From Syntrophobacterales bacterium (GTDB lineage Bacteria; Desulfobacterota; Syntrophobacteria; Syntrophobacterales; Thermodesulforhabdaceae), in the NCBI GenBank assembly GCA_026417655.1, contig JAOACS010000012.1:62001-126000 (forward strand): a stretch of DNA of 64,000 nt. The letters are read 5' to 3'. Shown one piece after another: positions 1 through 64,000 of this stretch. Positions within the stretch are counted from its first letter, which is position 1. Each line of letters opens with the position of its first letter. The notes beneath the pieces were generated by a model, which worked only from the letters and a program-made list of their open reading frames with translations, was not told where the DNA came from and did no database searches. The position numbers and the translations under genes were made by a program.

Positions 1-1151
1 ACAACGTCCTTCACTTCACCTTTGATGATGGCTGCCTGAATCGCAGCTCCTACCGCCACGACTTCATCAGGATTGACACTCATATTTGGTTCTTTTCCGC
101 CCGTAAGACGCTTCACAAGAGCCTGCACTGCTGGTATTCGAGTCGATCCACCAACAAGTATTACTTCGTCGATATCATTTTCTGTAAGGTTTGCATCAGA
201 AAGAGCCTGTTTTACGGGTCCAAGGCATCGCTCAATAAGATCTGCTACTAGAGACTCGAATTTGGCTCGAGAAATCTTCTTTACAAGGTGCTTTGGTCCC
301 GTAGCATCGGCAGTAATGAAGGGAAGGTTAATCTCCGTTTCCATCACCGTTGAAAGCTCACACTTTGCTTTTTCTGCTGCTTCGTAAAGCCTTTGGAGAG
401 CTTGACGATCGTTTCTCAGATCGATTCCTGTCTCCTTCTTAAACTCGTCGGCTAGCCAATCTACAATCCTTTTATCAAAATCATCGCCTCCAAGGTGAGT
501 ATCGCCTGATGTGGCACGGACTTCACACACTCCATCACCAACGTCGAGTATAGAAACATCGAAGGTTCCCCCACCAAGATCGAAGACAAGCACTGTTTCG
601 TTCTTCTTCTTTTCTAATCCATAAGCAAGAGCCGCCGCTGTGGGCTCATTGATTATTCGAAGAACCTTCAAACCGGCAATCTCGCCTGCAGCCTTTGTCG
701 CCTGACGCTGGGCGTCATTGAAATAGGCTGGAACGGTAATAACTGCCTCGGTTACCTTCTCGCCTAGAAACTTTGAAGCATCTTCTACAAGTTTTCTAAG
801 AACCTGAGCAGAAACCTCCTCGGGAGCTACAAGTTTTCCTCGAATATCAAATCTCACAGCATCATTTGGGCCAGGAACAACTTTGTATGGCACCATACGG
901 GACTCTTCTTCGACTTCATTCCACCGTCTTCCAATGAAACGCTTAGCAGAATATATGGTAGCTGCCGGGTTAAGAATTGCCTGGCGTTTTGCAATTTGAC
1001 CGACCAATCTTTGTCCATCCTCAGTAAAAGCTACAACAGATGGAGTTGTTCGAGATCCTTCTGCATTGGGAATTACCGTTGCTTTGCCGTTTTCCCATAC
1101 TGCAATTACCGAGTTAGTAGTTCCAAGATCAATACCTACCGCTTTTCCCAT
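1..1151 (-). CDS. dnaK: Chaperone DnaK (Hsp70), first copy, 3' end cut by window edge
   Basis: ATP-dependent cytosolic Hsp70 chaperone. The visible part covers about 383 residues of the nucleotide-binding domain, with the N-terminal phosphate-1 motif GIDLGTTNS, the VPAYFND segment, [13 protein letters not shown], the phosphate-2 loop [10 protein letters not shown] and the VGGSTRIP motif. The substrate-binding domain lies beyond the left edge. The ATG at 1151 is preceded by a GGAGGTG ribosome binding site 11 to 17 bases upstream. It is a paralogue of the complete dnaK at 26747-28645, but this copy stands apart from grpE and hrcA. An HspR-like MerR gene lies 0.8 kb away on the other strand, which could make it a separately regulated Hsp70, but no HspR inverted repeat is seen upstream. 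The family assignment is certain. Whether the gene is intact past the edge is unknown. Confidence 0.97.
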
Positions 1152-1470
1152 GTTATAGACACCTCCTTCATGTTTATTTTTTTTCGTTAAGATTTTGTTT
1201 AGCAGCGGCTTGCTGCCTGTTTTTGTAGCCCCAGGCTGAATTAGAATTTAATCATATATTTGGAAAAAGCTAGAGGAAGTGCGTAAGTTTATTTAGGAAC
1301 ACTAATTAAATAAGAAGCTGTAAAAGCATGGTCTTCGTCGTGATTACGATGAGATAACCGGTGGTTATCATAGGGTTTAGTCTCCATTGATGTTATGTAG
1401 TGACTATGCTAGAAGTAGTATTGAAAAGGGGGGCCGGAGCGTTTGAAAACCAAATGTACCGGAGGATCGA
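1152..1470. other. Divergent intergenic region, 319 bases, with a palindrome
   Basis: This stretch separates dnaK (minus) from the small secreted protein gene (plus) and holds no credible ORF. A GCAGC-ggctt-GCTGC short hairpin (1202-1216) would lie in the dnaK leader. A stronger dyad, GATAACC-GGT-GGTTATC, is at 1353-1369. I see neither a CIRCE element (TTAGCACTC-N9-GAGTGCTAA) nor an HspR HAIR element (CTTGAGT-N7-ACTCAAG). I cannot assign -35/-10 boxes here with confidence. Confidence 0.5.
1353..1369. promoter_or_regulatory. Palindrome, possible operator
   Basis: Perfect 7-base arms GATAACC and GGTTATC separated by GGT. It lies 200 bases upstream of dnaK and 100 bases upstream of the small secreted protein gene. 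Its length and spacing suit a dimeric repressor or activator. No protein can be assigned to it from sequence. Confidence 0.35.
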
Positions 1471-1749
1471 ATGAAAAGGTTGGTAATTTTTGCCCTGATT
1501 TTGATTTTTGTAGGTGTTTTTTCCCTGGGATCTTCAAATGCTAACGATAACCTTGGGGAAAAGCTAAAGAAAGATAGCTATCAGCAGATTGCTAAAGAAT
1601 CGGAGGTAAATAAATCTAGTGAAGGCACCAAGGCCTCTACAAAGATAGAGAGTGGTCCAAAGGAGTCCAAGGAGGGGGAATCGAAGATTAGAAAAGGATC
1701 CGAGGAAGAAAAAAGCAAAGAAGATGACGATGTCTATAAGAACCTTTGA
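1471..1749 (+). CDS. Small secreted charged low-complexity protein
   Basis: Not recognised. The 92-residue product begins with a clear signal peptide: MKR, then a hydrophobic stretch to about residue 20 and a likely signal peptidase I site after SSNA (about residues 21-24). The mature part is almost entirely Lys, Glu, Ser and Asp, with repeated KES/KEG/EEK motifs and no Cys, so it is probably an extended, disordered periplasmic or secreted peptide. The ATG has a good GGAGG site 7 bases upstream. The gene is monocistronic between the divergent dnaK and a MerR gene that has its own promoter. A function in stress or in surface charge would be a guess. Confidence 0.7.
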   Translation: MKRLVIFALILIFVGVFSLGSSNANDNLGEKLKKDSYQQIAKESEVNKSSEGTKASTKIESGPKESKEGESKIRKGSEEEKSKEDDDVYKNL

Positions 1750-1892
1750 TCAGTAGGTGCTAACCAACTCTTGATAAGGATTGACGAGTAATCTGAGAAA
1801 CGACTGAGGCGCTCGGCGGGTCCCCTTACTAACACGCTCTGGCATGCCCCCATATGTGTGTGAACTCTGTTAGGAGCTAAATCCACGTTGAT

Positions 1893-1922
1893 TTGACAAT
1901 GCCCGTAAGCGCAATGTATAAG
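1893..1922 (+). promoter_or_regulatory. Sigma-70-type promoter of the MerR-radical SAM operon
   Basis: TTGACA at 1893-1898, an 18-base spacer, then TATAAG at 1917-1922. Transcription would start near 1929, which argues against the far-upstream TTG at 1928 as the regulator's start codon. A direct repeat TAAGCG overlaps the spacer and the -10 box. MerR proteins bind over-long spacers, so autoregulation here is plausible but inferred. Confidence 0.6.
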
Positions 1923-1978
1923 CGATTTTGAGATGCAACTGCCCTGTGAACTTATACCACTGTGGCGAGGTATTGGTC

Positions 1979-2416
1979 ATGGAGCTCAAAGCAGACAATA
2001 TTGATCCAAATAAGCCCATATATCCGATAGGTATTGTAGCGGAGCTTATAGGAGTTCATCCTAGAACTATCAGAGTTTACGAACAGGAGGGGCTTATAAA
2101 ACCCTTACGGAGAGGTGGAAAGCGCTTTTTCTCAAATTCAGATCTCCAGTGGCTTCGGTGTTTGAGAAAACTTATCGCTGAAGACGGTTTAAACATTGCA
2201 GGCATAAAGAAGATGCTCTCAATGGTTCCCTGTTGGCAGATAAGAAATTGCGACGAAGAGACTAGAAAGAACTGCCCAGCAGTTCTAAATTTTTCCGTCC
2301 CCTGCTGGGAGCTAAAACCTCAGGTCTGTCGTCAAAGGGGACTCGACTGCACAGAGTGCGAGGTTTACAGAAATAAGCTACGCTATGTAATGGAAGCTAA
2401 GTGCTATGATAGATAG
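1979..2416 (+). CDS. HspR-like MerR-family regulator with C-terminal cysteine cluster
   Basis: A DNA-binding regulator of about 145 residues. The N-terminal half is a MerR winged helix with the HspR-type sequence IGVHPRTIRVYEQEGLIKP followed by RRGGKRFFSNSDLQWL and NIAGIKKMLSM. The C-terminal third carries seven cysteines in the pattern C-x6-C, NCP, PCWE, C, and CTEC, suggesting a metal, Fe-S or redox-sensing site. Classical HspR has no such tail. The ATG at 1979 was chosen over an in-frame TTG at 1928 because the promoter -10 box lies at 1917-1922. The gene ends 11 bases inside the radical SAM gene, so translational coupling is likely. What it senses and whether it controls the neighbouring dnaK are unknown. 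Confidence 0.85.
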   Translation: MELKADNIDPNKPIYPIGIVAELIGVHPRTIRVYEQEGLIKPLRRGGKRFFSNSDLQWLRCLRKLIAEDGLNIAGIKKMLSMVPCWQIRNCDEETRKNCPAVLNFSVPCWELKPQVCRQRGLDCTECEVYRNKLRYVMEAKCYDR

Positions 2417-3383
2417 TGATCTCGGGTGGTCCCTTATTTTTGGTCCCGTTCCATCTAGACGTTTGGGAAGATCTCTGGGAATTGATCTTTTCCCTTATAA
2501 GATGTGCTCTTTCGATTGTATCTATTGTGAATGTGGACCAACGAAATGTTTGACTGTAGACCAGTTCTCCGAGCCATCCCCTGAGATTGTATTATCACGG
2601 TTTAAAGAGTTTATCTCAGTTTTTCCCTCTAGTTTCGATGTAATCACCTTTTCTGGGAGAGGAGAGCCAACTCTGTATCGACCCATAGGCGATCTTATCG
2701 AGATGTTAAAAAAGGATTTTCCTTCCTACCCAGTTGCTGTCCTTACAAACGGATCACTTCTCATAAACCCCTCTGTAAGAAAATCTATTTTGAAGGCTGA
2801 TATTGTTTCACCCTCTCTTGACGCTCCAGAGGAGAGCCTTTTTAAAGAAATCAACCGTCCACATCCGTCCATAGAATGGCGTAATGTTTTAGAGGGGCTT
2901 ATAGCCTTCAGAAAGGAATATAAAGGGAACTATCGTCTCGAAGTGCTTTTACTAAAAGGCATAAATGACACCCCATACCATCTACTCCGCTTCTCAGAGC
3001 TCGCTCGACGTATTGAGCCTGATATTATTGATCTTACCACTCTAGCCCGCCCTGGCACCCTTTCTTCGCTCCGTGAGTTATCTGTGGATGAACTAGAAGG
3101 TTGTGTAGACTTCTTCCCCCATATCCCATGCTATGTGGTAGGAGATTATGTGAAAAGAGGATCAGGTCTTTTGGGAAAAGCCCCATCCGAAAGAGTTCTC
3201 GAGGATAGGATTATAAGACTTCTTGCTCGGCGTCCCTGTTCATTGGAGGACCTGGCGGATAGTCTAGGTATCTATATAGATGATGCCTACGCCGCCATTG
3301 AACACATTAAAAACCACTATCCTCTAAGGTCTAGGGAAATAGGCGGAAAGGTCTATTATTTTCTCGTTTCTTCACTATCCTGA
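2406..3383 (+). CDS. Radical SAM protein, COG0731-like, with C-terminal winged helix
   Basis: A 325-residue radical SAM enzyme. The Fe-S/SAM motif is CSFDCIYC (CX3CX2C) near residues 34-41, directly after GPVPSRRLGRSLGIDLFP, which is typical of the bacterial family related to wyosine-synthesis enzymes (COG0731). The TFSGRGEPTLY segment is the usual glycine-rich SAM contact. The last 70 residues look like a winged-helix domain (LLARRPCSLEDLADSLG). The substrate is unknown. The bacterial members are uncharacterised and wyosine itself is not expected in bacteria. Its ATG overlaps the MerR stop region (2406-2416). It converges on the M16 peptidase gene, with which it shares 28 bases tail to tail. 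Confidence 0.85.
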   Translation: MIDSDLGWSLIFGPVPSRRLGRSLGIDLFPYKMCSFDCIYCECGPTKCLTVDQFSEPSPEIVLSRFKEFISVFPSSFDVITFSGRGEPTLYRPIGDLIEMLKKDFPSYPVAVLTNGSLLINPSVRKSILKADIVSPSLDAPEESLFKEINRPHPSIEWRNVLEGLIAFRKEYKGNYRLEVLLLKGINDTPYHLLRFSELARRIEPDIIDLTTLARPGTLSSLRELSVDELEGCVDFFPHIPCYVVGDYVKRGSGLLGKAPSERVLEDRIIRLLARRPCSLEDLADSLGIYIDDAYAAIEHIKNHYPLRSREIGGKVYYFLVSSLS

Positions 3384-6022
3384 GGAATGGTTTCTATAGT
3401 AAGAGTTTTGCTGAAAAGATCCCTTGCCAATTCCATAACCGACTCTGGCGTAACCCGATCAAGGGATTGGCGAAGTTTTTCCCGAAGGTTCCATCCAAGC
3501 CCCAGGGCCTCATTTAAGGCAGCATCCTTAGCCTGGGCATCTATATCCTCAAGAGAAAGAGCTTCCATAGTGGTTATTATGTTCTTTGCAGTCAAGATTT
3601 CCTGACGATCCATAGGGGTCGTAGCTGTCCTCTTCAGTTCTTGGAATATTATACCCCTCACTTTACTCCTGTTTTCGTTAGAAGTCTGGGCTAATATCGC
3701 AAAGTATCCTCCCTTTATGCCATAGAAGGGAAAACCATGCACTACATAGACTAGATTTTGATTTCCTCCTCGGAGGGCTTCATGAAGGCGACCACTTGGA
3801 TATCCAATTCCCGATATGTTGGCATCAATAACATCCAAAACCGCCCGCCTAGGATCATCAATCCCTATTCCTCCAGTTCCAACCATGATGCCTACCGCTG
3901 TCTTAGAGGTTTTTACTTCGATCGATGAAGTCTTGGTAGGGTAAAATAGGGCCTCCTTAGGATATGGAAAAGGTGATGAGATTTGTTTCCATGAGGAAAA
4001 TTTGTCAGAAACAAGTTTAAATATCTCCTCTTCATTGACATCCCCAAATATTGCTAAAACACTTCTGTTGGGGACTACCATCTGGCGGTAGCGTTCAAAT
4101 AGATCCGCTCGGGTTATTCTAGATATCGCTTCCTTTGTGCCTAAAATATTAAAGTGGTAGGGATGGTCTTTGTTGAAGAAGTGTTCATGGAATATGGAAA
4201 AAAGCTCCTGTTGCCAGTTTTCTCTCGTTCTCTCGGTGGCCAGTAAGTTTTCACGACGTTTCTTTTCTAGCTCAATCTGAGGGAAGTTTGATCTCGTCAC
4301 TATGTCGGAGAGGATGTCAATAGCCTGGACGAGGTCCTCAGAAAGAACCTTTATTGATACGAAATAGCTATTACGTCCTGCTCCTGAAAGTATTGAACCT
4401 CCTCTTGATTCAATGAGTCTAAAGATGTCATCCCTACTATAATTTTCTGTGCCAGAGGTAAGAAGCGAAGCGGTAAGATTCGATAGTCCAGGTTTATCGG
4501 AAGAATCTAGAAGTTGTCCTCCTAATCCATGTAGTTCAAGGGATACTATAGGAAGTTTATGGTCCGGCTTAATTAGGACCTTAAGACCATTTGGTAAACT
4601 TTTTAAAACAGGGTGATGGGAAGACTTGACAAGCTCCTTAGCCATTGGGAACTCTTCTTTTCCAAGTGATGTGATTCTGGGGCCTATCCTACTAATTGTT
4701 GCTAAGTCCCAACGAATATATTTTTTTGCCACCCGTTGGATCTCCTCGGTAGTAACGGCCCTAATTTTTTCTAGGTAAATTTCATCGAAATAGGGATCCC
4801 CCGTTTCATCAAAACTAGTCAGAAGTGACATAGCCTGCCCTGAGGAGGTTGCTCTCTCAAAGATGTTACGGCTTGTAATCTTTCTTTTTGCTGCCTCCAA
4901 CTCTTCTTCCCGAACTCCTTCTTCTCCTATCGATGAAAAAACGTTTTTTAGCGTTTCAAGAATTTCAGACCATTTCCCTGGAATGGGCATTAGGGATATA
5001 ATCAACTGGCCCCTTACAAAGGATGGGCTCCAATGATGTACCGAAATACTGGAAACCAACTGTTTTTCCTCCTTTAGAACCTTTACCAGAGTGCTTGAAG
5101 TACCCTCCCCTAAGATGGTGGCCAAGACGTCGAGGGGATAGGAGTCAGAATCCGATAGTGTTACAGTAGGGAATCCTATAATAGCTCGCTCTTGCTGAGC
5201 GAAGGAGATCTCCTTTTCTACCAGTCTATGGGTTACGGGAAGTGGCTCTTCGGGAAAGGTTATCTCCTCTACGGGTCTATACTCCCACGTAGCCGTTCTT
5301 TCACCTACAAAGGAGATTACATCGTTCGATGAGACGGGACCTACGACGCATACTACCATATTATTGGGGGTATACCTTCTTTCGTAATAGCGCACCAGAT
5401 CTTCACGGGTCTGTCGAGCGAGAACGTCTGATCGACCTATAACGGGATAGCGGACAGGATGTTTCTGATAGGCGGTTTCAAAGAAAAGATAATGAAGTTG
5501 CCTCTCAACGTTATTTTCCCCCATTCGCATCTCTTCCATTATAACACCCTTTTCTCGTTCCACCTCGTTGGGATCGAGAGAGTTTTCATGAACAAAACTT
5601 AGTATTAGATCTAGGGCTTCTTGATAGTGCTCGGCCGTGGTTTTTATGTAATATACCGTGCGGTTGTAGGAGGTAAAGGCGTTGAAGGCTCCTCCCATTT
5701 TTTCTATCTTTTTTTTTGCCTCGTTTTCTTTAAATAGCTTGGTTGAACCTCCAGCCACCACATGTTCGAGGTAGTGTGAAAGTCCTGAAAGGGGAGGTTC
5801 GTATATAGAACCTGCCTTTACGAGAACATTTACTGAAACAACAGGGGTGGAGTTGTCCGATCTAACAAGAATGGTTAAGCCATTTCTAAGTTTCACGAAT
5901 CTATCTGAAGGATATTTAGGGGGCAAAACCCGGTCAATCACCGAAGTGGAGTAACCAGATACGGCTGTAATCAGGATAAGGAATGTCAAAATGGTGAAAA
6001 TTAATCCTTTAGAGATCTTCAT
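3356..6022 (-). CDS. Secreted M16-family zinc protease, tandem-domain
   Basis: Inverzincin peptidase of about 888 residues with an N-terminal signal/anchor helix (about residues 5-23). The first M16 domain has the active-site motif HYLEH (HXXEH, about residues 83-87) and the downstream EKGVIMEEM helix with the third zinc ligand. The second M16 domain (from about residue 460) lacks HXXEH and is presumably the inactive half of the clam shell, as in pitrilysin-like family members. The ATG at 6022 was preferred over an in-frame TTG at 6031 because AAGGA sits 9 bases upstream. The likely site of action is the periplasm, degrading peptides or misfolded envelope proteins. It lies downstream of a small coiled-coil gene, probably in one operon. 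Confidence 0.92.
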   Translation of the reverse strand: MKISKGLIFTILTFLILITAVSGYSTSVIDRVLPPKYPSDRFVKLRNGLTILVRSDNSTPVVSVNVLVKAGSIYEPPLSGLSHYLEHVVAGGSTKLFKENEAKKKIEKMGGAFNAFTSYNRTVYYIKTTAEHYQEALDLILSFVHENSLDPNEVEREKGVIMEEMRMGENNVERQLHYLFFETAYQKHPVRYPVIGRSDVLARQTREDLVRYYERRYTPNNMVVCVVGPVSSNDVISFVGERTATWEYRPVEEITFPEEPLPVTHRLVEKEISFAQQERAIIGFPTVTLSDSDSYPLDVLATILGEGTSSTLVKVLKEEKQLVSSISVHHWSPSFVRGQLIISLMPIPGKWSEILETLKNVFSSIGEEGVREEELEAAKRKITSRNIFERATSSGQAMSLLTSFDETGDPYFDEIYLEKIRAVTTEEIQRVAKKYIRWDLATISRIGPRITSLGKEEFPMAKELVKSSHHPVLKSLPNGLKVLIKPDHKLPIVSLELHGLGGQLLDSSDKPGLSNLTASLLTSGTENYSRDDIFRLIESRGGSILSGAGRNSYFVSIKVLSEDLVQAIDILSDIVTRSNFPQIELEKKRRENLLATERTRENWQQELFSIFHEHFFNKDHPYHFNILGTKEAISRITRADLFERYRQMVVPNRSVLAIFGDVNEEEIFKLVSDKFSSWKQISSPFPYPKEALFYPTKTSSIEVKTSKTAVGIMVGTGGIGIDDPRRAVLDVIDANISGIGYPSGRLHEALRGGNQNLVYVVHGFPFYGIKGGYFAILAQTSNENRSKVRGIIFQELKRTATTPMDRQEILTAKNIITTMEALSLEDIDAQAKDAALNEALGLGWNLREKLRQSLDRVTPESVMELARDLFSKTLTIETIPQDSEETRK

Positions 6023-6071
6023 GTTTACCAATCCTTGTGGATTGAAAGCCTAATTGAAAAAGTATCGACCT

Positions 6072-6284
6072 TTAAGAGATGCTTTTTAATTCTTCTTGAA
6101 GCCACTTGATTTTTTCTTCGTCTCTAAGCTCTTCTGGCTTATCGAGCTCTACTTTTAGAAGATCCTCTAATTCTATACGCCGTCTTTCCTTAAAGGTTGC
6201 CACGTCCTTTCGGAACTGACGAAGAGCTAGTTGGTGGGATCTTTCGTATTCTTCCTGTAGCTTTTTTTCGAGATCATCGACCAT
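6072..6284 (-). CDS. Small charged coiled-coil protein
   Basis: Not recognised. The 70-residue product is almost wholly Glu, Lys, Arg, Asp, Gln and Leu with heptad-like spacing (DLEKKLQEEYERSHQLA...), so a long amphipathic helix or coiled coil is expected. There is no signal peptide, so it is probably cytosolic. A strong AGGAGGGAGG site precedes the ATG. The gene ends 49 bases before the M16 peptidase start, implying co-transcription. Nothing in the sequence tells its role. Confidence 0.7.
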   Translation of the reverse strand: MVDDLEKKLQEEYERSHQLALRQFRKDVATFKERRRIELEDLLKVELDKPEELRDEEKIKWLQEELKSIS

Positions 6285-6331
6285 AGACTGTTCCTCCCTC
6301 CTAACATCAAACCGGTTTTCGATACACTTTT

Positions 6332-6402
6332 AGCCTAGCCATTACAGTCTGTATGTCAATAGTGAACCATTCGTTGACAGATATGGCGCATTTCGATAGA
6401 CA
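6332..6402. promoter_or_regulatory. Divergent promoter pair (coiled-coil/M16 operon and queD operon)
   Basis: On the minus strand, TTGACA (6354-6359) and TAGGCT (6332-6337) are 16 bases apart and face the coiled-coil gene. On the plus strand, TTGACA at 6374-6379 is followed at 17 bases by TAGACA (6397-6402) facing queD. The two -35 boxes are 14 bases apart. The -35 boxes are perfect; the -10 boxes are weak. Confidence 0.45.
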
Positions 6403-6466
6403 GAAAGCAGTTTTTTTAAATAAGGATACAGGAAGAAAGGAATGAATACGGAAGGAGTCTAAGGGT

Positions 6467-6877
6467 ATGGATGAACGTGAGTTGTTTGAAGTAAAGATTA
6501 TCTGCGATTTTTCTGCAGCTCACCTATTGAGAAATTTTCGTGGAAAGTGTGAACACCTACATGGCCATAATTGGAAGGTTGAGGTAATAGTTCGGGGCAA
6601 CAGACTAAGCGAAAGTGATATTCTTGTTGATTTTGGTGAACTAAAGCAGGCGGCGAGAGAAGTGATTGGAGAATTGGATCACTCCTTCTTAAACGATCTA
6701 CCAGCCTTTAAAGAGGTGAATCCTTCTTCTGAGAACATAGCGCGTTATATCTACTGGAAACTGTCAGAACGTTTTAAAAATTATGATTTTTGGATTCATA
6801 GCGTATCTGCATGGGAATCTTCCAATTCCTGTGCAACATACTATGGAAAGATGAGAGAGTTGACCGCAACCGGTTGA
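6467..6877 (+). CDS. queD: 6-carboxytetrahydropterin synthase
   Basis: Converts 7,8-dihydroneopterin triphosphate to 6-carboxy-5,6,7,8-tetrahydropterin, the first dedicated step toward preQ0 and queuosine. At 136 residues it has the expected size. The zinc histidines are His19 (FSAAH), His31 and His33 (HLHGH), the catalytic Cys28 is in GKCEH, and the LDHSFLND motif supplies the Asp-His pair. A Glu near the C-terminus (SAWESSN) fits the pterin anchor. An AAGGAG site lies upstream of the ATG. The rest of the pathway, queE and queC, is at 53345-54687, so the pathway is split between two loci. PTPS-family paralogues exist, but the Cys/zinc pattern and the presence of queC and queE support QueD. 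Confidence 0.93.
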   Translation: MDERELFEVKIICDFSAAHLLRNFRGKCEHLHGHNWKVEVIVRGNRLSESDILVDFGELKQAAREVIGELDHSFLNDLPAFKEVNPSSENIARYIYWKLSERFKNYDFWIHSVSAWESSNSCATYYGKMRELTATG

Positions 6878-6900
6878 ACTTTTCAGAGAAGGAGCAAGGA

Positions 6901-8193
6901 ATGGAACAGGGCAAGCAAAATCTTAAGCGATTTTTAAAGCCGGTTGGTATCGCCATAGCAGTGGTTTTTGTCCTAGTTGCAGTCGTTTTTACCATTCAAA
7001 GTCGGATCAAGGCATTAAAGGCCAAATCTGGTGAGACTGTGGCTGTGCAGACTCATCAGCCCAAAGCTCCCGAGATGCCTCCCAAACCTGAAACGGCTGA
7101 AAAACCTCCCACCAAGGAATTGCCAAAAATGGATGAAATAAGAAAGACTCCATCCTATCCGGCCCCTGCCTACACTCTGCCAGGATCGAGACCCCAGGGA
7201 ACCCAAAGGGGGCAGATCCAGCAAAAGATAGAACCCTCAGTACCAGGCTCTGTTGAAAAGCCGACCCTTGGGGAGACCATAAAAGAGGCCGAGGAGAAGA
7301 AGGATATTGGGCATGGAAAGCCAGTCATACCACCGGGTGCGCCTCCCACAAAGGAAATTTCTCCTAAACTCCCAGTAACCGTTCCAGGGACGGCTCACCA
7401 TGAGGATAAACACGAAGAACATGTCGTTCTTCCGGAGATAGACCCTATACCAGGTGTCACCTTTGTAGAAACAATGATTCGCTTAATGGAGTATGAACTA
7501 AAAGGGAGATTTCTGGGCTGGCGGCCAAATGATCTCATTATTGGGAGATTTACGGACAATGTTAATAACTACCAGCTTGGAGTCCTTGAGGCTATGCGTT
7601 TTACAACTCTTCGCTTAAAAGATAGCCTTACTAGGATGGGCGAAGCTGATGCTTACGATCGTGATCTTCAGGATGCTTTAAATCTCTTTATGAACAAACC
7701 TACCCAATTTTGGTTCCCCTCTGCCGAAGCTTCCTATGGCGAAGCGGTAGAACATCTTAAAAGATTTGTGGAAAAATTAAAGCGTGGGGAACGAAAATTC
7801 TACTACCGTGTTGACAACTTGATTTCCCTAATAATCTCTTACAATGATCTTCTTGGTAACGTAAACAGAACCCTCATTATGGAAAAGCGTATGGATGGGC
7901 GACCTGTAAGTTGGTTTGAAGTGGACGACTATTTTTATTACGCAAAGGGGGTTGCCCATGTAATGTTTGAGATTCTAAAAGTTGTTAGGGTTGGATTTAA
8001 GGAACAATTGGCCATCATAAATGCTACGGAGATTATGGATGAGATTCTTCACGAGCTTCATAGGGCGGAGAAGATGGAACCCTGGATTATTCTTGATTCC
8101 GACTTGGACGGGATCTTTGCAAATCATAGGGCGAACTTAAATGGTCCCCTAAGTGAGGTCGCCCATTTGATGACGGTAATGAGTAGATTTTAG
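6901..8193 (+). CDS. DUF2333-family membrane-anchored protein
   Basis: A 430-residue protein with a single N-terminal transmembrane helix (about residues 17-37, VGIAIAVVFVLVAVVF), then a Pro/Lys-rich linker to about residue 180, then a helical domain containing WRPND, GRFTDNVNNYQLGVLEAMRF, NKPTQFWFPSAEASY and FYYRVDNLISLI. These segments match what I know of DUF2333, an uncharacterised envelope family of Gram-negative bacteria. The ATG at 6901 was chosen for its GGAGCAAGGA leader; an upstream in-frame ATG at 6811 would overlap queD and lacks a site. It lies 23 bases after queD and is followed by a terminator. Function unknown; the domain probably faces the periplasm. Confidence 0.85.
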   Translation: MEQGKQNLKRFLKPVGIAIAVVFVLVAVVFTIQSRIKALKAKSGETVAVQTHQPKAPEMPPKPETAEKPPTKELPKMDEIRKTPSYPAPAYTLPGSRPQGTQRGQIQQKIEPSVPGSVEKPTLGETIKEAEEKKDIGHGKPVIPPGAPPTKEISPKLPVTVPGTAHHEDKHEEHVVLPEIDPIPGVTFVETMIRLMEYELKGRFLGWRPNDLIIGRFTDNVNNYQLGVLEAMRFTTLRLKDSLTRMGEADAYDRDLQDALNLFMNKPTQFWFPSAEASYGEAVEHLKRFVEKLKRGERKFYYRVDNLISLIISYNDLLGNVNRTLIMEKRMDGRPVSWFEVDDYFYYAKGVAHVMFEILKVVRVGFKEQLAIINATEIMDEILHELHRAEKMEPWIILDSDLDGIFANHRANLNGPLSEVAHLMTVMSRF

Positions 8194-8251
8194 TTTGGAA
8201 GTAGGATTGGTTTAATACTTTTTAATCAGGTTGATGCTTGGAAGGGATAGA

Positions 8252-8290
8252 TCCGGCGGCTAAAAGGAAAGGTCGTCGGATTTATTTTTA
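8252..8290 (+). terminator. Rho-independent terminator after the DUF2333 gene
   Basis: Nine-base arms TCCGGCGGC (8252-8260) and GTCGTCGGA (8272-8280) pair fully if two G-U pairs are allowed, and are followed by TTTATTTTTA. This separates the queD operon from the acyl-CoA dehydrogenase operon. Confidence 0.75.
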
Positions 8291-8328
8291 TGAAGCCCAG
8301 AACTGTTTATTAGTGTAGGGAGGAGAAT

Positions 8329-9492
8329 ATGGATTTCACTATCCCGGAAAGATATCTTGGGATGGTAGAAAGGGTTAGAAGATTTGTTGAAGATGAACTA
8401 GAACCTATAAGTAGACAGGTTGAGGAGGAGGATCTAATTCCCGAGGAGATCGTCCAGAGGATGAGAGATCTAGGGCTTTTTGGTCTATCTATTCCAGAGG
8501 AATACGGTGGGTTAGGATTTGGCACCCTCGGAGAATGCGTTGTCTATGAGGAGCTTTCCAAAACCAATGCCTGTTTCAGAACTCGTATTAGCACAAATAA
8601 CGGTATAGGTTCCCAGGGAATTCTCATAGACGGGACGGAAGACCAGAAAAGGAAATATCTTCCCAAAATTGCGTCGGGAGAATGGACTGCCTGTTTTGCC
8701 CTTACTGAACCTGAGGTGGGATCCGATGCGGCAAGTATCAAGACGAGGGCGGAACTTAGAGGTGACAATTGGATTATTAACGGTAGAAAGTGTTTCGTAA
8801 CAAACGGTGATATTGCGGACGTTATTACGGTGTTTGCTGTGGCTGATCCTGAGAAGCCGGCAAAGGGGGGTATTACCGCCTTTATTGTTGAAAAAACCTT
8901 TCCTGGTTTTTATGTTGGAGCTATTGAAAGGAAAATGGGACTAATAGGTATCCATACGGCAGAACTGATATTTCAGGATTGTGTGGTTCCCAGGGAAAAT
9001 GTAATAGGCGGGGAGTCTATGGTAGGGAACGGCTTCAAAACCGCCATGAAGGTCCTTGATAAGGGACGTCTCACAATGGGGGCCTGTGCCGTAGGAGCTG
9101 CCCAGAAGCTTCTTGAACTTTCCATAGGATACACGAAAAGAAGGATTCAATTTGGTCGGCCTATTGCTGAATTCCAGTCTATTCAGTTTATGATCGCCGA
9201 AATGGCAACTAACATTTACGCTGCCCGTCAGATGGTCTATCATGCCGCCTGGCTTAGAGATCAGCGAGGTTCGGCTGTTGTGAAGGAGGCTTCAATGGTA
9301 AAGCTATTTTGCACTGAGATGGTCAACCGAGTGGCTGATATGGCTCTCCAGATCCATGGTGGCATAGGTTATATGAAGGGTCACCCTGTAGAGCGATTCT
9401 ACAGAGATGTAAGGCTTATGCGTATCTACGAAGGAACCAGTGAAATCCAAAAGCTTATAATTGCAAGGGAGCTTTTAAAGGAATATGAGTGA
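8329..9492 (+). CDS. Acyl-CoA dehydrogenase
   Basis: FAD enzyme that introduces the alpha,beta double bond in acyl-CoA thioesters and passes electrons to EtfAB (encoded here at 38439-40236). The 387 residues match the usual length. FAD-contact motifs include CFALTEPEVGSDAAS and the KCFVTNGDIAD segment. QIHGGIGYMK and the C-terminal RIYEGTSEIQ follow, the latter carrying the catalytic Glu of the short/medium-chain type. A GGGAGGAG site precedes the ATG. It is the first gene of an operon with 3-hydroxyacyl-CoA dehydrogenase and an iron-sulfur flavoprotein. Chain length cannot be read from sequence, though a short-chain substrate is plausible given its neighbour. Confidence 0.95.
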   Translation: MDFTIPERYLGMVERVRRFVEDELEPISRQVEEEDLIPEEIVQRMRDLGLFGLSIPEEYGGLGFGTLGECVVYEELSKTNACFRTRISTNNGIGSQGILIDGTEDQKRKYLPKIASGEWTACFALTEPEVGSDAASIKTRAELRGDNWIINGRKCFVTNGDIADVITVFAVADPEKPAKGGITAFIVEKTFPGFYVGAIERKMGLIGIHTAELIFQDCVVPRENVIGGESMVGNGFKTAMKVLDKGRLTMGACAVGAAQKLLELSIGYTKRRIQFGRPIAEFQSIQFMIAEMATNIYAARQMVYHAAWLRDQRGSAVVKEASMVKLFCTEMVNRVADMALQIHGGIGYMKGHPVERFYRDVRLMRIYEGTSEIQKLIIARELLKEYE

Positions 9493-9512
9493 GGGATAGG
9501 GGAGGTCGCGCG

Positions 9513-10409
9513 ATGGTAGATATTAGAAGGGTGTTTGTGATAGGAGCTGGCCTTATGGGAAGCGGCATTTCCCAAGTGTGTGCTCAGGCAGGTTACAGGG
9601 TTTGGATGGGTGATATTTCCCAGGATGCATTGAATAGGGCTATGAAAAATATCAGCTGGTCTATACAAAAGTTTATCGAAAAGGGTAGGCTCTCCGAATC
9701 GGTTGAAACCATCATGGGGCGTATAACCCCTGTAATAAACGACTATGACGTAGTCTCTCAGGCAGATCTTGTAATTGAAGCGGTTTTTGAAAAACTAGAG
9801 CTTAAGCAGGAGGTGTTTAGAAGGATCGATGAGCTCGCCCCTCCCCACTGCATAATTGCTACAAACACAAGTGCCATATGTGTTACCGAGCTTGCTGCTG
9901 TAACGAAACGGAGTGATAAGGTCCTTGGGCTTCATTTTTTCAGCCCTGTTCCCATGATGGAGGCGGTTGAGGTGATTCGGGCTATGACGACCAGTGATGA
10001 AACATTTAGAATTGGCGAGGCCTTTGTTAGAAGCATAGGTAAGGAGCCGATCCTTGTCTGGAAAGATATTCCAGGTTTTATTATAAACCGCATCAACCTA
10101 CCCTCTACCGTCGAGGCGATGCGACTTGTGGAAGCTGGTGTTGCCACGGTAGAGGATATAGATAAGGGGCTTCGACTAGCTACCGGCCGTAGGATGGGCA
10201 TATTCGAAACCGGAGATATGGTGGGACTTGATGTAACGTACGACGCCCTCCTGTCGATATATGAAAAGACAAAAGATCCTCGGTGGTATCCACCGGAGAT
10301 ACTTAGAAAGAAGGTTCTTCTTGGTCATCTTGGTAAGAAGACCGGTCAAGGCTGGTATGTGTATGACTCTAATGGGAATCGTCTCGGCCCTAGTAGGTAT
10401 TATGTGTAG
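9513..10409 (+). CDS. 3-hydroxyacyl-CoA (3-hydroxybutyryl-CoA) dehydrogenase
   Basis: NAD-dependent oxidation of L-3-hydroxyacyl-CoA to 3-ketoacyl-CoA. The Rossmann motif GAGLMGSGISQVCAQ is near residue 9, TNTSAI follows, and the catalytic His is in LHFFSPVPMMEAVEV. The Glu of the dyad is expected in the C-terminal helical domain, near IPGFIINRI. About 298 residues, the size of the monofunctional Hbd/PaaH class. The ATG at 9513 follows GGGGAGGT; an earlier GTG at 9489 overlaps the preceding stop and was rejected. It lies 20 bases downstream of the acyl-CoA dehydrogenase, with which it would act sequentially after hydration. The enoyl-CoA hydratase and thiolase are not in this window. Confidence 0.94.
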   Translation: MVDIRRVFVIGAGLMGSGISQVCAQAGYRVWMGDISQDALNRAMKNISWSIQKFIEKGRLSESVETIMGRITPVINDYDVVSQADLVIEAVFEKLELKQEVFRRIDELAPPHCIIATNTSAICVTELAAVTKRSDKVLGLHFFSPVPMMEAVEVIRAMTTSDETFRIGEAFVRSIGKEPILVWKDIPGFIINRINLPSTVEAMRLVEAGVATVEDIDKGLRLATGRRMGIFETGDMVGLDVTYDALLSIYEKTKDPRWYPPEILRKKVLLGHLGKKTGQGWYVYDSNGNRLGPSRYYV

Positions 10410-10419
10410 GAGGTGATAA

Positions 10420-11322
10420 ATGAAGACTCTTACAGCTCTTTTGGCTTCCCCAAGAAAGCCTGGAAACGGTGAGATTTTTATGCGGGCTGTAGCAAGAGAG
10501 TTAGGAAGCGGTTGGCAACTTGAGATTATTAGGCTTATAGAGTGGGACATTCGCCCCTGTAGGGCCTGTTACTCCTGCCTATTTGAAAAATGTCCTCAAA
10601 GGGATGACATGGGAGAAATAATTTCCAGAGTTATTTCCTCTGATGCTGTAGCCGTTGTAGCACCAACGTACTTTCTTGGAGCAAACAGTTTAATCAAAAG
10701 ATTCATTGATCGGGGGCTTATGTTTTACGAGTTTATTGATAAGATGTGGGATAAGCCCATGGTCTCAGTAACAACCGCTGGTATTGATGGAATGGAAGGC
10801 TACGCCAAGCTTATGCTCGATAGCGCTGTAAAGATAATGGGAGGCAGACTTTTGGCATCGGTTGTTGTCTATGGTGCCTTCCCTGGAGAAGCCATCATTG
10901 GTGAGAAGAACCAGTCTCTTGTAAAACTTGTAGCCGATTCGATTGTAAATGGTAGAGTTTCAAGCTCAAATGAGAACTCTATAGTATGCCCCCTTTGTGG
11001 AGGCGATTCCTTCAGATTTCTTGGAGGGGAACAAGTAAGATGCCTTCTTTGTAGTAATACTGGATCCTATAAGGTTGATAGGGGTAGGGTTTTTATGTCT
11101 ATTGAGCCAGGAGAACACCAACTCTTTCTTAGTCTCCAACAGGCTATTGATCATGCCGAGTGGTTAAGATCGATGAAAAAAAGATTTCTTCAACTCCGAA
11201 CCGAGTTAAAGTCGATTGTTCAAGAGGTTTCTCGGGTTGGGAAGATTATTCATCCGAAGGAAACTAAAAAAGTAAAGGAGGATGAGGAAGCTAGAGATTC
11301 TCAATTGCCTTCAGGAAGCTGA
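10420..11322 (+). CDS. Iron-sulfur flavoprotein (NADPH-dependent FMN reductase fold) with zinc-ribbon-like extension
   Basis: A flavodoxin-like FMN protein. The N-terminus has LLASPRKPGNGEIF (FMN phosphate loop) and the compact cluster motif CRACYSC plus a following KCPQ, as in archaeal and anaerobe Isf proteins that carry a [4Fe-4S] cluster. After about residue 185 there is an extension with CPLCGG and CLLCSN pairs that looks like a zinc ribbon, followed by a Lys/Glu-rich tail. Most Isf proteins end near 190-200 residues, so the 300-residue length is unusual. It lies 10 bases after the 3-hydroxyacyl-CoA dehydrogenase gene, suggesting electron transfer linked to beta-oxidation. Donor and acceptor are unknown. 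Confidence 0.85.
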   Translation: MKTLTALLASPRKPGNGEIFMRAVARELGSGWQLEIIRLIEWDIRPCRACYSCLFEKCPQRDDMGEIISRVISSDAVAVVAPTYFLGANSLIKRFIDRGLMFYEFIDKMWDKPMVSVTTAGIDGMEGYAKLMLDSAVKIMGGRLLASVVVYGAFPGEAIIGEKNQSLVKLVADSIVNGRVSSSNENSIVCPLCGGDSFRFLGGEQVRCLLCSNTGSYKVDRGRVFMSIEPGEHQLFLSLQQAIDHAEWLRSMKKRFLQLRTELKSIVQEVSRVGKIIHPKETKKVKEDEEARDSQLPSGS

Positions 11323-11349
11323 AGATTATCTAACCTGTTTACAAATAGC

Positions 11350-11378
11350 TTGACACATTTAGTAAAATTCTCTAAAAG
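11350..11378 (+). promoter_or_regulatory. Promoter of the tRNA pair
   Basis: TTGACA at 11350-11355, a 17-base spacer, and TAAAAG at 11373-11378, 50 bases before tRNA-Val. The -35 box is perfect and the -10 box moderate. Confidence 0.6.
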
Positions 11379-11404
11379 GATGAGGTGGAGACCGCAAGAG
11401 CTTA

Positions 11405-11423
11405 CCTACCCCCGGCGGGTAGG
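11405..11423 (+). other. GC-rich hairpin just 5' of tRNA-Val
   Basis: Perfect 7-base arms CCTACCC and GGGTAGG around a 5-base loop, ending 5 bases before the mature tRNA. It lies within the presumed precursor leader and could affect RNase P or exonuclease processing. No T-run follows, so it is not a terminator. Confidence 0.5.
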
Positions 11424-11428
11424 GGAGT

Positions 11429-11503
11429 GGGCGGGTAGCTCAGTGGGAGAGCATCGGCCTTACAAGCCGGGGGTCACAGGTTCGAGTCCTGTTCCGCCCA
11501 CCA
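11429..11503 (+). tRNA. tRNA-Val (anticodon TAC)
   Basis: A 75-base cloverleaf. The acceptor arm GGGCGGG pairs with TCCGCCC (one G-U), and the D-arm has GCTC/GAGC. The anticodon stem TCGGC/GCCGG carries loop CTTACAA with TAC at 11461-11463. The T-arm is ACAGG-TTCGAGT-CCTGT. Discriminator A and an encoded CCA (11501-11503) complete it. It reads GUA and, by wobble, other Val codons. Confidence 0.97.
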
Positions 11504-11531
11504 GGACAACGATAATCAGAATATAATATGC

Positions 11532-11609
<78 letters not shown>

Positions 11610-11650
11610 TTTTTTTGCTTCTTGTTTTCAAGAAACCTTCCCCAAAATAC

Positions 11651-11677
11651 TTGATATGAGCTTAAGCTCGGTATAAT
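11651..11677 (+). promoter_or_regulatory. rpmE promoter with embedded palindrome
   Basis: TATAAT at 11672-11677 with a TTGATA 15 bases upstream (a short spacer). The spacer contains the perfect 12-base palindrome GAGCTTAAGCTC (11658-11669). A repressor bound there would block the promoter. Which protein binds, and whether this 15-base spacing is used, is not known. Confidence 0.5.
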
Positions 11678-11742
11678 AATAAAGCCTCTTTTTTGTGGGG
11701 GTAGATTTTCGGTTTATGAAATTATAGGAAGGAGTTTTAAGT

Positions 11743-11955
11743 ATGAAAAAGGGTATTCATCCATCTTACTATCAAGCTGTTATTAGATGCGCATGTGGAA
11801 ATGAAATCCACGTTGGATCAACCAAGAAGGAATTGAAGGTCGAAGTCTGTTCCAAATGCCATCCTTTCTTTACTGGTAAACAGAAGTTAGTTGATACTAC
11901 AGGAAGGGTTGAGCAGTTTCTAAAGAAATATAAGGATTATCAAATTCAAGAGTAA
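11743..11955 (+). CDS. rpmE: 50S ribosomal protein L31
   Basis: A 70-residue large-subunit ribosomal protein. It starts [10 protein letters not shown] and has the zinc-type cysteines in IRCACGNE and [11 protein letters not shown], so it is the Cys-containing (C+) form. [10 protein letters not shown] is the usual C-terminal helix. An AGGAAGGAG site precedes the ATG. It lies 24 bases before prfA, the common rpmE-prfA-prmC arrangement. C+ L31 can serve as a zinc reserve in other bacteria, which would fit the promoter palindrome if zinc-controlled; that is inference. Confidence 0.97.
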
Positions 11956-11979
11956 TTTAGGAGCGATATCGAGAGGGGT

Positions 11980-13050
11980 ATGTTTGATAGACTTAATGCG
12001 GTAGAGGATAAATTTTTGAAAATAGAGCAAGCAATGAGTAACCCTGAGGTCATTGGAAGACCTCAGGAGTATCAAAGGCTTGTGAAGGAACACGCCGAGA
12101 TAGCCCCTGTTGTGGAAGTTTATAGAAAATATAGAGAACTGGATCGCCAGATTAGAGAAAATGAGCTTCTCCTTCGGGAAGAAAAAGATCCTGAAATGCG
12201 GGAGTTGATAAAGCAGGATATGGAAGAACTTGCGGAGAAAAGAGAACAAATCCTTCACCAACTAAAGGTAATGCTTCTTCCCAAGGATCCCAATGATGAA
12301 AAGAATGTAATCCTCGAGATTCGTGCTGGAACGGGAGGAGAAGAGGCTGCTCTTTTTGCTGCGGATCTTTTTAGGATGTATGCCAGGTATGCGGAAGAGA
12401 AGGGATGGAGAGTAGAGGTCTTAGATAAACATGTCTCTGACATGGGGGGATTTAAAGAGATCATAGCAAGCATTCATGGAAAAGGGGCTTACAGCAGGCT
12501 GAAATTTGAGCGAGGTGTCCATAGGGTTCAAAGGATTCCTGTTACGGAAAGTCAGGGGCGTATTCATACCTCTGCTGTTACTGTGGCGGTGCTTCCTGAG
12601 GCAGAAGAAATAGACATTGAAATAGATCCATCGGAGCTAAGGATTGATGTGTTCAGATCTTCTGGCCCTGGTGGTCAAAGCGTAAATACCACGGATTCTG
12701 CGGTAAGGATAACTCATATACCAACGGGTATTGTGGTTACTTGTCAGGATGAAAAGTCTCAACATAAAAATAAGGCCAAGGCTCTCAAGGTTCTCCGTTC
12801 TAGACTTCTGGATCTTAAGCGCCGTGAGCAGGAAGAGAAGATAGCCCAAGAGAGAAGACAACAGGTAGGAACTGGCGATCGTAGTGAACGTATTAGAACC
12901 TACAATTTTCCCCAAAATCGTGTCACCGATCACCGTATTAACCTCACCCTATACAAACTCGAAGAGGTTCTCAATGGGTCTCTCGATGATATTATTGATC
13001 CTCTCATAACGTTTTACCAGACCGAAGAGTTGAAACGTATGGATATGTAG
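11980..13050 (+). CDS. prfA: Peptide chain release factor 1
   Basis: Recognises UAA and UAG and triggers peptide release. The 356 residues include the GGQ motif ([17 protein letters not shown]), whose Gln is methylated by PrmC encoded next, and the codon-reading PxT tripeptide as PVT in [17 protein letters not shown]2 would carry SPF, so RF1 is the call. The N-terminal helical domain and the C-terminal [15 protein letters not shown] segment are as expected. The ATG at 11980 follows GAGAGGGGT. Confidence 0.97.
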
Positions 13051-13065
13051 TATTCTTAAAAGTAG

Positions 13066-13965
13066 ATGATGAGTCAAAGAAGATGGACCATATTGGAACT
13101 TCTCCGGGAGACAACGGAATACTTTAAAAAGAAGGGGATTGAAGCACCTCGCTCGGAAGCTGAAATACTTCTTGCCCATACGCTGGGGTTACGTAGAATC
13201 GATCTTTATCTTCGCCATGATCAACCTCTGAGTCCTGAGGAGCTCGCTTCCTTTCGAGAGGTTGTTCGCCGTAGAATTGCTCGGGAGCCCTCTCAGTATA
13301 TCATAGGTAGCAAAGAATTCTGGTCTATGGATTTCGAAGTTAATCCATCTGTTCTCATTCCAAGACCTGAAACAGAACTTTTGGTAGAAAAGGCTATTGA
13401 ATGTATTTTAACTAAAGGTTATAGGCGGATTTTGGAGATAGGAACTGGATCTGGAGCTATAATTATAGCTATTGTTCGAGAAATTCCTCTATTGAGTTTT
13501 TCCGTAGCAACGGATATTTCTCCTGAGGCTATAGCTGTAGCTCGACGAAATGCCCTAAGACATGGGGTCCTAGATAGAATCGCCTTTTTGGTTGCAGACC
13601 TTTTTTCGGCCTTTAAAAATGGACCTACCTTCGATCTCATTGTCTCAAATCCTCCTTACATTTCCGATGATGAATATAGGGTTCTCGCCCCAGAAATTCG
13701 AAATCATGAACCTTCTATAGCTCTTCTTGGAGGAGGGGCAGATGGGGCTGACAACATAAGGGCTATCCTTACCGATGGCTGGTATCGCCTAAGAGATGGT
13801 GGAATGATGCTTATCGAGATAGGTCATAATCAGGCGAAGGGGTTGATGAGCTTCTTTAAGGAGATGGTTAATAACAAAACAGTTGAAGATGGTCCCTATC
13901 GCCTAAGTATTATAAAAGACTACTCTGGTTGGGATAGGATACTGTGTGTTGAAAAGTCTAAATGA
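13066..13965 (+). CDS. prmC: Release factor glutamine methyltransferase
   Basis: SAM-dependent N5-methylation of the GGQ glutamine in RF1 and RF2. 299 residues: an N-terminal helical substrate domain (EILLAHTLGL, YIIGSKEFW), PRPETELLVE, the SAM-binding motif LEIGTGSGAIIIAI and the catalytic NPPYIS. It starts 15 bases after prfA. Two adjacent ATGs (13066 and 13069) are possible, and both have only a weak ribosome site, so coupling to prfA translation is likely. Confidence 0.96.
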   Translation: MMSQRRWTILELLRETTEYFKKKGIEAPRSEAEILLAHTLGLRRIDLYLRHDQPLSPEELASFREVVRRRIAREPSQYIIGSKEFWSMDFEVNPSVLIPRPETELLVEKAIECILTKGYRRILEIGTGSGAIIIAIVREIPLLSFSVATDISPEAIAVARRNALRHGVLDRIAFLVADLFSAFKNGPTFDLIVSNPPYISDDEYRVLAPEIRNHEPSIALLGGGADGADNIRAILTDGWYRLRDGGMMLIEIGHNQAKGLMSFFKEMVNNKTVEDGPYRLSIIKDYSGWDRILCVEKSK

Positions 13966-13977
13966 AAGGTATGGAGT

Positions 13978-15234
13978 GTGGATAAGCTTGTTATCGAAGG
14001 TGGTAGTGTCCTGGAAGGGATTGTTCACATAAGTGGTGCTAAAAACGCTGTGCTCCCCCTTATGGCTTCTACAATTCTTGCTCCTGGTGTTCATCGATTT
14101 GAAAATGTTCCTCGGCTTAGGGATGTGATGACTATGATGAAACTTCTTAATTTTATGGGGGCACAGGTTCACCTAGACGATAGAGGCACACTTTCAATTG
14201 ATTCATCTGAGATCACCAATTTCGAAGCTCCTTACGACCTAGTAAAGACAATGCGAGCATCGGTATTGGTCTTGGGGCCTCTTGTTGCTCGTTACGGAAG
14301 GGCTAGAGTATCACTTCCGGGTGGGTGTGCTATTGGTGCTAGACCAATAGATCTCCACATTAGGGCTTTGGAGTTAATGGGAGCTAAAATCAATATAGAA
14401 CATGGCTATGTGGTAGCAACTGTCGAAAAGCTAAGGGGTATCGATTTTGCCTTCGATCAGGTGACCGTAACTGGAACTGAAAATATTATCATGGCTGCGG
14501 TGCTTGCGGAAGGGACAACTATCTTAGAAAATGCCGCCCGGGAACCGGAAGTTGTGGCGTTGGCCGAGTATCTTAATACGATGGGAGCAAGGATTCATGG
14601 TGCCGGTTCCAATAAGATTGTTGTAGAAGGCGTAGGTAACCTAAAGCCTGCCGGGTGTCGTGTCATTCCAGACAGAATTGAGGTTGGGACATACCTTGTA
14701 GCTGCAGGCATCACGGGAGGGCATCTAATTTTGGAACCCTGTATCCCTGTCCATGTAGAATCCGTTGTTAGCAAGTTGAAACTTGCTGGTTTGAAAATCC
14801 AGGAGAGAAAAAACGCTCTTGAGGTGTGGGGATCTGACCGTATAATTAGTGTTGACGTTAAAACCTGGCCCTTTCCAGGATTTCCAACCGATATGCAAGC
14901 TCAATTTATGGCACTTATGACTCTAGGCTCTGGGGTAAGTGTTGTAACCGAGCAGATTTTTGAGAATCGCTTTATGCACGTTCCAGAACTTAACCGTATG
15001 GGAGCAAAGATCAAGCTAGAAGGGCGAAGCGCTATCGTTCAGGGTGTAAAAGAGCTTACCGGAGCCCCAGTTATGGCAACGGATTTAAGGGCCTCAGCCT
15101 CATTAGTCCTTGCGGGCCTTGCTGCAAAGGGACGGACAGAGGTAAGTCGAGTATATCATCTTGATCGAGGATACGAAGCTCTAGATAAAAAACTTGAAGC
15201 TGTGGGAGCGCGCATTAAACGAGTTAAAGAATAG
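13978..15234 (+). CDS. murA: UDP-N-acetylglucosamine 1-carboxyvinyltransferase
   Basis: First committed step of peptidoglycan synthesis: transfers enolpyruvate from PEP to UDP-GlcNAc in the cytosol. The 418 residues match the family. KN at 22-23 binds the substrate, and the catalytic loop GGCAIGARPIDLH carries Cys near residue 117, the fosfomycin-sensitive form. The start is GTG at 13978, with AAAGG 8 bases upstream. It ends inside a possible extended comEC reading frame (15194-15234). Confidence 0.96.
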   Translation: MDKLVIEGGSVLEGIVHISGAKNAVLPLMASTILAPGVHRFENVPRLRDVMTMMKLLNFMGAQVHLDDRGTLSIDSSEITNFEAPYDLVKTMRASVLVLGPLVARYGRARVSLPGGCAIGARPIDLHIRALELMGAKINIEHGYVVATVEKLRGIDFAFDQVTVTGTENIIMAAVLAEGTTILENAAREPEVVALAEYLNTMGARIHGAGSNKIVVEGVGNLKPAGCRVIPDRIEVGTYLVAAGITGGHLILEPCIPVHVESVVSKLKLAGLKIQERKNALEVWGSDRIISVDVKTWPFPGFPTDMQAQFMALMTLGSGVSVVTEQIFENRFMHVPELNRMGAKIKLEGRSAIVQGVKELTGAPVMATDLRASASLVLAGLAAKGRTEVSRVYHLDRGYEALDKKLEAVGARIKRVKE

Positions 15235-15253
15235 AAGCCGAAGGCTCTCTCCT

Positions 15254-17797
15254 ATGGAGATCTTCGGTCTTTCCTTTTTGTTTGGTCTATATTTGCCGGA
15301 TCTTTTTCCTCTCTGGGTTGTTCCCATTTTTACCTTTATTCTTCTAGGTATCATCTTAGTTATTAATCTATCCTCTAACCGAAATAAATGGGAAGGTCTC
15401 ACTGGGGGAATCGCCTTATTGGGGCTCCTAGTTGCTATTGGATTTAGATATTATAAAACCCAGGAGGCCTTAGAAAGAATTGGAAATTTTCAAACTCTTA
15501 TTGCTAGTTTCGGTGAAAAGTCGGGAGAATCTTCCCCGATATCCCATAAGATTTTGTGGGAAGGAAATGTTGAAAGCTTTGTAGAAAAATATCCCAACAA
15601 AATAAGATTTGTTGCTAAGATAACAAAAATTTATGATGGAGAAAATGATCGAGGATCCTACAATGGTCTAAAAATTTACGTCTTTATAAAGGATCCTACC
15701 AGAGAGTGGAAATACGGAGAAAGGTTTGTAGCAAAAAGCTCCCTTAGAGAATACAGAGATTTTAGAAATCCGGCCCCTCCCTTCTATCAGGATCTTCAGA
15801 AGTCGAGAATGTTGAAGGGAATCCACGGGTATACCTTTATTGATGACGATCGAGATGTGGCTCAGATAGAAACTCCTTTTTCCATCATTGTCAGGCTCCT
15901 TCAATGGATGGATGTAAGACGTCAAGACTTTTCGGATTACCTTGACAAGGTAATCTCCCATCCAGAGGGAGCCTATCTTAAAGCTTTGACTGTTGGCTAT
16001 AGGGGCTTCATTGACGAGGAGTGGAAAGAGTTAACGACAAAGGCTGGTGTTCAACATCTTCTTGCTATTTCAGGATTTCATTTGGCGGTTGTAGCCTTTT
16101 TTTCCTTCTGTATTGTAAAGCTGGTGTTAAAGACCCTTTTGGCGCGACTATTTTTAATCGTCCCTGAGCCTATACTCTCCGGCATTTTAAGTCTTCCTTT
16201 GGTAGCATCTTACGCAGTTTTTACAGGCCTTGCAGTGCCAACTAAAAGGGCCCTTTTTTCTATTATGTTAATGCTTCTAGGAATATTGGTAGTTCGCCGA
16301 GTAAATTTCCTAACCATTTTCTTAGTCGTAGCTGTAGTTGTGCTTTTAGAAGATCTATCCCTTATTTATTCTCCATCTTTTATTTTATCCTTCGGAGCGG
16401 TAGCGGCCATAAAATGGGTGGCCCTTAACCTAAGAAAGCCTTCAAATCTTTCCCAATCAACGACCTCTAAGGTTAATAGGTGGTTGGAGAGGGCCGGTAG
16501 AGGAATTTTTGGAGTCTTCTGGATAAGTCTTTGTGTTCAGGTAGTGTTGTGCCCCTTTCTTATTTACTTTTTCTCCAGGTTTTGTTGGGCTGGGATTGTA
16601 GCGAACGTCTTTTTAGTGCCTTATGTTGGTTTCTTCGTGCTCCCTTTAGGGCTTATGGTTTTATTGGGGTTTTTAGTCAATCCGGCTGTGAGTGATCTCT
16701 TTCTAGGGATTGTGGATTTAGCAATTTATTTGATGATCTTACTTATAAGGTTTTTTGGAAGCTGGGATTGGTCCGTTTTCTGGGGAGTGGCCGTAACGTT
16801 GTCGCCTGCCGTGGCGAAGTTATGTATTGTAGCCTATTTGGTTATATTGGGTACTATGGTCTATTTTATTAAAAGGAAGCAAGCGCCCATTACGGTTACT
16901 AAAATCGCCTTTATAGTTTTTATCTCCTTCTATCAGCTTTTTATAGGATTTTTTGAAAGAAGGGATAATCCGAGGGGAATTGAATTAGTAGTCTTTGATG
17001 TGGGATATGGAAATAGCACCTTTGTTGTGCTTCCTGACGGTAGAAAAATACTCATAGATGGTGGTGGTATTACGGGTAGTAAATTTAATGTCGGAATGAA
17101 TATTATTGCTCCAGCTATTATAGCCTTGGGATTTAGAAAAGCAGATGAGGTTATTCTTTCTCACTATCACTACGATCACGTAGCGGGACTCGATTTCATT
17201 ATAAGAGCCTTCCCGGCCAGTCGCTTTATAGAGCCTCTATGTCCACCTGAAGATAAAAATTTAAGTATAGTAGACCTTGCCGTAAAAAGAGGACTCCAGA
17301 TAATACCCTTTAAGGAGGCGGCAAATGAATTTTCCGTTGATAATAATATAAGCCTTATACATCCACCCCTTGATACAACGACCAACTGTAGGAATCTAAA
17401 CGATTCTTCAACGGTTCTTAAACTCCGTTATTTGAAAACAAGCATTGTAATCCCATCCGATATTGGTAAGGAGATACTTAGGAAGATACTACCCGATATT
17501 TCTAAAAAGGAGGGAGAAACCCTTATCCTCGTCGCCCCTCACCATGGAAGATGTAGCTCCTTTGACGAGAGGCTCTATGATAAACTTTCTCCCGATGGAG
17601 TAGTAGTTTCGACAAAACGTAATAAAAATGTACCTTGTCCAGCTTTGATTGAATGGTGTAGGAGAAATAATGTTCCCTATTTCGAGACCTTTAAAGATGG
17701 CGCTATAAAGCTTGATTCGGACGGGAAGGGTTGGACCCTTTATGGGACCGACCAAAGGGGGAGGTTTCAATTTTTAACACGCATTAACGACAAGTAA
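15254..17797 (+). CDS. comEC: ComEC/Rec2-family DNA internalisation protein
   Basis: A large inner-membrane protein (about 847 residues) that carries single-stranded DNA across the membrane in competence. The N-terminal segment holds hydrophobic helices and a DUF4131-like domain (to about 200). The Competence domain with many helices follows (LLAISGFHLAVVAFFSF, about 260-560), then a metallo-beta-lactamase domain with VFDVGYGNST, IDGGG and the metal motif SHYHYDHVAG near residue 635. The start was set at ATG 15254; an in-frame TTG at 15194 would extend it by 20 residues into murA without a ribosome site. A ComEA-like gene is 1.2 kb downstream on the other strand. Confidence 0.92.
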   Translation: MEIFGLSFLFGLYLPDLFPLWVVPIFTFILLGIILVINLSSNRNKWEGLTGGIALLGLLVAIGFRYYKTQEALERIGNFQTLIASFGEKSGESSPISHKILWEGNVESFVEKYPNKIRFVAKITKIYDGENDRGSYNGLKIYVFIKDPTREWKYGERFVAKSSLREYRDFRNPAPPFYQDLQKSRMLKGIHGYTFIDDDRDVAQIETPFSIIVRLLQWMDVRRQDFSDYLDKVISHPEGAYLKALTVGYRGFIDEEWKELTTKAGVQHLLAISGFHLAVVAFFSFCIVKLVLKTLLARLFLIVPEPILSGILSLPLVASYAVFTGLAVPTKRALFSIMLMLLGILVVRRVNFLTIFLVVAVVVLLEDLSLIYSPSFILSFGAVAAIKWVALNLRKPSNLSQSTTSKVNRWLERAGRGIFGVFWISLCVQVVLCPFLIYFFSRFCWAGIVANVFLVPYVGFFVLPLGLMVLLGFLVNPAVSDLFLGIVDLAIYLMILLIRFFGSWDWSVFWGVAVTLSPAVAKLCIVAYLVILGTMVYFIKRKQAPITVTKIAFIVFISFYQLFIGFFERRDNPRGIELVVFDVGYGNSTFVVLPDGRKILIDGGGITGSKFNVGMNIIAPAIIALGFRKADEVILSHYHYDHVAGLDFIIRAFPASRFIEPLCPPEDKNLSIVDLAVKRGLQIIPFKEAANEFSVDNNISLIHPPLDTTTNCRNLNDSSTVLKLRYLKTSIVIPSDIGKEILRKILPDISKKEGETLILVAPHHGRCSSFDERLYDKLSPDGVVVSTKRNKNVPCPALIEWCRRNNVPYFETFKDGAIKLDSDGKGWTLYGTDQRGRFQFLTRINDK

Positions 17798-17810
17798 ATA
17801 GGAGGACAGG

Positions 17811-18659
17811 ATGAAGATCTATTGCTTTGGAGATATTCACGGTAATGAAGTTGCTTTGGAGGCTGTCCTTCGTCACGTTGATACCGTTAAGCCCGATGAG
17901 GTTATATGTCTTGGTGATATTGTGGGATGGCTTCCTTGGGGAAGAAAGACTCTCGAGGTAGTAATGAAAATAGGTATCCCCTCAGTTGCTGGCAATCATG
18001 ACTTGATGGTTGCAGGTGTCTTTACCGATCATAGAGATCAGATAGATCGTATGCAAGCGACGGCTTATACTACAGGGACCTTAGCTGATCTTCCTGACCA
18101 TCTGGAGTATCTTGCTACGTTACCTTTGAAGCTCGAAAAAGGAGAAAGTATTGTAGTGCACTTTAGCCCCTTTGATTTCCCTGAAGGCGAGGTCTCACCT
18201 AATATAGAGCATTTTACATATCTTGATGATAGAAAACTCAAAGACTCGTTGCCTAAATGGGGAGTCTTTTCCACTAAGGTTATTTTAAGTGGTCACGATC
18301 ACTTGCCCGCGCTTTATGAATTGACCGAAGATGGCGATGTAAAAAAACATCCCATAAGAGCTAGAAACTCTTCTAGCTCTCGTCAATCCAGTTTAGATGG
18401 CATAATAGAAGAGAGACTGGTTTTAAAGGATTCAAGCAAATACTGGGTTAAGGCAGGGGCGGTGGGAGGTCCCTATAGAGACGGAGTACCAATGGCAAAT
18501 AGTGTTTTATATGACGAGGAGGAAAGGGTTATACATTTTTTCCGTATCCCCTACGATATCCATAGAGTCTCTGAGGCCCTTAAAGGTCATAGATTTTTCC
18601 GAAATATTGAGACTATACAACGCTACATAAGAACAGCCCATGCATCGTGGAATAGATAA
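17811..18659 (+). CDS. Calcineurin-like metallophosphoesterase, YfcE/phosphodiesterase type
   Basis: A 282-residue cytosolic metallophosphoesterase with the canonical set of metal motifs: FGDIHGN at residues 6-12, LGDIVGW, AGNHD and SGHDH. The last 60 residues (VLYDEEERVIHFFRIPYD) form the usual C-terminal beta structure. The substrate cannot be told from sequence; relatives act on phosphodiesters or phosphoproteins. It follows comEC by 13 bases with AGGAGG before the ATG, so it is the last gene of the rpmE-to-comEC run. Confidence 0.88.
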   Translation: MKIYCFGDIHGNEVALEAVLRHVDTVKPDEVICLGDIVGWLPWGRKTLEVVMKIGIPSVAGNHDLMVAGVFTDHRDQIDRMQATAYTTGTLADLPDHLEYLATLPLKLEKGESIVVHFSPFDFPEGEVSPNIEHFTYLDDRKLKDSLPKWGVFSTKVILSGHDHLPALYELTEDGDVKKHPIRARNSSSSRQSSLDGIIEERLVLKDSSKYWVKAGAVGGPYRDGVPMANSVLYDEEERVIHFFRIPYDIHRVSEALKGHRFFRNIETIQRYIRTAHASWNR

Positions 18660-18670
18660 AAGCTAAAAAA

Positions 18671-18699
18671 CCCCCTCTTAGAAAGGGTTAGAGGGGGGT
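18671..18699. terminator. Hairpin terminator between convergent operons
   Basis: CCCCCTCT (18671-18678) pairs with AGAGGGGG (18690-18697). Upstream on the plus strand is AAAAAA, which becomes the U-run for the minus-strand transcript, so it should end the polycation/HhH operon. It may also stop plus-strand readthrough, though with no T-run on that side. Confidence 0.7.
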
Positions 18700-18725
18700 A
18701 AAGGATTTTAAGGATCGACTATTAT

Positions 18726-18977
18726 TTATTGCTTCTTGGTAGCGGCCTTTTTTGCTTTTTTTGCAGCTTTAGCTTTTTTTGCTTTTTTGGCTTTTTTAGC
18801 TTTTTTAACTTTCTTCTTGGTGGCCTTCTTGGCAGGAGCCTGAGCCGGTACCGGGTTCAGTTGCTCAGTCTGAGCACCAGGTCCTGTTGGAAGGGGCGGT
18901 TGTTGATCCGCTCCAAAAGAGACTCCACTGGTCATAATGAAACCTGTAGCTACAAGGGCGGTTAAAAATCTCTTCAT
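18726..18977 (-). CDS. Secreted lysine/alanine-rich protein (histone H1-like tail)
   Basis: An 83-residue product with a signal peptide (MKRFLTALVATGFIMTSGVSFGA, cleavage after FGA near residue 23). A short Pro/Gln linker (about 24-50) follows, and then a tail of KKAKKA-type repeats to the C-terminus with about half lysine. Such tails bind nucleic acids or other polyanions in histone H1-like and AlgP-like proteins, but those are cytosolic; this one is predicted to be exported. It lies 44 bases downstream of the ComEA-like gene with an AAAGGAG site and is followed by a terminator. A role in holding incoming DNA, or in binding LPS or peptidoglycan, is inference. Confidence 0.75.
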   Translation of the reverse strand: MKRFLTALVATGFIMTSGVSFGADQQPPLPTGPGAQTEQLNPVPAQAPAKKATKKKVKKAKKAKKAKKAKAAKKAKKAATKKQ

Positions 18978-19021
18978 TCTAAGTCTCCTTTCTAGATAAG
19001 TTTTTGTTTAATCTACTTGCT

Positions 19022-19465
19022 CTACTTAACTACTATATGATTCTTAATCGCATCAAATTTCTTTTGAGTGATGCCCTTTACTTTCATGAGGTCCTCAGGG
19101 GCTGCAAAGGGACCATGCTGAGTTCGGTACTCTACTATCCTCTTGGACAAAACTTTACCGATACCGGGAAGCTTTTGAAGTTCTGCCTCATTGGCCGTGT
19201 TGATGTTTATTGGTGCCATGGTCTTTGCTGCTTCGGCCTTTTTGGTGCTCTTGGCAGGAGCCTTTTCCTCCTTTACTTCCTTAGGAGCGGGAGCGGTTGC
19301 AGGCTTAGCCTCGGGTGTGGTTGGCTTAACCGGAGCCTGTTCTTTAGGCGCTGGTTGCTGAGCTGCTGGAGCCTTTTGCTGAGGTTGAGGTTCAGCTGCT
19401 GAAGAAAAACCAACAGTCCCAATCATAAATAATACTGCAACAATCAAGTTCAACCATTTTTTCAT
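19022..19465 (-). CDS. Periplasmic helix-hairpin-helix protein, ComEA-like
   Basis: A 147-residue exported protein. The signal peptide spans about residues 1-23 (AVLFMIGTVGFSSA). A Pro/Ala/Lys-rich linker runs from 24 to about 80, and the C-terminal helix-hairpin-helix pair starts ININTANEAELQKLPGIGKVLSKRIVEYR and ends DLMKVKGITQKKFDAIK. This is the ComEA DNA-binding domain; ComEA binds double-stranded DNA outside the inner membrane and hands it to ComEC. It heads an operon with the polycation gene. comEC lies 1.2 kb away on the opposite strand. Many bacteria carry ComEA-like proteins without known competence, so the role is inferred. Confidence 0.88.
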   Translation of the reverse strand: MKKWLNLIVAVLFMIGTVGFSSAAEPQPQQKAPAAQQPAPKEQAPVKPTTPEAKPATAPAPKEVKEEKAPAKSTKKAEAAKTMAPININTANEAELQKLPGIGKVLSKRIVEYRTQHGPFAAPEDLMKVKGITQKKFDAIKNHIVVK

Positions 19466-19755
19466 ATTTGCCCTCCTTATTCTAAAAGATAATCAGAAAC
19501 TTAACCCATTCCCCACATAAAGACTTAAATCACCATTCCAGCAAAATATCAAAGTCCTATTTAGGATGATAGTCATTAAGTATAACGATTTTAACAGGCT
19601 TTACTCATGTTTTTCGCTAAATATTACCTTCTTTCGCCTTTAATCTTTTGTTTGCTGTGTTGAGATTTTTTAGGTTTTGTGCAAGATATTTTGACGTTAC
19701 CAAGATGGATAGACCTTACCTTGGGTTAAAACTTGATGCAAAAAGGAGTTAAGAG

Positions 19756-20664
19756 ATGTATAGGATCCTTATGTTATTTCTTTTTTTTTCTCTCTTTTGC
19801 CTTTTTGAAGGTCTATCTGTAGCATCGTCCACTGGCGAACCTGAAGGACCCTCTGTTGTGGTAGGCGTAACTATCCCGCCTCAAAAGTTTTTTGTAGAGC
19901 AAATTGGCGGGAAGCGTGTCCAGGTTGTTACTATGATTCCTCAGGGGGTTGATCCTCATACTTACGAACCAAAACCAAAGGATATTGAAGCCCTTAAAGA
20001 GGCAAAGGCATATCTTTCCTTGGGAGAGATTGAAGTAGAAAAGATTTGGTTAAGCCGTTTAAAAAAACTCTTCCCTAACATGAAAATTGTTAACACCTCT
20101 TCGGATGTTGCCTTCCTTCAGAGTGACCATTACCATGCTGGGGAAGTTAAGGAGGAACACCGCGGAGCGGGAAAGGATCCCCATGTGTGGCTCTCTCCCC
20201 CTTTGGTAATGCTGCAATCGAGGGTTATTTATAAGACCCTTATTGAGATTGACCCAGAGGGAAGGTCCCTATACGATGAAGGATTTAGAAATTGGATGAG
20301 TAGGCTTACAAACCTCGATATGGAACTTATGAGCATCTTTTCTCCCTTTAAGGGAAAGGCTTTCATTATTTACCATCCAGCCTGGGCATATTTTTCAGAG
20401 GCCTATGGCATAAAACAGTTTGCCGTTGAGAAAGAAGGTAAACCGCCTGGCCCCAAGGATTTAAAGCAATTAAAAAATATAGTTTCTCAGAATAACATCC
20501 GTATCTTATTTGTAACATCGGAAACTCCTCAGGTAAGCGCAAAAAATATAGCGGAGCAGCTTGGTTTGACTCTTGATCTTTTGAACCCTCTGGCCTACGA
20601 TTGGGAAACCAACATCCTAACCGTTACCAAAAAACTTGTTTCTTCGTGGACATTTCACAAATGA
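19756..20664 (+). CDS. Metal ABC transporter substrate-binding protein (ZnuA-like, cluster A-I)
   Basis: Periplasmic metal-binding receptor of 302 residues with a signal peptide (LFFSLFCLFEGLSVASS, about residues 5-23). Metal ligands visible are the His in VDPHTYEP, the His in KDPHVWLSP and the His in YHPAWAYF, plus a late acidic ligand. A short His-containing loop (DHYHAGE) precedes the second ligand, as in zinc-type members but much shorter than usual. The specificity could be Zn, Mn or Fe; the adjacent feo genes leave iron open. It overlaps the ATPase gene by an ATGA (20661-20664). Confidence 0.9.
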   Translation: MYRILMLFLFFSLFCLFEGLSVASSTGEPEGPSVVVGVTIPPQKFFVEQIGGKRVQVVTMIPQGVDPHTYEPKPKDIEALKEAKAYLSLGEIEVEKIWLSRLKKLFPNMKIVNTSSDVAFLQSDHYHAGEVKEEHRGAGKDPHVWLSPPLVMLQSRVIYKTLIEIDPEGRSLYDEGFRNWMSRLTNLDMELMSIFSPFKGKAFIIYHPAWAYFSEAYGIKQFAVEKEGKPPGPKDLKQLKNIVSQNNIRILFVTSETPQVSAKNIAEQLGLTLDLLNPLAYDWETNILTVTKKLVSSWTFHK

Positions 20665-21434
20665 GAGGTGAAAAGTTGACGGACTGGGTTGTTGAGCTGA
20701 TGGAAGTGAGTTTTTCCTATGATGGCCATGAGGTGCTAAGAGATGTAAGTATCAAGGTGCCCAAGGGCGATTTTCTTGCTTTAATAGGACCTAATGGAGG
20801 GGGAAAGACCACATTGATAAAGATCTGTGTGGGACTTCTCAAACCTAAGAAGGGAGCAGTAAATGTTCTAGGGATGGAGCCTGATAAGGCTAGATATCGG
20901 ATAGGTTATGTTCCTCAAGATACTAATCGCAATAAGGATTTTCCCGCAAACGTTTTTGATATTGTTCTTACGGGGCGACTGGCGAGGAAGAGGGGTTTTA
21001 GACGCTCTATCTCTAATGAGGACAGGTTGAGAGTTGAGAATATATTGAAAAAGATGCACCTATATGAATATCGAAACCGTAGGATTGGAGAACTTTCTGG
21101 GGGACAGAGGCAAAGGGTCTTCATAGCCAGAGCTTTGGTTGGAGAGCCAGAGATTCTTTTTATGGATGAACCGACCGCTAGTGTTGATCCTTCATTTCAA
21201 ACCGAGCTCTATGAACTGCTGAAGAAGCTCAACGAGAGTCTTACCATTATCGTGGTAAGTCATGATATGAGTGTATTATCTTCCTATGTTAAATCTGTAG
21301 CCTGTGTAAATGGTGGTGTATTTTACCATGGTGCCCCCGAGTTGACCGAGGAGATTATAGGGAAGGTTTACCACTGCCCGGTTGAGTTGATCGCTCATGG
21401 GGTTCCCCATAGAGTGCTGAAAGAACATCGATAG
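20661..21434 (+). CDS. Metal ABC transporter ATP-binding protein (ZnuC-like)
   Basis: Cytoplasmic ATPase of the metal importer, about 257 residues. Walker A is GPNGGGKTT, the signature is LSGGQRQR, Walker B is EILFMDEPTASVD, and the switch His is in VVSHDMSV. The start was placed at ATG 20661, which overlaps the receptor's stop codon as ATGA. A TTG at 20676 has a better ribosome site (GAGAGGTG, 5 bases away) and may be the true start; the difference is five residues. Confidence 0.94.
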   Translation: MRGEKLTDWVVELMEVSFSYDGHEVLRDVSIKVPKGDFLALIGPNGGGKTTLIKICVGLLKPKKGAVNVLGMEPDKARYRIGYVPQDTNRNKDFPANVFDIVLTGRLARKRGFRRSISNEDRLRVENILKKMHLYEYRNRRIGELSGGQRQRVFIARALVGEPEILFMDEPTASVDPSFQTELYELLKKLNESLTIIVVSHDMSVLSSYVKSVACVNGGVFYHGAPELTEEIIGKVYHCPVELIAHGVPHRVLKEHR

Positions 21435-21455
21435 CTTTCATGGAAGCCTGGGAAA

Positions 21456-22289
21456 ATGATAGAATGGGTGGGATGGTTATATTCGGATTTCATGGGGCAA
21501 GCTTTTTTAGCAGCCTTCTTGGCGTCTATAGCCTGCGGAATTATAGGGGCTTTAGTTGTAGCAAATAGAATGGTTTTTTTGGCTGGTGGTATAGCTCACG
21601 CTGCCTATGGAGGGGTAGGGCTGGCAATATTTTTAAGGGTGCCTATTTTACCGGTGGTGACAATATTTTCTATTCTCTGCGCTCTCCTTCTTGGCCTGAT
21701 TACCTTTAAGAGGCAGCACCATGCAGATGCTCTTGTTAGTGCTCTGTGGTCGGTAGGTATGGCTCTAGGAGTAATTTTTGTAAACCTTACACCTGGTTAC
21801 CAAGCAGACCTTATGGGATATCTCTTTGGGAGCATCCTTACTGTTACTAGGTCGGATATTTTCATTATGGCAATCCTTGATGGTCTGCTTTTTATGTGGA
21901 TCTGGCTGTTTTATCGTGAGGTTATGGCTGTCTCTTATGATATGGAATATGCTCAGGTTATAGGTATCCCTGCCTTTCGGATATACTACTTTATTCTCGT
22001 TTTCACCGCTGTAGCCGTAATCCTTCTTATGCGGTTTGTGGGGCTTATACTTGTCCTTGCGATGCTTTCCATCCCATCCTATTTATCGGAGAGTTGGAGT
22101 GGTTCCCTTAAGAGGATGATGGTTCTTTCAAGCCTTTTTACTTTTTTGTTTATGGTCTTAGGGCTTTTAGTCTCATATGAGCTTAATCTACCCGCTGGTC
22201 CTATTATGATAGTAGTTGCTGGGGTAAGTTTTGGTCTTGTAGAATGCTTAAAATTATTTTGGAGATGGAGAAGATCTAAAAACTATTGA
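21456..22289 (+). CDS. Metal ABC transporter permease (ZnuB-like)
   Basis: A 277-residue inner-membrane permease with about eight hydrophobic helices. The segment ANRMVFLAGGIAHAAYGGVGLA near residues 37-58 and the central AMLSIPSYLSE region are typical of ABC-3 family permeases. It lies 21 bases after the ATPase gene and completes a receptor-ATPase-permease transporter. The metal is not certain, as for the receptor. Confidence 0.94.
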   Translation: MIEWVGWLYSDFMGQAFLAAFLASIACGIIGALVVANRMVFLAGGIAHAAYGGVGLAIFLRVPILPVVTIFSILCALLLGLITFKRQHHADALVSALWSVGMALGVIFVNLTPGYQADLMGYLFGSILTVTRSDIFIMAILDGLLFMWIWLFYREVMAVSYDMEYAQVIGIPAFRIYYFILVFTAVAVILLMRFVGLILVLAMLSIPSYLSESWSGSLKRMMVLSSLFTFLFMVLGLLVSYELNLPAGPIMIVVAGVSFGLVECLKLFWRWRRSKNY

Positions 22290-22346
22290 CTCCATAAAAA
22301 GTTTGCCTTAACTAATTAAAGAACATTGGAGAGGGGAGGCGGGTAG

Positions 22347-22667
22347 ATGAGAGGATTTAGAGAGCTTTTTAAGTCTTGGAAGGATGGATGTCCTTGGTTA
22401 ACTAATCCGAATCGCTTTGATCTACCAAAGGAGGGGCTTAAGCCGCTATCGGTTGCAGATCCAGGAAAGAAATTTAAGGTTTGTCGGATTCTTGGTGGGC
22501 GAAGTGCTTGTGCAAGACTGGCCCATATGGGGATCTATCCTGGAGTAGAGGTGGAGCTTCTTTGCGGAGGGTGTAACGCCCCATGTATAGTAAAGGTACA
22601 TAATGTGACAATCTCTTTAGGTCATGGCATAAGCCAAAAGATCCTAGTAGAAGAAGCCGGGGGCTAG
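22347..22667 (+). CDS. feoA: FeoA-family protein, first copy, with N-terminal extension
   Basis: A 106-residue protein with an SH3-like FeoA domain from about residue 35 (LSVADPGKKFKVCRILGG, HMGIYPGVEVELL, KVHNVTISLG) and a 30-residue leader rich in Trp, Lys and Phe. FeoA proteins support FeoB-mediated ferrous iron uptake at the cytoplasmic face. GGGGAGGCGGG precedes the ATG. Its cysteines (GGCNAPC) are extra compared with the next FeoA. A terminator-like hairpin overlaps its 3' end and could reduce transcription into the second feoA. Confidence 0.88.
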   Translation: MRGFRELFKSWKDGCPWLTNPNRFDLPKEGLKPLSVADPGKKFKVCRILGGRSACARLAHMGIYPGVEVELLCGGCNAPCIVKVHNVTISLGHGISQKILVEEAGG

Positions 22668-22677
22668 GATTTTTTTT
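22641..22677 (+). terminator. Terminator/attenuator at the end of the first feoA
   Basis: Perfect 7-base arms ATCCTAG (22641-22647) and CTAGGAT (22664-22670) flank a G-rich loop, and T8 follows at 22670-22677. The hairpin overlaps the last codons of the first feoA. It would set the ratio of the first feoA to the feoA-feoB genes downstream. Confidence 0.65.
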
Positions 22678-22715
22678 CATTCGATAGTTAGCTATTCCTA
22701 ACTTTAGGGGAAATT

Positions 22716-22967
22716 ATGAGTAAACGTATTATTCCTATGCGTCAGATGGAGAAGGGACAAAGGGGTATTATTCACTCCATAAAGGCCACAGGTGAGCTGG
22801 GACGTAGAATACGAGATATGGGCATTACCCCTGGAACTCCCGTTGAAATTCAGGGAAGGGCTCCTCTCAAGGATCCCGTTGCTATAAAGGTCCGAAATTT
22901 TCGCCTGACTTTGAGAAATAATGAAGCGGACTATATAGAAGTTGAAGTGGAGGACAATGAGGCATGA
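22716..22967 (+). CDS. feoA: FeoA-family protein, second copy
   Basis: An 83-residue stand-alone FeoA domain: MRQMEKGQRGIIHSI, RRIRDMGITPGTPVEIQG and VAIKVRNFRLTLRNNEA match the SH3-like fold. It overlaps feoB by four bases (22964-22967), so the two are translationally coupled. TTTAGGGG lies upstream of the ATG. It is the conventional FeoA partner of FeoB. Confidence 0.94.
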   Translation: MSKRIIPMRQMEKGQRGIIHSIKATGELGRRIRDMGITPGTPVEIQGRAPLKDPVAIKVRNFRLTLRNNEADYIEVEVEDNEA

Positions 22968-25069
22968 CGAAGGAATTAGTTGTTGCCCTTGCTGGGAATC
23001 CTAACTGTGGCAAATCCACTTTGTTTAATGAGCTGACTGGTGGACGTCAACACGTAAGTAATTACCCCGGTATAACTGTAGAAAGAAAAGAGGGATTTTT
23101 AACCTTCGATGGATTGCGACTTAAGATTGTGGATCTTCCTGGTACCTACTCTCTCACGGCATATTCCATTGAAGAGCTAGTTGCTCGGGACTTCATCGTC
23201 GATGAAAAACCCCATGTGGTGGTTAACATTGTAGATGCTACAAGCCTTGACCGACATCTATACCTTACAATTCAGCTCTTAGAACTTGGTGTTCCTGTAG
23301 TGCTAGTCCTTAATATGATGGACATGGTAGAACAGAGGGGAATAACCATAGATCGCGAAAGACTTGAAAAGCGTCTAGGGATTCCTATTGTTCCAATGGT
23401 AGCAAGAATTGGCAAAGGGAAAGAAGAATTGATCCGTGCCATTGTTGAAACTGCACACAGACACCCCCGTAGCAACCAGAAGTTTACTATATCCTACGGT
23501 CCCGACATAGACCATCATCTTCACGAAATGGAACGAATTATTGCAGAACAGGGTTTTCTGGTCGAAAAATATCCACCACGATGGGTAGCTCTTAAGTATC
23601 TAGAGGAAGATCGTCAGATCATTGAAAAGGGGGATTTGGCAGATAGGGAGCTTTCCGAAAGGCTCAAAGCAATGGCTGGTAAGATTGCAGACCACATTGC
23701 TAAAACTCTTGATACCTATCCTGAAGCTGTAATTGCAGACTATCGCTACGGCTTCATTACAGCCCTTCTCAAAGATGGTGTAGTTCAGAGGCCCTCAGTT
23801 ACCAGTAAAAGGGAATTGACTGATATACTTGATCGATTTCTTACCAATAGATTACTTGGTCCAATTATTATGGTTTTCGTGCTCTATCTCGTTTACACTA
23901 TAACTTTTAAATACAGCGAGTTACCTGTAGAATGGGTCAATAGGTTCTTTGGGTTACTTGCTTCCTATGGAGCTAGAGCTCTTCCAGAAGGGCCCCTACG
24001 TTCTCTAATTGTGGATGGAATAATAGGTGGTGTGGGAAACGTTTTTAGCTTTGTACCCCTTATAGTCTTGATGTTTTTGTGCATAGCTATTTTGGAAGAT
24101 ACGGGATATCTGGCAAGAGTTGCCTACATGCTTGATAGAGTTTTTAGGATTTTTGGACTTCACGGTAACTCCGTTATGGCCCTAATTATAGGGGGTGGAA
24201 TAGCGGGAGGATGTGCTGTCCCGGGAGTGATGGCAACAAGAACTCTCAGAAGTTCTAAGGAGCGACTCGCTACAATTCTTGTTACACCCTTTATGAACTG
24301 CGGTGCTAAGCTTCCCGTTTATGCAATGATTATTGCGACCTTTTTTGAAGCCGGTCGAGCTCAGATAATGCTAATACTTACAATCCTTTCTTGGATGATA
24401 GCCCTTTCGGCAGCGTGGATTTTAAGATCTACTGTTCTAAGAGGTCCCTCTACCCCCTTTCTCCTTGAACTTCCTGTATATCGCCTTCCTACCTTAAAGG
24501 GTCTCCTAATCCATACTTGGGAGAGAACATGGCAATATATGAAAAAGGCTGGAACCCTTATTGTTGCAATAACTGTCTTGTTATGGGCTCTGATGAGCTA
24601 TCCTAAGCCACCAGAGGAGGTGCTAAACTCTATCCCGCCTGAGTCCCATAGCCAATTTGAGCTTGAATATTCAATCGCTGGAAGACTCGGTAAATCGCTT
24701 TCTTATATTACGAAGTTTTGTGGATTCGATTGGAAAATAAATGTCGCTCTCTTTGGTGGGTTTGCGGCTAAGGAGGTTATCCTTTCAACGCTAGGGACAG
24801 CCTATGCTTTAGGGACGGAGGATGAAGAATCGACCAAGAGCCTAAGCGAGCGCATTAGGAATGATCCCCACTGGACACCTCTTATGGCGTGGGTTTTCAT
24901 GGTATTTGTTATGATCTATGCGCCCTGTATGGCTACCCTGGTTGTGATTGCTAAGGAGACTGGAAGTCTTAGGTGGAGTATCTTTTCTCTTGTATTTAAT
25001 ACAGCGATAGCTTTTATGTTGGCAGTAGGTATGTATCAGGGTGGGCTAGCATTGGGGCTTTCGAGATAA
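22964..25069 (+). CDS. feoB: Ferrous iron transporter FeoB
   Basis: A 701-residue inner-membrane Fe(II) transporter with an N-terminal GTPase domain: G1 AGNPNCGKST at residues 10-19, switch region NYPGITVERK, G3 VDLPGTYSL and G4 LNMMDM. Then come the linker and two Gate-type membrane regions with the conserved GGGIAGGCAVPGVMATR and FGGFAAKEVILSTLG segments. Anaerobes rely on Fe(II) uptake, which fits the inferred lifestyle. It is followed at 16 bases by the small Cys-rich membrane gene. Confidence 0.97.
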   Translation: MTKELVVALAGNPNCGKSTLFNELTGGRQHVSNYPGITVERKEGFLTFDGLRLKIVDLPGTYSLTAYSIEELVARDFIVDEKPHVVVNIVDATSLDRHLYLTIQLLELGVPVVLVLNMMDMVEQRGITIDRERLEKRLGIPIVPMVARIGKGKEELIRAIVETAHRHPRSNQKFTISYGPDIDHHLHEMERIIAEQGFLVEKYPPRWVALKYLEEDRQIIEKGDLADRELSERLKAMAGKIADHIAKTLDTYPEAVIADYRYGFITALLKDGVVQRPSVTSKRELTDILDRFLTNRLLGPIIMVFVLYLVYTITFKYSELPVEWVNRFFGLLASYGARALPEGPLRSLIVDGIIGGVGNVFSFVPLIVLMFLCIAILEDTGYLARVAYMLDRVFRIFGLHGNSVMALIIGGGIAGGCAVPGVMATRTLRSSKERLATILVTPFMNCGAKLPVYAMIIATFFEAGRAQIMLILTILSWMIALSAAWILRSTVLRGPSTPFLLELPVYRLPTLKGLLIHTWERTWQYMKKAGTLIVAITVLLWALMSYPKPPEEVLNSIPPESHSQFELEYSIAGRLGKSLSYITKFCGFDWKINVALFGGFAAKEVILSTLGTAYALGTEDEESTKSLSERIRNDPHWTPLMAWVFMVFVMIYAPCMATLVVIAKETGSLRWSIFSLVFNTAIAFMLAVGMYQGGLALGLSR

Positions 25070-25085
25070 AGGGAGGGCTGGGATA

Positions 25086-25271
25086 ATGTTTCAATGGGCA
25101 ATTGTGGGAGTTATTGCGGCGATTAGTGGGATAGTTGTAGTAAGGGTCTTACTGAAGGGCCTTAAGGAAGGAAGTTGCCTTTGCTCTACTTGCGTCGGGA
25201 GGAATGGGAGAGGAGACTTAGAAAAGGGGAGAAATGGGTTCTGTGAGAATAATAAAAGTCGAATTAAGTAG
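25086..25271 (+). CDS. FeoB-associated Cys-rich membrane protein
   Basis: A 61-residue protein with one transmembrane helix (WAIVGVIAAISGIVVVRVLL, about residues 4-23) followed by a short cytosolic tail with CLCSTC. This is the layout of the small Cys-rich proteins that follow feoB in many anaerobes. The cysteines may receive or hold iron; that is inferred from position. The gene overlaps the aroB start (25234-25271) by 38 bases in another frame. Confidence 0.8.
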   Translation: MFQWAIVGVIAAISGIVVVRVLLKGLKEGSCLCSTCVGRNGRGDLEKGRNGFCENNKSRIK

Positions 25272-26316
25272 ATCGGAGAGCTACTCCTATGAAATATGGT
25301 GTGAATTGGGTCTTAGAAAGAAAGTAAGGGAACGTCTTAAAGAGATAGCTCCAGGGAGGCGATTGTTTTGGATTTTCGATAGGGAAGTGGTCAAGAGGTG
25401 GGGAGAGGATTTTGATTTAGGGCCTCAGGAATTGATTGTTTGGGAAGCTAGAGAAGATAGGAAAAATCTTGCTTCTATAGAGAAACTAGCAAGGGAGCTT
25501 ATTTCCCTTGGAGCCGATCGTTTGTCTCTTTTGGTTTCTGTCGGTGGTGGAGTTACGGGGGACGTTGTAGGTTTTCTCGCCTCTATTTATATGCGGGGGA
25601 TCCCATTTGTCCAGGTTCCGACAACGCTTGTAGCTCAAGTGGACAGTAGTATTGGCGGGAAAACGGGGGTTGATCTTCCCGATGGAAAAAATCTAATTGG
25701 GACCTTTCATCAACCCATGTGGGTAGCTATTGATCCGGAGTTTATTACCTCTCTTCCTCAAAATATAATGGCTCAGGGTATGGCCGAGGTGATAAAGACC
25801 GCATGGATAGGGGATGAGGGATTGGTTGAGATGCTCGAGTCCCAGCATGACTCGATTAAGGCAATGGAGCTCAAAGTAATTTCTTATGTTGTGGGAAGAT
25901 GCGCTGAGATAAAGGCTTCCATTGTTATGCAGGATGAGAGGGAAAGTGACATTCGTCGGATTCTTAATCTAGGGCATACCTTCGGGCATGCTATTGAAAG
26001 GGCGAGTAATTACTCTATATCCCATGGTGAAGCTGTGGCCATGGGTTGTATTTGTGCGGCTAAGCTAAGCTTCTTATTGGGAAAGATTTCCGAAGAAAAT
26101 CTATTTAGAATGGTTTCACTGTTTACTAAGTATAATCTACCTGTGGAGATTCCACCCACTCTCGACACTGACGATATTATTAGATCCTTTTATGCCGATA
26201 AGAAAAAAAGAGATAAAATGCTCGTCTTTGTATTGCCCCTTACTCCAGGAAAGGTTGAGCTATATATCACTGACGATCTTTCTATTGTCAAAGAAGCGGT
26301 TTCTAAAAAGCTTTAA
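25234..26316 (+). CDS. aroB: 3-dehydroquinate synthase
   Basis: Second step of the shikimate pathway, DAHP to 3-dehydroquinate, NAD- and metal-dependent. 360 residues. NAD-site SVGGGVTGDVVGF, PTTLVAQVDSSIGGKTGVD, and the metal ligands in MAEVIKTAW and LNLGHTFGHAIE are all present. The ATG at 25234 follows AAAAGGGGAG and lies within the Feo Cys-rich gene, so aroB is probably expressed from the feo transcript. Chorismate synthase is encoded separately at 49680-50747. Confidence 0.96.
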   Translation: MGSVRIIKVELSRSESYSYEIWCELGLRKKVRERLKEIAPGRRLFWIFDREVVKRWGEDFDLGPQELIVWEAREDRKNLASIEKLARELISLGADRLSLLVSVGGGVTGDVVGFLASIYMRGIPFVQVPTTLVAQVDSSIGGKTGVDLPDGKNLIGTFHQPMWVAIDPEFITSLPQNIMAQGMAEVIKTAWIGDEGLVEMLESQHDSIKAMELKVISYVVGRCAEIKASIVMQDERESDIRRILNLGHTFGHAIERASNYSISHGEAVAMGCICAAKLSFLLGKISEENLFRMVSLFTKYNLPVEIPPTLDTDDIIRSFYADKKKRDKMLVFVLPLTPGKVELYITDDLSIVKEAVSKKL

Positions 26317-26322
26317 AACTTC

Positions 26323-26361
26323 TTGACGGAAGAGATACACTTCATTAGCATAAGGAAGTGT
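26323..26361 (+). promoter_or_regulatory. Promoter of the Lpp-like gene with overlapping inverted repeat
   Basis: TTGACG at 26323-26328, a 17-base spacer, TAGCAT at 26346-26351. An inverted repeat ACACTTC (26337-26343) / GAAGTGT (26355-26361) brackets the -10 box and could be an operator. Confidence 0.6.
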
Positions 26362-26417
26362 TTAAACGCATTGGTTTGTTGTATGTGTTTATTAACTCAT
26401 AGGGAGGAGGATGGTAG

Positions 26418-26678
26418 ATGAAGAAGCTCATTGGAATCCTTGGGGCTGTCGTTCTCTGTGCGTCGCTTCTAGGCGGCTGCGCCAGCACTAAGGAAATCAA
26501 GGCACTCCAAGATCAGACCCAGCAGGCTTTGCAGCAGGCTCAGCAAGCTCAGCAGCAGTGCCAGGCTAGCGCCCAGGCTGCAGAATCGGCTGCTCAGAGA
26601 GCCGAACAGGCTGCCCGTAAAGCCGAGGCTATGGCTGCTAAGTGCGAAAGCATTTTCATGAAGCACATGAAGAAGTAA
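26418..26678 (+). CDS. Lpp-like alanine/glutamine-rich lipoprotein
   Basis: An 86-residue lipoprotein. The lipobox LGGC puts the lipidated Cys at residue 21. The mature part is a continuous helix with Ala at heptad positions (QQAQQAQQQCQASAQAAESAAQRAEQ), like the alanine-zipper trimer of Braun's lipoprotein, and ends FMKHMKK, a Lys terminus that could be linked to peptidoglycan. Two extra Cys lie in the helix. GGGAGGAGG precedes the ATG. It has its own promoter and terminator and is probably highly expressed as an outer-membrane/peptidoglycan tether. Confidence 0.8.
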   Translation: MKKLIGILGAVVLCASLLGGCASTKEIKALQDQTQQALQQAQQAQQQCQASAQAAESAAQRAEQAARKAEAMAAKCESIFMKHMKK

Positions 26679-26710
26679 GGCTATCCAGGGTTGACTGCCC
26701 GAAATTAAAA

Positions 26711-26735
26711 GGGGGAATACGTATTCCCCCTTTTG
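26711..26735. terminator. Bidirectional terminator between the Lpp-like gene and dnaK
   Basis: A perfect 20-base palindrome (arms GGGGGAATAC and GTATTCCCCC, 26711-26730) with AAAA on the left and TTTTG on the right. It can end both the lipoprotein transcript and the convergent hrcA-grpE-dnaK transcript. Confidence 0.88.
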
Positions 26736-26746
26736 TTATGTCTTTT

Positions 26747-28645
26747 TCACTTTTCCTTAAATTCTGCATCAACTACATCTTCTTCTTTAGACTTGGAATG
26801 TTTCGTTGAATCTTGATCCTCCTTTTCTGATTTAGATTCGGAGGCTCTTTGATAAACCTTTTCCGCTACTCTATGGGAAAGATTGACAAGAGTGTTGGTT
26901 TCACGTTCAATAATATCTTTGTCGTTTTCTTCTATTGATTGGCGAAGTTTTTCTATTTGAGCTTCAAGCTCCTTACGAGTTGAAGGATCTATCTTTTCAC
27001 CAAGATCTTTTAGGGTTTTTTCCACGCTATATATAACGTTATCTGCTCGGTTTCTGGCTTCCACGAGTTGTCTCTTCTTACGGTCCTCCTCTGCATGAAG
27101 TTCCGCTTCCTTTATGAGCCTCTGAATTTCTTCCTCCGATAGGCCACTTGAGGCTGTAATCCTTATAGACTGCTCTTTCCCTGTTGCCAGATCCTTAGCA
27201 GAGACATGAACAATTCCGTTGGCATCTATGTCGAAGGTTACTTCGATTTTTGGGACCCCACGGGGTGCCGGTGGAATTCCCACAAGCTCAAAACGCCCCA
27301 AGGTCTTATTATCGGCAGCCATTTCCCTCTCGCCTTGAAGAACATGGATACTTACGGCTGTCTGATTATCTGAAGCCGTTGAAAAGATCTGACTCTTTCT
27401 TGTGGGTATGGTTGTGTTCCGTTCTATAATCTTGGTCATCACACCACCTAGGGTTTCTATACCAAGGGAAAGAGGCGTTACGTCTAAGAGAAGAACATCT
27501 TTTACGTCTCCCCTAAGCACCGCTCCCTGAATAGCAGCGCCGATTGCTACCACTTCGTCTGGATTCACCCCTTTGTGGGGCTCCTTTCCAAAAAATTCCC
27601 TAACCCGCTCTTGCACCTTAGGAACTCGAGTCATTCCACCGACTAGAATAACTTCGTCAATATCTTTTGGAGTAAGTCCAGCGTCTTTTAAAGCCTGCTC
27701 CATAGGGGAAACCAGTTTGTCGATGAGATCTTCAACGAGGGATTCGAATTTAGCTCGAGTAAGCTTTCTTACGAGATGTTTAGGGCCTGTACTATCTGCT
27801 GTTATAAACGGAAGGTTTATTTCTGTCTCAAGAACAGTCGATAGCTCTATCTTGGCCTTTTCGGCGGCATCTTTGAGGCGCTGAAGAGCCATGCGGTCGT
27901 TTCTTAAATCTATACCTGTCTCCTTTTTGAATTCTTCCACTAACCAATCGATAATGCGCTGGTCAAAGTCTTCTCCCCCTAGATGAGTATCGCCATTGGT
28001 GGCTTTGACTTCAAAGACTCCATCACCGATCTCTAGAATAGATATATCGTAGGTGCCCCCACCTAAGTCAAAGACCGCAATTTTCTCATCCCTTTTCTTG
28101 TCTAAACCGTAGGCTAGGGAAGCAGCCGTTGGTTCATTGATAATTCTAAGCACGTTAAGTCCAGCTATTCGGCCTGCGTCTTTTGTCGCTTGCCTCTGAC
28201 TATCATTGAAATAGGCCGGAACGGTTATAACGGCATCGGTTACCTTCTCACCAAGGTAATCCTCTGCCGTCTGTTTCATCTTCATCAAGACATATGCGGA
28301 GATTTCGGGAGGACTATAGGTTCGTCCTCGGATCTCTATGTGTGCATCACCGTTTGGAGCAGGAACAACCTTGTAAGGAAGGATTTTGATATCTCCCTGG
28401 ACCTCTGGAGAATCGTATTTTCGTCCCATAAGTCTTTTGACTGCAAATATGGTATTTTGGGGATTTGTAATGGCCTGGCGCTTCGCAATTTGCCCCACGA
28501 GGAGTTCCCCAGACTCTGTAAAGGCCACCATTGATGGTGTAGTCCGTCCACCTTCAGAATTAACTAGAACCTTTGGTTCCTTGCCTTCCATTATGGCAAC
28601 AACTGAGTTTGTTGTGCCAAGATCAATTCCAATAACCTTGCCCAT
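26747..28645 (-). CDS. dnaK: Chaperone DnaK (Hsp70), second copy, complete
   Basis: A 632-residue Hsp70. The nucleotide-binding domain has [30 protein letters not shown] and VGGMTRVP. The substrate-binding domain starts near residue 390 ([13 protein letters not shown]), and the lid ends in a charged tail with EEDVVDAEF, the EEVD-like bacterial terminus. Last gene of hrcA-grpE-dnaK, 116 bases after grpE. The first copy at the left edge has the same DLGGGT, NEPTAA and VGG-TR-P motifs but substitutions throughout, so the two are old paralogues and not a recent duplication. Confidence 0.98.
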
Positions 28646-28761
28646 GAAATATTCTCCCTCCTGTCTACTATAAGTATTTGAGATAACCTGGTGGATAACG
28701 GTAAAGTGTTGATGGGTTGAAGAGTTCCGATAAGATTGACCTCCCCAACCCCTAGATCTTT

Positions 28762-29364
28762 TTAGTGACGAGCAGATCCCTTTGCTACTACAACCATTGC
28801 CGGTCGCAGGAGACGATCTCTGAAGGTGTAACCCTTTTGAAACTCTTCAATAACGGTATTTTCCGGGTATTCCGTAGATTCCCGTTGCATCACAGCTTCA
28901 TGGTATCTTGGATCGAAGGGCATACCCAGGGAGTCGAAGGGCTTACAGCCAAATTTCTCTAGCACAGAGAAAAAGTTCTTAAGGGTAAGCTCAATACCCT
29001 CCCTTATGACCTTAGGATCGCACTGATCTCCGCCATGCTGTAAGGCTCGCTCTAGGTTATCTATCACAGGAAGAAGTTCCTTAAGAAGTTGCTCATTTCC
29101 ATAACAGATAATGTCCTCTCGCTCCCTTTCGAGTCTTTTCCGCATATTATCCACATCCGCCATCATCCTGAGCATGCGGTCATTGAGCTTAGCGATCTCT
29201 TCATCCTTTTGTTTTAAGAACTCAAGAAGTTCCTCCCTTGATGGTCCTTCCTCGGGGATTTGACCATTTGGTCCTTCTGTTATCTGCTGCTCCTCCTCTC
29301 CATCTTTAAGTTCTTTCGTCTCTATACTATTCTCAGGATGATCGCTCTTTTCATACTTTATCAT
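28762..29364 (-). CDS. grpE: Nucleotide exchange factor GrpE
   Basis: A 200-residue cochaperone that releases ADP from DnaK. An acidic, disordered N-terminus to about residue 55, a long coiled coil ([32 protein letters not shown]), then the beta-wing with [11 protein letters not shown] and the C-terminal [23 protein letters not shown] signature. It lies between hrcA (23 bases) and dnaK. AGGAGG precedes the ATG. Confidence 0.97.
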
Positions 29365-29387
29365 GCCCTAAACACCTCCTAGCGGCT

Positions 29388-30440
29388 TTAACTTTTTCCA
29401 AGCGGATTCTGCATGTATTCACTAACCACCTTCGCAGTAAATTCGACAATGGGCACTATTCGTGGATAGTTCATTCTAAGCGGCCCAATAACGCCGATTA
29501 CTCCCAGTATGAAATCTCCCCGTCTGTAGGGTGACGATACGACCCCAATCTCTTTAAATTCGCTAATTTGACTCTCTGGACCAAGAATAACATGAACTCC
29601 TTCTCTTGAGCCTATTGTCATATCGAGAAGTTTTACGATACGGCTTTTGTCTTCAAAGGTTCTTATGATTTGTTTAAGACGGTCAATGTCTGAAAATTCT
29701 GGATTGTTTAATAAGTTGGCCTGTCCTTCTATATAAACGTTAGCTTCCAACTCCTCGGTTTGTTTGAAAAGTTCCCCAAGAAGTTTTACGACCCGAGAGT
29801 ATATGCGATCAAAGGCTATCTTATCCCGTTTCATCTCTTCAAGGATTTTCAACTTTATCTCGCTAAGAGTCAGTTCCTTAAGGGTATCATTTAAGTAGCG
29901 GCTGTATTTATCAAGCTCTTCTTGGGATAGATCCTCATCGCCCTTTATGAGGCGATGATGAACAATGCCTGATTCTGCAACAATAATGGTTATAATGTAG
30001 CCTTCGTGGAGGCGAACGAATTCAATGCGTTTTACTCGAACGTTTTCAAGCTTCGGAAATAGCACCACACCAACTTGAGCACATAACTCAGAAAGCAGCT
30101 GAGAGGTCCTTTTTAAAACGTCTTCCGTGCTACCTGTAGTATCCTGATAGGCCCGTCTTATAAGTTCCTGTTCATCTCTTTCAAGTTTTCTGGATTCCAT
30201 AAGGGATTCGAGGTAGAACCTGAGCCCCTTTTCGGTGGGAATTCGTCCCGCAGAAGTATGAGGTTGATACAGATATCCCATCTCTTCCAGATCCGACATA
30301 ATATTACGAATTGTTGCTGGTCCAAGGTGCTTCATGTACTTTTTCGATACTGTCCGTGATCCTACAGGTTCTCCCGTATGGATATAATCTATAATTACGG
30401 CTTTCAGCACTTCCTGATCTCTTGGGCTCAACCCAACCAT
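29388..30440 (-). CDS. hrcA: Heat-inducible transcription repressor HrcA
   Basis: A 350-residue repressor of heat-shock operons that binds CIRCE. It has the N-terminal winged helix (DQEVLKAVIIDYIHTGEPVGSRTVSKKY, GPATIRNIMSDLEEMGYLYQPHTSAGRIPTEKGLRFYLE) followed by the dimerisation and inserted domains, ending GPLRMNYPRIVPIVEFTAK. First gene of the operon. The upstream sequence has a good promoter but no recognisable CIRCE, which is unusual for a gene expected to repress itself. Confidence 0.97.
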   Translation of the reverse strand: MVGLSPRDQEVLKAVIIDYIHTGEPVGSRTVSKKYMKHLGPATIRNIMSDLEEMGYLYQPHTSAGRIPTEKGLRFYLESLMESRKLERDEQELIRRAYQDTTGSTEDVLKRTSQLLSELCAQVGVVLFPKLENVRVKRIEFVRLHEGYIITIIVAESGIVHHRLIKGDEDLSQEELDKYSRYLNDTLKELTLSEIKLKILEEMKRDKIAFDRIYSRVVKLLGELFKQTEELEANVYIEGQANLLNNPEFSDIDRLKQIIRTFEDKSRIVKLLDMTIGSREGVHVILGPESQISEFKEIGVVSSPYRRGDFILGVIGVIGPLRMNYPRIVPIVEFTAKVVSEYMQNPLGKS

Positions 30441-30499
30441 TCTACCTCACCCCCTTTCAAAGGTTTTACTAGTTTTATTACGGTTTCAAGCTACTTGGA

Positions 30500-30528
30500 A
30501 ATCTAGTGTCAATTTCTATCCATGTCAA
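30500..30528 (-). promoter_or_regulatory. Promoter of hrcA-grpE-dnaK
   Basis: On the minus strand TTGACA (30523-30528), a 17-base spacer, and TAGATT (30500-30505), about 60 bases before the hrcA ATG. No TTAGCACTC/GAGTGCTAA inverted repeat overlaps it. Confidence 0.65.
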
Positions 30529-30547
30529 CCTACTCTCCCTCTATCTC

Positions 30548-31858
30548 CTATTCCTGCAATGCTTCTCCATATTCTTTTAACTTATTCCTGAGCGTCTTGA
30601 CGGTGATACCCAAAATTTCCGCCGCCTTTGTCCTGTTACCATTGGTGGCTTCTAGAGCTTTGTAAATAAGCTTTCGTTCCATCTCCCTGATAGGGACAAT
30701 GGATAATCTTTCATCACTCGGTTCTGCTCCATCATACATTTCATCGAACATAATGTGCTGGGGTAAGATGTCCCTTGATGGTGCAATAATGTGGGCTCTC
30801 TGGATAACGTTTTCCAATTCCCTTACATTCCCTGGCCAGGTATGTTTCTTAAGCTTCTCCTTCGCTTCGGAAGAAAGTTTTTTCGGAGTAGTCCTTTCCT
30901 CTTTGGCAATTTCGACTAAGACGTGCTCAGCTATCGGCACAATATCTTCCGGTCGTTCTCTTAGAGGTGGCACTTTTATAGGCATAACATTAAGGCGATA
31001 ATAAAGATCCTTTCTAAAGGTTCCCTCCTTTACCTTTTCCTCTACCACCACATTGGTCGTTGCAATGACTCTTACATTAAGAGGTATTGGACGTGTTCCC
31101 CCAAGTCTTTCAACTTCTCGCTCCTGAAGCACTCTAAGGAGTTTGGCCTGAAGATTTAATGGCATCTCAGTCACTTCATCGAGGAGTATAGTTCCCCCTT
31201 TGGCAAGCTCGAATTTGCCAGGCTTTTGACGGGTTGCTCCGGTGAAGGCCCCCCTTTCGTAACCGAAAAGCTCGCTCTCTAGGAGGTTTTCTGGGATAGC
31301 TGCGCAGTTTATGGCAACGAAAGGTCCTTGCCTTCTGGGACTATTTCGATGAATATAGCGAGCGATTAACTCCTTTCCTGTTCCACTTTCTCCTTGGATA
31401 AACACCGAGGCATCACTTGACGCTACTCGACGGGCAAGCTGTATCAATTCGCGCATTATGGGACTTACTGCTACAATGGGTCGATCACTTTCATTTAGAA
31501 TATGCTTGGGGAAAAGCACCTCTTCGAGCCACTCGACAGTTTTCGTAAATCTTTCTTTTTCAGTAGGCACCACCCATACATCATCGGCTCCATGTTTCAC
31601 AAGAAAGACTGTGTCTTCTATGCTTGGACGTTCTATGAGAACTACTAGATAGGCCCTTGGGAGGAGCGTCTTTATCTGATCTACAGTTATAGCTACATTC
31701 CGTATCTCGCCGGAGATTGGCATAAAAATTAAATCGAGGCTAAGGGAGGTTATCCTTTTGATTAACTCACTCGAAGTTTCTAATATATGGACCTCATGTC
31801 CTGCACTTCTAAGTTCTTCAACAGGTATATGGGGACCTTTCACAGCTCCTACTTTCAT
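30548..31858 (-). CDS. Sigma-54-dependent activator with pseudo-receiver domain
   Basis: A 436-residue enhancer-binding protein. Residues 1-115 have a receiver-like fold but the segment LDLIFMPIS (41-49) lacks the phosphoacceptor Asp, so control is unlikely to be by phosphorylation. The AAA+ domain has Walker A GESGTGKE (156-163), the sigma-54 contact loop GAFTGA (203-208) and Walker B GGTILLDE. A Fis-type helix-turn-helix ends the protein (NRTKAAEILGITVKTLRNKL). It overlaps the TPR gene by four bases, so the two are coupled. Its target promoters are not seen in the window. Confidence 0.92.
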   Translation of the reverse strand: MKVGAVKGPHIPVEELRSAGHEVHILETSSELIKRITSLSLDLIFMPISGEIRNVAITVDQIKTLLPRAYLVVLIERPSIEDTVFLVKHGADDVWVVPTEKERFTKTVEWLEEVLFPKHILNESDRPIVAVSPIMRELIQLARRVASSDASVFIQGESGTGKELIARYIHRNSPRRQGPFVAINCAAIPENLLESELFGYERGAFTGATRQKPGKFELAKGGTILLDEVTEMPLNLQAKLLRVLQEREVERLGGTRPIPLNVRVIATTNVVVEEKVKEGTFRKDLYYRLNVMPIKVPPLRERPEDIVPIAEHVLVEIAKEERTTPKKLSSEAKEKLKKHTWPGNVRELENVIQRAHIIAPSRDILPQHIMFDEMYDGAEPSDERLSIVPIREMERKLIYKALEATNGNRTKAAEILGITVKTLRNKLKEYGEALQE

Positions 31859-34299
31859 AACCTTTCCCCAGCTTCGGAAACCTTTTTAACTCCTTCAGTC
31901 TTTTTTAGAAATTCTAAATATCTCATACCCTCTTCACCAACTTTTTTCCAGAAAGGATTTTCGCACTTAGAAAGTTTTTTCAAGGCATTTTCCGCCTCGG
32001 GTTGTTGCTTTGTAGAAACATAGAGATTGTAGAGCTTGTAGATAAGAGCACATCTTTCCTCTTGATCGGGAGAGATTTCTATAGCCTCTACTACCTTGCC
32101 AATTAACTCTGGTGTCCGTCTGAGGGCCTCAAGACATTTAATCTTGAGTTTTAATAGTCTAAAGCGTTCACTTTGATCGAGGTTTGGTATATTTTCTGCC
32201 GAATTTGAAATAACCTGAAGGGCATTTGACCAATCCTTTTGTTCTAATAAACATTCAAGCAAAGAAAATACTATCTCCTTTTCTGGTCCATGGGTTGAGA
32301 TAAGCTTTTCAAAAATTTTCCTAGCCTCCGTGAATTTTCTCTTCAACATAAGAAGTCTTGCAAAGATAAGGGCATATTCCTTTTCAAGATCTGGAGCCTG
32401 TCGAAAAAGGGTTTCAGCCTTTTCTAGTTCTCCCATAACGTAAGCGCAATGGGCAGCCATTATCAGCCATTCCTTAGGAGGTTTCGCTCTAGTTGTAAAT
32501 AGTTTGTCAAAAAAGCTCAAAGCAGTGGAGCAATCATTATTTTTATAAAGACTTATAGCGACGGCTTCGGTCACGGCACTATCTTCATAAAATCCGCCTC
32601 TATATTTCTTGTAAAGCCCAACCACCTTTTGATAGTTTCCAGCTCGGTATTCCTCCATTAACCACTCTCTAATAATCTCTCCTTTAAGGTCTGCAAAATC
32701 ATCTAAAAAGTAAGCTCTTTCATTTTTCATTGAAGGATTTTCCATGAATTCTTCAATCTTGGCTACAGCATCGGAAAACCGCCTTTGATTTTTTAGCAAT
32801 AGAGTCCATCTGAAAAGATGAATAAAAGTAAGAGCCTCTGGTAACTGTTTTTTCCCAAGATCTTCGTAAATGGCATAGGCCTGTTCAATCTTACCCTTTT
32901 CTTCTAATCTTTGGGCTTTTCTTAGGGAGGTAAGATAGCCTCCTTCGGAGTTTGGCATATTGAAAATGATATAGTTTTGGATACGTTCGGCAATAGTTTC
33001 TCTTTGGGTCTGCACAAGAGTTTCGGCTATATAGGCCCATAGCATATCCTCTGATGGAGCATGGGGAGATAGGTTAAGATACCAGATAAAGGCCTTTAAT
33101 GCTCCCTGATAGTCTCGCATGCCAAAAAGAGTTTCTCCGAAAATTTTTAAAAAGTCTGTATTCTCGAGATACATCGCTGGATAGAATTCCAGAGCTCGCT
33201 TTAGGTAAGAGATAGCCTGTTTATAGGCTCCGCCCTCCGAAAGAGTTTTTCCTATCAACATAGAGATTAGGGCAGCCTCTTTAGGTTTGGGACTAAACTT
33301 CATAGCTTCATAGAAGGCCTTTATCGCTTCAATGTATTGCCCCTGTTTAAGAAAGATCTCTCCTAGAGTTTTCCAAACACAGATCGCCGAATCACCTGGA
33401 ATGGAGGTTTTCAAGAGCTCCTCCAACATATTTTGAGCTCGCTTTCTCATTCCCAATTTAAAGGCGGTGTTAGCGAGAAGACATTTTGCAAGACTCGATC
33501 TAGGACTGTTCGGCAACACATTAAGCGCTTGCTGTAATGCCTCGCTTATCTCATTCCCAAATTGGGTTAATTCGTTCTCGTGGAGCCTGTAAAAACTTAA
33601 AGCAAAGCCGTAATGGGCCTCTCCAAGGTGTTCCCCTTTAGCTCTCTCAATGTAACGTCGGTAAAGATTTTTTGCTCGTTCGTAGTCTTCCTCTTCAAAG
33701 GCTTTATTTGCTTCGATGAAAAATATTTCTTCGAAGGGGATTTCTCCTGAAACCATTGGTGGTCCCTTCTCCTCTTTCCTCTCCGGCGTAATAATCCTTT
33801 CCTTTTCTAGCTTCTTAGCTTCTTCTTCCAGGAGTTTTTCCATAGGAGGGCCGGTAGTCTTTAGAGGTGCGGTAAAGGGAGCTGATGTGACTATATCTAT
33901 GACCAAACGGTAGGTGCCCGGTTTCATAGCGCCTACCAAGGGAAGGACGAGATATTCAACCTTGGCCTTTGAATCCGCCAGGGTTATCTCGATAAGACCG
34001 TTAGCACCTTCATTAAAATGTATGTTACCTATAATGGATGGAAGCTCTCCTAAGCTCTTTTTTGCTGCTTCTTCTACCTTAAGTTCTTTAAAGGTGACCG
34101 TTATCTTGGGAACAGTTTTAGTTTCGACCTTTTGGGGAAATCCTCCTTCCATATTGAAGTTAAGCCTTATTGTATCCAGGGAGGTTTCGACGGAAAAGTT
34201 TAGAAGCTTTTCTCCATAACAGGGAGAATGGGTAAATACTGTCAAAAATACGACTATAGGGATTAGCCAGAAAAACCGTTTTGTAAATATCCGAGCCAT
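31855..34299 (-). CDS. Exported TPR-repeat protein with AMIN-like N-terminal region
   Basis: An 814-residue protein with a signal peptide (FWLIPIVVFLTVFTHSPCYG, about residues 10-29). A beta-rich region at about 30-145 resembles AMIN-type peptidoglycan-binding domains (inference), followed by a low-complexity linker. From about residue 190 to the C-terminus there are many tetratricopeptide repeats with spacing such as ANKAFEEEDYERAKNLYRRYIE, IEAIKAFYEAMKFSP and YQGALKAFIWYLNLSP. It is probably a periplasmic or envelope scaffold. It lies between two sigma-54 activator genes and overlaps the downstream one by four bases. Function unknown; a link to envelope assembly or motility is only a possibility. 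Confidence 0.82.
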   Translation of the reverse strand: MARIFTKRFFWLIPIVVFLTVFTHSPCYGEKLLNFSVETSLDTIRLNFNMEGGFPQKVETKTVPKITVTFKELKVEEAAKKSLGELPSIIGNIHFNEGANGLIEITLADSKAKVEYLVLPLVGAMKPGTYRLVIDIVTSAPFTAPLKTTGPPMEKLLEEEAKKLEKERIITPERKEEKGPPMVSGEIPFEEIFFIEANKAFEEEDYERAKNLYRRYIERAKGEHLGEAHYGFALSFYRLHENELTQFGNEISEALQQALNVLPNSPRSSLAKCLLANTAFKLGMRKRAQNMLEELLKTSIPGDSAICVWKTLGEIFLKQGQYIEAIKAFYEAMKFSPKPKEAALISMLIGKTLSEGGAYKQAISYLKRALEFYPAMYLENTDFLKIFGETLFGMRDYQGALKAFIWYLNLSPHAPSEDMLWAYIAETLVQTQRETIAERIQNYIIFNMPNSEGGYLTSLRKAQRLEEKGKIEQAYAIYEDLGKKQLPEALTFIHLFRWTLLLKNQRRFSDAVAKIEEFMENPSMKNERAYFLDDFADLKGEIIREWLMEEYRAGNYQKVVGLYKKYRGGFYEDSAVTEAVAISLYKNNDCSTALSFFDKLFTTRAKPPKEWLIMAAHCAYVMGELEKAETLFRQAPDLEKEYALIFARLLMLKRKFTEARKIFEKLISTHGPEKEIVFSLLECLLEQKDWSNALQVISNSAENIPNLDQSERFRLLKLKIKCLEALRRTPELIGKVVEAIEISPDQEERCALIYKLYNLYVSTKQQPEAENALKKLSKCENPFWKKVGEEGMRYLEFLKKTEGVKKVSEAGERL

Positions 34300-34386
34300 T
34301 TCTGTAACCTTTTCCGATTGGGAGCCTATATTCCTATTGAGTAGGATATCCGAATTATTCTAGAGGCAATTTTGATACCACAGAAT

Positions 34387-35793
34387 TTAGTTCTTTCCAC
34401 CGTAGGAAAGGTCCATTCCAAGTTTTTTCATCTTTTCTATAAGGGTTGTTCTGTTAAGTCCTAATAGCTTAGCTGCCTGATTTTTGACGCCACCCGTCTT
34501 ATCAAGGGCCTGTTGGATTAAAGATTTTTCTATATTTTCTAGAAATTTCTTAAGATCAATTCCCTCTTCCGGAAGAGTAGCAAGTATTGGGGAGGGGAGT
34601 TTATCTTTTTTAGGTTTGTAGAGACGTTCAGGAAGGTCTTCTACCGTAATCTCTTCTCCTTCGGAAAGAATTATGAGTCTTTTTACAATGTTTTCTAGTT
34701 CTCTTACGTTACCAGGCCAGGAATATTCCATGAAACATTCGATCGCTTCTGGGCTTATTCTTTTTCGACCTTCTTCGTTTAAAGATGGGCTGTGGCGTGA
34801 TAGGAAGTGTTCCACTAGGAGTGGAATATCTTCCTTTCTTTCCCTTAGGGGTGGCACATGAATAGGCACAACATTTAGTCTATAGAAAAGATCCTCCCGG
34901 AAGGTTCCCTCTTGAACAGCTTTCCAAAGATCCTTATTGGTTGCAGCTATGACCCTAACATCGACTTCTATTGTTTTGAGTCCTCCCACTCTTTCGAAGG
35001 TTCGCTCCTGCAAAAATCTAAGAAGCTTAACCTGAAGGGATGATTTCATCTCACCTATTTCGTCAAGAAATATCGACCCTCCATTGGCAAGCTCAAATCT
35101 ACCTATCTTTGTTCGTATAGCTCCAGAAAAGGCCCCCTTTTCGTGTCCAAAGAGCTCACTTTCCAATAGTTCTTCTGGGATAGCTCCACAATTTATGGGC
35201 ACAAAGGGTTTGTCCCTTCTTTTACTTCTTCGATGTATCGCCTGGGCAACAAGCTCCTTCCCTGTTCCACTTTCTCCAGTAATTAGGATTGTAACATCCG
35301 CCTGAGCTACTCTATCTATCAGTCGGTAAAGTTTCTTCATAGGTGGGCTCGCCCCAACTATTTCCTCAAAATAGGGCTGTTGGGACTCTTCATAAATCCC
35401 ATTTGACTGTAACAGCGCTTCCTTCAAGGAATCGATAATTTTTTTTAATGATGCCTCCTTGGAGGATAATATTAAATAATCGTGGGCTCCACGCTTCATA
35501 AAAAAGGTAGCTCTTTCTATAGAGGGCTCCTTTGAGATCACTATGATGGGAAAGGAGAGATCAAATTTACGGCGATATTCCAATAATTCAATGCACACTT
35601 GGCTTTTTGATAATTCATCCATAAAGACGACCGCATGAACCTTTTGCCGTTCTATGACCTTTAATACCTCACTTCCCGGTTCAACGAAAACTATTTTATA
35701 ACCACCCTCTTCTGAAATCGCTTGCGCTATGCTCTGACCAAGCCTGTCCTTTTGGCACGCAACAAGAATTGTTTGCTCTGGTTGCGAACCCAT
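34387..35793 (-). CDS. Sigma-54-dependent activator with divergent receiver and GAFSGA loop
   Basis: A 468-residue enhancer-binding protein. Residues 1-125 form a divergent receiver. VVFMDEL places an Asp at 59 but the acidic pocket near the N-terminus is missing (ILVACQKDR), so phosphorylation is doubtful. Walker A is GESGTGKE (173-180). The sigma-54 contact loop reads GAFSGA (210-215) in place of GAFTGA, a conservative Thr-to-Ser change. Walker B is GGSIFLDE. The C-terminal Fis-type helix-turn-helix is VKNQAAKLLGLNRTTLIEKMKKLG. It is the first gene of a three-gene run with the TPR protein and a second activator. Confidence 0.92.
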   Translation of the reverse strand: MGSQPEQTILVACQKDRLGQSIAQAISEEGGYKIVFVEPGSEVLKVIERQKVHAVVFMDELSKSQVCIELLEYRRKFDLSFPIIVISKEPSIERATFFMKRGAHDYLILSSKEASLKKIIDSLKEALLQSNGIYEESQQPYFEEIVGASPPMKKLYRLIDRVAQADVTILITGESGTGKELVAQAIHRRSKRRDKPFVPINCGAIPEELLESELFGHEKGAFSGAIRTKIGRFELANGGSIFLDEIGEMKSSLQVKLLRFLQERTFERVGGLKTIEVDVRVIAATNKDLWKAVQEGTFREDLFYRLNVVPIHVPPLRERKEDIPLLVEHFLSRHSPSLNEEGRKRISPEAIECFMEYSWPGNVRELENIVKRLIILSEGEEITVEDLPERLYKPKKDKLPSPILATLPEEGIDLKKFLENIEKSLIQQALDKTGGVKNQAAKLLGLNRTTLIEKMKKLGMDLSYGGKN

Positions 35794-35909
35794 TCGTTCC
35801 TCCTATGTCATTATATAGACACCTCTTGAATCTTTAAAGGAGGTATATACTTCAGAAAATTGACATTAACGTAAATGTCTGGGGATCACAATAAAAATTT
35901 CTTTTAGTG

Positions 35910-36620
35910 CTATAGATCGATGTTATCTGGATATCCCCTATGGAGGAAGGAGAAATCTATGAAGGGCCGGACACTTTTTTCTTTATTAATCACCATTGAA
36001 GCTAGATCTATCCATTCATAGGCCTTGTCTATAACAGCGCTATCACTACTTGCTATTATGCTTTCTTGGTATGGGAAGCTACGTTCCGGGACTTGGACCG
36101 TTAAGGCTTTTCCCCTTATACCGTATTTTCTAAAAAGCTCATTATAGATTTTTGCCAATTCACCACTTTTACTTACGGGAGCGTCAAAATAGATAAAAAC
36201 TTCTGCAATGTCGTAGGGTTCCAAAAACCGACATATTAGTTCCGCGGCAAAGAGGGATACTTCTGTAAGTCTGAAACTACCGGATATTTCTGCTATATCC
36301 CTCAAGGCCCCATCGTTTCCCTTAAGAATTAGGCGTTCAAGAAGGGCGCTTTCAACCGTTATATGTACGTTGTGGCCATCGATCGTTAGAGTTTTGTAGC
36401 GGCTGGATGCAAGGTGTGTTCGCTTACCTTGTCTTGTAAGGGCATCTTTGGATCCGAATACACCCCGTCTCAAAATATTACGTTCCGAAGCTGTCAAGTT
36501 GTACCTATTTCCAACCATTTCAAGAGATCTTTCTCTTGGGTAGTCTCGGTTTTGGAGAAAGTAGAAATCGAAGGATGCGATAACGAGGATATCTTTTCTT
36601 GGGGTAGCTCTATTGGGCAT
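35910..36620 (-). CDS. DUF434 domain protein
   Basis: A 236-residue cytosolic protein of unknown function. The N-terminal segment with YPRERSLEMVGNRYNLTASERNILRRGVF matches DUF434, and the rest (YKTLTIDGHNVHITVESALL, FIYFDAPVSKSGELA, SSDSAVIDKAYEWID) matches the conserved C-terminal part that accompanies it. The family occurs in archaea and some anaerobic bacteria. The IDGHN and FDAP / SDSAV acidic residues resemble a PIN- or NYN-like nuclease arrangement, but this is a weak impression. It follows the acyl-CoA ligase by 53 bases and may be the last gene of the etf operon. Confidence 0.8.
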   Translation of the reverse strand: MPNRATPRKDILVIASFDFYFLQNRDYPRERSLEMVGNRYNLTASERNILRRGVFGSKDALTRQGKRTHLASSRYKTLTIDGHNVHITVESALLERLILKGNDGALRDIAEISGSFRLTEVSLFAAELICRFLEPYDIAEVFIYFDAPVSKSGELAKIYNELFRKYGIRGKALTVQVPERSFPYQESIIASSDSAVIDKAYEWIDLASMVINKEKSVRPFIDFSFLHRGYPDNIDL

Positions 36621-36632
36621 AATTTCTAAGTT

Positions 36633-36664
36633 GGGGAGTAGGGGTACTTTAGCCCCATCTCCCC
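36633..36664. other. GC-rich hairpin between the acyl-CoA ligase and DUF434 genes
   Basis: GGGGAG-TA-GGGG (36633-36644) pairs with CCCC-AT-CTCCCC (36653-36664) around an 8-base loop. No T-run follows on the minus strand. It may stabilise the 3' end of the upstream message or pause transcription. Confidence 0.5.
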
Positions 36665-36673
36665 GTGTATCGT

Positions 36674-38371
36674 TTATTTTTGCTGCTGTGCTAGCCTAGC
36701 CTCTTCTTCGGCCTTCAGATCTTTTCTTAGGATTTTTCCAACGCTACTTTTGGGAAGGTTGTCCCGTATTTCCACAATCTTTGGAACCTTATAGGCCGCT
36801 AGTCTAGTTTTACAAAATGAAATAATCTCTTCCTCTGTCAAGGTTTCACCGGGTTTAGGAACTACAAAAACCTTTACCGTTTCACCCCTGTAGGGATCCT
36901 TTACACCAATTGTTGCCGCATCAAGCACCTTTGGATGGCTGTAAAGAACTTCATCAATTTCTCGAGGATAAATGTTGTAACCGCCGGCTATAATCATATC
37001 CTTTTTGCGATCCACAATAAATGTGTAGCCGTCCGAATCCATCATGGCGATGTCACCCGTATATAGCCAGCCATCTCGAAGAGTCTGTTTGGTCTCTTCA
37101 GGTTTTTTCCAGTAGCCTTTCATGACCTGAGGGCCCTTTACTACCAGCTCTCCGGCTTCACCTGGTGGGAGCTCCCGTTCTCCCGATTCAATGTCTACAA
37201 TTTTTACGTAGGTATCCGGCATGGGAAGCCCAACGGAACCAGGTTTTCTAAGGCCGCGTATTGGGTTACAATGGGTGACTGGACTTGCTTCGCTTAAACC
37301 GAATCCTTCAACGATAATACTTCCGGTCATTTCCTCAAACTTTTTCATTACCTCAACGGGCATAGGAGCTGAACCGGTTATACAGAACTTCACCGATGAG
37401 AGGTCAAAGCTACTAATTCTAGGGTGGTTTAGGATGGCGACATACAAAGTGGGGACGCCGGGGAAAAGAGTTGGTTTAAATTTATGAAGAAGTTTCAATA
37501 GATCGTTTATCTCAAACTTAGGGATAAGACAGACGTAGCTTCCAGTATAAAGAGCATAATTCATACACACGGTCATGCCAAATACGTGAAAAAGGGGTAG
37601 AAGCCCTACAACCCGTTCTTCATTTATTCTAACCTCAGGGAACCAAGTGTTTATCTGAACAACGTTTGCGAGTATATTTTTGTGGGTAAGCATAGCGCCT
37701 TTAGCTACCCCCGTCGTTCCGCCGGTGTATTGAAGCACCGCGAGATCTTCAAGGGTCGCATTAAAGGGGCGCTCTGTCGGAGGAGTTCGATTTATGAGAT
37801 CAGTGAAATTGAGAACTCCATCGCCATAGGGAACCTTCATGAAGAGATTTTGTTTTTTCGCCTTTATAGGATAAAGCATAGAAAGGGGGAAGGGTAGTGC
37901 TTCCTTTAGGCTGGTTACAATAACCTTTTTTACCTGGGTTTTTCCGATGACGGGAGCAACCTTAGGATATAAGTGATCCAACACGATCGCATATTCCACA
38001 TCACCATCATTCCATTGATGTTCGATCTCCCTTTCCACATACATGGGATTAGTGTTTACAACAACAGCGCCAAGCCACAGGGTAGCGTAGTAGGCGATGA
38101 AAAATTGAGGGCAGTTAGGGAGCATAATCCCAACCTTTGTTTCCTTCTCTACCCCTAATCGTGCTAAGGCTTCGGCAAACCGCATGATCTTGTCCCAAAG
38201 CTCTCTGTAGGTAAGCTTTTTCCCGTAAAAGTATGTGGCTGGTAGATGTCCCCATCTTTCTACGTTCTTCCCAAGAATCGCTGGTAAGGGATCGGCCGGG
38301 TATGTTGCCTGTCGAGGAACACCTTTATCATAGTGAGCAATCCACAGTGCTTCCATAGATTCCACACTCAT
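36674..38371 (-). CDS. Long-chain acyl-CoA synthetase (AMP-forming, FadD-like)
   Basis: A 565-residue adenylate-forming enzyme that activates a fatty acid with ATP and CoA. The P-loop is YTGGTTGVAKGAMLTH, followed by VEGFGLSEASP (A5), GWLYTGDIAMMDSDGY (A7), FIVDRKKDMIIAGGYNIYPREIDEVL (A8) and the catalytic Lys in SSVGKILRKDL near the end. Chain length is inferred from overall similarity to FadD. It lies 67 bases downstream of etfA, so products feed the acyl-CoA dehydrogenase/Etf route. A hairpin sits in the gap. Confidence 0.92.
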   Translation of the reverse strand: MSVESMEALWIAHYDKGVPRQATYPADPLPAILGKNVERWGHLPATYFYGKKLTYRELWDKIMRFAEALARLGVEKETKVGIMLPNCPQFFIAYYATLWLGAVVVNTNPMYVEREIEHQWNDGDVEYAIVLDHLYPKVAPVIGKTQVKKVIVTSLKEALPFPLSMLYPIKAKKQNLFMKVPYGDGVLNFTDLINRTPPTERPFNATLEDLAVLQYTGGTTGVAKGAMLTHKNILANVVQINTWFPEVRINEERVVGLLPLFHVFGMTVCMNYALYTGSYVCLIPKFEINDLLKLLHKFKPTLFPGVPTLYVAILNHPRISSFDLSSVKFCITGSAPMPVEVMKKFEEMTGSIIVEGFGLSEASPVTHCNPIRGLRKPGSVGLPMPDTYVKIVDIESGERELPPGEAGELVVKGPQVMKGYWKKPEETKQTLRDGWLYTGDIAMMDSDGYTFIVDRKKDMIIAGGYNIYPREIDEVLYSHPKVLDAATIGVKDPYRGETVKVFVVPKPGETLTEEEIISFCKTRLAAYKVPKIVEIRDNLPKSSVGKILRKDLKAEEEARLAQQQK

Positions 38372-38395
38372 AGGTAAGCCTCCGAGATAGTTTTA

Positions 38396-38426
38396 GGGAG
38401 GGACAATTTCCCAACCCTCCCTTTTT
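38396..38426. other. Hairpin between etfA and the acyl-CoA ligase gene
   Basis: Perfect 7-base arms GGGAGGG (38396-38402) and CCCTCCC (38415-38421). TTTTTT follows on the plus strand, so it is a good terminator only for plus-strand (antisense) RNA. On the minus strand the hairpin follows the etfA stop and precedes TAAAACT, so partial termination or message processing is possible. Confidence 0.55.
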
Positions 38427-38438
38427 TACGAGCACTTT

Positions 38439-39425
38439 CTAGCAGGTGCTTTTGTATTTCTTTACTTCTTCTGTAAAGACGGGGATAAACTTGAAGAGGT
38501 CTTCAACTATGCCGTAATCGGCCTTACTAAATATGGGGGCATCAGGGTCTTTATTTACAGCGACGATATATTTTGATGAGCCCATACCGGCAAGATGTTG
38601 AATGGCCCCGGAAATTCCCACAGCAATATAAAGGTTTGGGGTTACTACTTTACCGGTCTGACCAACCTGATCGGAATGGGGTCTCCATCCTGCGTCGACG
38701 GCTGCTCGGGAAGCACCCACTGCGGCGCCGAGAACCTTCGCAAGTTCCTCTAGAATTACAAAGTTTTCAGCAGCCTTCATACCTCGACCGCCAGACACGA
38801 TAATGTCGGCTTCGGTGAGTTCGACCTTTCCTGAAGTATCCATTTCCACTCCCACAACCTGGGATTTTGGAGAAGGGACTTCTACATCGGCCAGGACCAC
38901 CTCTGCTTGCTTACTTTCATCTGGTGCAAGGCATGACATAACATTTGGACGGCAGGAAATCATGACAAGGGATCCCTCGGTCCATTCGTACCAACCCAGG
39001 CATTTCCCTCCGAAAAGAGGTCTTTTGGCCCTGATTTTTCCGTTGGATATGGCGATTTCAGTAGAGTCTTGAGCAAGACCGGCTTCCAGTCGAGCTGCAA
39101 GTCTAGCTGCAAGATCCTTTCCATTCATGGACGCTGGAAGAAGCACAACCCCAGCGTTGGCTTTTTTAATAATTTCAGCTATGATAGGTGCATAGGCTTC
39201 GGCATTATAATGTTCAAGAGCTGGATTATCGACCACAAAAATCTTATCGACACCATAATGTCCTAGTCTAGGGGCAACAGAGGAAACGCCGGACCCTAAG
39301 GCGATACCGTAGAGCTTCAATCCTAGAGCATCGGCTATGCGACGCCCTTCACTAGCTATTTCAAAGGAAACCTTCCTGAAGTTACCGTCTCTATATTCTG
39401 CTACGATACATACCGATTCAGCCAT
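38439..39425 (-). CDS. etfA: Electron transfer flavoprotein, alpha subunit
   Basis: Holds FAD and accepts electrons from acyl-CoA dehydrogenases. About 328 residues. The start MAESVCIVAEY is at 39425, after a GGAGGGG site; the frame is open for 29 more codons upstream but lacks a start signal. The C-terminal FAD domain has SGGRGMKAAENFVILEELAKVLGA, GASRAAVDAGW, QVGQTGK, YIAVGISGAIQHLAGM and VAVNKDPDAPIF. It lies 13 bases downstream of etfB. No added ferredoxin domain is seen. Confidence 0.97.
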   Translation of the reverse strand: MAESVCIVAEYRDGNFRKVSFEIASEGRRIADALGLKLYGIALGSGVSSVAPRLGHYGVDKIFVVDNPALEHYNAEAYAPIIAEIIKKANAGVVLLPASMNGKDLAARLAARLEAGLAQDSTEIAISNGKIRAKRPLFGGKCLGWYEWTEGSLVMISCRPNVMSCLAPDESKQAEVVLADVEVPSPKSQVVGVEMDTSGKVELTEADIIVSGGRGMKAAENFVILEELAKVLGAAVGASRAAVDAGWRPHSDQVGQTGKVVTPNLYIAVGISGAIQHLAGMGSSKYIVAVNKDPDAPIFSKADYGIVEDLFKFIPVFTEEVKKYKSTC

Positions 39426-39438
39426 CTTTTCCCCTCCA

Positions 39439-40236
39439 CTATATAACGCCTGCTTCTTCATGAAGCAGTCTAACCAATTCTCTTGCTTTCCCTTCCGTAT
39501 CAAGATTACCATTTATAATCTTTCCAGGCTTTCTCTCGGGTGGACGCTCGAGGCCAACAAGTTTTATCTTAGCTGAAGCTCCACCGCATTCGTCAGCACT
39601 AAGGCCAAGGTCTGCAAGTTTTTTGATTTCAAGGGGTTTCTTTTTGGCCTTCATAATGCCTGGAAGGCTTGCATATCGAGGATTCCATACTGCATGGGAG
39701 CCACCCATTGTGACCACGACGGGAAGGGGAGAGGTAAGAATCATTTTGCCACCTTCGACAGGCCTTTCAATCTTAACCGTCTGCCCATCGCATTCCATGG
39801 AAAGGGCAAGAGGAAGATGGGGCCATCCAAGAAGTTCCGCTACCATTGGACCTCTCTGATTATGGTCGTAATCAACAGCTCGATGGCCACAGAGCACAAT
39901 GTCGGGGTTTAGTTGCTTTACCGCTGCGGCAAGGGCTTTTGCTACACCGAAGCTATCACTTTCATTGAGGGCCTCATCATCGATAAGAAGTCCCTTGTCG
40001 GCTCCCATAGCAAGAGCTGTGCGAATGGATTCCACTACTCGTTGGGGTCCCCAACTAACGATCGTTACGGTGCCACCATGTTTTTCCTTAAGTCTTAGAG
40101 CTGCTTCAACGGCAAACTCATCATAAGGATTGATGATCCACTTAAGATCTGTTGTTACAATCGATTTACCATCATCGGCTATCCGGATAACCGATTCTGT
40201 ATCCGGCGTCTGTTTGAGAAGCACTACAATGTTCAC
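39439..40236 (-). CDS. etfB: Electron transfer flavoprotein, beta subunit
   Basis: Partner of EtfA, 265 residues. It starts MNIVVLLKQTPDTES and has NPYDEFAVEAALRLKE, the signature VDYDHNQRGPMVAELLGWPH and LPVVVTMG near the middle. Plain Etf beta binds AMP, and bifurcating forms bind FAD; the sequence alone does not settle which type this is. A GGGAGGAGG site lies upstream. It is the first gene of etfB-etfA-ligase(-DUF434), and a FadR-like palindrome lies 104 bases upstream. Confidence 0.97.
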   Translation of the reverse strand: MNIVVLLKQTPDTESVIRIADDGKSIVTTDLKWIINPYDEFAVEAALRLKEKHGGTVTIVSWGPQRVVESIRTALAMGADKGLLIDDEALNESDSFGVAKALAAAVKQLNPDIVLCGHRAVDYDHNQRGPMVAELLGWPHLPLALSMECDGQTVKIERPVEGGKMILTSPLPVVVTMGGSHAVWNPRYASLPGIMKAKKKPLEIKKLADLGLSADECGGASAKIKLVGLERPPERKPGKIINGNLDTEGKARELVRLLHEEAGVI

Positions 40237-40339
40237 GTCCGTCCTCCTCCCTGTGAAATTAATTTTTTAAAACGATCTCGCCGAACCCTCTTGAACAAAT
40301 TTTTCTTTATTATGCAACTATTTTTTGACATTTCTAAAC

Positions 40340-40357
40340 TGAATGATGATTCATTCA
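40340..40357. promoter_or_regulatory. FadR-type operator palindrome upstream of etfB
   Basis: TGAATGA-TGAT-TCATTCA, a perfect 7-base inverted repeat. The Bacillus subtilis FadR (TetR family, formerly YsiA) operator consensus, as I recall it, is TGAATGANTANTCATTCA, and it controls fad and etfBA genes there. The match here differs at one specified spacer base. Its position ahead of an etfBA-acyl-CoA ligase operon fits the same role. No TetR gene is in the window. Confidence 0.65.
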
Positions 40358-40421
40358 CGCTATACCAAACATCCCATCCTCATAGCAACAAAAAAAACTC
40401 CCTCCCGCAAGTGGTCCTCGC

Positions 40422-40439
40422 TTTTTTTTCGAAAAAAAA
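40422..40439. other. T8-CG-A8 perfect palindrome
   Basis: Eight T, CG, eight A, in the region between etfB (minus) and ftsY (plus). The A-tracts could bend DNA or act as an UP-like element. The rest of 40237-40500 is AT-rich, and I see no gene in it. Confidence 0.5.
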
Positions 40440-40500
40440 TGTGATACTTGACTGATCCTGAGATTAACACAACAGGCGGGGACTTAATGGGGAAAAGGTT

Positions 40501-41529
40501 ATGATTTGGTGGAGAAAAAAGGTTGGGCTTCCAGAGGAGAATAAAGAAGAAGGACAGGTTTTAGGGGAGACCCAGATCGAAAAAGAGCCTGAGTTGGAAA
40601 ACAGCGAAAGGCGGGAAGGCCTGTGGAAAAGGTTAGTAAAGGGGCTTCAGAAAACTAGAGACCATTTCACCTCTAGAATAGAACAGCTTTTTAGTGGTAG
40701 AAAAACTATTGACAGAGAGCTCTTTGATGAGCTTGAGGAGATTTTAATTACTTCTGACGTTGGAGTAGCCGCAACAAGAAGACTTCTTAATAATCTCGAG
40801 GAACGAGTAGAGAGGGAATCTATTCAGGAACTAGAAATTCTATACAAGATGCTTGAAGAAGAAATAATAGGCCTTTTGAGTATTCCCGCTGAACCCCTAG
40901 ACCCCAATAGGGCAGATCCCTTTGTAATAATGGTTGTTGGCGTAAACGGCGTTGGGAAAACTACCACCATTGCTAAACTCGCTAACCACTGGAAAACAGA
41001 GGGTAAAAAACCCCTCGTAGTTGCTGGTGATACCTTTCGAGCCGCTGCCATAGATCAACTTGCCATGTGGGCAGAAAGGGTAGGGGTTCCCATAATTAAA
41101 CAAAGACCTGGTGCGGATCCTTCCGCCGTAGTTTACGATGCACTGGATGCCGCAGTTTCTAGAGGTTATGATCTGGTGATTATTGATACTGCAGGTCGCA
41201 TGCATACGAAGTCTAATCTAATGGAGGAGTTAAAAAAAATCCGCCGGGTGATGGCAAAAAAGATTCCTGAGGCCCCTCATGAAACCTTTCTTGTCTTAGA
41301 CGCTACTACGGGACAGAACGCCTATTCCCAGGTAAAAACTTTTAAGGAGGAGATAAGCATCTCGGGGCTTATTCTTACAAAGCTGGATGGAACAGCGAAA
41401 GGCGGGGTAGTTATAGGCATTTGCCACGAATTTGGTATACCAATAAGGTTCATTGGGGTAGGAGAAGGTATTGAGGATCTTCGCCCTTTTCAGCCGGAAC
41501 TATTCGCTAAGGCTCTGCTAGGTCATTAG
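40501..41529 (+). CDS. ftsY: Signal recognition particle receptor FtsY
   Basis: GTPase that docks the SRP-ribosome complex at the inner membrane. 342 residues: an acidic, charged A domain (to about residue 50), the helical N domain, then the G domain with VVGVNGVGKTTTIAKLA (G1), VAGDTFRAAAIDQL (insertion-box start), VIIDTAGRM (G3), LVLDATTGQNA and LTKLDGTAKGG (G4), ending GVGEGIEDLRPFQPELF. The A domain is short, as in many anaerobes. The start is ATG 40501 after GGGGAAAAGG. It is monocistronic. Confidence 0.97.
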   Translation: MIWWRKKVGLPEENKEEGQVLGETQIEKEPELENSERREGLWKRLVKGLQKTRDHFTSRIEQLFSGRKTIDRELFDELEEILITSDVGVAATRRLLNNLEERVERESIQELEILYKMLEEEIIGLLSIPAEPLDPNRADPFVIMVVGVNGVGKTTTIAKLANHWKTEGKKPLVVAGDTFRAAAIDQLAMWAERVGVPIIKQRPGADPSAVVYDALDAAVSRGYDLVIIDTAGRMHTKSNLMEELKKIRRVMAKKIPEAPHETFLVLDATTGQNAYSQVKTFKEEISISGLILTKLDGTAKGGVVIGICHEFGIPIRFIGVGEGIEDLRPFQPELFAKALLGH

Positions 41530-41536
41530 ATATAAA

Positions 41537-41559
41537 GGGACGGCCAAGGGGCCGATCCC
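41537..41559. terminator. Possible hairpin terminator between ftsY and the FmdB-like gene
   Basis: GGGA-CGGCC pairs with GGCCG-A-TCCC across 41537-41559. It lies between two convergent genes, but no T-run follows on either strand, so it may act only as a 3' stabiliser. Confidence 0.4.
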
Positions 41560-41563
41560 TGGT

Positions 41564-41812
41564 TTACTTCGTATACCCTGGAAGTGTTATGGTTGAACAT
41601 GAAGAGCCGGGACTACAGGATCTACTTGTCAAAGAAGGACCTTCTCCAGAAGAGAATGAGGTTTTAACAAAGTGGCTTGTTCGACTTACGATTCGCTCAA
41701 ATTCTTCTCCCCCACATTGGTTGCAGTGAAGTTTGATCTCCTCCTTGGAAGAGATAAAAAGGACTTCCTCGATGTTTCCACATTTGACACATCTAAATTC
41801 ATAAATTGGCAT
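41564..41812 (-). CDS. FmdB-family zinc-ribbon regulatory protein
   Basis: An 82-residue protein with the FmdB/CxxC_CxxC_SSSS pattern: MPIYEFRCVKCGNIEEV, then HCNQCGGEEFERIVS, followed by a Ser/Pro-rich tail containing two further Cys. Such proteins are putative zinc-binding regulators; FmdB was described beside formamidase genes, but the family is widespread with no agreed function. GGAGGAAGAG lies upstream of the ATG. It converges with ftsY. Confidence 0.88.
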   Translation of the reverse strand: MPIYEFRCVKCGNIEEVLFISSKEEIKLHCNQCGGEEFERIVSRTSHFVKTSFSSGEGPSLTSRSCSPGSSCSTITLPGYTK

Positions 41813-41859
41813 TGTCTCTTCCTCCCTAATTCACCCCGTCAAAATCTTAGCTCAATAAA

Positions 41860-42765
41860 GTGGTTATAGCCACCATGAACTCTCTTAACCTTTGTACACC
41901 CTTTGATGATACATCCTGCTTTAGATGTTGTCCACCCATTAGACCTTCTGGTTATGATCATATTGATTATATCTCCAGTCTAAAGAGGGAGTTTAGGGAA
42001 AACAGAAATAGAATATCTTCTAGAAAGATCCTTCCTAGACCAATAGTGGGTTTTTGGTGCTGGGCTCTAGGTTATATTGATGACCATTTTAAAACTATTG
42101 GCTGTCTTCTTCATCCTGCTCGAAATAGGGGTGTGGATCTAAGATTTCTTACGGGCTACGGGGCGAAGTGTGCTAGGGAGATATGTTATGAAGCTCGTGA
42201 ATTTTTAAAACTTTCGAAGAAATCGCAACTCTTTTGGTTAGAGCTTGCCCGAGGACTCAGTAGCTTTTACTTCTCAAGCCCCCGAGCAAACCCTCTCTTA
42301 CACCTTCTTAGGTGGGGAGGTTCTCTTTTGGAGGTGATAAGGGACGTGGCGGATAGAAGATTTTGGACGGCAACCGAAGCGGTTTGGCGTCTTGAATTTC
42401 TTCTTAGAGCTGACCTTAATCCAAGAGCCTGGAAGTTGCCTGTAGAGATCGCTTTAGCTGTCGTCTCGGATAGGGAGGATGTGGAAGTTTTTCTAGGAAG
42501 TGACTTTTTTTTTAGGCTAACACAACTCTGGATAGACAAAGGGTATGGGGTTTCCATGAATTACGAAGAGATGCCCTATGTGCACTTTTTGAGTATTGAT
42601 GACTCATTGAAAGATTTTATAAAATTTTTCCTTGGTGTCCCAAAAATGACCCTAAATCAGGCTCTAGAGTTAAGAGAAATTTTAAAAAAAATCGTGATAG
42701 AGTGCCTTTTTGAAGGCGATGAAGGAAAAAAAATTTATCATAAAGACCTTTGGATGCAAGGTTAA
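41860..42765 (+). CDS. Cys-rich orphan protein of unknown function
   Basis: Not recognised. The 301-residue frame has a cysteine-rich N-terminal third: DTSCFRCCPPIRPSGYDHIDY near residue 18, a GCLLHP segment with a downstream GYGAKCAREIC. The arrangement of seven to eight Cys suggests an Fe-S or zinc site. The rest is helical (LSSFYFSSPRANPLLHLLRWGG, WRLEFLLRADL). The frame opens with several possible starts; ATG at 41875 is equally plausible. It overlaps the mtaB start by 47 bases, so translation is probably coupled, and a role with the tRNA-modifying radical SAM enzyme is possible but inferred. Confidence 0.65.
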   Translation: MVIATMNSLNLCTPFDDTSCFRCCPPIRPSGYDHIDYISSLKREFRENRNRISSRKILPRPIVGFWCWALGYIDDHFKTIGCLLHPARNRGVDLRFLTGYGAKCAREICYEAREFLKLSKKSQLFWLELARGLSSFYFSSPRANPLLHLLRWGGSLLEVIRDVADRRFWTATEAVWRLEFLLRADLNPRAWKLPVEIALAVVSDREDVEVFLGSDFFFRLTQLWIDKGYGVSMNYEEMPYVHFLSIDDSLKDFIKFFLGVPKMTLNQALELREILKKIVIECLFEGDEGKKIYHKDLWMQG

Positions 42766-44050
42766 CCAGACTGAGTCGGCCTTTATGGCTTCGGAGCTCT
42801 ACCGCCGGGGATATAGGGAGGCTCAGCCTGGAGATCCTGTAGGAGTTTGTATAGTTCACGGGTGTGCTGTAACATCGAGAGCTTCCTATGAAGCGAGGCA
42901 GGCTTTGTATCAGTTTCATCGTAAATATCCTGGCGCTATTTATGTTTTTGCAGGCTGCGCTGCCAATTACGAAGGGATAGCAATAGCTAAGAGACATCTT
43001 GCAACCCATATCTTAGGAAACATAGAGAAGCTAGATCTTGTAGATTTCATCGAAAAAGAGGCTTCCCTACAACATCCTCTTGTCGCAAATTCCGATCCAA
43101 GGGGTTGCCCCTACAAACCTATGAAAGCTCTTTACTACGACCCTAGGGTGATGACTCGATCAAGGGTCTTTATAAAAATTCAGGATGGATGTGATGCCTT
43201 TTGTTCATACTGTGTTGTGCCCTATATTAGGGGCTATCGAAGGAGTCTCAAAGCTGAGGAGGTGGCGTTGCAAATCCAAGATGCTACCTCGGTTGGCTAC
43301 AACGAGGTGGTTCTTACTGGGATTCATCTTGGCCAGTGGGGACAAGATTTTTCACCTTCTAAAACTATTCTAGATCTTCTAAGATTTCTCGAAAATAGTA
43401 AAAGTGTTCCCCCTAAACTTCGCCTAAGTTCTCTTGAACCCTCCGAGTGGGACCATGAGCTCATAGATTTTTTGAGGGATAAGGACTGGTTTTGTCCCCA
43501 TTTTCATGTGCCTTTACAAAGTGGGGATCCGCAGATTCTAAAACTCATGGGGCGAAATTACAGCCCGGATTTTTACAAAGAGGTCATTGAGGCTATAAGA
43601 TCGGCCTTTCCTCACGCAGCCATTGGAGCGGACGTCATTGTGGGATTTCCGGGAGAAACGGACAAGATGTTTAAAAACACCTTAGAACTTGTTGAAAGCC
43701 TTCCCTTAACCTACCTTCATGTCTTTCCCTATTCACCAAGGGAGGGTACGCCAGCTGTGAAGCTTCATGGTAATGTGTCTCCCTATGAAGTTCAACTTAG
43801 AACGAAGAAATTGAGAGAGATTGGTGCTTCAAAAAAAAGATCCTTTATGGTCTCCCAGTTATCAAGAAAGCTCGTGGTTATCCTAGAAAGGCCTCTTAAG
43901 AAGGATCTATGGAAGGCTACGTCTGAAAACTACCTTCCCCTTCTAGTTCCTGTAACTAATGGTGAAATTCTTCTTAAGGGGGCTCTTGTTAAGGTTACCG
44001 TTGAAAAATACGACTCGGAAGAAAATATCCTAATAGGAAGCTTGGCTTAA
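42719..44050 (+). CDS. mtaB: tRNA (t6A37) methylthiotransferase MtaB
   Basis: Radical SAM enzyme that converts t6A37 to ms2t6A37 in tRNAs reading ANN codons. About 443 residues. The N-terminal UPF0004 domain has KTFGCKVNQTES, HGCAVTSRA and AGCAAN (first Fe-S cluster Cys). The radical SAM motif is CDAFCSYC followed by VVPYIRG. The GIHLGQWG and IGADVIVGFPGETD segments are typical, and a TRAM-like C-terminal domain ends it. ATG 42719 was preferred over TTG 42710. It overlaps the Cys-rich orphan gene. Confidence 0.94.
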   Translation: MKEKKFIIKTFGCKVNQTESAFMASELYRRGYREAQPGDPVGVCIVHGCAVTSRASYEARQALYQFHRKYPGAIYVFAGCAANYEGIAIAKRHLATHILGNIEKLDLVDFIEKEASLQHPLVANSDPRGCPYKPMKALYYDPRVMTRSRVFIKIQDGCDAFCSYCVVPYIRGYRRSLKAEEVALQIQDATSVGYNEVVLTGIHLGQWGQDFSPSKTILDLLRFLENSKSVPPKLRLSSLEPSEWDHELIDFLRDKDWFCPHFHVPLQSGDPQILKLMGRNYSPDFYKEVIEAIRSAFPHAAIGADVIVGFPGETDKMFKNTLELVESLPLTYLHVFPYSPREGTPAVKLHGNVSPYEVQLRTKKLREIGASKKRSFMVSQLSRKLVVILERPLKKDLWKATSENYLPLLVPVTNGEILLKGALVKVTVEKYDSEENILIGSLA

Positions 44051-44158
44051 GGCTACGGTTTTTTTTCTGGAGAATGGGTTCTTCTCGTGGTAATGAATAG
44101 GTAGGAAAGGGACTGTCGGAATAGGAAGTTTTATAATAGGAAGGGAGTTATTTAGAAG

Positions 44159-45601
44159 ATGGAATATGAAGCTGTAATAGGTCTTGAAGTCCATGCTCAA
44201 CTTCTAACCGAAACGAAAATCTTTTGCGGGTGTTCCACAAAATTTGGGGCTGAACCTAACACAAATGTCTGTCCTGTATGTTTGGGGATGCCTGGCGTTT
44301 TGCCTGTTGTAAATAGGAAGGTAGTTGATTTTGCAATAAAGCTTGCTATCGCAACGAACTGTTCCATCGCCTCTGTTAGTCGATTTGCGAGAAAAAATTA
44401 TTTTTATCCAGATCTACCCAAGGGTTATCAGATCTCCCAGTATAAGCTTCCTATTGCCGAAAATGGTTGGATCGATGTTGAAGTGGGTGGAAATGTTCGT
44501 CGTATTAGAATTAGGCGCATCCATATGGAAGAGGATGCGGGGAAGTTAATTCACGATGAGCACCAGCCCATGAGTTATGTAGATTTTAATAGGGCCGGTG
44601 TTCCTCTTCTTGAGATTGTGAGCGAGCCTGACATTCGAACACCGGAGGAGGCTGCTTTGTACCTCAAGGCCCTTAGAGACATCGTTGTTTATCTTGGGAT
44701 TTGCGACGGAAACATGGAAGAGGGGAGTTTTCGCTGTGACGCCAATGTCTCACTGCGGCCTATAGGAAGTCGGGAGCTTGGGGTTAAGACTGAGTTAAAG
44801 AATATGAACTCCTTCAGAAATGTCCAGAGGGCTTTAGAGTTTGAGATAAGACGCCAACGGGCTCTTTTAGAAAGGGGCGAAAGGATCACCCAGGAAACTC
44901 GTTTGTGGGATGCTGCAAAGGGTGTTACGATTGGGATGAGGGCGAAGGAAGAGGAGCATGACTATCGTTACTTTCCTGATCCTGATCTTGTTCCCATTGT
45001 TATAGATAAGGCCTGGATTGAAAAGATGAGGAAAACCATTCCCGAACTTCCCAACGAGAAAAGACGCCGTTTTGCTGAAGAATATGGGCTCCCTGAGAAA
45101 GACATAGAGATTCTTATATCAGACCGATCCCTTGCGGATTATTTCGAGGAGACGGTAAGATATTTTAATAACCCTAAGATGGTGAGTAACTGGATACTTT
45201 CAGAGTTACTGAGAGAACTTAATCGGAGTAATTGTTCCCCTTCCAACTGTCCTGTTTCCCCTCAAAATCTTGCACAACTTCTTGAGCTCATTGATAATGG
45301 AACCATAAGTGGTAAGATTGCGAAAACCGTCTTTGAAGAGATGTATAGTAGCGGAAAGAAGGCCTCTGATATTGTTAAGGAGCGAGGTCTCAAACAGGTC
45401 GCCGACGAGGGGCTGCTAGAGCAGATTATAGAGGAGGTAATTCGATCCCATCCCACCGAGGTAGAACGTTACTGTAGGGGCGAAGTTAAATTGATGGGGT
45501 TCTTTGTCGGCCAGATCATGAAAAGGACTCAGGGGAAAGCTAATCCAAAACTTGTAAACGAGATCCTTTCGAATAAGTTGAAAAACTCACAGCAGGGATA
45601 A
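44159..45601 (+). CDS. gatB: Asp/Glu-tRNA amidotransferase subunit B
   Basis: Subunit of GatCAB, which converts misacylated Glu-tRNA(Gln) and Asp-tRNA(Asn) to the amides. 480 residues. It starts [13 protein letters not shown], has the zinc cysteines in FCGC and [11 protein letters not shown], then [27 protein letters not shown] and a C-terminal GatB/YqeY domain ([13 protein letters not shown]). gatA and gatC are not in the window. It heads a short operon with mtnA, 14 bases downstream, and follows mtaB by 108 bases. Confidence 0.97.
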
Positions 45602-45615
45602 TTGCGAGGGGCGCC

Positions 45616-46671
45616 ATGAACGGGGGACTGGAGGTAAGGCCTATTTTTTGGGACGGAGATACCTGTGTTATTCTTGATCAGCGCTATCTCCCACAGGAGG
45701 AAAAATATATAAGATGTTCCACTGCAGAAGAGGTTATTGACGCAATTAAGAATATGGCCATTAGAGGGGCTCCTGCTGTAGGGCTTGCAGGAGCAGCAGC
45801 TGTTGCCTTAGGGGCGAGAACGTTGTTGGGGGCTTCAGGTAAGGATGCCTTCTTTAAGGGGTTAAACCATTTCTGCGATGTCGTAAGGAAGGCCCGTCCA
45901 ACCGGTTATAATCTCGAATGGGCAGTAGAGGTTATGAGATCCACCGCTGTTGAGCATGTTCAGGATTCTATTGAGGAGATTGTTGAGCTGTTACGGAACA
46001 AGGCTAAAGAACTTATCGAAGAGGACGTGGCTATTAACAGGAATATAGGTCGTTGGGGGAAAACGGTCATACCTCAGGGAGCAAGAATTTTAACCTATTG
46101 CAATGCAGGGAGCCTTGCAACGGGAGGCTATGGCACAGCTCTTGGTGTGATTAGGGCAGCTTGGGAGGAGGACAGGACCATACAGGTTTTTGCCTGTGAA
46201 ACTAGACCCTATCTTCAGGGAGCTCGGCTCACGGTGTATGAACTAATGAAGGATGGGATCCCTGTTGTTCTCATCACTGACAATACGGCAGGATACCTTA
46301 TGCAAAAACGAAGAATTGACGTGATTGTTGTTGGAGCCGATCGTATTGCAGCAAATGGAGATGTGGCCAATAAAATTGGAACCTACACCCTTGCCGTTCT
46401 TGCTAAACACCATGGTATCCCATTTTTTGTTGCGGCACCACGATCGACCATTGACCCAAGAACGCCAAAGGGGGATAGTATTGTAATTGAGGAACGCCCA
46501 TCAAAGGAAGTTACTTCCATTGGGAAAAGGCCCATAGCACCAAAGGATACGAGAGCCCTTTATATTGCCTTCGATGTTACGCCCCATCGATATATCTCGG
46601 GTATTATCACAGAGGTGGGTATCATAGTAAAACCCTTTTCTAAGAATTTGAAGGAGGCCCTCTTTAAATAA
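45616..46671 (+). CDS. mtnA: Methylthioribose-1-phosphate isomerase
   Basis: Converts 5-methylthioribose-1-phosphate to the ribulose isomer in methionine salvage. 351 residues. Key segments are MAIRGAPAVGLAGAAAVALGA, RPTGYNLEWAV, ILTYCNAGSLATGGYGTALGVIR with the catalytic Cys, and VVGADRIAANGDVANKIGTY with the catalytic Asp. It belongs to the eIF2B-like fold and lies directly after gatB. No other mtn gene is in the window, so salvage may take a partial or anaerobic route. Confidence 0.94.
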   Translation: MNGGLEVRPIFWDGDTCVILDQRYLPQEEKYIRCSTAEEVIDAIKNMAIRGAPAVGLAGAAAVALGARTLLGASGKDAFFKGLNHFCDVVRKARPTGYNLEWAVEVMRSTAVEHVQDSIEEIVELLRNKAKELIEEDVAINRNIGRWGKTVIPQGARILTYCNAGSLATGGYGTALGVIRAAWEEDRTIQVFACETRPYLQGARLTVYELMKDGIPVVLITDNTAGYLMQKRRIDVIVVGADRIAANGDVANKIGTYTLAVLAKHHGIPFFVAAPRSTIDPRTPKGDSIVIEERPSKEVTSIGKRPIAPKDTRALYIAFDVTPHRYISGIITEVGIIVKPFSKNLKEALFK

Positions 46672-46681
46672 CTAAGGGACC

Positions 46682-46854
46682 TATCCTAGCAATCCGATTT
46701 GTTTTCTAAAAGAAAGAATCGATCTATGTTGAAACATGGCCCATTCATGGACATTCTTGAGATTTTCCACTGTTTTTAGGTTAATGAAAATGCCTTACGA
46801 CTCCTTGACTCCTATATAGGAATATCCTAGATATGGATTTTGTTTTCTAGGATA
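46682..46854. repeat. Imperfect direct repeat in the promoter region of the acidic orphan
   Basis: TATCCTAG followed about 13-15 bases later by TTTGTTTTCTA occurs at 46682-46711 and again at 46823-46850. In the second copy the repeat also forms an inverted repeat, TATCCTAG (46823-46830) and CTAGGATA (46847-46854). This looks like a repeated protein-binding site. Confidence 0.6.
46805..46833 (+). promoter_or_regulatory. Promoter of the acidic orphan with palindrome in the spacer
   Basis: TTGACT (46805-46810), a 17-base spacer and TAGATA (46828-46833). The perfect 12-base palindrome TCCTATATAGGA lies at 46810-46821, directly between the boxes. A repressor or a MerR-type regulator could bind there. 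Confidence 0.65.
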
Positions 46855-46886
46855 CAGACCGAAGATTTCTCCGTTGGAGGTGGAAG

Positions 46887-47189
46887 ATGTTGTTCGATCC
46901 CGAAGAAGGGCTCTACGTGTTTGAAGTAACGGTGGGGTATCGGGCTAGTGGGATAACTCGTTTTAGCTCTCCCATTCTAGTCCAGGCAGATGACGAAGAA
47001 GAGGCTGAAGAGAAGGTGCTTGAATACCTTGCAGATATGGATCTTGAGGGAAAATTCTGGGTAGAGGAGATGAGCGAACCATTTAAAATTAAGGAATATG
47101 AGCAACAGTTAAAAGATGAAGATATCCCTCCCTATCCTTTGCTTTCGGAGCTTACCGAGGAGGGCTTTATGGAACTCCTATCCGAGTAG
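46887..47189 (+). CDS. Acidic orphan protein of 100 residues
   Basis: Not recognised. Residues 1-35 look like a beta-rich start (LYVFEVTVGYRASGITRFSSPILVQA), followed by acidic helices (DDEEEAEEKVLEYLADM, KEYEQQLKDEDIPPYP). No signal peptide and no Cys, so it is probably cytosolic. GGAGG lies 9 bases before the ATG. It is monocistronic and preceded by a promoter with several palindromic and repeated elements. It converges with the orphan downstream of larB. Confidence 0.7.
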   Translation: MLFDPEEGLYVFEVTVGYRASGITRFSSPILVQADDEEEAEEKVLEYLADMDLEGKFWVEEMSEPFKIKEYEQQLKDEDIPPYPLLSELTEEGFMELLSE

Positions 47190-47205
47190 ATGGGCCAAAA
47201 AGCCT

Positions 47206-47631
47206 TTAATCAAGGGGTATGAAGCGGGATATTTCGGCATTGACGTATCTATAAATTTCCTCATCGGTTCCATAAATATCGATTACGCATTTATGGTTTA
47301 TGAGATTTTCCAGGATCCAGGCCGTGACGTAAAGGCTTACAAAATGCGGCCTAGGCACTATATTCCGAAAAGGTGCGGTCAAATATTGAATGTCAACATC
47401 TTCCGATGTAAGAAGGCTCTGAAGGCAGATGTTAATCTGCCTTTCCAGTTCAATTTTACTTGTGGTTTCTATAGCCTTTACCTCAATCAGTCTCATTGTA
47501 ATGCGATCACTTAGCTCATCGAGATGTTTCTTTAGTAACCTCATGGCTTTCATCTTCATAGCTTCCTTTTCGTGGTCAAGGCGGGATATGACCGCCATTT
47601 CTCTTCCGCTAGGTCTGAAGGCTTTGGCCAT
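47206..47631 (-). CDS. Conserved-looking orphan protein downstream of larB
   Basis: Not recognised. 141 residues, cytosolic, mixed alpha/beta, with charged helices (MKMKAMRLLKKHLDELSDRITMRLIEVKAIE) and a C-terminal part with RPHFVSLYVTAWILENLINHKCVIDIYGTDEEIYR. It starts 4 bases after the larB stop region, so co-expression with larB is near certain. A role in pincer-nucleotide chemistry would be inference from position alone. Confidence 0.65.
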   Translation of the reverse strand: MAKAFRPSGREMAVISRLDHEKEAMKMKAMRLLKKHLDELSDRITMRLIEVKAIETTSKIELERQINICLQSLLTSEDVDIQYLTAPFRNIVPRPHFVSLYVTAWILENLINHKCVIDIYGTDEEIYRYVNAEISRFIPLD

Positions 47632-47635
47632 TATT

Positions 47636-48430
47636 TTAACCTCCCGTTCTTTTGGTAACTATTCTTCTGTGAATCAAAGATGCCACATACCCCCCACCGA
47701 ATCCATTGTCAATATTTACCACAACAACACCGGGAGAACAGCTATTTAAGGCTCCAAGAAGAGGCGCTAGTCCTCCGAAGTGAGCTCCGTATCCTATGCT
47801 TGTAGGCACTGCTATGACAGGTCCTTCCACAAGACCTGCGACAATACTAGGAAGGGCTCCTTCCATCCCAGCAACCACAACCCAAACCGTGGCTTTCATG
47901 ATCTCATCAAGATTGTCAAAAAGTCTATGGATACCGGCTACGCCTACATCGTAGAAACGCTTCACTGAACTGCCTAAAAATTCAGCCGTAATGGCTGCCT
48001 CTTCCGCGACGGGAATATCGAGCGTTCCACCTGTAAGGACTGCCACATAGCCCTCCTTGAGACTCAATACCTCCTTATGCCTGAGAACCCAGGAGCGACA
48101 GATTTCAAAATATTTTCCCTCAGGGAAGTGGATACTTAATTTGTTGGCCTTTTCTGGTTCAAGTCTTGTGATCAGAACATTTGTTTCGGCCCTTTTCATG
48201 GCCTCCACAAGAACAATGAGATGTTCTAGACTCTTACCCTCTCCATAAATCACTTCAGGGGCTCCTCGGCGAAGAACCCGATGGTGGTCTATTCGCGCAA
48301 AGGCTATAGTGTTTGAGGAATCCTTTTCTAGGAGAACCTCATAGGGGAATTTTTTTATATACTCCAGAGCATCTTCAATATCTATCGCGCCATTTCGAAG
48401 ATCTTCAAGCAATTTGCGAATGTTCCACAT
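47636..48430 (-). CDS. larB: Nickel-pincer cofactor biosynthesis protein LarB
   Basis: Carboxylates and hydrolyses nicotinic acid adenine dinucleotide in the first step of the nickel-pincer nucleotide made for lactate racemase and related enzymes. 264 residues. The C-terminal half is AIR-carboxylase-like (GGTLDIPVAEEAAITAEFLG, YDVGVAGIHRLF, VVAGMEGALPSIVAGLV, VIAVPTSIGYGAHFGGLAPLLGAL, NIDNGFGGGY). The N-terminal helices match LarB. larC and larE are not in the window. It sits downstream of waaA and upstream of an orphan gene. Confidence 0.93.
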   Translation of the reverse strand: MWNIRKLLEDLRNGAIDIEDALEYIKKFPYEVLLEKDSSNTIAFARIDHHRVLRRGAPEVIYGEGKSLEHLIVLVEAMKRAETNVLITRLEPEKANKLSIHFPEGKYFEICRSWVLRHKEVLSLKEGYVAVLTGGTLDIPVAEEAAITAEFLGSSVKRFYDVGVAGIHRLFDNLDEIMKATVWVVVAGMEGALPSIVAGLVEGPVIAVPTSIGYGAHFGGLAPLLGALNSCSPGVVVVNIDNGFGGGYVASLIHRRIVTKRTGG

Positions 48431-48447
48431 AGGGTTGGCCTCTTTCG

Positions 48448-49683
48448 TTAGATATTTTCAACAAATTCCATCACCCATGAAGCGTATAATCGAGATGCCC
48501 CAGAAAGCTCCCCCACAACCTTCAAAACGTTGGCTTCTTCAATGGGTTCTCTGTTCATTAGGCCCTCTTTAGCATGAAACAAAAATTCATCCAAGTTTCG
48601 ACATAAAATCCCTATGCCCCATTTTTCCAATATCCCATGTTCCACCTCTACTTTGTGAATGGATGGCCCGTAAAGCACCCTTTTCCCCCACACTGCAGGT
48701 TCTACAATATTGTGACCTCCGATAGGTTCGAAGGTTCCCCCACAAAAGGCTACATCAGCTATGCTGTAAAGATCAAATAGTAAACCGAAGGAATCAACAA
48801 CTAGGAGTGTAGGCTCTGTTCCATCGGTTTGGTTTTTCAGGAAGGTTGACAATAGGTTTACCCTAATATGCCTCTTCCTTGATTCTTTAATAATATCGTC
48901 GATCCTATTAAGATGCCTTGGGGCCATTATAGCGAGAATATCGGGAAAATCCCCCTTTAGTTTCTCAATAGCGTTAAGCACCATATGGCATTCTTTTCCT
49001 CTGAGATTTCCCGCTACGATAACAGGCCTGTCGTTGCCTTTTAGTATCTTTTCTCGCCACTTTTTTACCTTTTCTTTGCTACATTGCTTGTAAAGATCGT
49101 CATACTTGGAATTTCCACTAACAAAGGTTGATTCTAGGGATGCACCGAGAAGGATTGCCCGATCTCTATGGACCTGGGAGACCATGCCAAGGCGTGAAAA
49201 ATAACCAAAGATGGGTCTAAAGATTTGGGAAAAGGACCTATAAAAGATAAAGGATCTTCTTGAAATCCTTCCGTTTACTAGGATAGCAGGGATCTTATTT
49301 AGGCGAAGATATGAAAATAGCATAGGCCAATATTCTGCTTCGAAGTTTACGAAAAGCCTAGGCTTTATGGTTTTTACAAAGGCTCTTATAGAGATGGGGA
49401 TTTCAAGGGGTGCTGCTACTACAGCTAGAGAAGGATCCAAAGTTTCTAAGCCCTTTGCTTTACGATATGCTGTGGGAGTTCCCACGGAGATAATTATTGA
49501 TCCGGAAAAGCCACATTCTCTAAGTCTTCTCGTGAATGGAAAGACTCCGTTTAATTCACCAAGAGATGCTGCGTGGAAAATAATTCGAGGGAAAGCCTCC
49601 GGAAGGTTCTCTGGTGCTCCACGAAGTCGCTTCAGCCAAAATAATCGATCCTCCGCTGTTTTTAAGTGGTTCAGGACATTCAT
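48448..49683 (-). CDS. waaA: 3-deoxy-D-manno-octulosonic acid transferase without N-terminal anchor
   Basis: Adds Kdo to lipid IVA in LPS core synthesis. 411 residues. The GT30 N-domain has the catalytic Glu in [10 protein letters not shown] and [11 protein letters not shown]. The C-domain has [20 protein letters not shown], and the [16 protein letters not shown] nucleotide-sugar motif. Family members usually start with a membrane-anchoring hydrophobic helix; here the N-terminus is [20 protein letters not shown], charged and short, so membrane association is unclear. It overlaps aroC by four bases (ATGA). It supports a Gram-negative envelope. Confidence 0.93.
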
Positions 49684-50747
49684 ATTGGAAAGACTTTTCT
49701 TATAACTGTAGGGTGAAGTGCAAAGTCAGCTATCACAAGAAGCATCATAGCTTCACACACGGGAACGATGCGAGGTATGGCGCTTACATCATGGCGACCC
49801 TCTACAACAATTGTTGTTGGGGTTCCATCTCTTCGAGTGGTTTTCTGGGGGATTCGGATAGAAGGGATAGGTTTTACCGCAACTCTAGCGATTATCTCCG
49901 AACCACTTGATATACCTCCTAAGATCCCACCAGCGTTATTGGATTCATAACCTTCGGCTGTTATGGGATCATTGTGTTGACTTCCTAGCATATCAGCCGA
50001 ACGGAAGCCACTTCCTATTTCTACACCCTTTACAGCCCCTATGGACATGAGGGCGTAGGCGATTCTAGCGTCAAGTTTGTCGAAAACAGGCTCTCCAAGT
50101 CCCGGGGGGCATCCACTAGCTCTTATCTCTACTATGCCTCCAATGGAGTCACCCTTTCGGCGAACCTCTTCAACACGTTTTTCCATGAGGGTAAGAGCTT
50201 CGGGGTCGGGGCAATAGAAGGGATTTTGATCTATAAAACTTTCATCGTAGTTTCTGCAGTGAATCCCTCCTAGGGCTACCGTGTAGGCCCTTACAGTGAT
50301 ACCTGCGATTTTAAGCATCTTTCTTGCTATAGCTCCTGCCGCCACGCGGCCTACCGTCTCTCTGGCTGAGCTTCTTCCGCCTCCCCGCCAATCTCTAATG
50401 CCATACTTTTGTTCGTAAGTGCGATCTGCATGGCCTGGACGGTATAGATCCGAAAGGAGAGCATAGTCGGAGGATCTGGGATTTTCATTATAAACTATAA
50501 GAGATATAGGCGTTCCGGTGGTTTTTCCCTCAAAAATACCCGAAAGGATCTCAACTCTGTCCGATTCTTTTCTGGTGGTCGAAGCGATAGATCCTCCTGG
50601 CCTTCTTCGATCTAAATCCCTCTGTATATCTTCCCGAGAGATCGATATGCCTGGAAGACATCCATCAATTACAACTCCTACAGCGGGACCATGAGATTCT
50701 CCCCACGTGGTTATTCGAAAAAATCTACCAAAGCTATTTCCTGCCAT
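49680..50747 (-). CDS. aroC: Chorismate synthase
   Basis: Last step of the shikimate pathway, using reduced FMN. 355 residues. Signatures are [18 protein letters not shown] at the N-terminus, RADHTYEQKYG-type [37 protein letters not shown] with the FMN contacts, and GILGGISSG. The C-terminal [19 protein letters not shown] is typical. First gene of an aroC-waaA-larB-orphan run on the minus strand. Confidence 0.97.
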
Positions 50748-50814
50748 AAAAAGACCGCCTCCAGGGTAGTAATCTTCAAACTGAACCTATAACAGAAAAG
50801 TCCTTAAATTTAAA

Positions 50815-50843
50815 GGGCGGGTTAGATACCCGCCCCTTCACCT
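50815..50843 (-). terminator. Terminator of the duplicated-repeat protein gene
   Basis: Perfect arms GGGCGGGT (50815-50822) and ACCCGCCC (50828-50835) around a 5-base loop. On the minus strand they are followed by TTTAAATTTAAGG. It ends the repeat protein transcript before aroC. Confidence 0.72.
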
Positions 50844-50858
50844 TTTACGGAGTAGGTG

Positions 50859-51212
50859 TTACCTTACTTCCTCTCCGTAAAATCTTTCCCATTCTCCGTG
50901 AAGTCTATCGGTCCAGATGTCGCCTCCCCCACCTACAAAGTCTGATAGAGATTCAACACCATAGTGGGTCATCCACAAAGGTCTTCCAGTCTTTCTGAGT
51001 TCTTCAAACCTTATTTCCTTTCCAACCACTACTTCTGAAGTTTCCGACTCGGAGACCTCCTCTCCGTAATCGCGCTCCCATTCTCCATAAAGTCTATCCG
51101 TCCAGATATCTCCACCGCCTCCCAGGAAATCGGCGTAGGATTCAACGCCGTAATGGGTCATCCAGAGAGGTCGTCCTGTTTTTCTGAGTTCTTCAAAGTT
51201 GATCCGTTTCAT
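50859..51212 (-). CDS. Orphan protein built from two near-identical ~48-residue repeats
   Basis: Not recognised. 117 residues consisting of two copies of the unit FEELRKTGRPLWMTHYGVES-xx-DF-x-GGGGDIWTDRL-x-GEWER-x-YGEEV, joined by a Ser/Glu/Val linker. By eye 43 of 48 aligned residues are identical, while 20 of those 43 codons differ at synonymous sites, so the duplication is old and the protein is under strong selection. No signal peptide, no Cys, rich in Trp and Tyr. The start at 51212 was chosen for AAGGAGGG 6 bases upstream; an upstream in-frame ATG at 51254 lacks a site. Monocistronic, with its own promoter and terminator. Function unknown. Confidence 0.85.
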   Translation of the reverse strand: MKRINFEELRKTGRPLWMTHYGVESYADFLGGGGDIWTDRLYGEWERDYGEEVSESETSEVVVGKEIRFEELRKTGRPLWMTHYGVESLSDFVGGGGDIWTDRLHGEWERFYGEEVR

Positions 51213-51213
51213 G

Positions 51214-51230
51214 GTAACCCTCCTTGTTAC
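51214..51230 (-). promoter_or_regulatory. Hairpin presenting the ribosome binding site of the repeat protein
   Basis: On the minus strand GTAAC-AAGGAGG-GTTAC forms a 5-base stem with the Shine-Dalgarno sequence as the 7-base loop, one base before the ATG. It may expose the site, or it may be a target for RNA-binding control. Confidence 0.5.
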
Positions 51231-51256
51231 TTTGGGTTTACCTTTTATTTTCAATT

Positions 51257-51287
51257 ATTATATAATAATGTTAGGTCATCTTGTAAA
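51257..51287 (-). promoter_or_regulatory. Promoter of the repeat protein gene
   Basis: TTTACA (51282-51287) and TATAAT (51257-51262) are 19 bases apart on the minus strand; a TATATA two bases nearer to the -35 box is an alternative. The -10 region lies in the perfect palindrome ATTATTATATAATAAT (51254-51269). Confidence 0.5.
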
Positions 51288-51328
51288 GATTAGGTAGAGC
51301 TAATCCAAAACCCCTAGTTAAAAATCCC

Positions 51329-51357
51329 TTGATGGGCACCAACTAAGCTAGTATAAG
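51329..51357 (+). promoter_or_regulatory. Promoter of the MCP gene
   Basis: TTGATG (51329-51334), a 17-base spacer and TATAAG (51352-51357), 47 bases before the MCP ATG. It is of sigma-70 type and not the sigma-28 consensus common for chemotaxis genes. Confidence 0.6.
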
Positions 51358-51403
51358 AACAAATTGTTTTAGTTAGATCAAACATGGGGAGGGGGAATTT
51401 ATT

Positions 51404-53287
51404 ATGTCTTTGAGGCAGAAGCTTTTAATAAGTGGTATTTTGTGCATAGCTCTTCCTGTACTTACCCTTAGTATGCTGACCTATTCAAAAACCAAGGTCG
51501 AATCATCTAAGACGGCAGAGGTGAACGCCCTTAACATGAGTAGGATCATAGCCCTTGCTGTAAGGGACATCTTAGTTGGTCACCTAAGGCTTCTCCAGTC
51601 TTTTTCTCTTAATCCTATAGCGCCTAAGATCGCCCAAGGTGATTTGGAGAGTCTCGGCAAGGCTAATAACTCTTTAAAGGAACTTAACAAAAGGCTAAAT
51701 GAAGCCTACGAGGTGATATTTATTGCAGATGCCTCGGGAAACATAGTGGCAGATAGTGTTGATGGAGGGTATAAGAATATAAATATTGCCGACAGAGAGT
51801 ATTGGAAAAAGGCCATTAAAGGTTCTTCTACTATTGATAATATGGTATTTTCCAAGAAAACCCAGCAACCGGTCCTTCCCATTGGTGTTCCAATAACAGA
51901 CGACCAGGGGAAAGTGGTTGGAGTCTTAGCTGGAGCCTTAAAGGCAGAATCTCTAATTGAATTGGTAACGAAGCTAAGGATCTCCGAAACAAGTTATTCT
52001 TTTATGCTTGATCAGACTTCTACGGTGATAGCCCATCCCGACAAGAGTTTGATTATGAAACTCAACGCGAAGCAGACCCAGGGGCTCGAAGAGCTTGGCA
52101 ACAAGATGACGAGTGGCCAAGAAGGGATAGTAAGGTATACATTTAGGGGATCCGAAAAGGTTGCGGCCTATGCCCCTGTGGGAATCAATGGTTGGTCTGT
52201 GGCGACAACTCAAACTGTTGCTGAATTCATGAAAACAGCGATAAGTATTCGCAATACGACTATCGTTGTAGCGGCTGGTTTCCTCATTTTAGGTATAGCT
52301 CTTATTTATGTTCTAGCCGCCTCTATAACGAGGCCCATATTTCGTATTTCCAAGGGCCTAATGGAGGGAGCTAATCAGGTATCGATAGCGGCAGAAGAGG
52401 TTTCTGGATCGAGTCAAACCCTTGCGGAGGGAGCTTCCCAACAGGCGGCCTCTATTGAAGAGACGTCGTCGGCTCTTGAAGAACTCGCCTCCATGACCCG
52501 TCAAAACGCTTCAAATGCCGATCAGTCAGCCTCTCTCATGAATCACACAGTACAGGCCGTTGAAATGGCTCATGACGCTATGAACCAGATCGCTCAATCG
52601 ATGGCAGAGATTGCTAGAGCGAGCGATGAAACCCAAAAGATCATAAAAACTATAGATGAAATAGCCTTTCAAACTAATCTACTCGCCCTTAATGCTGCCG
52701 TTGAAGCCGCTAGGGCTGGAGAAGCTGGAGCAGGTTTCGCTGTTGTAGCGGATGAAGTCCGTTCTCTTGCCATGAGAGCTGCTGAAGCGGCAAAAAATAC
52801 AGCCAAACTGATAGAACAAACCAGTAGTAGAGTTCGTGAAGGAGTTCAGGTTGTAGAGAAGGCTTCTCGGTCCTTTGCCGAAGTTAAGAATTCGGTAGGA
52901 AAGGTTGGTGAACTCATCGGGGAGGTTTCAGAGGCTTCCAAAGAACAGGCGGAAGGGATTGACCAGATCAACAAAGCCATTTCAGAGTTAGATAAGGTTG
53001 TACAGAAAAATGCTGCTACTGCAGAAGAAGCTGCTGCTGCAGCGGAGGAGTTGAATGCCCAGGCTTTTCAGATGAGAGATTATGTTTCGCAGCTTCTTAC
53101 AGTTATAGGTTCAAGGGCTGCGGAGGCTCAGAAGATTCAGCTCACGGATCAAAAATCTATTTCTAAAAGAAAGATTTTACCTAAGCAGATTTCCAAAGCC
53201 AAAGGGGAACCTCCTCAAAAACCAGTAAAAGCAAAAGAAAAGGAAATAAGACCCGAAGCTGTCATTCCCCTTGATGAGAATTTTTAG
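51404..53287 (+). CDS. Methyl-accepting chemotaxis protein with double Cache sensor
   Basis: A 627-residue transmembrane chemoreceptor. One helix at about residues 8-28, an extracellular dCache region (about 35-275, with [20 protein letters not shown] and [18 protein letters not shown]), a second helix (about 280-305), a HAMP segment, then the signalling domain with the tip [39 protein letters not shown]. An Ala-rich repeat precedes the C-terminal Lys/Pro-rich tail, and no CheR-tethering pentapeptide is seen. The ligand is unknown. GGGGAGGGGG lies before the ATG. No che genes are nearby. Confidence 0.95.
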
Positions 53288-53298
53288 TCATTGACCCT

Positions 53299-53346
53299 AG
53301 ATACTGAAGCCATCCTATTACAAAGCTATAGGTAACTTCAGTATCT
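53299..53346. terminator. Long hairpin between convergent MCP and queC genes
   Basis: Perfect 11-base arms AGATACTGAAG (53299-53309) and CTTCAGTATCT (53336-53346), with an inner CCTAT/ATAGG stem. It overlaps the queC stop codon. No T-run follows, but it may end or protect both transcripts. Confidence 0.55.
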
Positions 53347-54031
53347 ATCTATATTCAGTAGGATCAGCAACACCAGCTTCGGTAAACCCCTTTTTTCTCA
53401 GAAGACAGCTGTCGCAACGGCCACAGGCTCTTCCTTGTTCGTCCGGATCATAACAGGACTTGGTGAGGCGATAATCTACACCGAGTTCTAGTCCCTTACG
53501 AATAATTTGAGCCTTCGTAAGGTTTATGAGGGGTCTATGGATCCGAAAAACCACTTCCCCTTCCACACCCCTTCGAGTTCCAAGGTTTGCCATTTTTTCG
53601 AATGCTTCGATGTATTCTGGACGGCAATCGGGATAGCCAGAGTAGTCAAGGACATTGGCTCCTATAAAGATATTACCCGTTTCTAACACCTCTGCCCAAG
53701 CCACAGCAAAAGAGAGAAAGATCGTGTTTCTTGCTGGAACATAGGTGATAGGGATACCGGAGGATATTTCGTCCAAAGACCGATCCTTCGGAACAGATAT
53801 TGACTTGTCCACTAGGGCAGAGCCACCTATTTGATCCAATGGAAGGTCAATGATGAGATGTTTCTTAACATCGAAGAGCCTTGCTATAGCTTTAGCGGCT
53901 TCAATCTCTATTCTATGGCGTTGGGAGTATTGAAAGGTCAGGGCGTAAAGATCGTATCCTTCACTTTTGGCTATAGCAAGGGTTGTTGAAGAATCAATTC
54001 CTCCAGAAAGGAGCACAACCGCCTTTTTCAT
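53345..54031 (-). CDS. queC: 7-cyano-7-deazaguanine (preQ0) synthase
   Basis: ATP-dependent conversion of 7-carboxy-7-deazaguanine to preQ0. 228 residues. The PP-loop is [15 protein letters not shown] at the N-terminus, and [18 protein letters not shown] follows. The C-terminal zinc site has KSCYDP and [11 protein letters not shown]. It starts 2 bases after the queE stop, so the two are coupled. QueD, the upstream enzyme, is encoded at 6467-6877. Confidence 0.96.
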
Positions 54032-54033
54032 AA

Positions 54034-54687
54034 TTACACTCCTCTTTCAATGTCCCTCCAAATGTATTTGTGGAGTTGAAGATTGAGCCTTACATCTAAT
54101 TTGTCTCTAAGGATCCACTCAGCAAGTTCCCTTGGCTCAAGTTCCCCAAAAACGGGCGAAAAGTTGATTGTTCCATACCATCCGCTTTCAAGAATCCTTT
54201 TTCGTAGGTCCAAAGCGAAGGAATAATCTTCTCTATTTCCAATGACGAACTTCACCTCATCGTGGCCAGCCACAAGACGGTAAATATTATCATAGTCATT
54301 ATAGTCCATCATACCACTTGAGGGACATTTAAAGTCCACGATTCGTATAGCCCCTTTACTAATCATGTCTATACTGAGGCTTCCATTAGTTTCTACCAGG
54401 ACTTGATATCCCCGGTTAAGCATTTCCTTCACAAGAATTGGTGTAGCTTCTTGAAGCAAGGGCTCTCCGCCTGTTATTTCAACGAGTCTAAAACCTTTGG
54501 CTTCTACCTGGGCTATAACATCTGAAAGAGACATCAACAGGTATTCTTTACGGGCATAAATAGTGTCACAGTATCGACAGTGTAGATTACATCCGGAGAG
54601 ACGGACAAAGACGCAGGGAAAACCGGTATAACTCGACTCTCCCTGGATGCTTACAAATATTTCACAGACTTTCAAAATCTCCAACAC
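54034..54687 (-). CDS. queE: 7-carboxy-7-deazaguanine synthase
   Basis: Radical SAM enzyme that contracts 6-carboxytetrahydropterin to 7-carboxy-7-deazaguanine. 217 residues. It starts [23 protein letters not shown], and the cluster motif is CNLHCRYC in the ordinary CX3CX2C form. [10 protein letters not shown] is the SAM-contact glycine motif. A GGAGG site precedes the start. It forms a two-gene operon with queC. I looked for a preQ1 riboswitch upstream and saw none. Confidence 0.95.
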
Positions 54688-54832
54688 TCCATACCTCCTT
54701 CTAAGACATCTAAAACTATGTTATTAGTTGTATCTTAGCTACCGAAAAACTGAAATCTAAAAGGTTACCTGGTTGTTTTGTCCATCAAAAGGGAGATTCC
54801 TCTAGAAGAAGGGTGTTGAAAGTATCGGTGAA

Positions 54833-55717
54833 ATGGAGGATCAGGTGAGACTTGGTGCCCACGAATCCATAGCCGGTGGATTCCATAGAGCCATTGACCG
54901 AGCCAAAGCTGTGGGTTGTGAGGTTTTACAGCTCTTTGTAAAGTCGAGTCGTTCCTGGCACCTAAAACCGATCTCTCAGGATGAGGTAAAGCTTTTCAAA
55001 GAGAAGTCTCTTGAAACTGCCATTTACCCTGTTTCGGGACATGCTTCCTATCTTATAAATCTGGCGGCGCCCCAAAAGGAGCTATGGCGAAGATCCATTA
55101 ATGCTCTAATTGTTGAACTAGAGCGATGCGAGATATTAGGGCTCCCCTATCTTGTTCTTCATCCCGGTTCTCACTTAGGAGCGGGGGAGAGGGAAGGACT
55201 AAAACGGGTTGCTAAGGCTCTTGGAGAGGTTCACAGAGGGACTTCTGGTCTTACAGCGAAGATTCTTCTTGAGTCCACGGCAGGCCAGGGAACAGCTCTT
55301 GGGCACCGGTTTGAGCATTTAGGGTGGCTTATGGAGAATACGCCCCAGGGGGATCGTCTCGGGGTCTGTATAGACACGTGCCATATTTTCGCATCGGGCT
55401 ATGACATTAGAACTCCTGAGGCCTATGAAGCCACAATGGCCGAATTTGATCGGCTTGTAGGGTTTTCTCATTTACGGGTTATCCATTTTAATGATTCCAA
55501 AGGGGGACTTGGAAGTCACCTAGATCGGCACGAACATATTGGAAAGGGCGAGCTTGGGATTGAGGCCTTTCGCCACTTTATTAACGATTCAATGCTCCCT
55601 GAGGATATTTCTGGTATTTTGGAAACTCCAAAAGGTGATGATCTCCATGAGGACAGGGAAAATCTTTCCATACTCCGTTCTCTTGTAATCCCTGAAGAAC
55701 GAAAAGAGGTTAGTTAG
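54833..55717 (+). CDS. nfo: Endonuclease IV
   Basis: Apurinic/apyrimidinic endonuclease that cleaves 5' to abasic sites to leave a 3'-OH. 294 residues. AP2Ec TIM-barrel motifs are GAHESIAGG, SGHASYLINLA, LVLHPGSHLG, ILLESTAGQG, CIDTCHIFASGYD, HFNDSKGGLGSHLDRHEHIGKGELG and ILETPKGDD, which hold the three-zinc ligands. The ATG has a weak ribosome site. It is followed at 1 base by the Clp1-like gene, so the two are one operon. Confidence 0.96.
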   Translation: MEDQVRLGAHESIAGGFHRAIDRAKAVGCEVLQLFVKSSRSWHLKPISQDEVKLFKEKSLETAIYPVSGHASYLINLAAPQKELWRRSINALIVELERCEILGLPYLVLHPGSHLGAGEREGLKRVAKALGEVHRGTSGLTAKILLESTAGQGTALGHRFEHLGWLMENTPQGDRLGVCIDTCHIFASGYDIRTPEAYEATMAEFDRLVGFSHLRVIHFNDSKGGLGSHLDRHEHIGKGELGIEAFRHFINDSMLPEDISGILETPKGDDLHEDRENLSILRSLVIPEERKEVS

Positions 55718-55718
55718 A

Positions 55719-56606
55719 ATGGACTATCAAGGCATAGAAGTTCCTACCTCTTGGGAAAAGCTAAGGATCGAAGGGCTCCGTGGGGTTTTCATGATTATTG
55801 GAGCACCGGATTCGGGAAAGTCAACTTTTGCTCGGTATCTTTATTCTCGTCTCTCCTCTACCCCCCATAGGGTTGCCTTTATTGATGGTGATGTTGGACA
55901 GGCGACCCTGGGGCCTCCTACCACCATGACTCTTGTTATTAGTCAGAGAGAGAATGGTCACAGTCCCGAAGGGAGAATTATCTATCGAGTCTTTGTTGGA
56001 TCAACATCACCTAGAGGTCATATGCTTCAGACCGTAATTGGATTGAGGAAATTGGTAGATAGAGCCTACCACCTTGGAGCTACCGCTATAATTGTTGACA
56101 CCACTGGTTTAATTGATCCGGAACAGGGTGGGGGAATCCTAAAGCTTTCAAAGGTGGATCTTTTAGAGCCCCAAGTTGTCTTCGCAATACGAAGGGACAG
56201 GGAACTTGATCATATTTTAATCCCCCTTCGACGGTCATCTCGAACCTCCTTGGTGGAACTGAGTCCGGTCCCATCAATACAGCCTAGGAATTTTCTCCTT
56301 CGCCGAGCTCACCGCGTAGCAGCCTTTCGTCGCTATTTTGATGGTGCCTCACCTTTAGAGATTCGATGGGTAGATTTTGCCGTTGTTCCTTCACCTTCTT
56401 TTAGCCCAGGAAGGCTAATATCCTTTGATAATGCTAGGGGCTTCTCTCTGGGTCTAGGTATCGTTATCGACTCAAACAGGGATTTACGAACAATTTCTGT
56501 TCTTACGCCTCTTCGGGTTTTAGATGGTCTTGATACTATAAGGATTGGGAACCTATGGATAGATCCCCAGAGCTTTGAAGAGCGAAGATATGGGGAAGGG
56601 GTTTAA
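55719..56606 (+). CDS. Clp1/Grc3-like P-loop polynucleotide kinase homologue
   Basis: A 295-residue protein related to the Clp1/Grc3/Nol9 family of polynucleotide 5'-hydroxyl kinases. The P-loop is GAPDSGKST at residues 28-36, followed by VAFIDGDVGQATLGPPTTMTL, which carries the characteristic Asp and Gln-Ala pattern of the Clp1 P-loop domain. IIVDTTGLID is the Walker-B/lid region. A C-terminal beta domain follows (FAVVPSPSFSPGRLISFDNARGF). Bacterial and archaeal members are largely unstudied. Directly downstream of nfo, it may phosphorylate 5'-OH ends in RNA or DNA repair; that is inferred. Confidence 0.8.
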   Translation: MDYQGIEVPTSWEKLRIEGLRGVFMIIGAPDSGKSTFARYLYSRLSSTPHRVAFIDGDVGQATLGPPTTMTLVISQRENGHSPEGRIIYRVFVGSTSPRGHMLQTVIGLRKLVDRAYHLGATAIIVDTTGLIDPEQGGGILKLSKVDLLEPQVVFAIRRDRELDHILIPLRRSSRTSLVELSPVPSIQPRNFLLRRAHRVAAFRRYFDGASPLEIRWVDFAVVPSPSFSPGRLISFDNARGFSLGLGIVIDSNRDLRTISVLTPLRVLDGLDTIRIGNLWIDPQSFEERRYGEGV

Positions 56607-56611
56607 TAGCT

Positions 56612-57361
56612 TTATATCTTACCAAATGCGAGGGCTATCCATTTTTGAATAATGTCTTTATAGTTAGGATCCTTTATAGTAACCTTTGGCTTTCCCTTTT
56701 CTATCTTCTCAATGTCCACCATACCACTAGCAAGCCAATTGATGCACTGGGCATAGATTTCATATTCTAGGGTTAACCCCCTCTTTCGAACATCTTCTAA
56801 GTTATCTCCAGGAAAGATCGGGTAAACGGCTTGAGCTATAATTGGTCCCGTATCTTCCCCCTCATCTACAAAGTGGACTGTCACACCACCCCAGCGGCAT
56901 CCGTAATGAAATGTGTCCTCATAACCGTGCATTCCAGGAAAGGCTGGGAGTAGAGCAGGATGGATATTAAGAACCCTAAATACCCCTTCTTCAGTCTTAA
57001 AATTTTCTAAGAAATAGGGTGTAAGAAGCCTCATAAAACCAGCAAGCACTATGTAGTCCACTTCGTAGCGTTTGAAGATTTCGAGCATCTCGGCCTCCGC
57101 CTGCCTGTAACCTAATCTCCATCTTTCTATCCGATCCGAGACGTGGCGGAAGCTATCGATGTGCTTTCTATAATCCACTATGTAGGAGGGCACCCCATAT
57201 CTTTTTGCTCGCTCCAGTCCGTAGGCATCCCCACGGTCTGAGATAACGAAAAGCACGTCGGCAGAGAGCCTTCCATCGGAGCTTCTATCTAAAAGAGATT
57301 GAAGATTTGTGCCACTTCCCGATATAAAGATCGCAAGTTTCAGCCTCTTCTCGTAAACCAT
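56612..57361 (-). CDS. purN: Phosphoribosylglycinamide formyltransferase
   Basis: Transfers formyl from 10-formyl-THF to GAR in purine synthesis. 249 residues, longer than the usual ~200 because of an inserted helical segment (KHIDSFRHVSDRIERWRLG) and a C-terminal tail. The N-terminal motif is FISGSGTNLQSLLD, and the catalytic Asn-His pair is in LNIHPALLPAFPG. The catalytic Asp is in DEGEDTGPIIAQA. It starts 3 bases after the purL stop, so the two are coupled. Confidence 0.94.
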   Translation of the reverse strand: MVYEKRLKLAIFISGSGTNLQSLLDRSSDGRLSADVLFVISDRGDAYGLERAKRYGVPSYIVDYRKHIDSFRHVSDRIERWRLGYRQAEAEMLEIFKRYEVDYIVLAGFMRLLTPYFLENFKTEEGVFRVLNIHPALLPAFPGMHGYEDTFHYGCRWGGVTVHFVDEGEDTGPIIAQAVYPIFPGDNLEDVRKRGLTLEYEIYAQCINWLASGMVDIEKIEKGKPKVTIKDPNYKDIIQKWIALAFGKI

Positions 57362-57364
57362 ATT

Positions 57365-60300
57365 TTAATCCCAGTATTTAACAGCGTTTCTGAAGAAGAG
57401 AATTCCCATACCTTCCTTCGAAATATTCTCCAAGGATTGTCCAGATCTAAGGAGGATTTCCTTATAGAGGGTCCAATTGGGATGGTTTGTGATATGATGA
57501 AAGGCCTCAGGATGGGGCATGAGTCCCATGATCCGTCCCGTGACGTCGCAGATACCGGCTACATCTAAAAGGGAGCCATTAGGATTGAAGGGATATTGGC
57601 CCTTTGCAAGGCTACCGTCGGGTCGAGCATACTGAAGGGCTATTTGATGATTTTTAACGAGGTTATTCATAACATCTTTGGAGGCGTAAAATTTCCCTTC
57701 GCCGTGTCTTACTGGAAATTCAATCATGTCAATGTCCTTGGTGAAGATACAGGGAGAAGATGGATTAGATTTTAACCAAACCCAACTGTCCACAAAGTGG
57801 CCACAGTCGTTGGGGATCAGGGCTACCTCGCGGGCGAAAAACCTTTCACGCCTTTCGGAATTTGTCTCCATTGCAGGAAGTAGACCAATATTTACAAGTA
57901 CCTGGAATCCATTACAAATTCCAAGTATCAATCCCCCCTTTTCCGCAAACTCAAGTAATTCCTCTCCAAGTTGGTATCTTAGCCTACACCCCATAATGAC
58001 GCCAGCTCCATGATCATCGCCCCAGGAAAAACCGCCATCGATAACGAAAATTTTTGCTTCCTTGAGCCATTGGGGTCTAGTTATGAGATCATTTAGGTGG
58101 AGTCGGATAGCCTGAGCGCCAGCAACTTCGAGAGCATGGGCCGTTTCGTAATCGCAGTTAAGGCCAAAGCCTGTAAGAACAATGGCAAGAGGTTTTTTCT
58201 TCAGAACCACCGGAGTGTTTACTGGGGAAGATTGGATGGAGAAGCTTTCTATCGAAAAAGGAGTAGTCTCTTCCTTTCCAGACCATGCCCTTTTAAGATC
58301 TCTGAGATTTTCTTCAAAAAGAAGCTTACCATCCAGTCCAATACATCGAAAGATCGGTTCATCGAGGATTTTTCCTACATTTTTTACCGCCCTTTCGCCT
58401 AATTCTCCGCAAAGGTTTCTGAATAGGGCTTCAAACTCATCCCTTTTATCTTGTGGCACCGTTACGATGAATCGGCCGGCCGATTCACTAAAGAGGACGT
58501 GATCGTTTCGGGTCACATTGAGGGCTGGGACCTCCTTTAGATTGAGCTCCATTCCGAGCCATCCCGCCATTGCAACGAGTGCAGCGTGCACAGCAAGACC
58601 TCCCCTATAAATGCCGTGGCAGGATGCTACAAGCCCTTTGAAAATTGCCTTTTCAAGAGCATCGTATAAAGGGAGAAGCTCCTGAACCTTCACCTTGGGA
58701 ACATTCAGTCCTGTATAGCCAAAGAGATCATAATATTCTGACCCGCCGAGCTCATCCTTTGTAATACCCACTATATAGACTTCATCTCCCGGCATCTTTG
58801 CGTCCATTGTAAGGCATTTTAAAACGTCGTCGACAATCGTTGTGGCGGTAAACTGCATTGTAGGGAGACCAGAAACTTTATGTCTTTCTCCGAAGGTTCC
58901 TCTTAAAAAGCCATCTACATACATGCTGTCTTTTCCGGAAAGGAGAGGGATGCCATAGGCTCGACAGAAGTCTGCAAGAGCCCAGTTAGCTCGCACTAAT
59001 TGGGCTGCTTTGTAGCGTCCATCGGGGTTATCTTCAGGATCGTATTGGATGGTAGGCCAACAGAAGTTATCGACACCACCAATGCGATCGCGCCTTCCAC
59101 CCACGGCTATCAGCCTTCTCACACTTTCATCGATTGTAACGGCCACCATGTGGTATGTGTCAATTTGACCGTAGAAAGGATTAAGAGCCTGGGTCACCGC
59201 AAGTCCCTTGGGAGAGGAATAGATAGGTCGAATCACTACAGCATCGGAGGGTATGTCACGAAACCTTCCCACAAGAGGCTTTATTACCGATGTTCCCTGA
59301 ACCTCATGATCGTATTGACGCTGAATCCACTCCCGAGAGCAGATATTTGGTCTTGCAAGGAGGGCTTTAATTAGAGAGCCGTAATCCTGAGGTTCCCTAA
59401 TAACAGGCTCAAAGAGACCTCGGCTTTCGGGGGATCGCCACTCAGCATCGAATCGCCATTTCGGAAAATCCTCCTCGAAAAACCTTAGATCAAGGTAGGC
59501 ACAGGTCTTTCCGCGATAGGTAAGATGGAGTTTTCCTGTATTTTCATAGCGTCCTATCACGGTGCTTTCTACTTCGTGCTTTCGAGAAAGCTCCATGAAA
59601 CGATCAAGGTGTTTGGGCTTTATCCCAACGGTCATACGTTCCTGAGATTCCGAAACCCAAATCTCCCAAGGATCGAGTCCCTCATATTTAAGGGGTACCT
59701 TGTCTAGCTCTACAAAGGCGCCCCCTGCAAGTCTTGCAGATTCGCCAATGGAGGATGAGAGTCCACCCCCACCATTGTCAGTAATAAAAGAGATAAGGCC
59801 TTCATCGCGGGCCTCGAGGAGAAAGTCATGCATCTTTTTTTGAGTATAGGGGTCACCAATTTGAACATGTCCAACGGGCGTATGTTCCGAGTAAGCTTCA
59901 CTGGAGGCGGTAACCCCATGAATACCATCCTTCCCCACCCTTCCTCCACACATTACTATGAGATCACCCGGTTCGGGTTTTTTATCATGGCAGGGACCAT
60001 TTATAACAGAGCGAGGCATAATCCCTAGAGATGCGACAAAAACGAGGCACTTTCCCAAATAGGATGGATGGTAGAGGAGGTTTCCAAAGATGGTTGGAAC
60101 GCCATGTTTATTGCCACCATCTCGAACTCCTTCGACCACGCCATCTAAAAGCCTTTTGGGATGAAGATGGGGTTTGAGAGGACCAGCATAGTCTTGTGGA
60201 CCTACGCAGTAGCCATATAGACCTCCAACAAGTTTGGCTCCCTTTCCGGTTCCCATAATGTCTCGATACACACCAACGATACCCGTGAGAGCTCCTCCGT

Positions 60301-61315
60301 AGGCTTCCATATTAGAAGGGCTGTTATGGGTTTCGCCTGTGATGACATAGTGGTGCTCTTCATCAAAGGCGGCAACGCCTGCATTATCCCATAGAACAGA
60401 TATTACCCAATCTTTTTGTTTCTGGAGTTCCAATGTTGGGGCTTCAATACATGTTTTAAAGAGATTGTCGATGACAATTGTCTCTTCGGTGTCTAGATCT
60501 CGATAGGTAAAAACCCCACGGAAGGTGTTGTGATTACAATGGTCACTTCTTGCCTGCGATATAGCCTCAAGCTCAACATCCGTTGGATTAGAGAGCCCCA
60601 CAATAGCTCTTTCCGCCAGAACCTCCGGACGATTAAAGTAGGCCCGGATAACCGGAATATCCTGCGGATGGAGGGCAAGGTTGCGCTCCCGACTTAGGCG
60701 AGCTAGGACGTCGTCAGAGGTTACCGAGAAGGTTTCAATCCTTACAAAATCGCCCTTCCCCAATAGAACCCTTGGCACAATGAAACCGATACCTTCCTGA
60801 GGATCCCATTCATCGGAAGAGAAAATACGCCATTGCTGAATGAGCTCGTTGGCAAGGAGCTCCTTAGCAATAGTTTCAACCTGAAGGCGATTGAGATCTC
60901 CTGTTCTAATTTCGTAAATTCTCGATGTGTAGGCAGCATCTTCCGGGGGAAGCCTACGACGAAGGTAGGAAGCTACGGCCTCGAGGGCAACACTTCCCGC
61001 CGTGTCCCTTACTCCTGGTCTGAAACCAACCCAAATTACCCATTGAAAGGGCGTAACAGCAGGATTGGTGAGGGGAGAAAAACTAGAGATCTGTGTCACG
61101 GGATTAGTAAAAATATCTCGCCTTACGGCTTCATATTCATCGTCGTTAAGGTGAGATTCAAAGGTAATGACCTGAATTACTCGAATAGGTCCATAAGTTG
61201 AAAGATCGCCAAAGGGAATATTCCAACCAAAATAGTCCCTTACCTTACGCCTTATCCGTTCCCCTTCAGCATCGAGAATTCCGGGCTTAAGGGCTATTTC
61301 CAATCTTTTAAGCAT
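57365..61315 (-). CDS. purL: Phosphoribosylformylglycinamidine synthase, large fused form
   Basis: ATP- and glutamine-dependent conversion of FGAR to FGAM. 1316 residues: PurS-like N-terminal region, two AIRS-like synthase halves and a C-terminal glutaminase. The catalytic segments are ARSDHCNHNTFRG near 255-267 (other large PurL proteins have SEHCRH), HNSPSNMEAYGGALTG, and the glutaminase nucleophile in LGICNGFQVLVN with PHPEAFHH supplying His and Glu. The start is ATG 61315 after AAAAGGGG. A single chain replaces separate PurS, PurL and PurQ. Confidence 0.94.
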   Translation of the reverse strand: MLKRLEIALKPGILDAEGERIRRKVRDYFGWNIPFGDLSTYGPIRVIQVITFESHLNDDEYEAVRRDIFTNPVTQISSFSPLTNPAVTPFQWVIWVGFRPGVRDTAGSVALEAVASYLRRRLPPEDAAYTSRIYEIRTGDLNRLQVETIAKELLANELIQQWRIFSSDEWDPQEGIGFIVPRVLLGKGDFVRIETFSVTSDDVLARLSRERNLALHPQDIPVIRAYFNRPEVLAERAIVGLSNPTDVELEAISQARSDHCNHNTFRGVFTYRDLDTEETIVIDNLFKTCIEAPTLELQKQKDWVISVLWDNAGVAAFDEEHHYVITGETHNSPSNMEAYGGALTGIVGVYRDIMGTGKGAKLVGGLYGYCVGPQDYAGPLKPHLHPKRLLDGVVEGVRDGGNKHGVPTIFGNLLYHPSYLGKCLVFVASLGIMPRSVINGPCHDKKPEPGDLIVMCGGRVGKDGIHGVTASSEAYSEHTPVGHVQIGDPYTQKKMHDFLLEARDEGLISFITDNGGGGLSSSIGESARLAGGAFVELDKVPLKYEGLDPWEIWVSESQERMTVGIKPKHLDRFMELSRKHEVESTVIGRYENTGKLHLTYRGKTCAYLDLRFFEEDFPKWRFDAEWRSPESRGLFEPVIREPQDYGSLIKALLARPNICSREWIQRQYDHEVQGTSVIKPLVGRFRDIPSDAVVIRPIYSSPKGLAVTQALNPFYGQIDTYHMVAVTIDESVRRLIAVGGRRDRIGGVDNFCWPTIQYDPEDNPDGRYKAAQLVRANWALADFCRAYGIPLLSGKDSMYVDGFLRGTFGERHKVSGLPTMQFTATTIVDDVLKCLTMDAKMPGDEVYIVGITKDELGGSEYYDLFGYTGLNVPKVKVQELLPLYDALEKAIFKGLVASCHGIYRGGLAVHAALVAMAGWLGMELNLKEVPALNVTRNDHVLFSESAGRFIVTVPQDKRDEFEALFRNLCGELGERAVKNVGKILDEPIFRCIGLDGKLLFEENLRDLKRAWSGKEETTPFSIESFSIQSSPVNTPVVLKKKPLAIVLTGFGLNCDYETAHALEVAGAQAIRLHLNDLITRPQWLKEAKIFVIDGGFSWGDDHGAGVIMGCRLRYQLGEELLEFAEKGGLILGICNGFQVLVNIGLLPAMETNSERRERFFAREVALIPNDCGHFVDSWVWLKSNPSSPCIFTKDIDMIEFPVRHGEGKFYASKDVMNNLVKNHQIALQYARPDGSLAKGQYPFNPNGSLLDVAGICDVTGRIMGLMPHPEAFHHITNHPNWTLYKEILLRSGQSLENISKEGMGILFFRNAVKYWD

Positions 61316-61335
61316 TTCCCCTTTTCTCCAGTAAG

Positions 61336-62736
61336 CTATTTGTTTGACTCGGGATCAAACTTTATCTTTTTAAGTAGTCTGTATATGTGTTGGCGCTTAA
61401 GACCACATTCTCTTGCAGTTTGAGAAATATTACCGTTATGCTTTTCTAGAAGTCTTTGCAAATATCGCAGCTGAAATTCATCAAGAAGCTTCCCCTTGGC
61501 TTCTTTAAAGGGGAGATCGAAAATTGTTGGATCGGTGGGAATATTTAAAGGTCCAGGAGCCTGATGGTTGTACTCTGGAAACAGATCGGAGGGAGTAATC
61601 AATTCACTTGTAGCCATTATAACGCCTCGTTCAATGGTATTTTCTAATTCTCGAACATTCCCTGGCCAGGAGTGAGCCAAAAGTCTTTTTACCGCTTCTT
61701 GGTTAAATCCCTTTATTGGCTTTCCATGGACTGAAGCATATCTTGAGAGGAAGTGATAGGCCAGCAATTCGATATCTTCTCTACGTTCCCTAAGGGGTGG
61801 AATATGTATATTGAAGACATTTAGGCGGTAGAATAAATCCTCTCGGAACTCGCCCTTTTCGATTTTCTCTTTAAGATCGCGGTTTGTTGCCGCTATGTAG
61901 CGGACATCGGCCTTCTTTATTGTGTTGGATCCAATGGGTCTATATTCTCCCTCCTGAAGGAGCCTAAGGAGCTTTACTTGGAGGGTAGGGGAAAGGTCTC
62001 CGATTTCGTCGAGAAACAGGGTACCGCCTTGGGCCTCTTCTATAAGACCCTTTTTATCCTTTGTAGCTCCTGTAAAAGCTCCTTTCACATAGCCAAATAG
62101 CTCGCTTTCCAAGAGAGATTCAGGTATGGCACTACAATTTATGGGGATAAAGGGCTTATCGTGCCGAGTGCTATGAGCGTGAATAGCCTTTGCCACAAGC
62201 TCTTTTCCCGTTCCACTTTCTCCAGTAATGAGCACAGTTGCAGATGTTTTAGCAACCTTTGTAATCTGTTCACGGACAAGGGCTATAGCCTGACTATTGC
62301 CAATAAGGGATGGGTATCCGGCTTTTTCTAGAAGTTCCTGCCTAAGACGAAGGTTTTCAAGCCACATCTCTCGCCATCTTACAGCCTGCTGGACAACGTG
62401 AATTATTCTATCCTTTCGAAAGGGCTTAGTAACATAATCAAAGGCTCCCTTCTTGGTAGCCTCTACAGCCGATTCGATAGTGCCGTAGGCCGTAAGGATT
62501 ATCACAGCGGTATTTTCATCCCTGGTTTTTGCTGCTTCGAGAACCTGCATCCCATCAATGTTTGGCATCTTGAGATCGGTAATAACAACATGATAAACAT
62601 TTTTCGAAATAAGGTTTAACGCTTTCCGTGGGTCAGAAGTTGCATCAATACTGTAGGATGGCTCCTTTTCGAAAATACGAGTAAGGAGTGTAAGCATATC
62701 GGGTTCATCGTCTACAATGAGGATTCTAACGTCCAT
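61336..62736 (-). CDS. NtrC-family response regulator, sigma-54 activator
   Basis: A 466-residue two-component activator. The receiver is complete: Asp9-Asp10, phosphoacceptor Asp54 (VITDLKMP), LTAYG and Lys104 in TKPF. The AAA+ domain has GESGTGKE and the intact GAFTGA loop, Walker B GGTLFLDE and the R-finger region LFYRLNVF. The Fis-type helix-turn-helix is GNISQTARECGLKRQHIYRLLKK. It is transcribed divergently from the adjacent sensor gene, which is probably its partner. It precedes purL by 21 bases, an unlikely functional link. Confidence 0.96.
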   Translation of the reverse strand: MDVRILIVDDEPDMLTLLTRIFEKEPSYSIDATSDPRKALNLISKNVYHVVITDLKMPNIDGMQVLEAAKTRDENTAVIILTAYGTIESAVEATKKGAFDYVTKPFRKDRIIHVVQQAVRWREMWLENLRLRQELLEKAGYPSLIGNSQAIALVREQITKVAKTSATVLITGESGTGKELVAKAIHAHSTRHDKPFIPINCSAIPESLLESELFGYVKGAFTGATKDKKGLIEEAQGGTLFLDEIGDLSPTLQVKLLRLLQEGEYRPIGSNTIKKADVRYIAATNRDLKEKIEKGEFREDLFYRLNVFNIHIPPLRERREDIELLAYHFLSRYASVHGKPIKGFNQEAVKRLLAHSWPGNVRELENTIERGVIMATSELITPSDLFPEYNHQAPGPLNIPTDPTIFDLPFKEAKGKLLDEFQLRYLQRLLEKHNGNISQTARECGLKRQHIYRLLKKIKFDPESNK

Positions 62737-62849
62737 GACTTACTCCATCAGTAAGTTTCGGTTTTCTATTTGGCTTTTTGATTGATCATAAGTCAAGTAT
62801 GATGTGTTTAAGAAGGATATTTAAGTTTTCGTAAAAGGGGTAGAGAAGA

Positions 62850-64000
62850 ATGGGTTGGAGAGAATGGTTTCAAGGAAACACCTCTCAATCGTATCAATCC
62901 TTCGGGAAAAAGGAACTTAGAAAAATCCTTATAGGAATAGGAATAGCGACCTTTCTTGTAATTTGCGTTGCCACTGCCCTCGGTGTAAACAACATGAGGT
63001 ACGTAAAAAATGTTGTAAGGGATCAATTCAATGAAGAACAACTCATACTGGCTCGGACGTCGGCTCAGAGAATAGAACGATCTTTTCACCATGCTTTATC
63101 AGATCTTGTCTTTCTTAGCACCTTCCCTGCCATTCAATATGCAGACAGAAAACACTACGAACATTTGCTAGCTCTAACCTTACCGATCCTTAAGAAGGAT
63201 TTCATCACTGAAATTGTGCGTATAAAGGATAATGGCAAAAAATCCTTCGTGGTGGATATTGAAAATGGACTCTCTTTTGGTGAGCATTCCTTCGCCCATG
63301 ATGAACCAGCTATCCACATGTCCGTTGCAAGGGATGTTTCGCTTCGAGGGAAAGCCATTCCTTTGGAAACAAAGAATGTAGAAAAGGATGGTAACATTTC
63401 TGTGTGGATGACTGTGATTGTGCCAATTTATGAAGATGCCATAGATGCTGAACATCCCTACCCTAGCCGAAGATTTGCTGGTTATCTAAGGGCGAGTATT
63501 GATCTTACCGATATGATTAAAAGTGTGTTATCTACTGTTCAATCGGGGAAAACTGGTTATAGCTGGGCTATCGATCACACGGGTACATTCCTTTATCATC
63601 CTGAAGATGATTTCATCGGTGAAAATGCCTTTGAGGCAAGAACTCGCAAAAATCCAAATATCTTCTTTATAAAAATAAATGAGATCCAAAAAAGGGAAAT
63701 GCTTCAGGGCAAGGAAGGCGTTGGAAGCTATATTTCAGGGTGGCATAGGGAGATTGTAGCTCCTATGGAAAAGCTTATTGCCTACAGCCCCGTCAAAATT
63801 GTTGGATTAGACAGGACCACCTTTTGGTCGGTTGCTGTAGTTGCACCGATTCATGAGATCGAAGGAGTGGTGAGTCGAGTCTATGCTCGTCAAATAATTC
63901 TTCAAGGTATGGTTCTTTGTGCTATCTTGCTAGCGAGTCTTTTCATGATCCTTTATGAATTTAGATGGCTCTCCATATTGGAAACGGAAGTAACAAAAAA
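62850..64000 (+). CDS. Membrane sensor with Cache domain, probable histidine kinase, 3' end cut by window edge
   Basis: At least 383 residues. An N-terminal cytoplasmic stretch, a helix at about 29-47 (ILIGIGIATFLVICVATALG), then a periplasmic double Cache region (about 55-335, with RFAGYLRASIDLTDMIKSVL, GKTGYSWAIDHTGTFLYHPEDDFIG and TTFWSVAVVAPIHEI), and a second helix (about 350-370, GMVLCAILLASLFMILYEF). The kinase domain lies beyond the edge. GTAAAAGGGG is 9 bases before the ATG. It stands divergent to the NtrC-type regulator, and together they look like a two-component pair responding to an extracellular small molecule. A GGDEF or MCP ending cannot be excluded. Confidence 0.75.
   Translation, partial: MGWREWFQGNTSQSYQSFGKKELRKILIGIGIATFLVICVATALGVNNMRYVKNVVRDQFNEEQLILARTSAQRIERSFHHALSDLVFLSTFPAIQYADRKHYEHLLALTLPILKKDFITEIVRIKDNGKKSFVVDIENGLSFGEHSFAHDEPAIHMSVARDVSLRGKAIPLETKNVEKDGNISVWMTVIVPIYEDAIDAEHPYPSRRFAGYLRASIDLTDMIKSVLSTVQSGKTGYSWAIDHTGTFLYHPEDDFIGENAFEARTRKNPNIFFIKINEIQKREMLQGKEGVGSYISGWHREIVAPMEKLIAYSPVKIVGLDRTTFWSVAVVAPIHEIEGVVSRVYARQIILQGMVLCAILLASLFMILYEFRWLSILETEVTK

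Follow-up and report, generated by a model that had tools for sequence, protein, structure and literature searches.

A putative stand-alone, tandemly doubled Hsp20 N-terminal arm in a Syntrophobacterales genome

The window analyzed here, a stretch of 64,000 nucleotides from a Syntrophobacterales bacterium, carries a short gene whose product consists of two very similar halves. What kind of protein this is, and what its doubling might mean, are the questions raised by the locus. The initial annotation had described an orphan protein, possibly a new small domain. The open reading frame is intact, running from an ATG at 51212 to a TAA stop codon at 50859-50861, and ends directly after the second unit. 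Its parts are as follows.

50859..51212, minus strand: gene, read as two tandem copies of a free-standing unit of the Hsp20 N-terminal-arm type (open reading frame and translation, 117 aa)
51051..51203, minus strand: unit 1, residues 4-54, INFEELRKTGRPLWMTHYGVESYADFLGGGGDIWTDRLYGEWERDYGEEVS (alignment; family HMM E 4.5e-32)
51015..51050, minus strand: 12-residue linker between the units, ESETSEVVVGKE (translation)
50862..51014, minus strand: unit 2, residues 67-117 (44/51 identical to unit 1; family HMM E 2.8e-28)

Of the 44 residues that the units share, 21 are specified by different codons, a recount close to the 43 identities over about 48 residues, 20 with different codons, given by the initial annotation. 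Nucleotide identity between the units amounts to 74.5%, with 9, 4, and 26 differences at the first, second, and third codon positions. Since synonymous divergence is saturated (pS 0.77) while nonsynonymous divergence is low (pN 0.114), the duplication must be old and held by selection, just as had been proposed. The protein is acidic (pI 4.8), contains 5% Trp and 5% Tyr and, as annotated, lacks Cys; the gene is the only copy in a genome of 2.3 Mb.

The claim that no known family is matched was borne out as well: the window protein gave nothing significant against Pfam, NCBIfam, PHROGs, PADLOC, or PDB sequences, no relative was found in the phage, plasmid, and viral collections, and PF00011 (Hsp20, alpha-crystallin domain) found no match in the 117 residues. 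A scan of the genome collection with the single protein as query was equally without a match; the same scan with an alignment as query retrieved 16 loci. Within the order, assigned by record names (Desulfosoma, Desulforhabdus, Desulfoferrobacter, and Syntrophobacteraceae MAGs), a family profile matched 21 of 39 genomes. Of these 21, 18 have full-length matches, the window's own included; the remaining three carry broken or truncated copies. The 17 further genomes with full-length matches encode short single-unit proteins, mostly of 55-75 aa, with two copies in four of these genomes, so that the gene is not the orphan it had been taken for. The window gene is itself a short free-standing open reading frame with the family core RPLWM…LGGGGD…DRL…EW, and the start of its linker resembles the acidic tail closing the single-unit relatives. 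Twelve columns are invariant among the 22 sequences of the family alignment. Purifying selection acts across the stand-alone family: pN is smaller than pS in 253/253 pairwise unit comparisons, and close pairs have pN/pS values of about 0.1-0.2.

In the unit tree, every arm-only row from the order falls into a single clade (support 100/100). Units 1 and 2 are sisters (support 96/90), their nearest neighbors being the single-unit proteins of genus g8, one member of which is an uncultured Desulfosoma record; the duplication therefore belongs to the window's own lineage. The profile search found no copy of the gene in any of the other four genomes of the window's family, one of which is of the same genus. 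Frameshifted copies were found in two genomes of one related genus (G005 and G019; L042 and L043) and a truncated copy in G017 (L019). Absence or breakage in relatives had been named by the initial annotation as telling against its reading; both occur, and the gene is therefore useful but dispensable. A frameshift read by eye near the start of the full-length match in G018 (L009) belongs with L042, L043, and L019 to a picture of repeated loss in the order.

The origin of the unit emerged from searches beyond the order. Whole-genome searches covered one phylum, and in this phylum-wide profile search the matches outside the order included N-terminal arms of Hsp20 proteins, with E-values down to 1e-9 per genome. 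The matched arms directly precede the Pfam HSP20 domain, as exemplified by MTVPALKKGRRPSWMTPFGQEGWGDVWFDRLWPEWRRDLGEEWSP, which is followed by the alpha-crystallin domain. An hhalign comparison of the arm-only with the Hsp20-arm alignments yielded a probability of 98.5, an E-value of 2.1e-15, and 53% identity over 43 columns. Both sets have the consensus RPxWMT…GD[IV]WxDRLxPEWxRxxGEE and eight invariant columns in common; what chiefly sets the arm-only form apart is an insert of 7 residues that ends in GGG. It is thus highly probable that the unit and the N-terminal arm of an RPxWM-type Hsp20 subgroup are homologous, and the notion of a new small domain was not supported. On the strength of these alignments, the window protein is read as a stand-alone, tandemly doubled Hsp20 arm without an alpha-crystallin domain. 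The partner-binding role proposed earlier survives in altered form.

Arm-only proteins are also found outside the order, where they lack the Gly-rich insert (L079, L080, L116, and L117 in G060 and G131; L135 in G487). G060 and G131 each possess two arm-only paralogues with C-terminal tails such as CEEECVCC and CEDACACE, all under the promoter motif of the family described below. G487 harbors an armed Hsp20 and an arm-only gene in one genome. A decayed second arm lies about 70 nt 3′ of L135, and this locus is possibly a snapshot of either arm duplication or hsp20 truncation. The tree, resting on 51 columns, is compatible with a single or a repeated origin of the arm-only form and with either direction of change. 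No armed Hsp20 with a related arm was detected by profile searches in any genome of the order. The window genome encodes three Hsp20s; the one bearing the promoter motif was considered as a carrier of the family arm, and its arm proved unrelated in a profile comparison.

A second line of evidence stems from the upstream regions. The strict motif TTGACA-N12..14-TGnT, nearly always with a spacer of N12, precedes 13 of 27 stand-alone and 8 of 20 armed hsp20 genes, shuffled sequences averaging 0.05. The longer version TTGACA-N12-TGnTTA is rare. In G012, a genome of 4.5 Mb, its single site is the stand-alone gene's own promoter; in the window's genome (G000), it occurs once, as the promoter of an hsp20 gene; 14 other genomes contain 0-11 sites each. 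Among 30 readable sites, three lie before groES, two before grpE, three before hsp20, and one before a stand-alone arm. Judged by these downstream genes, the sites have the makeup expected of a heat shock regulon, and the motif points to a heat shock promoter signature in this bacterial group. Others of the 30 sites (see motif loci L137-L162, with L143, L148, L150, L153, L137, L161, and L162 deserving mention) precede genes for a bifunctional-nuclease-domain protein (3) and the uncharacterized genes for a Cys-rich DUF6811 protein (2) and a methyltransferase (2), which suggests that these are further heat-shock-linked genes in the phylum. An Escherichia coli-type sigma-32 promoter (CTTGAA…CCCCAT) was considered; the regions preceding the stand-alone genes did not match it consistently. 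In agreement with the heat shock character of the motif sites, heat shock genes of delta-proteobacteria have been reported to be preceded by sigma-32-like promoters (PMC545781), and the candidate proposed there for grpE-dnaK, CTTGAcA-N13-aCttAT, has the same TTGACA-to-TTA spacing as the family motif.

The window gene and its nearest relatives in genus g8 have no exact motif upstream. The best match of the window gene is degenerate (9/11 positions, TTTACA-N13-TTATTA) with a spacer one base longer, and it falls within the candidate promoter at 51257..51287. A heat-shock link of the stand-alone family is likely, with the window gene itself contributing the degenerate motif only. Its flanking signals are the following.

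51257..51287, minus strand: candidate promoter TTTACA-N19-TATAAT, beginning 75 nt 5′ of the ATG
51219..51225, minus strand: ribosome-binding site AAGGAGG (sequence)
50812..50838, minus strand: terminator-like hairpin of 11 bp with a loop of 5, followed by a short T-run (z -3.35)

The initial annotation had assigned the gene its own promoter and terminator. The promoter is plausible and the hairpin 3′ of the stop codon real (-25.8 kcal/mol); the T-run is short, and a terminator scan made no call. The hairpin said to carry the ribosome-binding site did not hold up, its fold being insignificant in a 71-nt stretch (z -0.73) as well as in its 41-nt core (z -1.77). An RNA thermometer at this site was likewise rejected, given the insignificant Shine-Dalgarno hairpin and the lack of an Rfam family match. 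Separately, a small hairpin of the GAGAA…TTCTC type lies about 20-40 nt 5′ of the ATG, just 5′ of the ribosome site, in three related genomes (L002, L003, and L004), with bases changed among them as read by eye.

The gene appears to be monocistronic, in agreement with the earlier description of a gene standing alone. On its 5′ side, the opposite strand encodes a methyl-accepting chemotaxis protein (51404-53287); on its 3′ side, its own strand carries aroC (49680-50747). The two were named by reading their translations. In four family relatives (L118-L121), one of the same genus, aroC faces divergent genes reading as clpS-clpA, and this place is occupied in the window (49680-51404) by the gene described here and the chemotaxis receptor gene. 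The differing neighbors of aroC therefore indicate a rearrangement at this junction. The search for an operon partner led nowhere: neighbors vary among relatives, glyQ lies near the gene in one subgroup only, and a "shared neighbor" at six loci was noise from antisense and low-complexity open reading frames.

What might such a protein do? AlphaFold returned no confident fold (pLDDT 59.6 for one unit and 42 for the whole protein, with low-confidence helices only), a result that would suit a flexible binder and, because the alignments are shallow, is no proof of disorder. Arms of Hsp20 proteins are flexible and have been implicated in contacts with unfolding clients, as described for Hsp21 (PMC5427286), and removal of 17 N-terminal residues from AgsA abolished its activity towards MDH (PMC2920228). 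The papers found contain no demonstration of chaperone action by an arm alone. By analogy, the window protein would be flexible. Its conserved segments RPLWMT and DIWxDRLxxEWxR, aromatic and amphipathic in character, would attach like Hsp20 arms to the surfaces that proteins expose on unfolding, and the solubility of the complex would be maintained by the acidic linkers and tails. The multivalency of Hsp20s normally comes from the oligomerizing alpha-crystallin domain, which is missing here; two units per chain could replace part of it by covalent linkage. We put the probability that the protein is flexible and binds unfolding proteins bivalently at roughly 0.5. Put more broadly, the gene probably encodes a free-standing peptide that protects proteins and is linked to stress. 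Any role is conditional, since the other members of the family lack the gene and some relatives carry it broken.

The bivalent client binder was judged the most likely reading, with a modulator of Hsp20s or a docking tag next. As a modulator, the free arm would bind the alpha-crystallin domain or co-assemble with the cell's own Hsp20 subunits, thereby tuning oligomer size or client access. Homology of the unit to Hsp20 arms, the three Hsp20s of the window genome, one of them under the family promoter motif, and the presence of both gene types in G487 would suit this proposal. It is nevertheless unlikely: Hsp20s with the family arm were missing from the profile searches of the order, arm-only and armed forms occur mostly in different genomes, and the unrelatedness of the one own-genome arm compared weighs against simple co-assembly through like arms. 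Slightly less probable still is that the RPxWM/DRLxxEW motif, in armed Hsp20s too, serves as a docking tag read by a disaggregase, the Hsp70 system, or a protease, in which case the doubled protein would be an adaptor. The motif varies less than a generic sticky arm would be expected to (12 invariant columns within the family, eight shared with Hsp20 arms), and the promoter motif of the family is common to grpE and groES; against this, no conserved partner gene adjoins the family.

The new ligand- or partner-binding domain of the initial annotation, if foreign to proteostasis and secondarily acquired by Hsp20s, would agree with the lack of a curated family match, with the apparently monocistronic gene, and with a tree that permits gain or loss. 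The promoter motif held in common with chaperone genes and the homology to Hsp20 arms tie the family to heat shock instead and render this explanation improbable. Patchy presence, the damaged copies in G005, G019, G017, and probably G018, and the decayed tandem copy adjoining L135 are what one might expect of an hsp20 gene that had been stripped of its alpha-crystallin domain and survived as a relic without function. Yet the low pN/pS in close pairs, the excess of pS over pN in every pair, the conservation of both window units despite saturated synonymous change, and the promoter motif conserved in many relatives make a relic very improbable. The precursor of a ribosomally made, modified peptide with repeated Trp/Tyr/YG-rich cores, hinted at by a weak match to an NCBIfam daptide precursor (E 0.0017), is likewise very improbable: this match scores 17.8 bits against a curated cut-off of 40 and recurs in one of 22 alignment rows (E 0.12), the homologues read have no evident modification enzyme as a neighbor, and conservation extends over the whole unit, unlike in a leader plus core.

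It is the alpha-crystallin domain that defines small heat shock proteins, and the function of the arm without this domain is usually studied with truncated constructs. Since the defining domain is absent, the window protein is not a small heat shock protein; should the client-binder reading hold, it would work like part of one. No description of a natural arm-only family was found in the literature searched, the coverage of which was partial. It is tentatively proposed that the Hsp20 arm by itself constitutes a natural class of chaperones or adaptors linked to heat shock, which possibly arose more than once and was made bivalent here by tandem duplication. If so, a conserved arm-only family in single and doubled form, many members of which have promoters of the chaperone type, would allow one to ask directly whether the arm suffices for client binding and, by comparing single with doubled arms, what multivalency adds.

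Among known systems, the closest comparison is with the RPxWM-type Hsp20 arms of the same phylum (e.g., L068 and L128), which share with the window protein the core RPxWMT…GD[IV][WF]xDRLxPEWxRxxGEE and its N-terminal position, and many of which have the same rare promoter motif as the stand-alone family. In contrast to these Hsp20s, the window protein has no alpha-crystallin domain, and it features an insert of about seven residues (ADFLGGG) before GD, an acidic tail, and two units. The arm-only proteins of G060/G131 and G487 resemble it in being a stand-alone arm followed by a stop codon; they differ in lacking the insert, in lying outside the order, and, in the G060/G131 copies, in their Cys-rich tails. 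The single-unit Syntrophobacterales relatives are free-standing and have the same unit with the GGGGD insert at 44-71% identity. These often carry the exact TTGACA-N12-TGnTTA, absent at the window gene, and they comprise one unit only, whereas the window protein has two.
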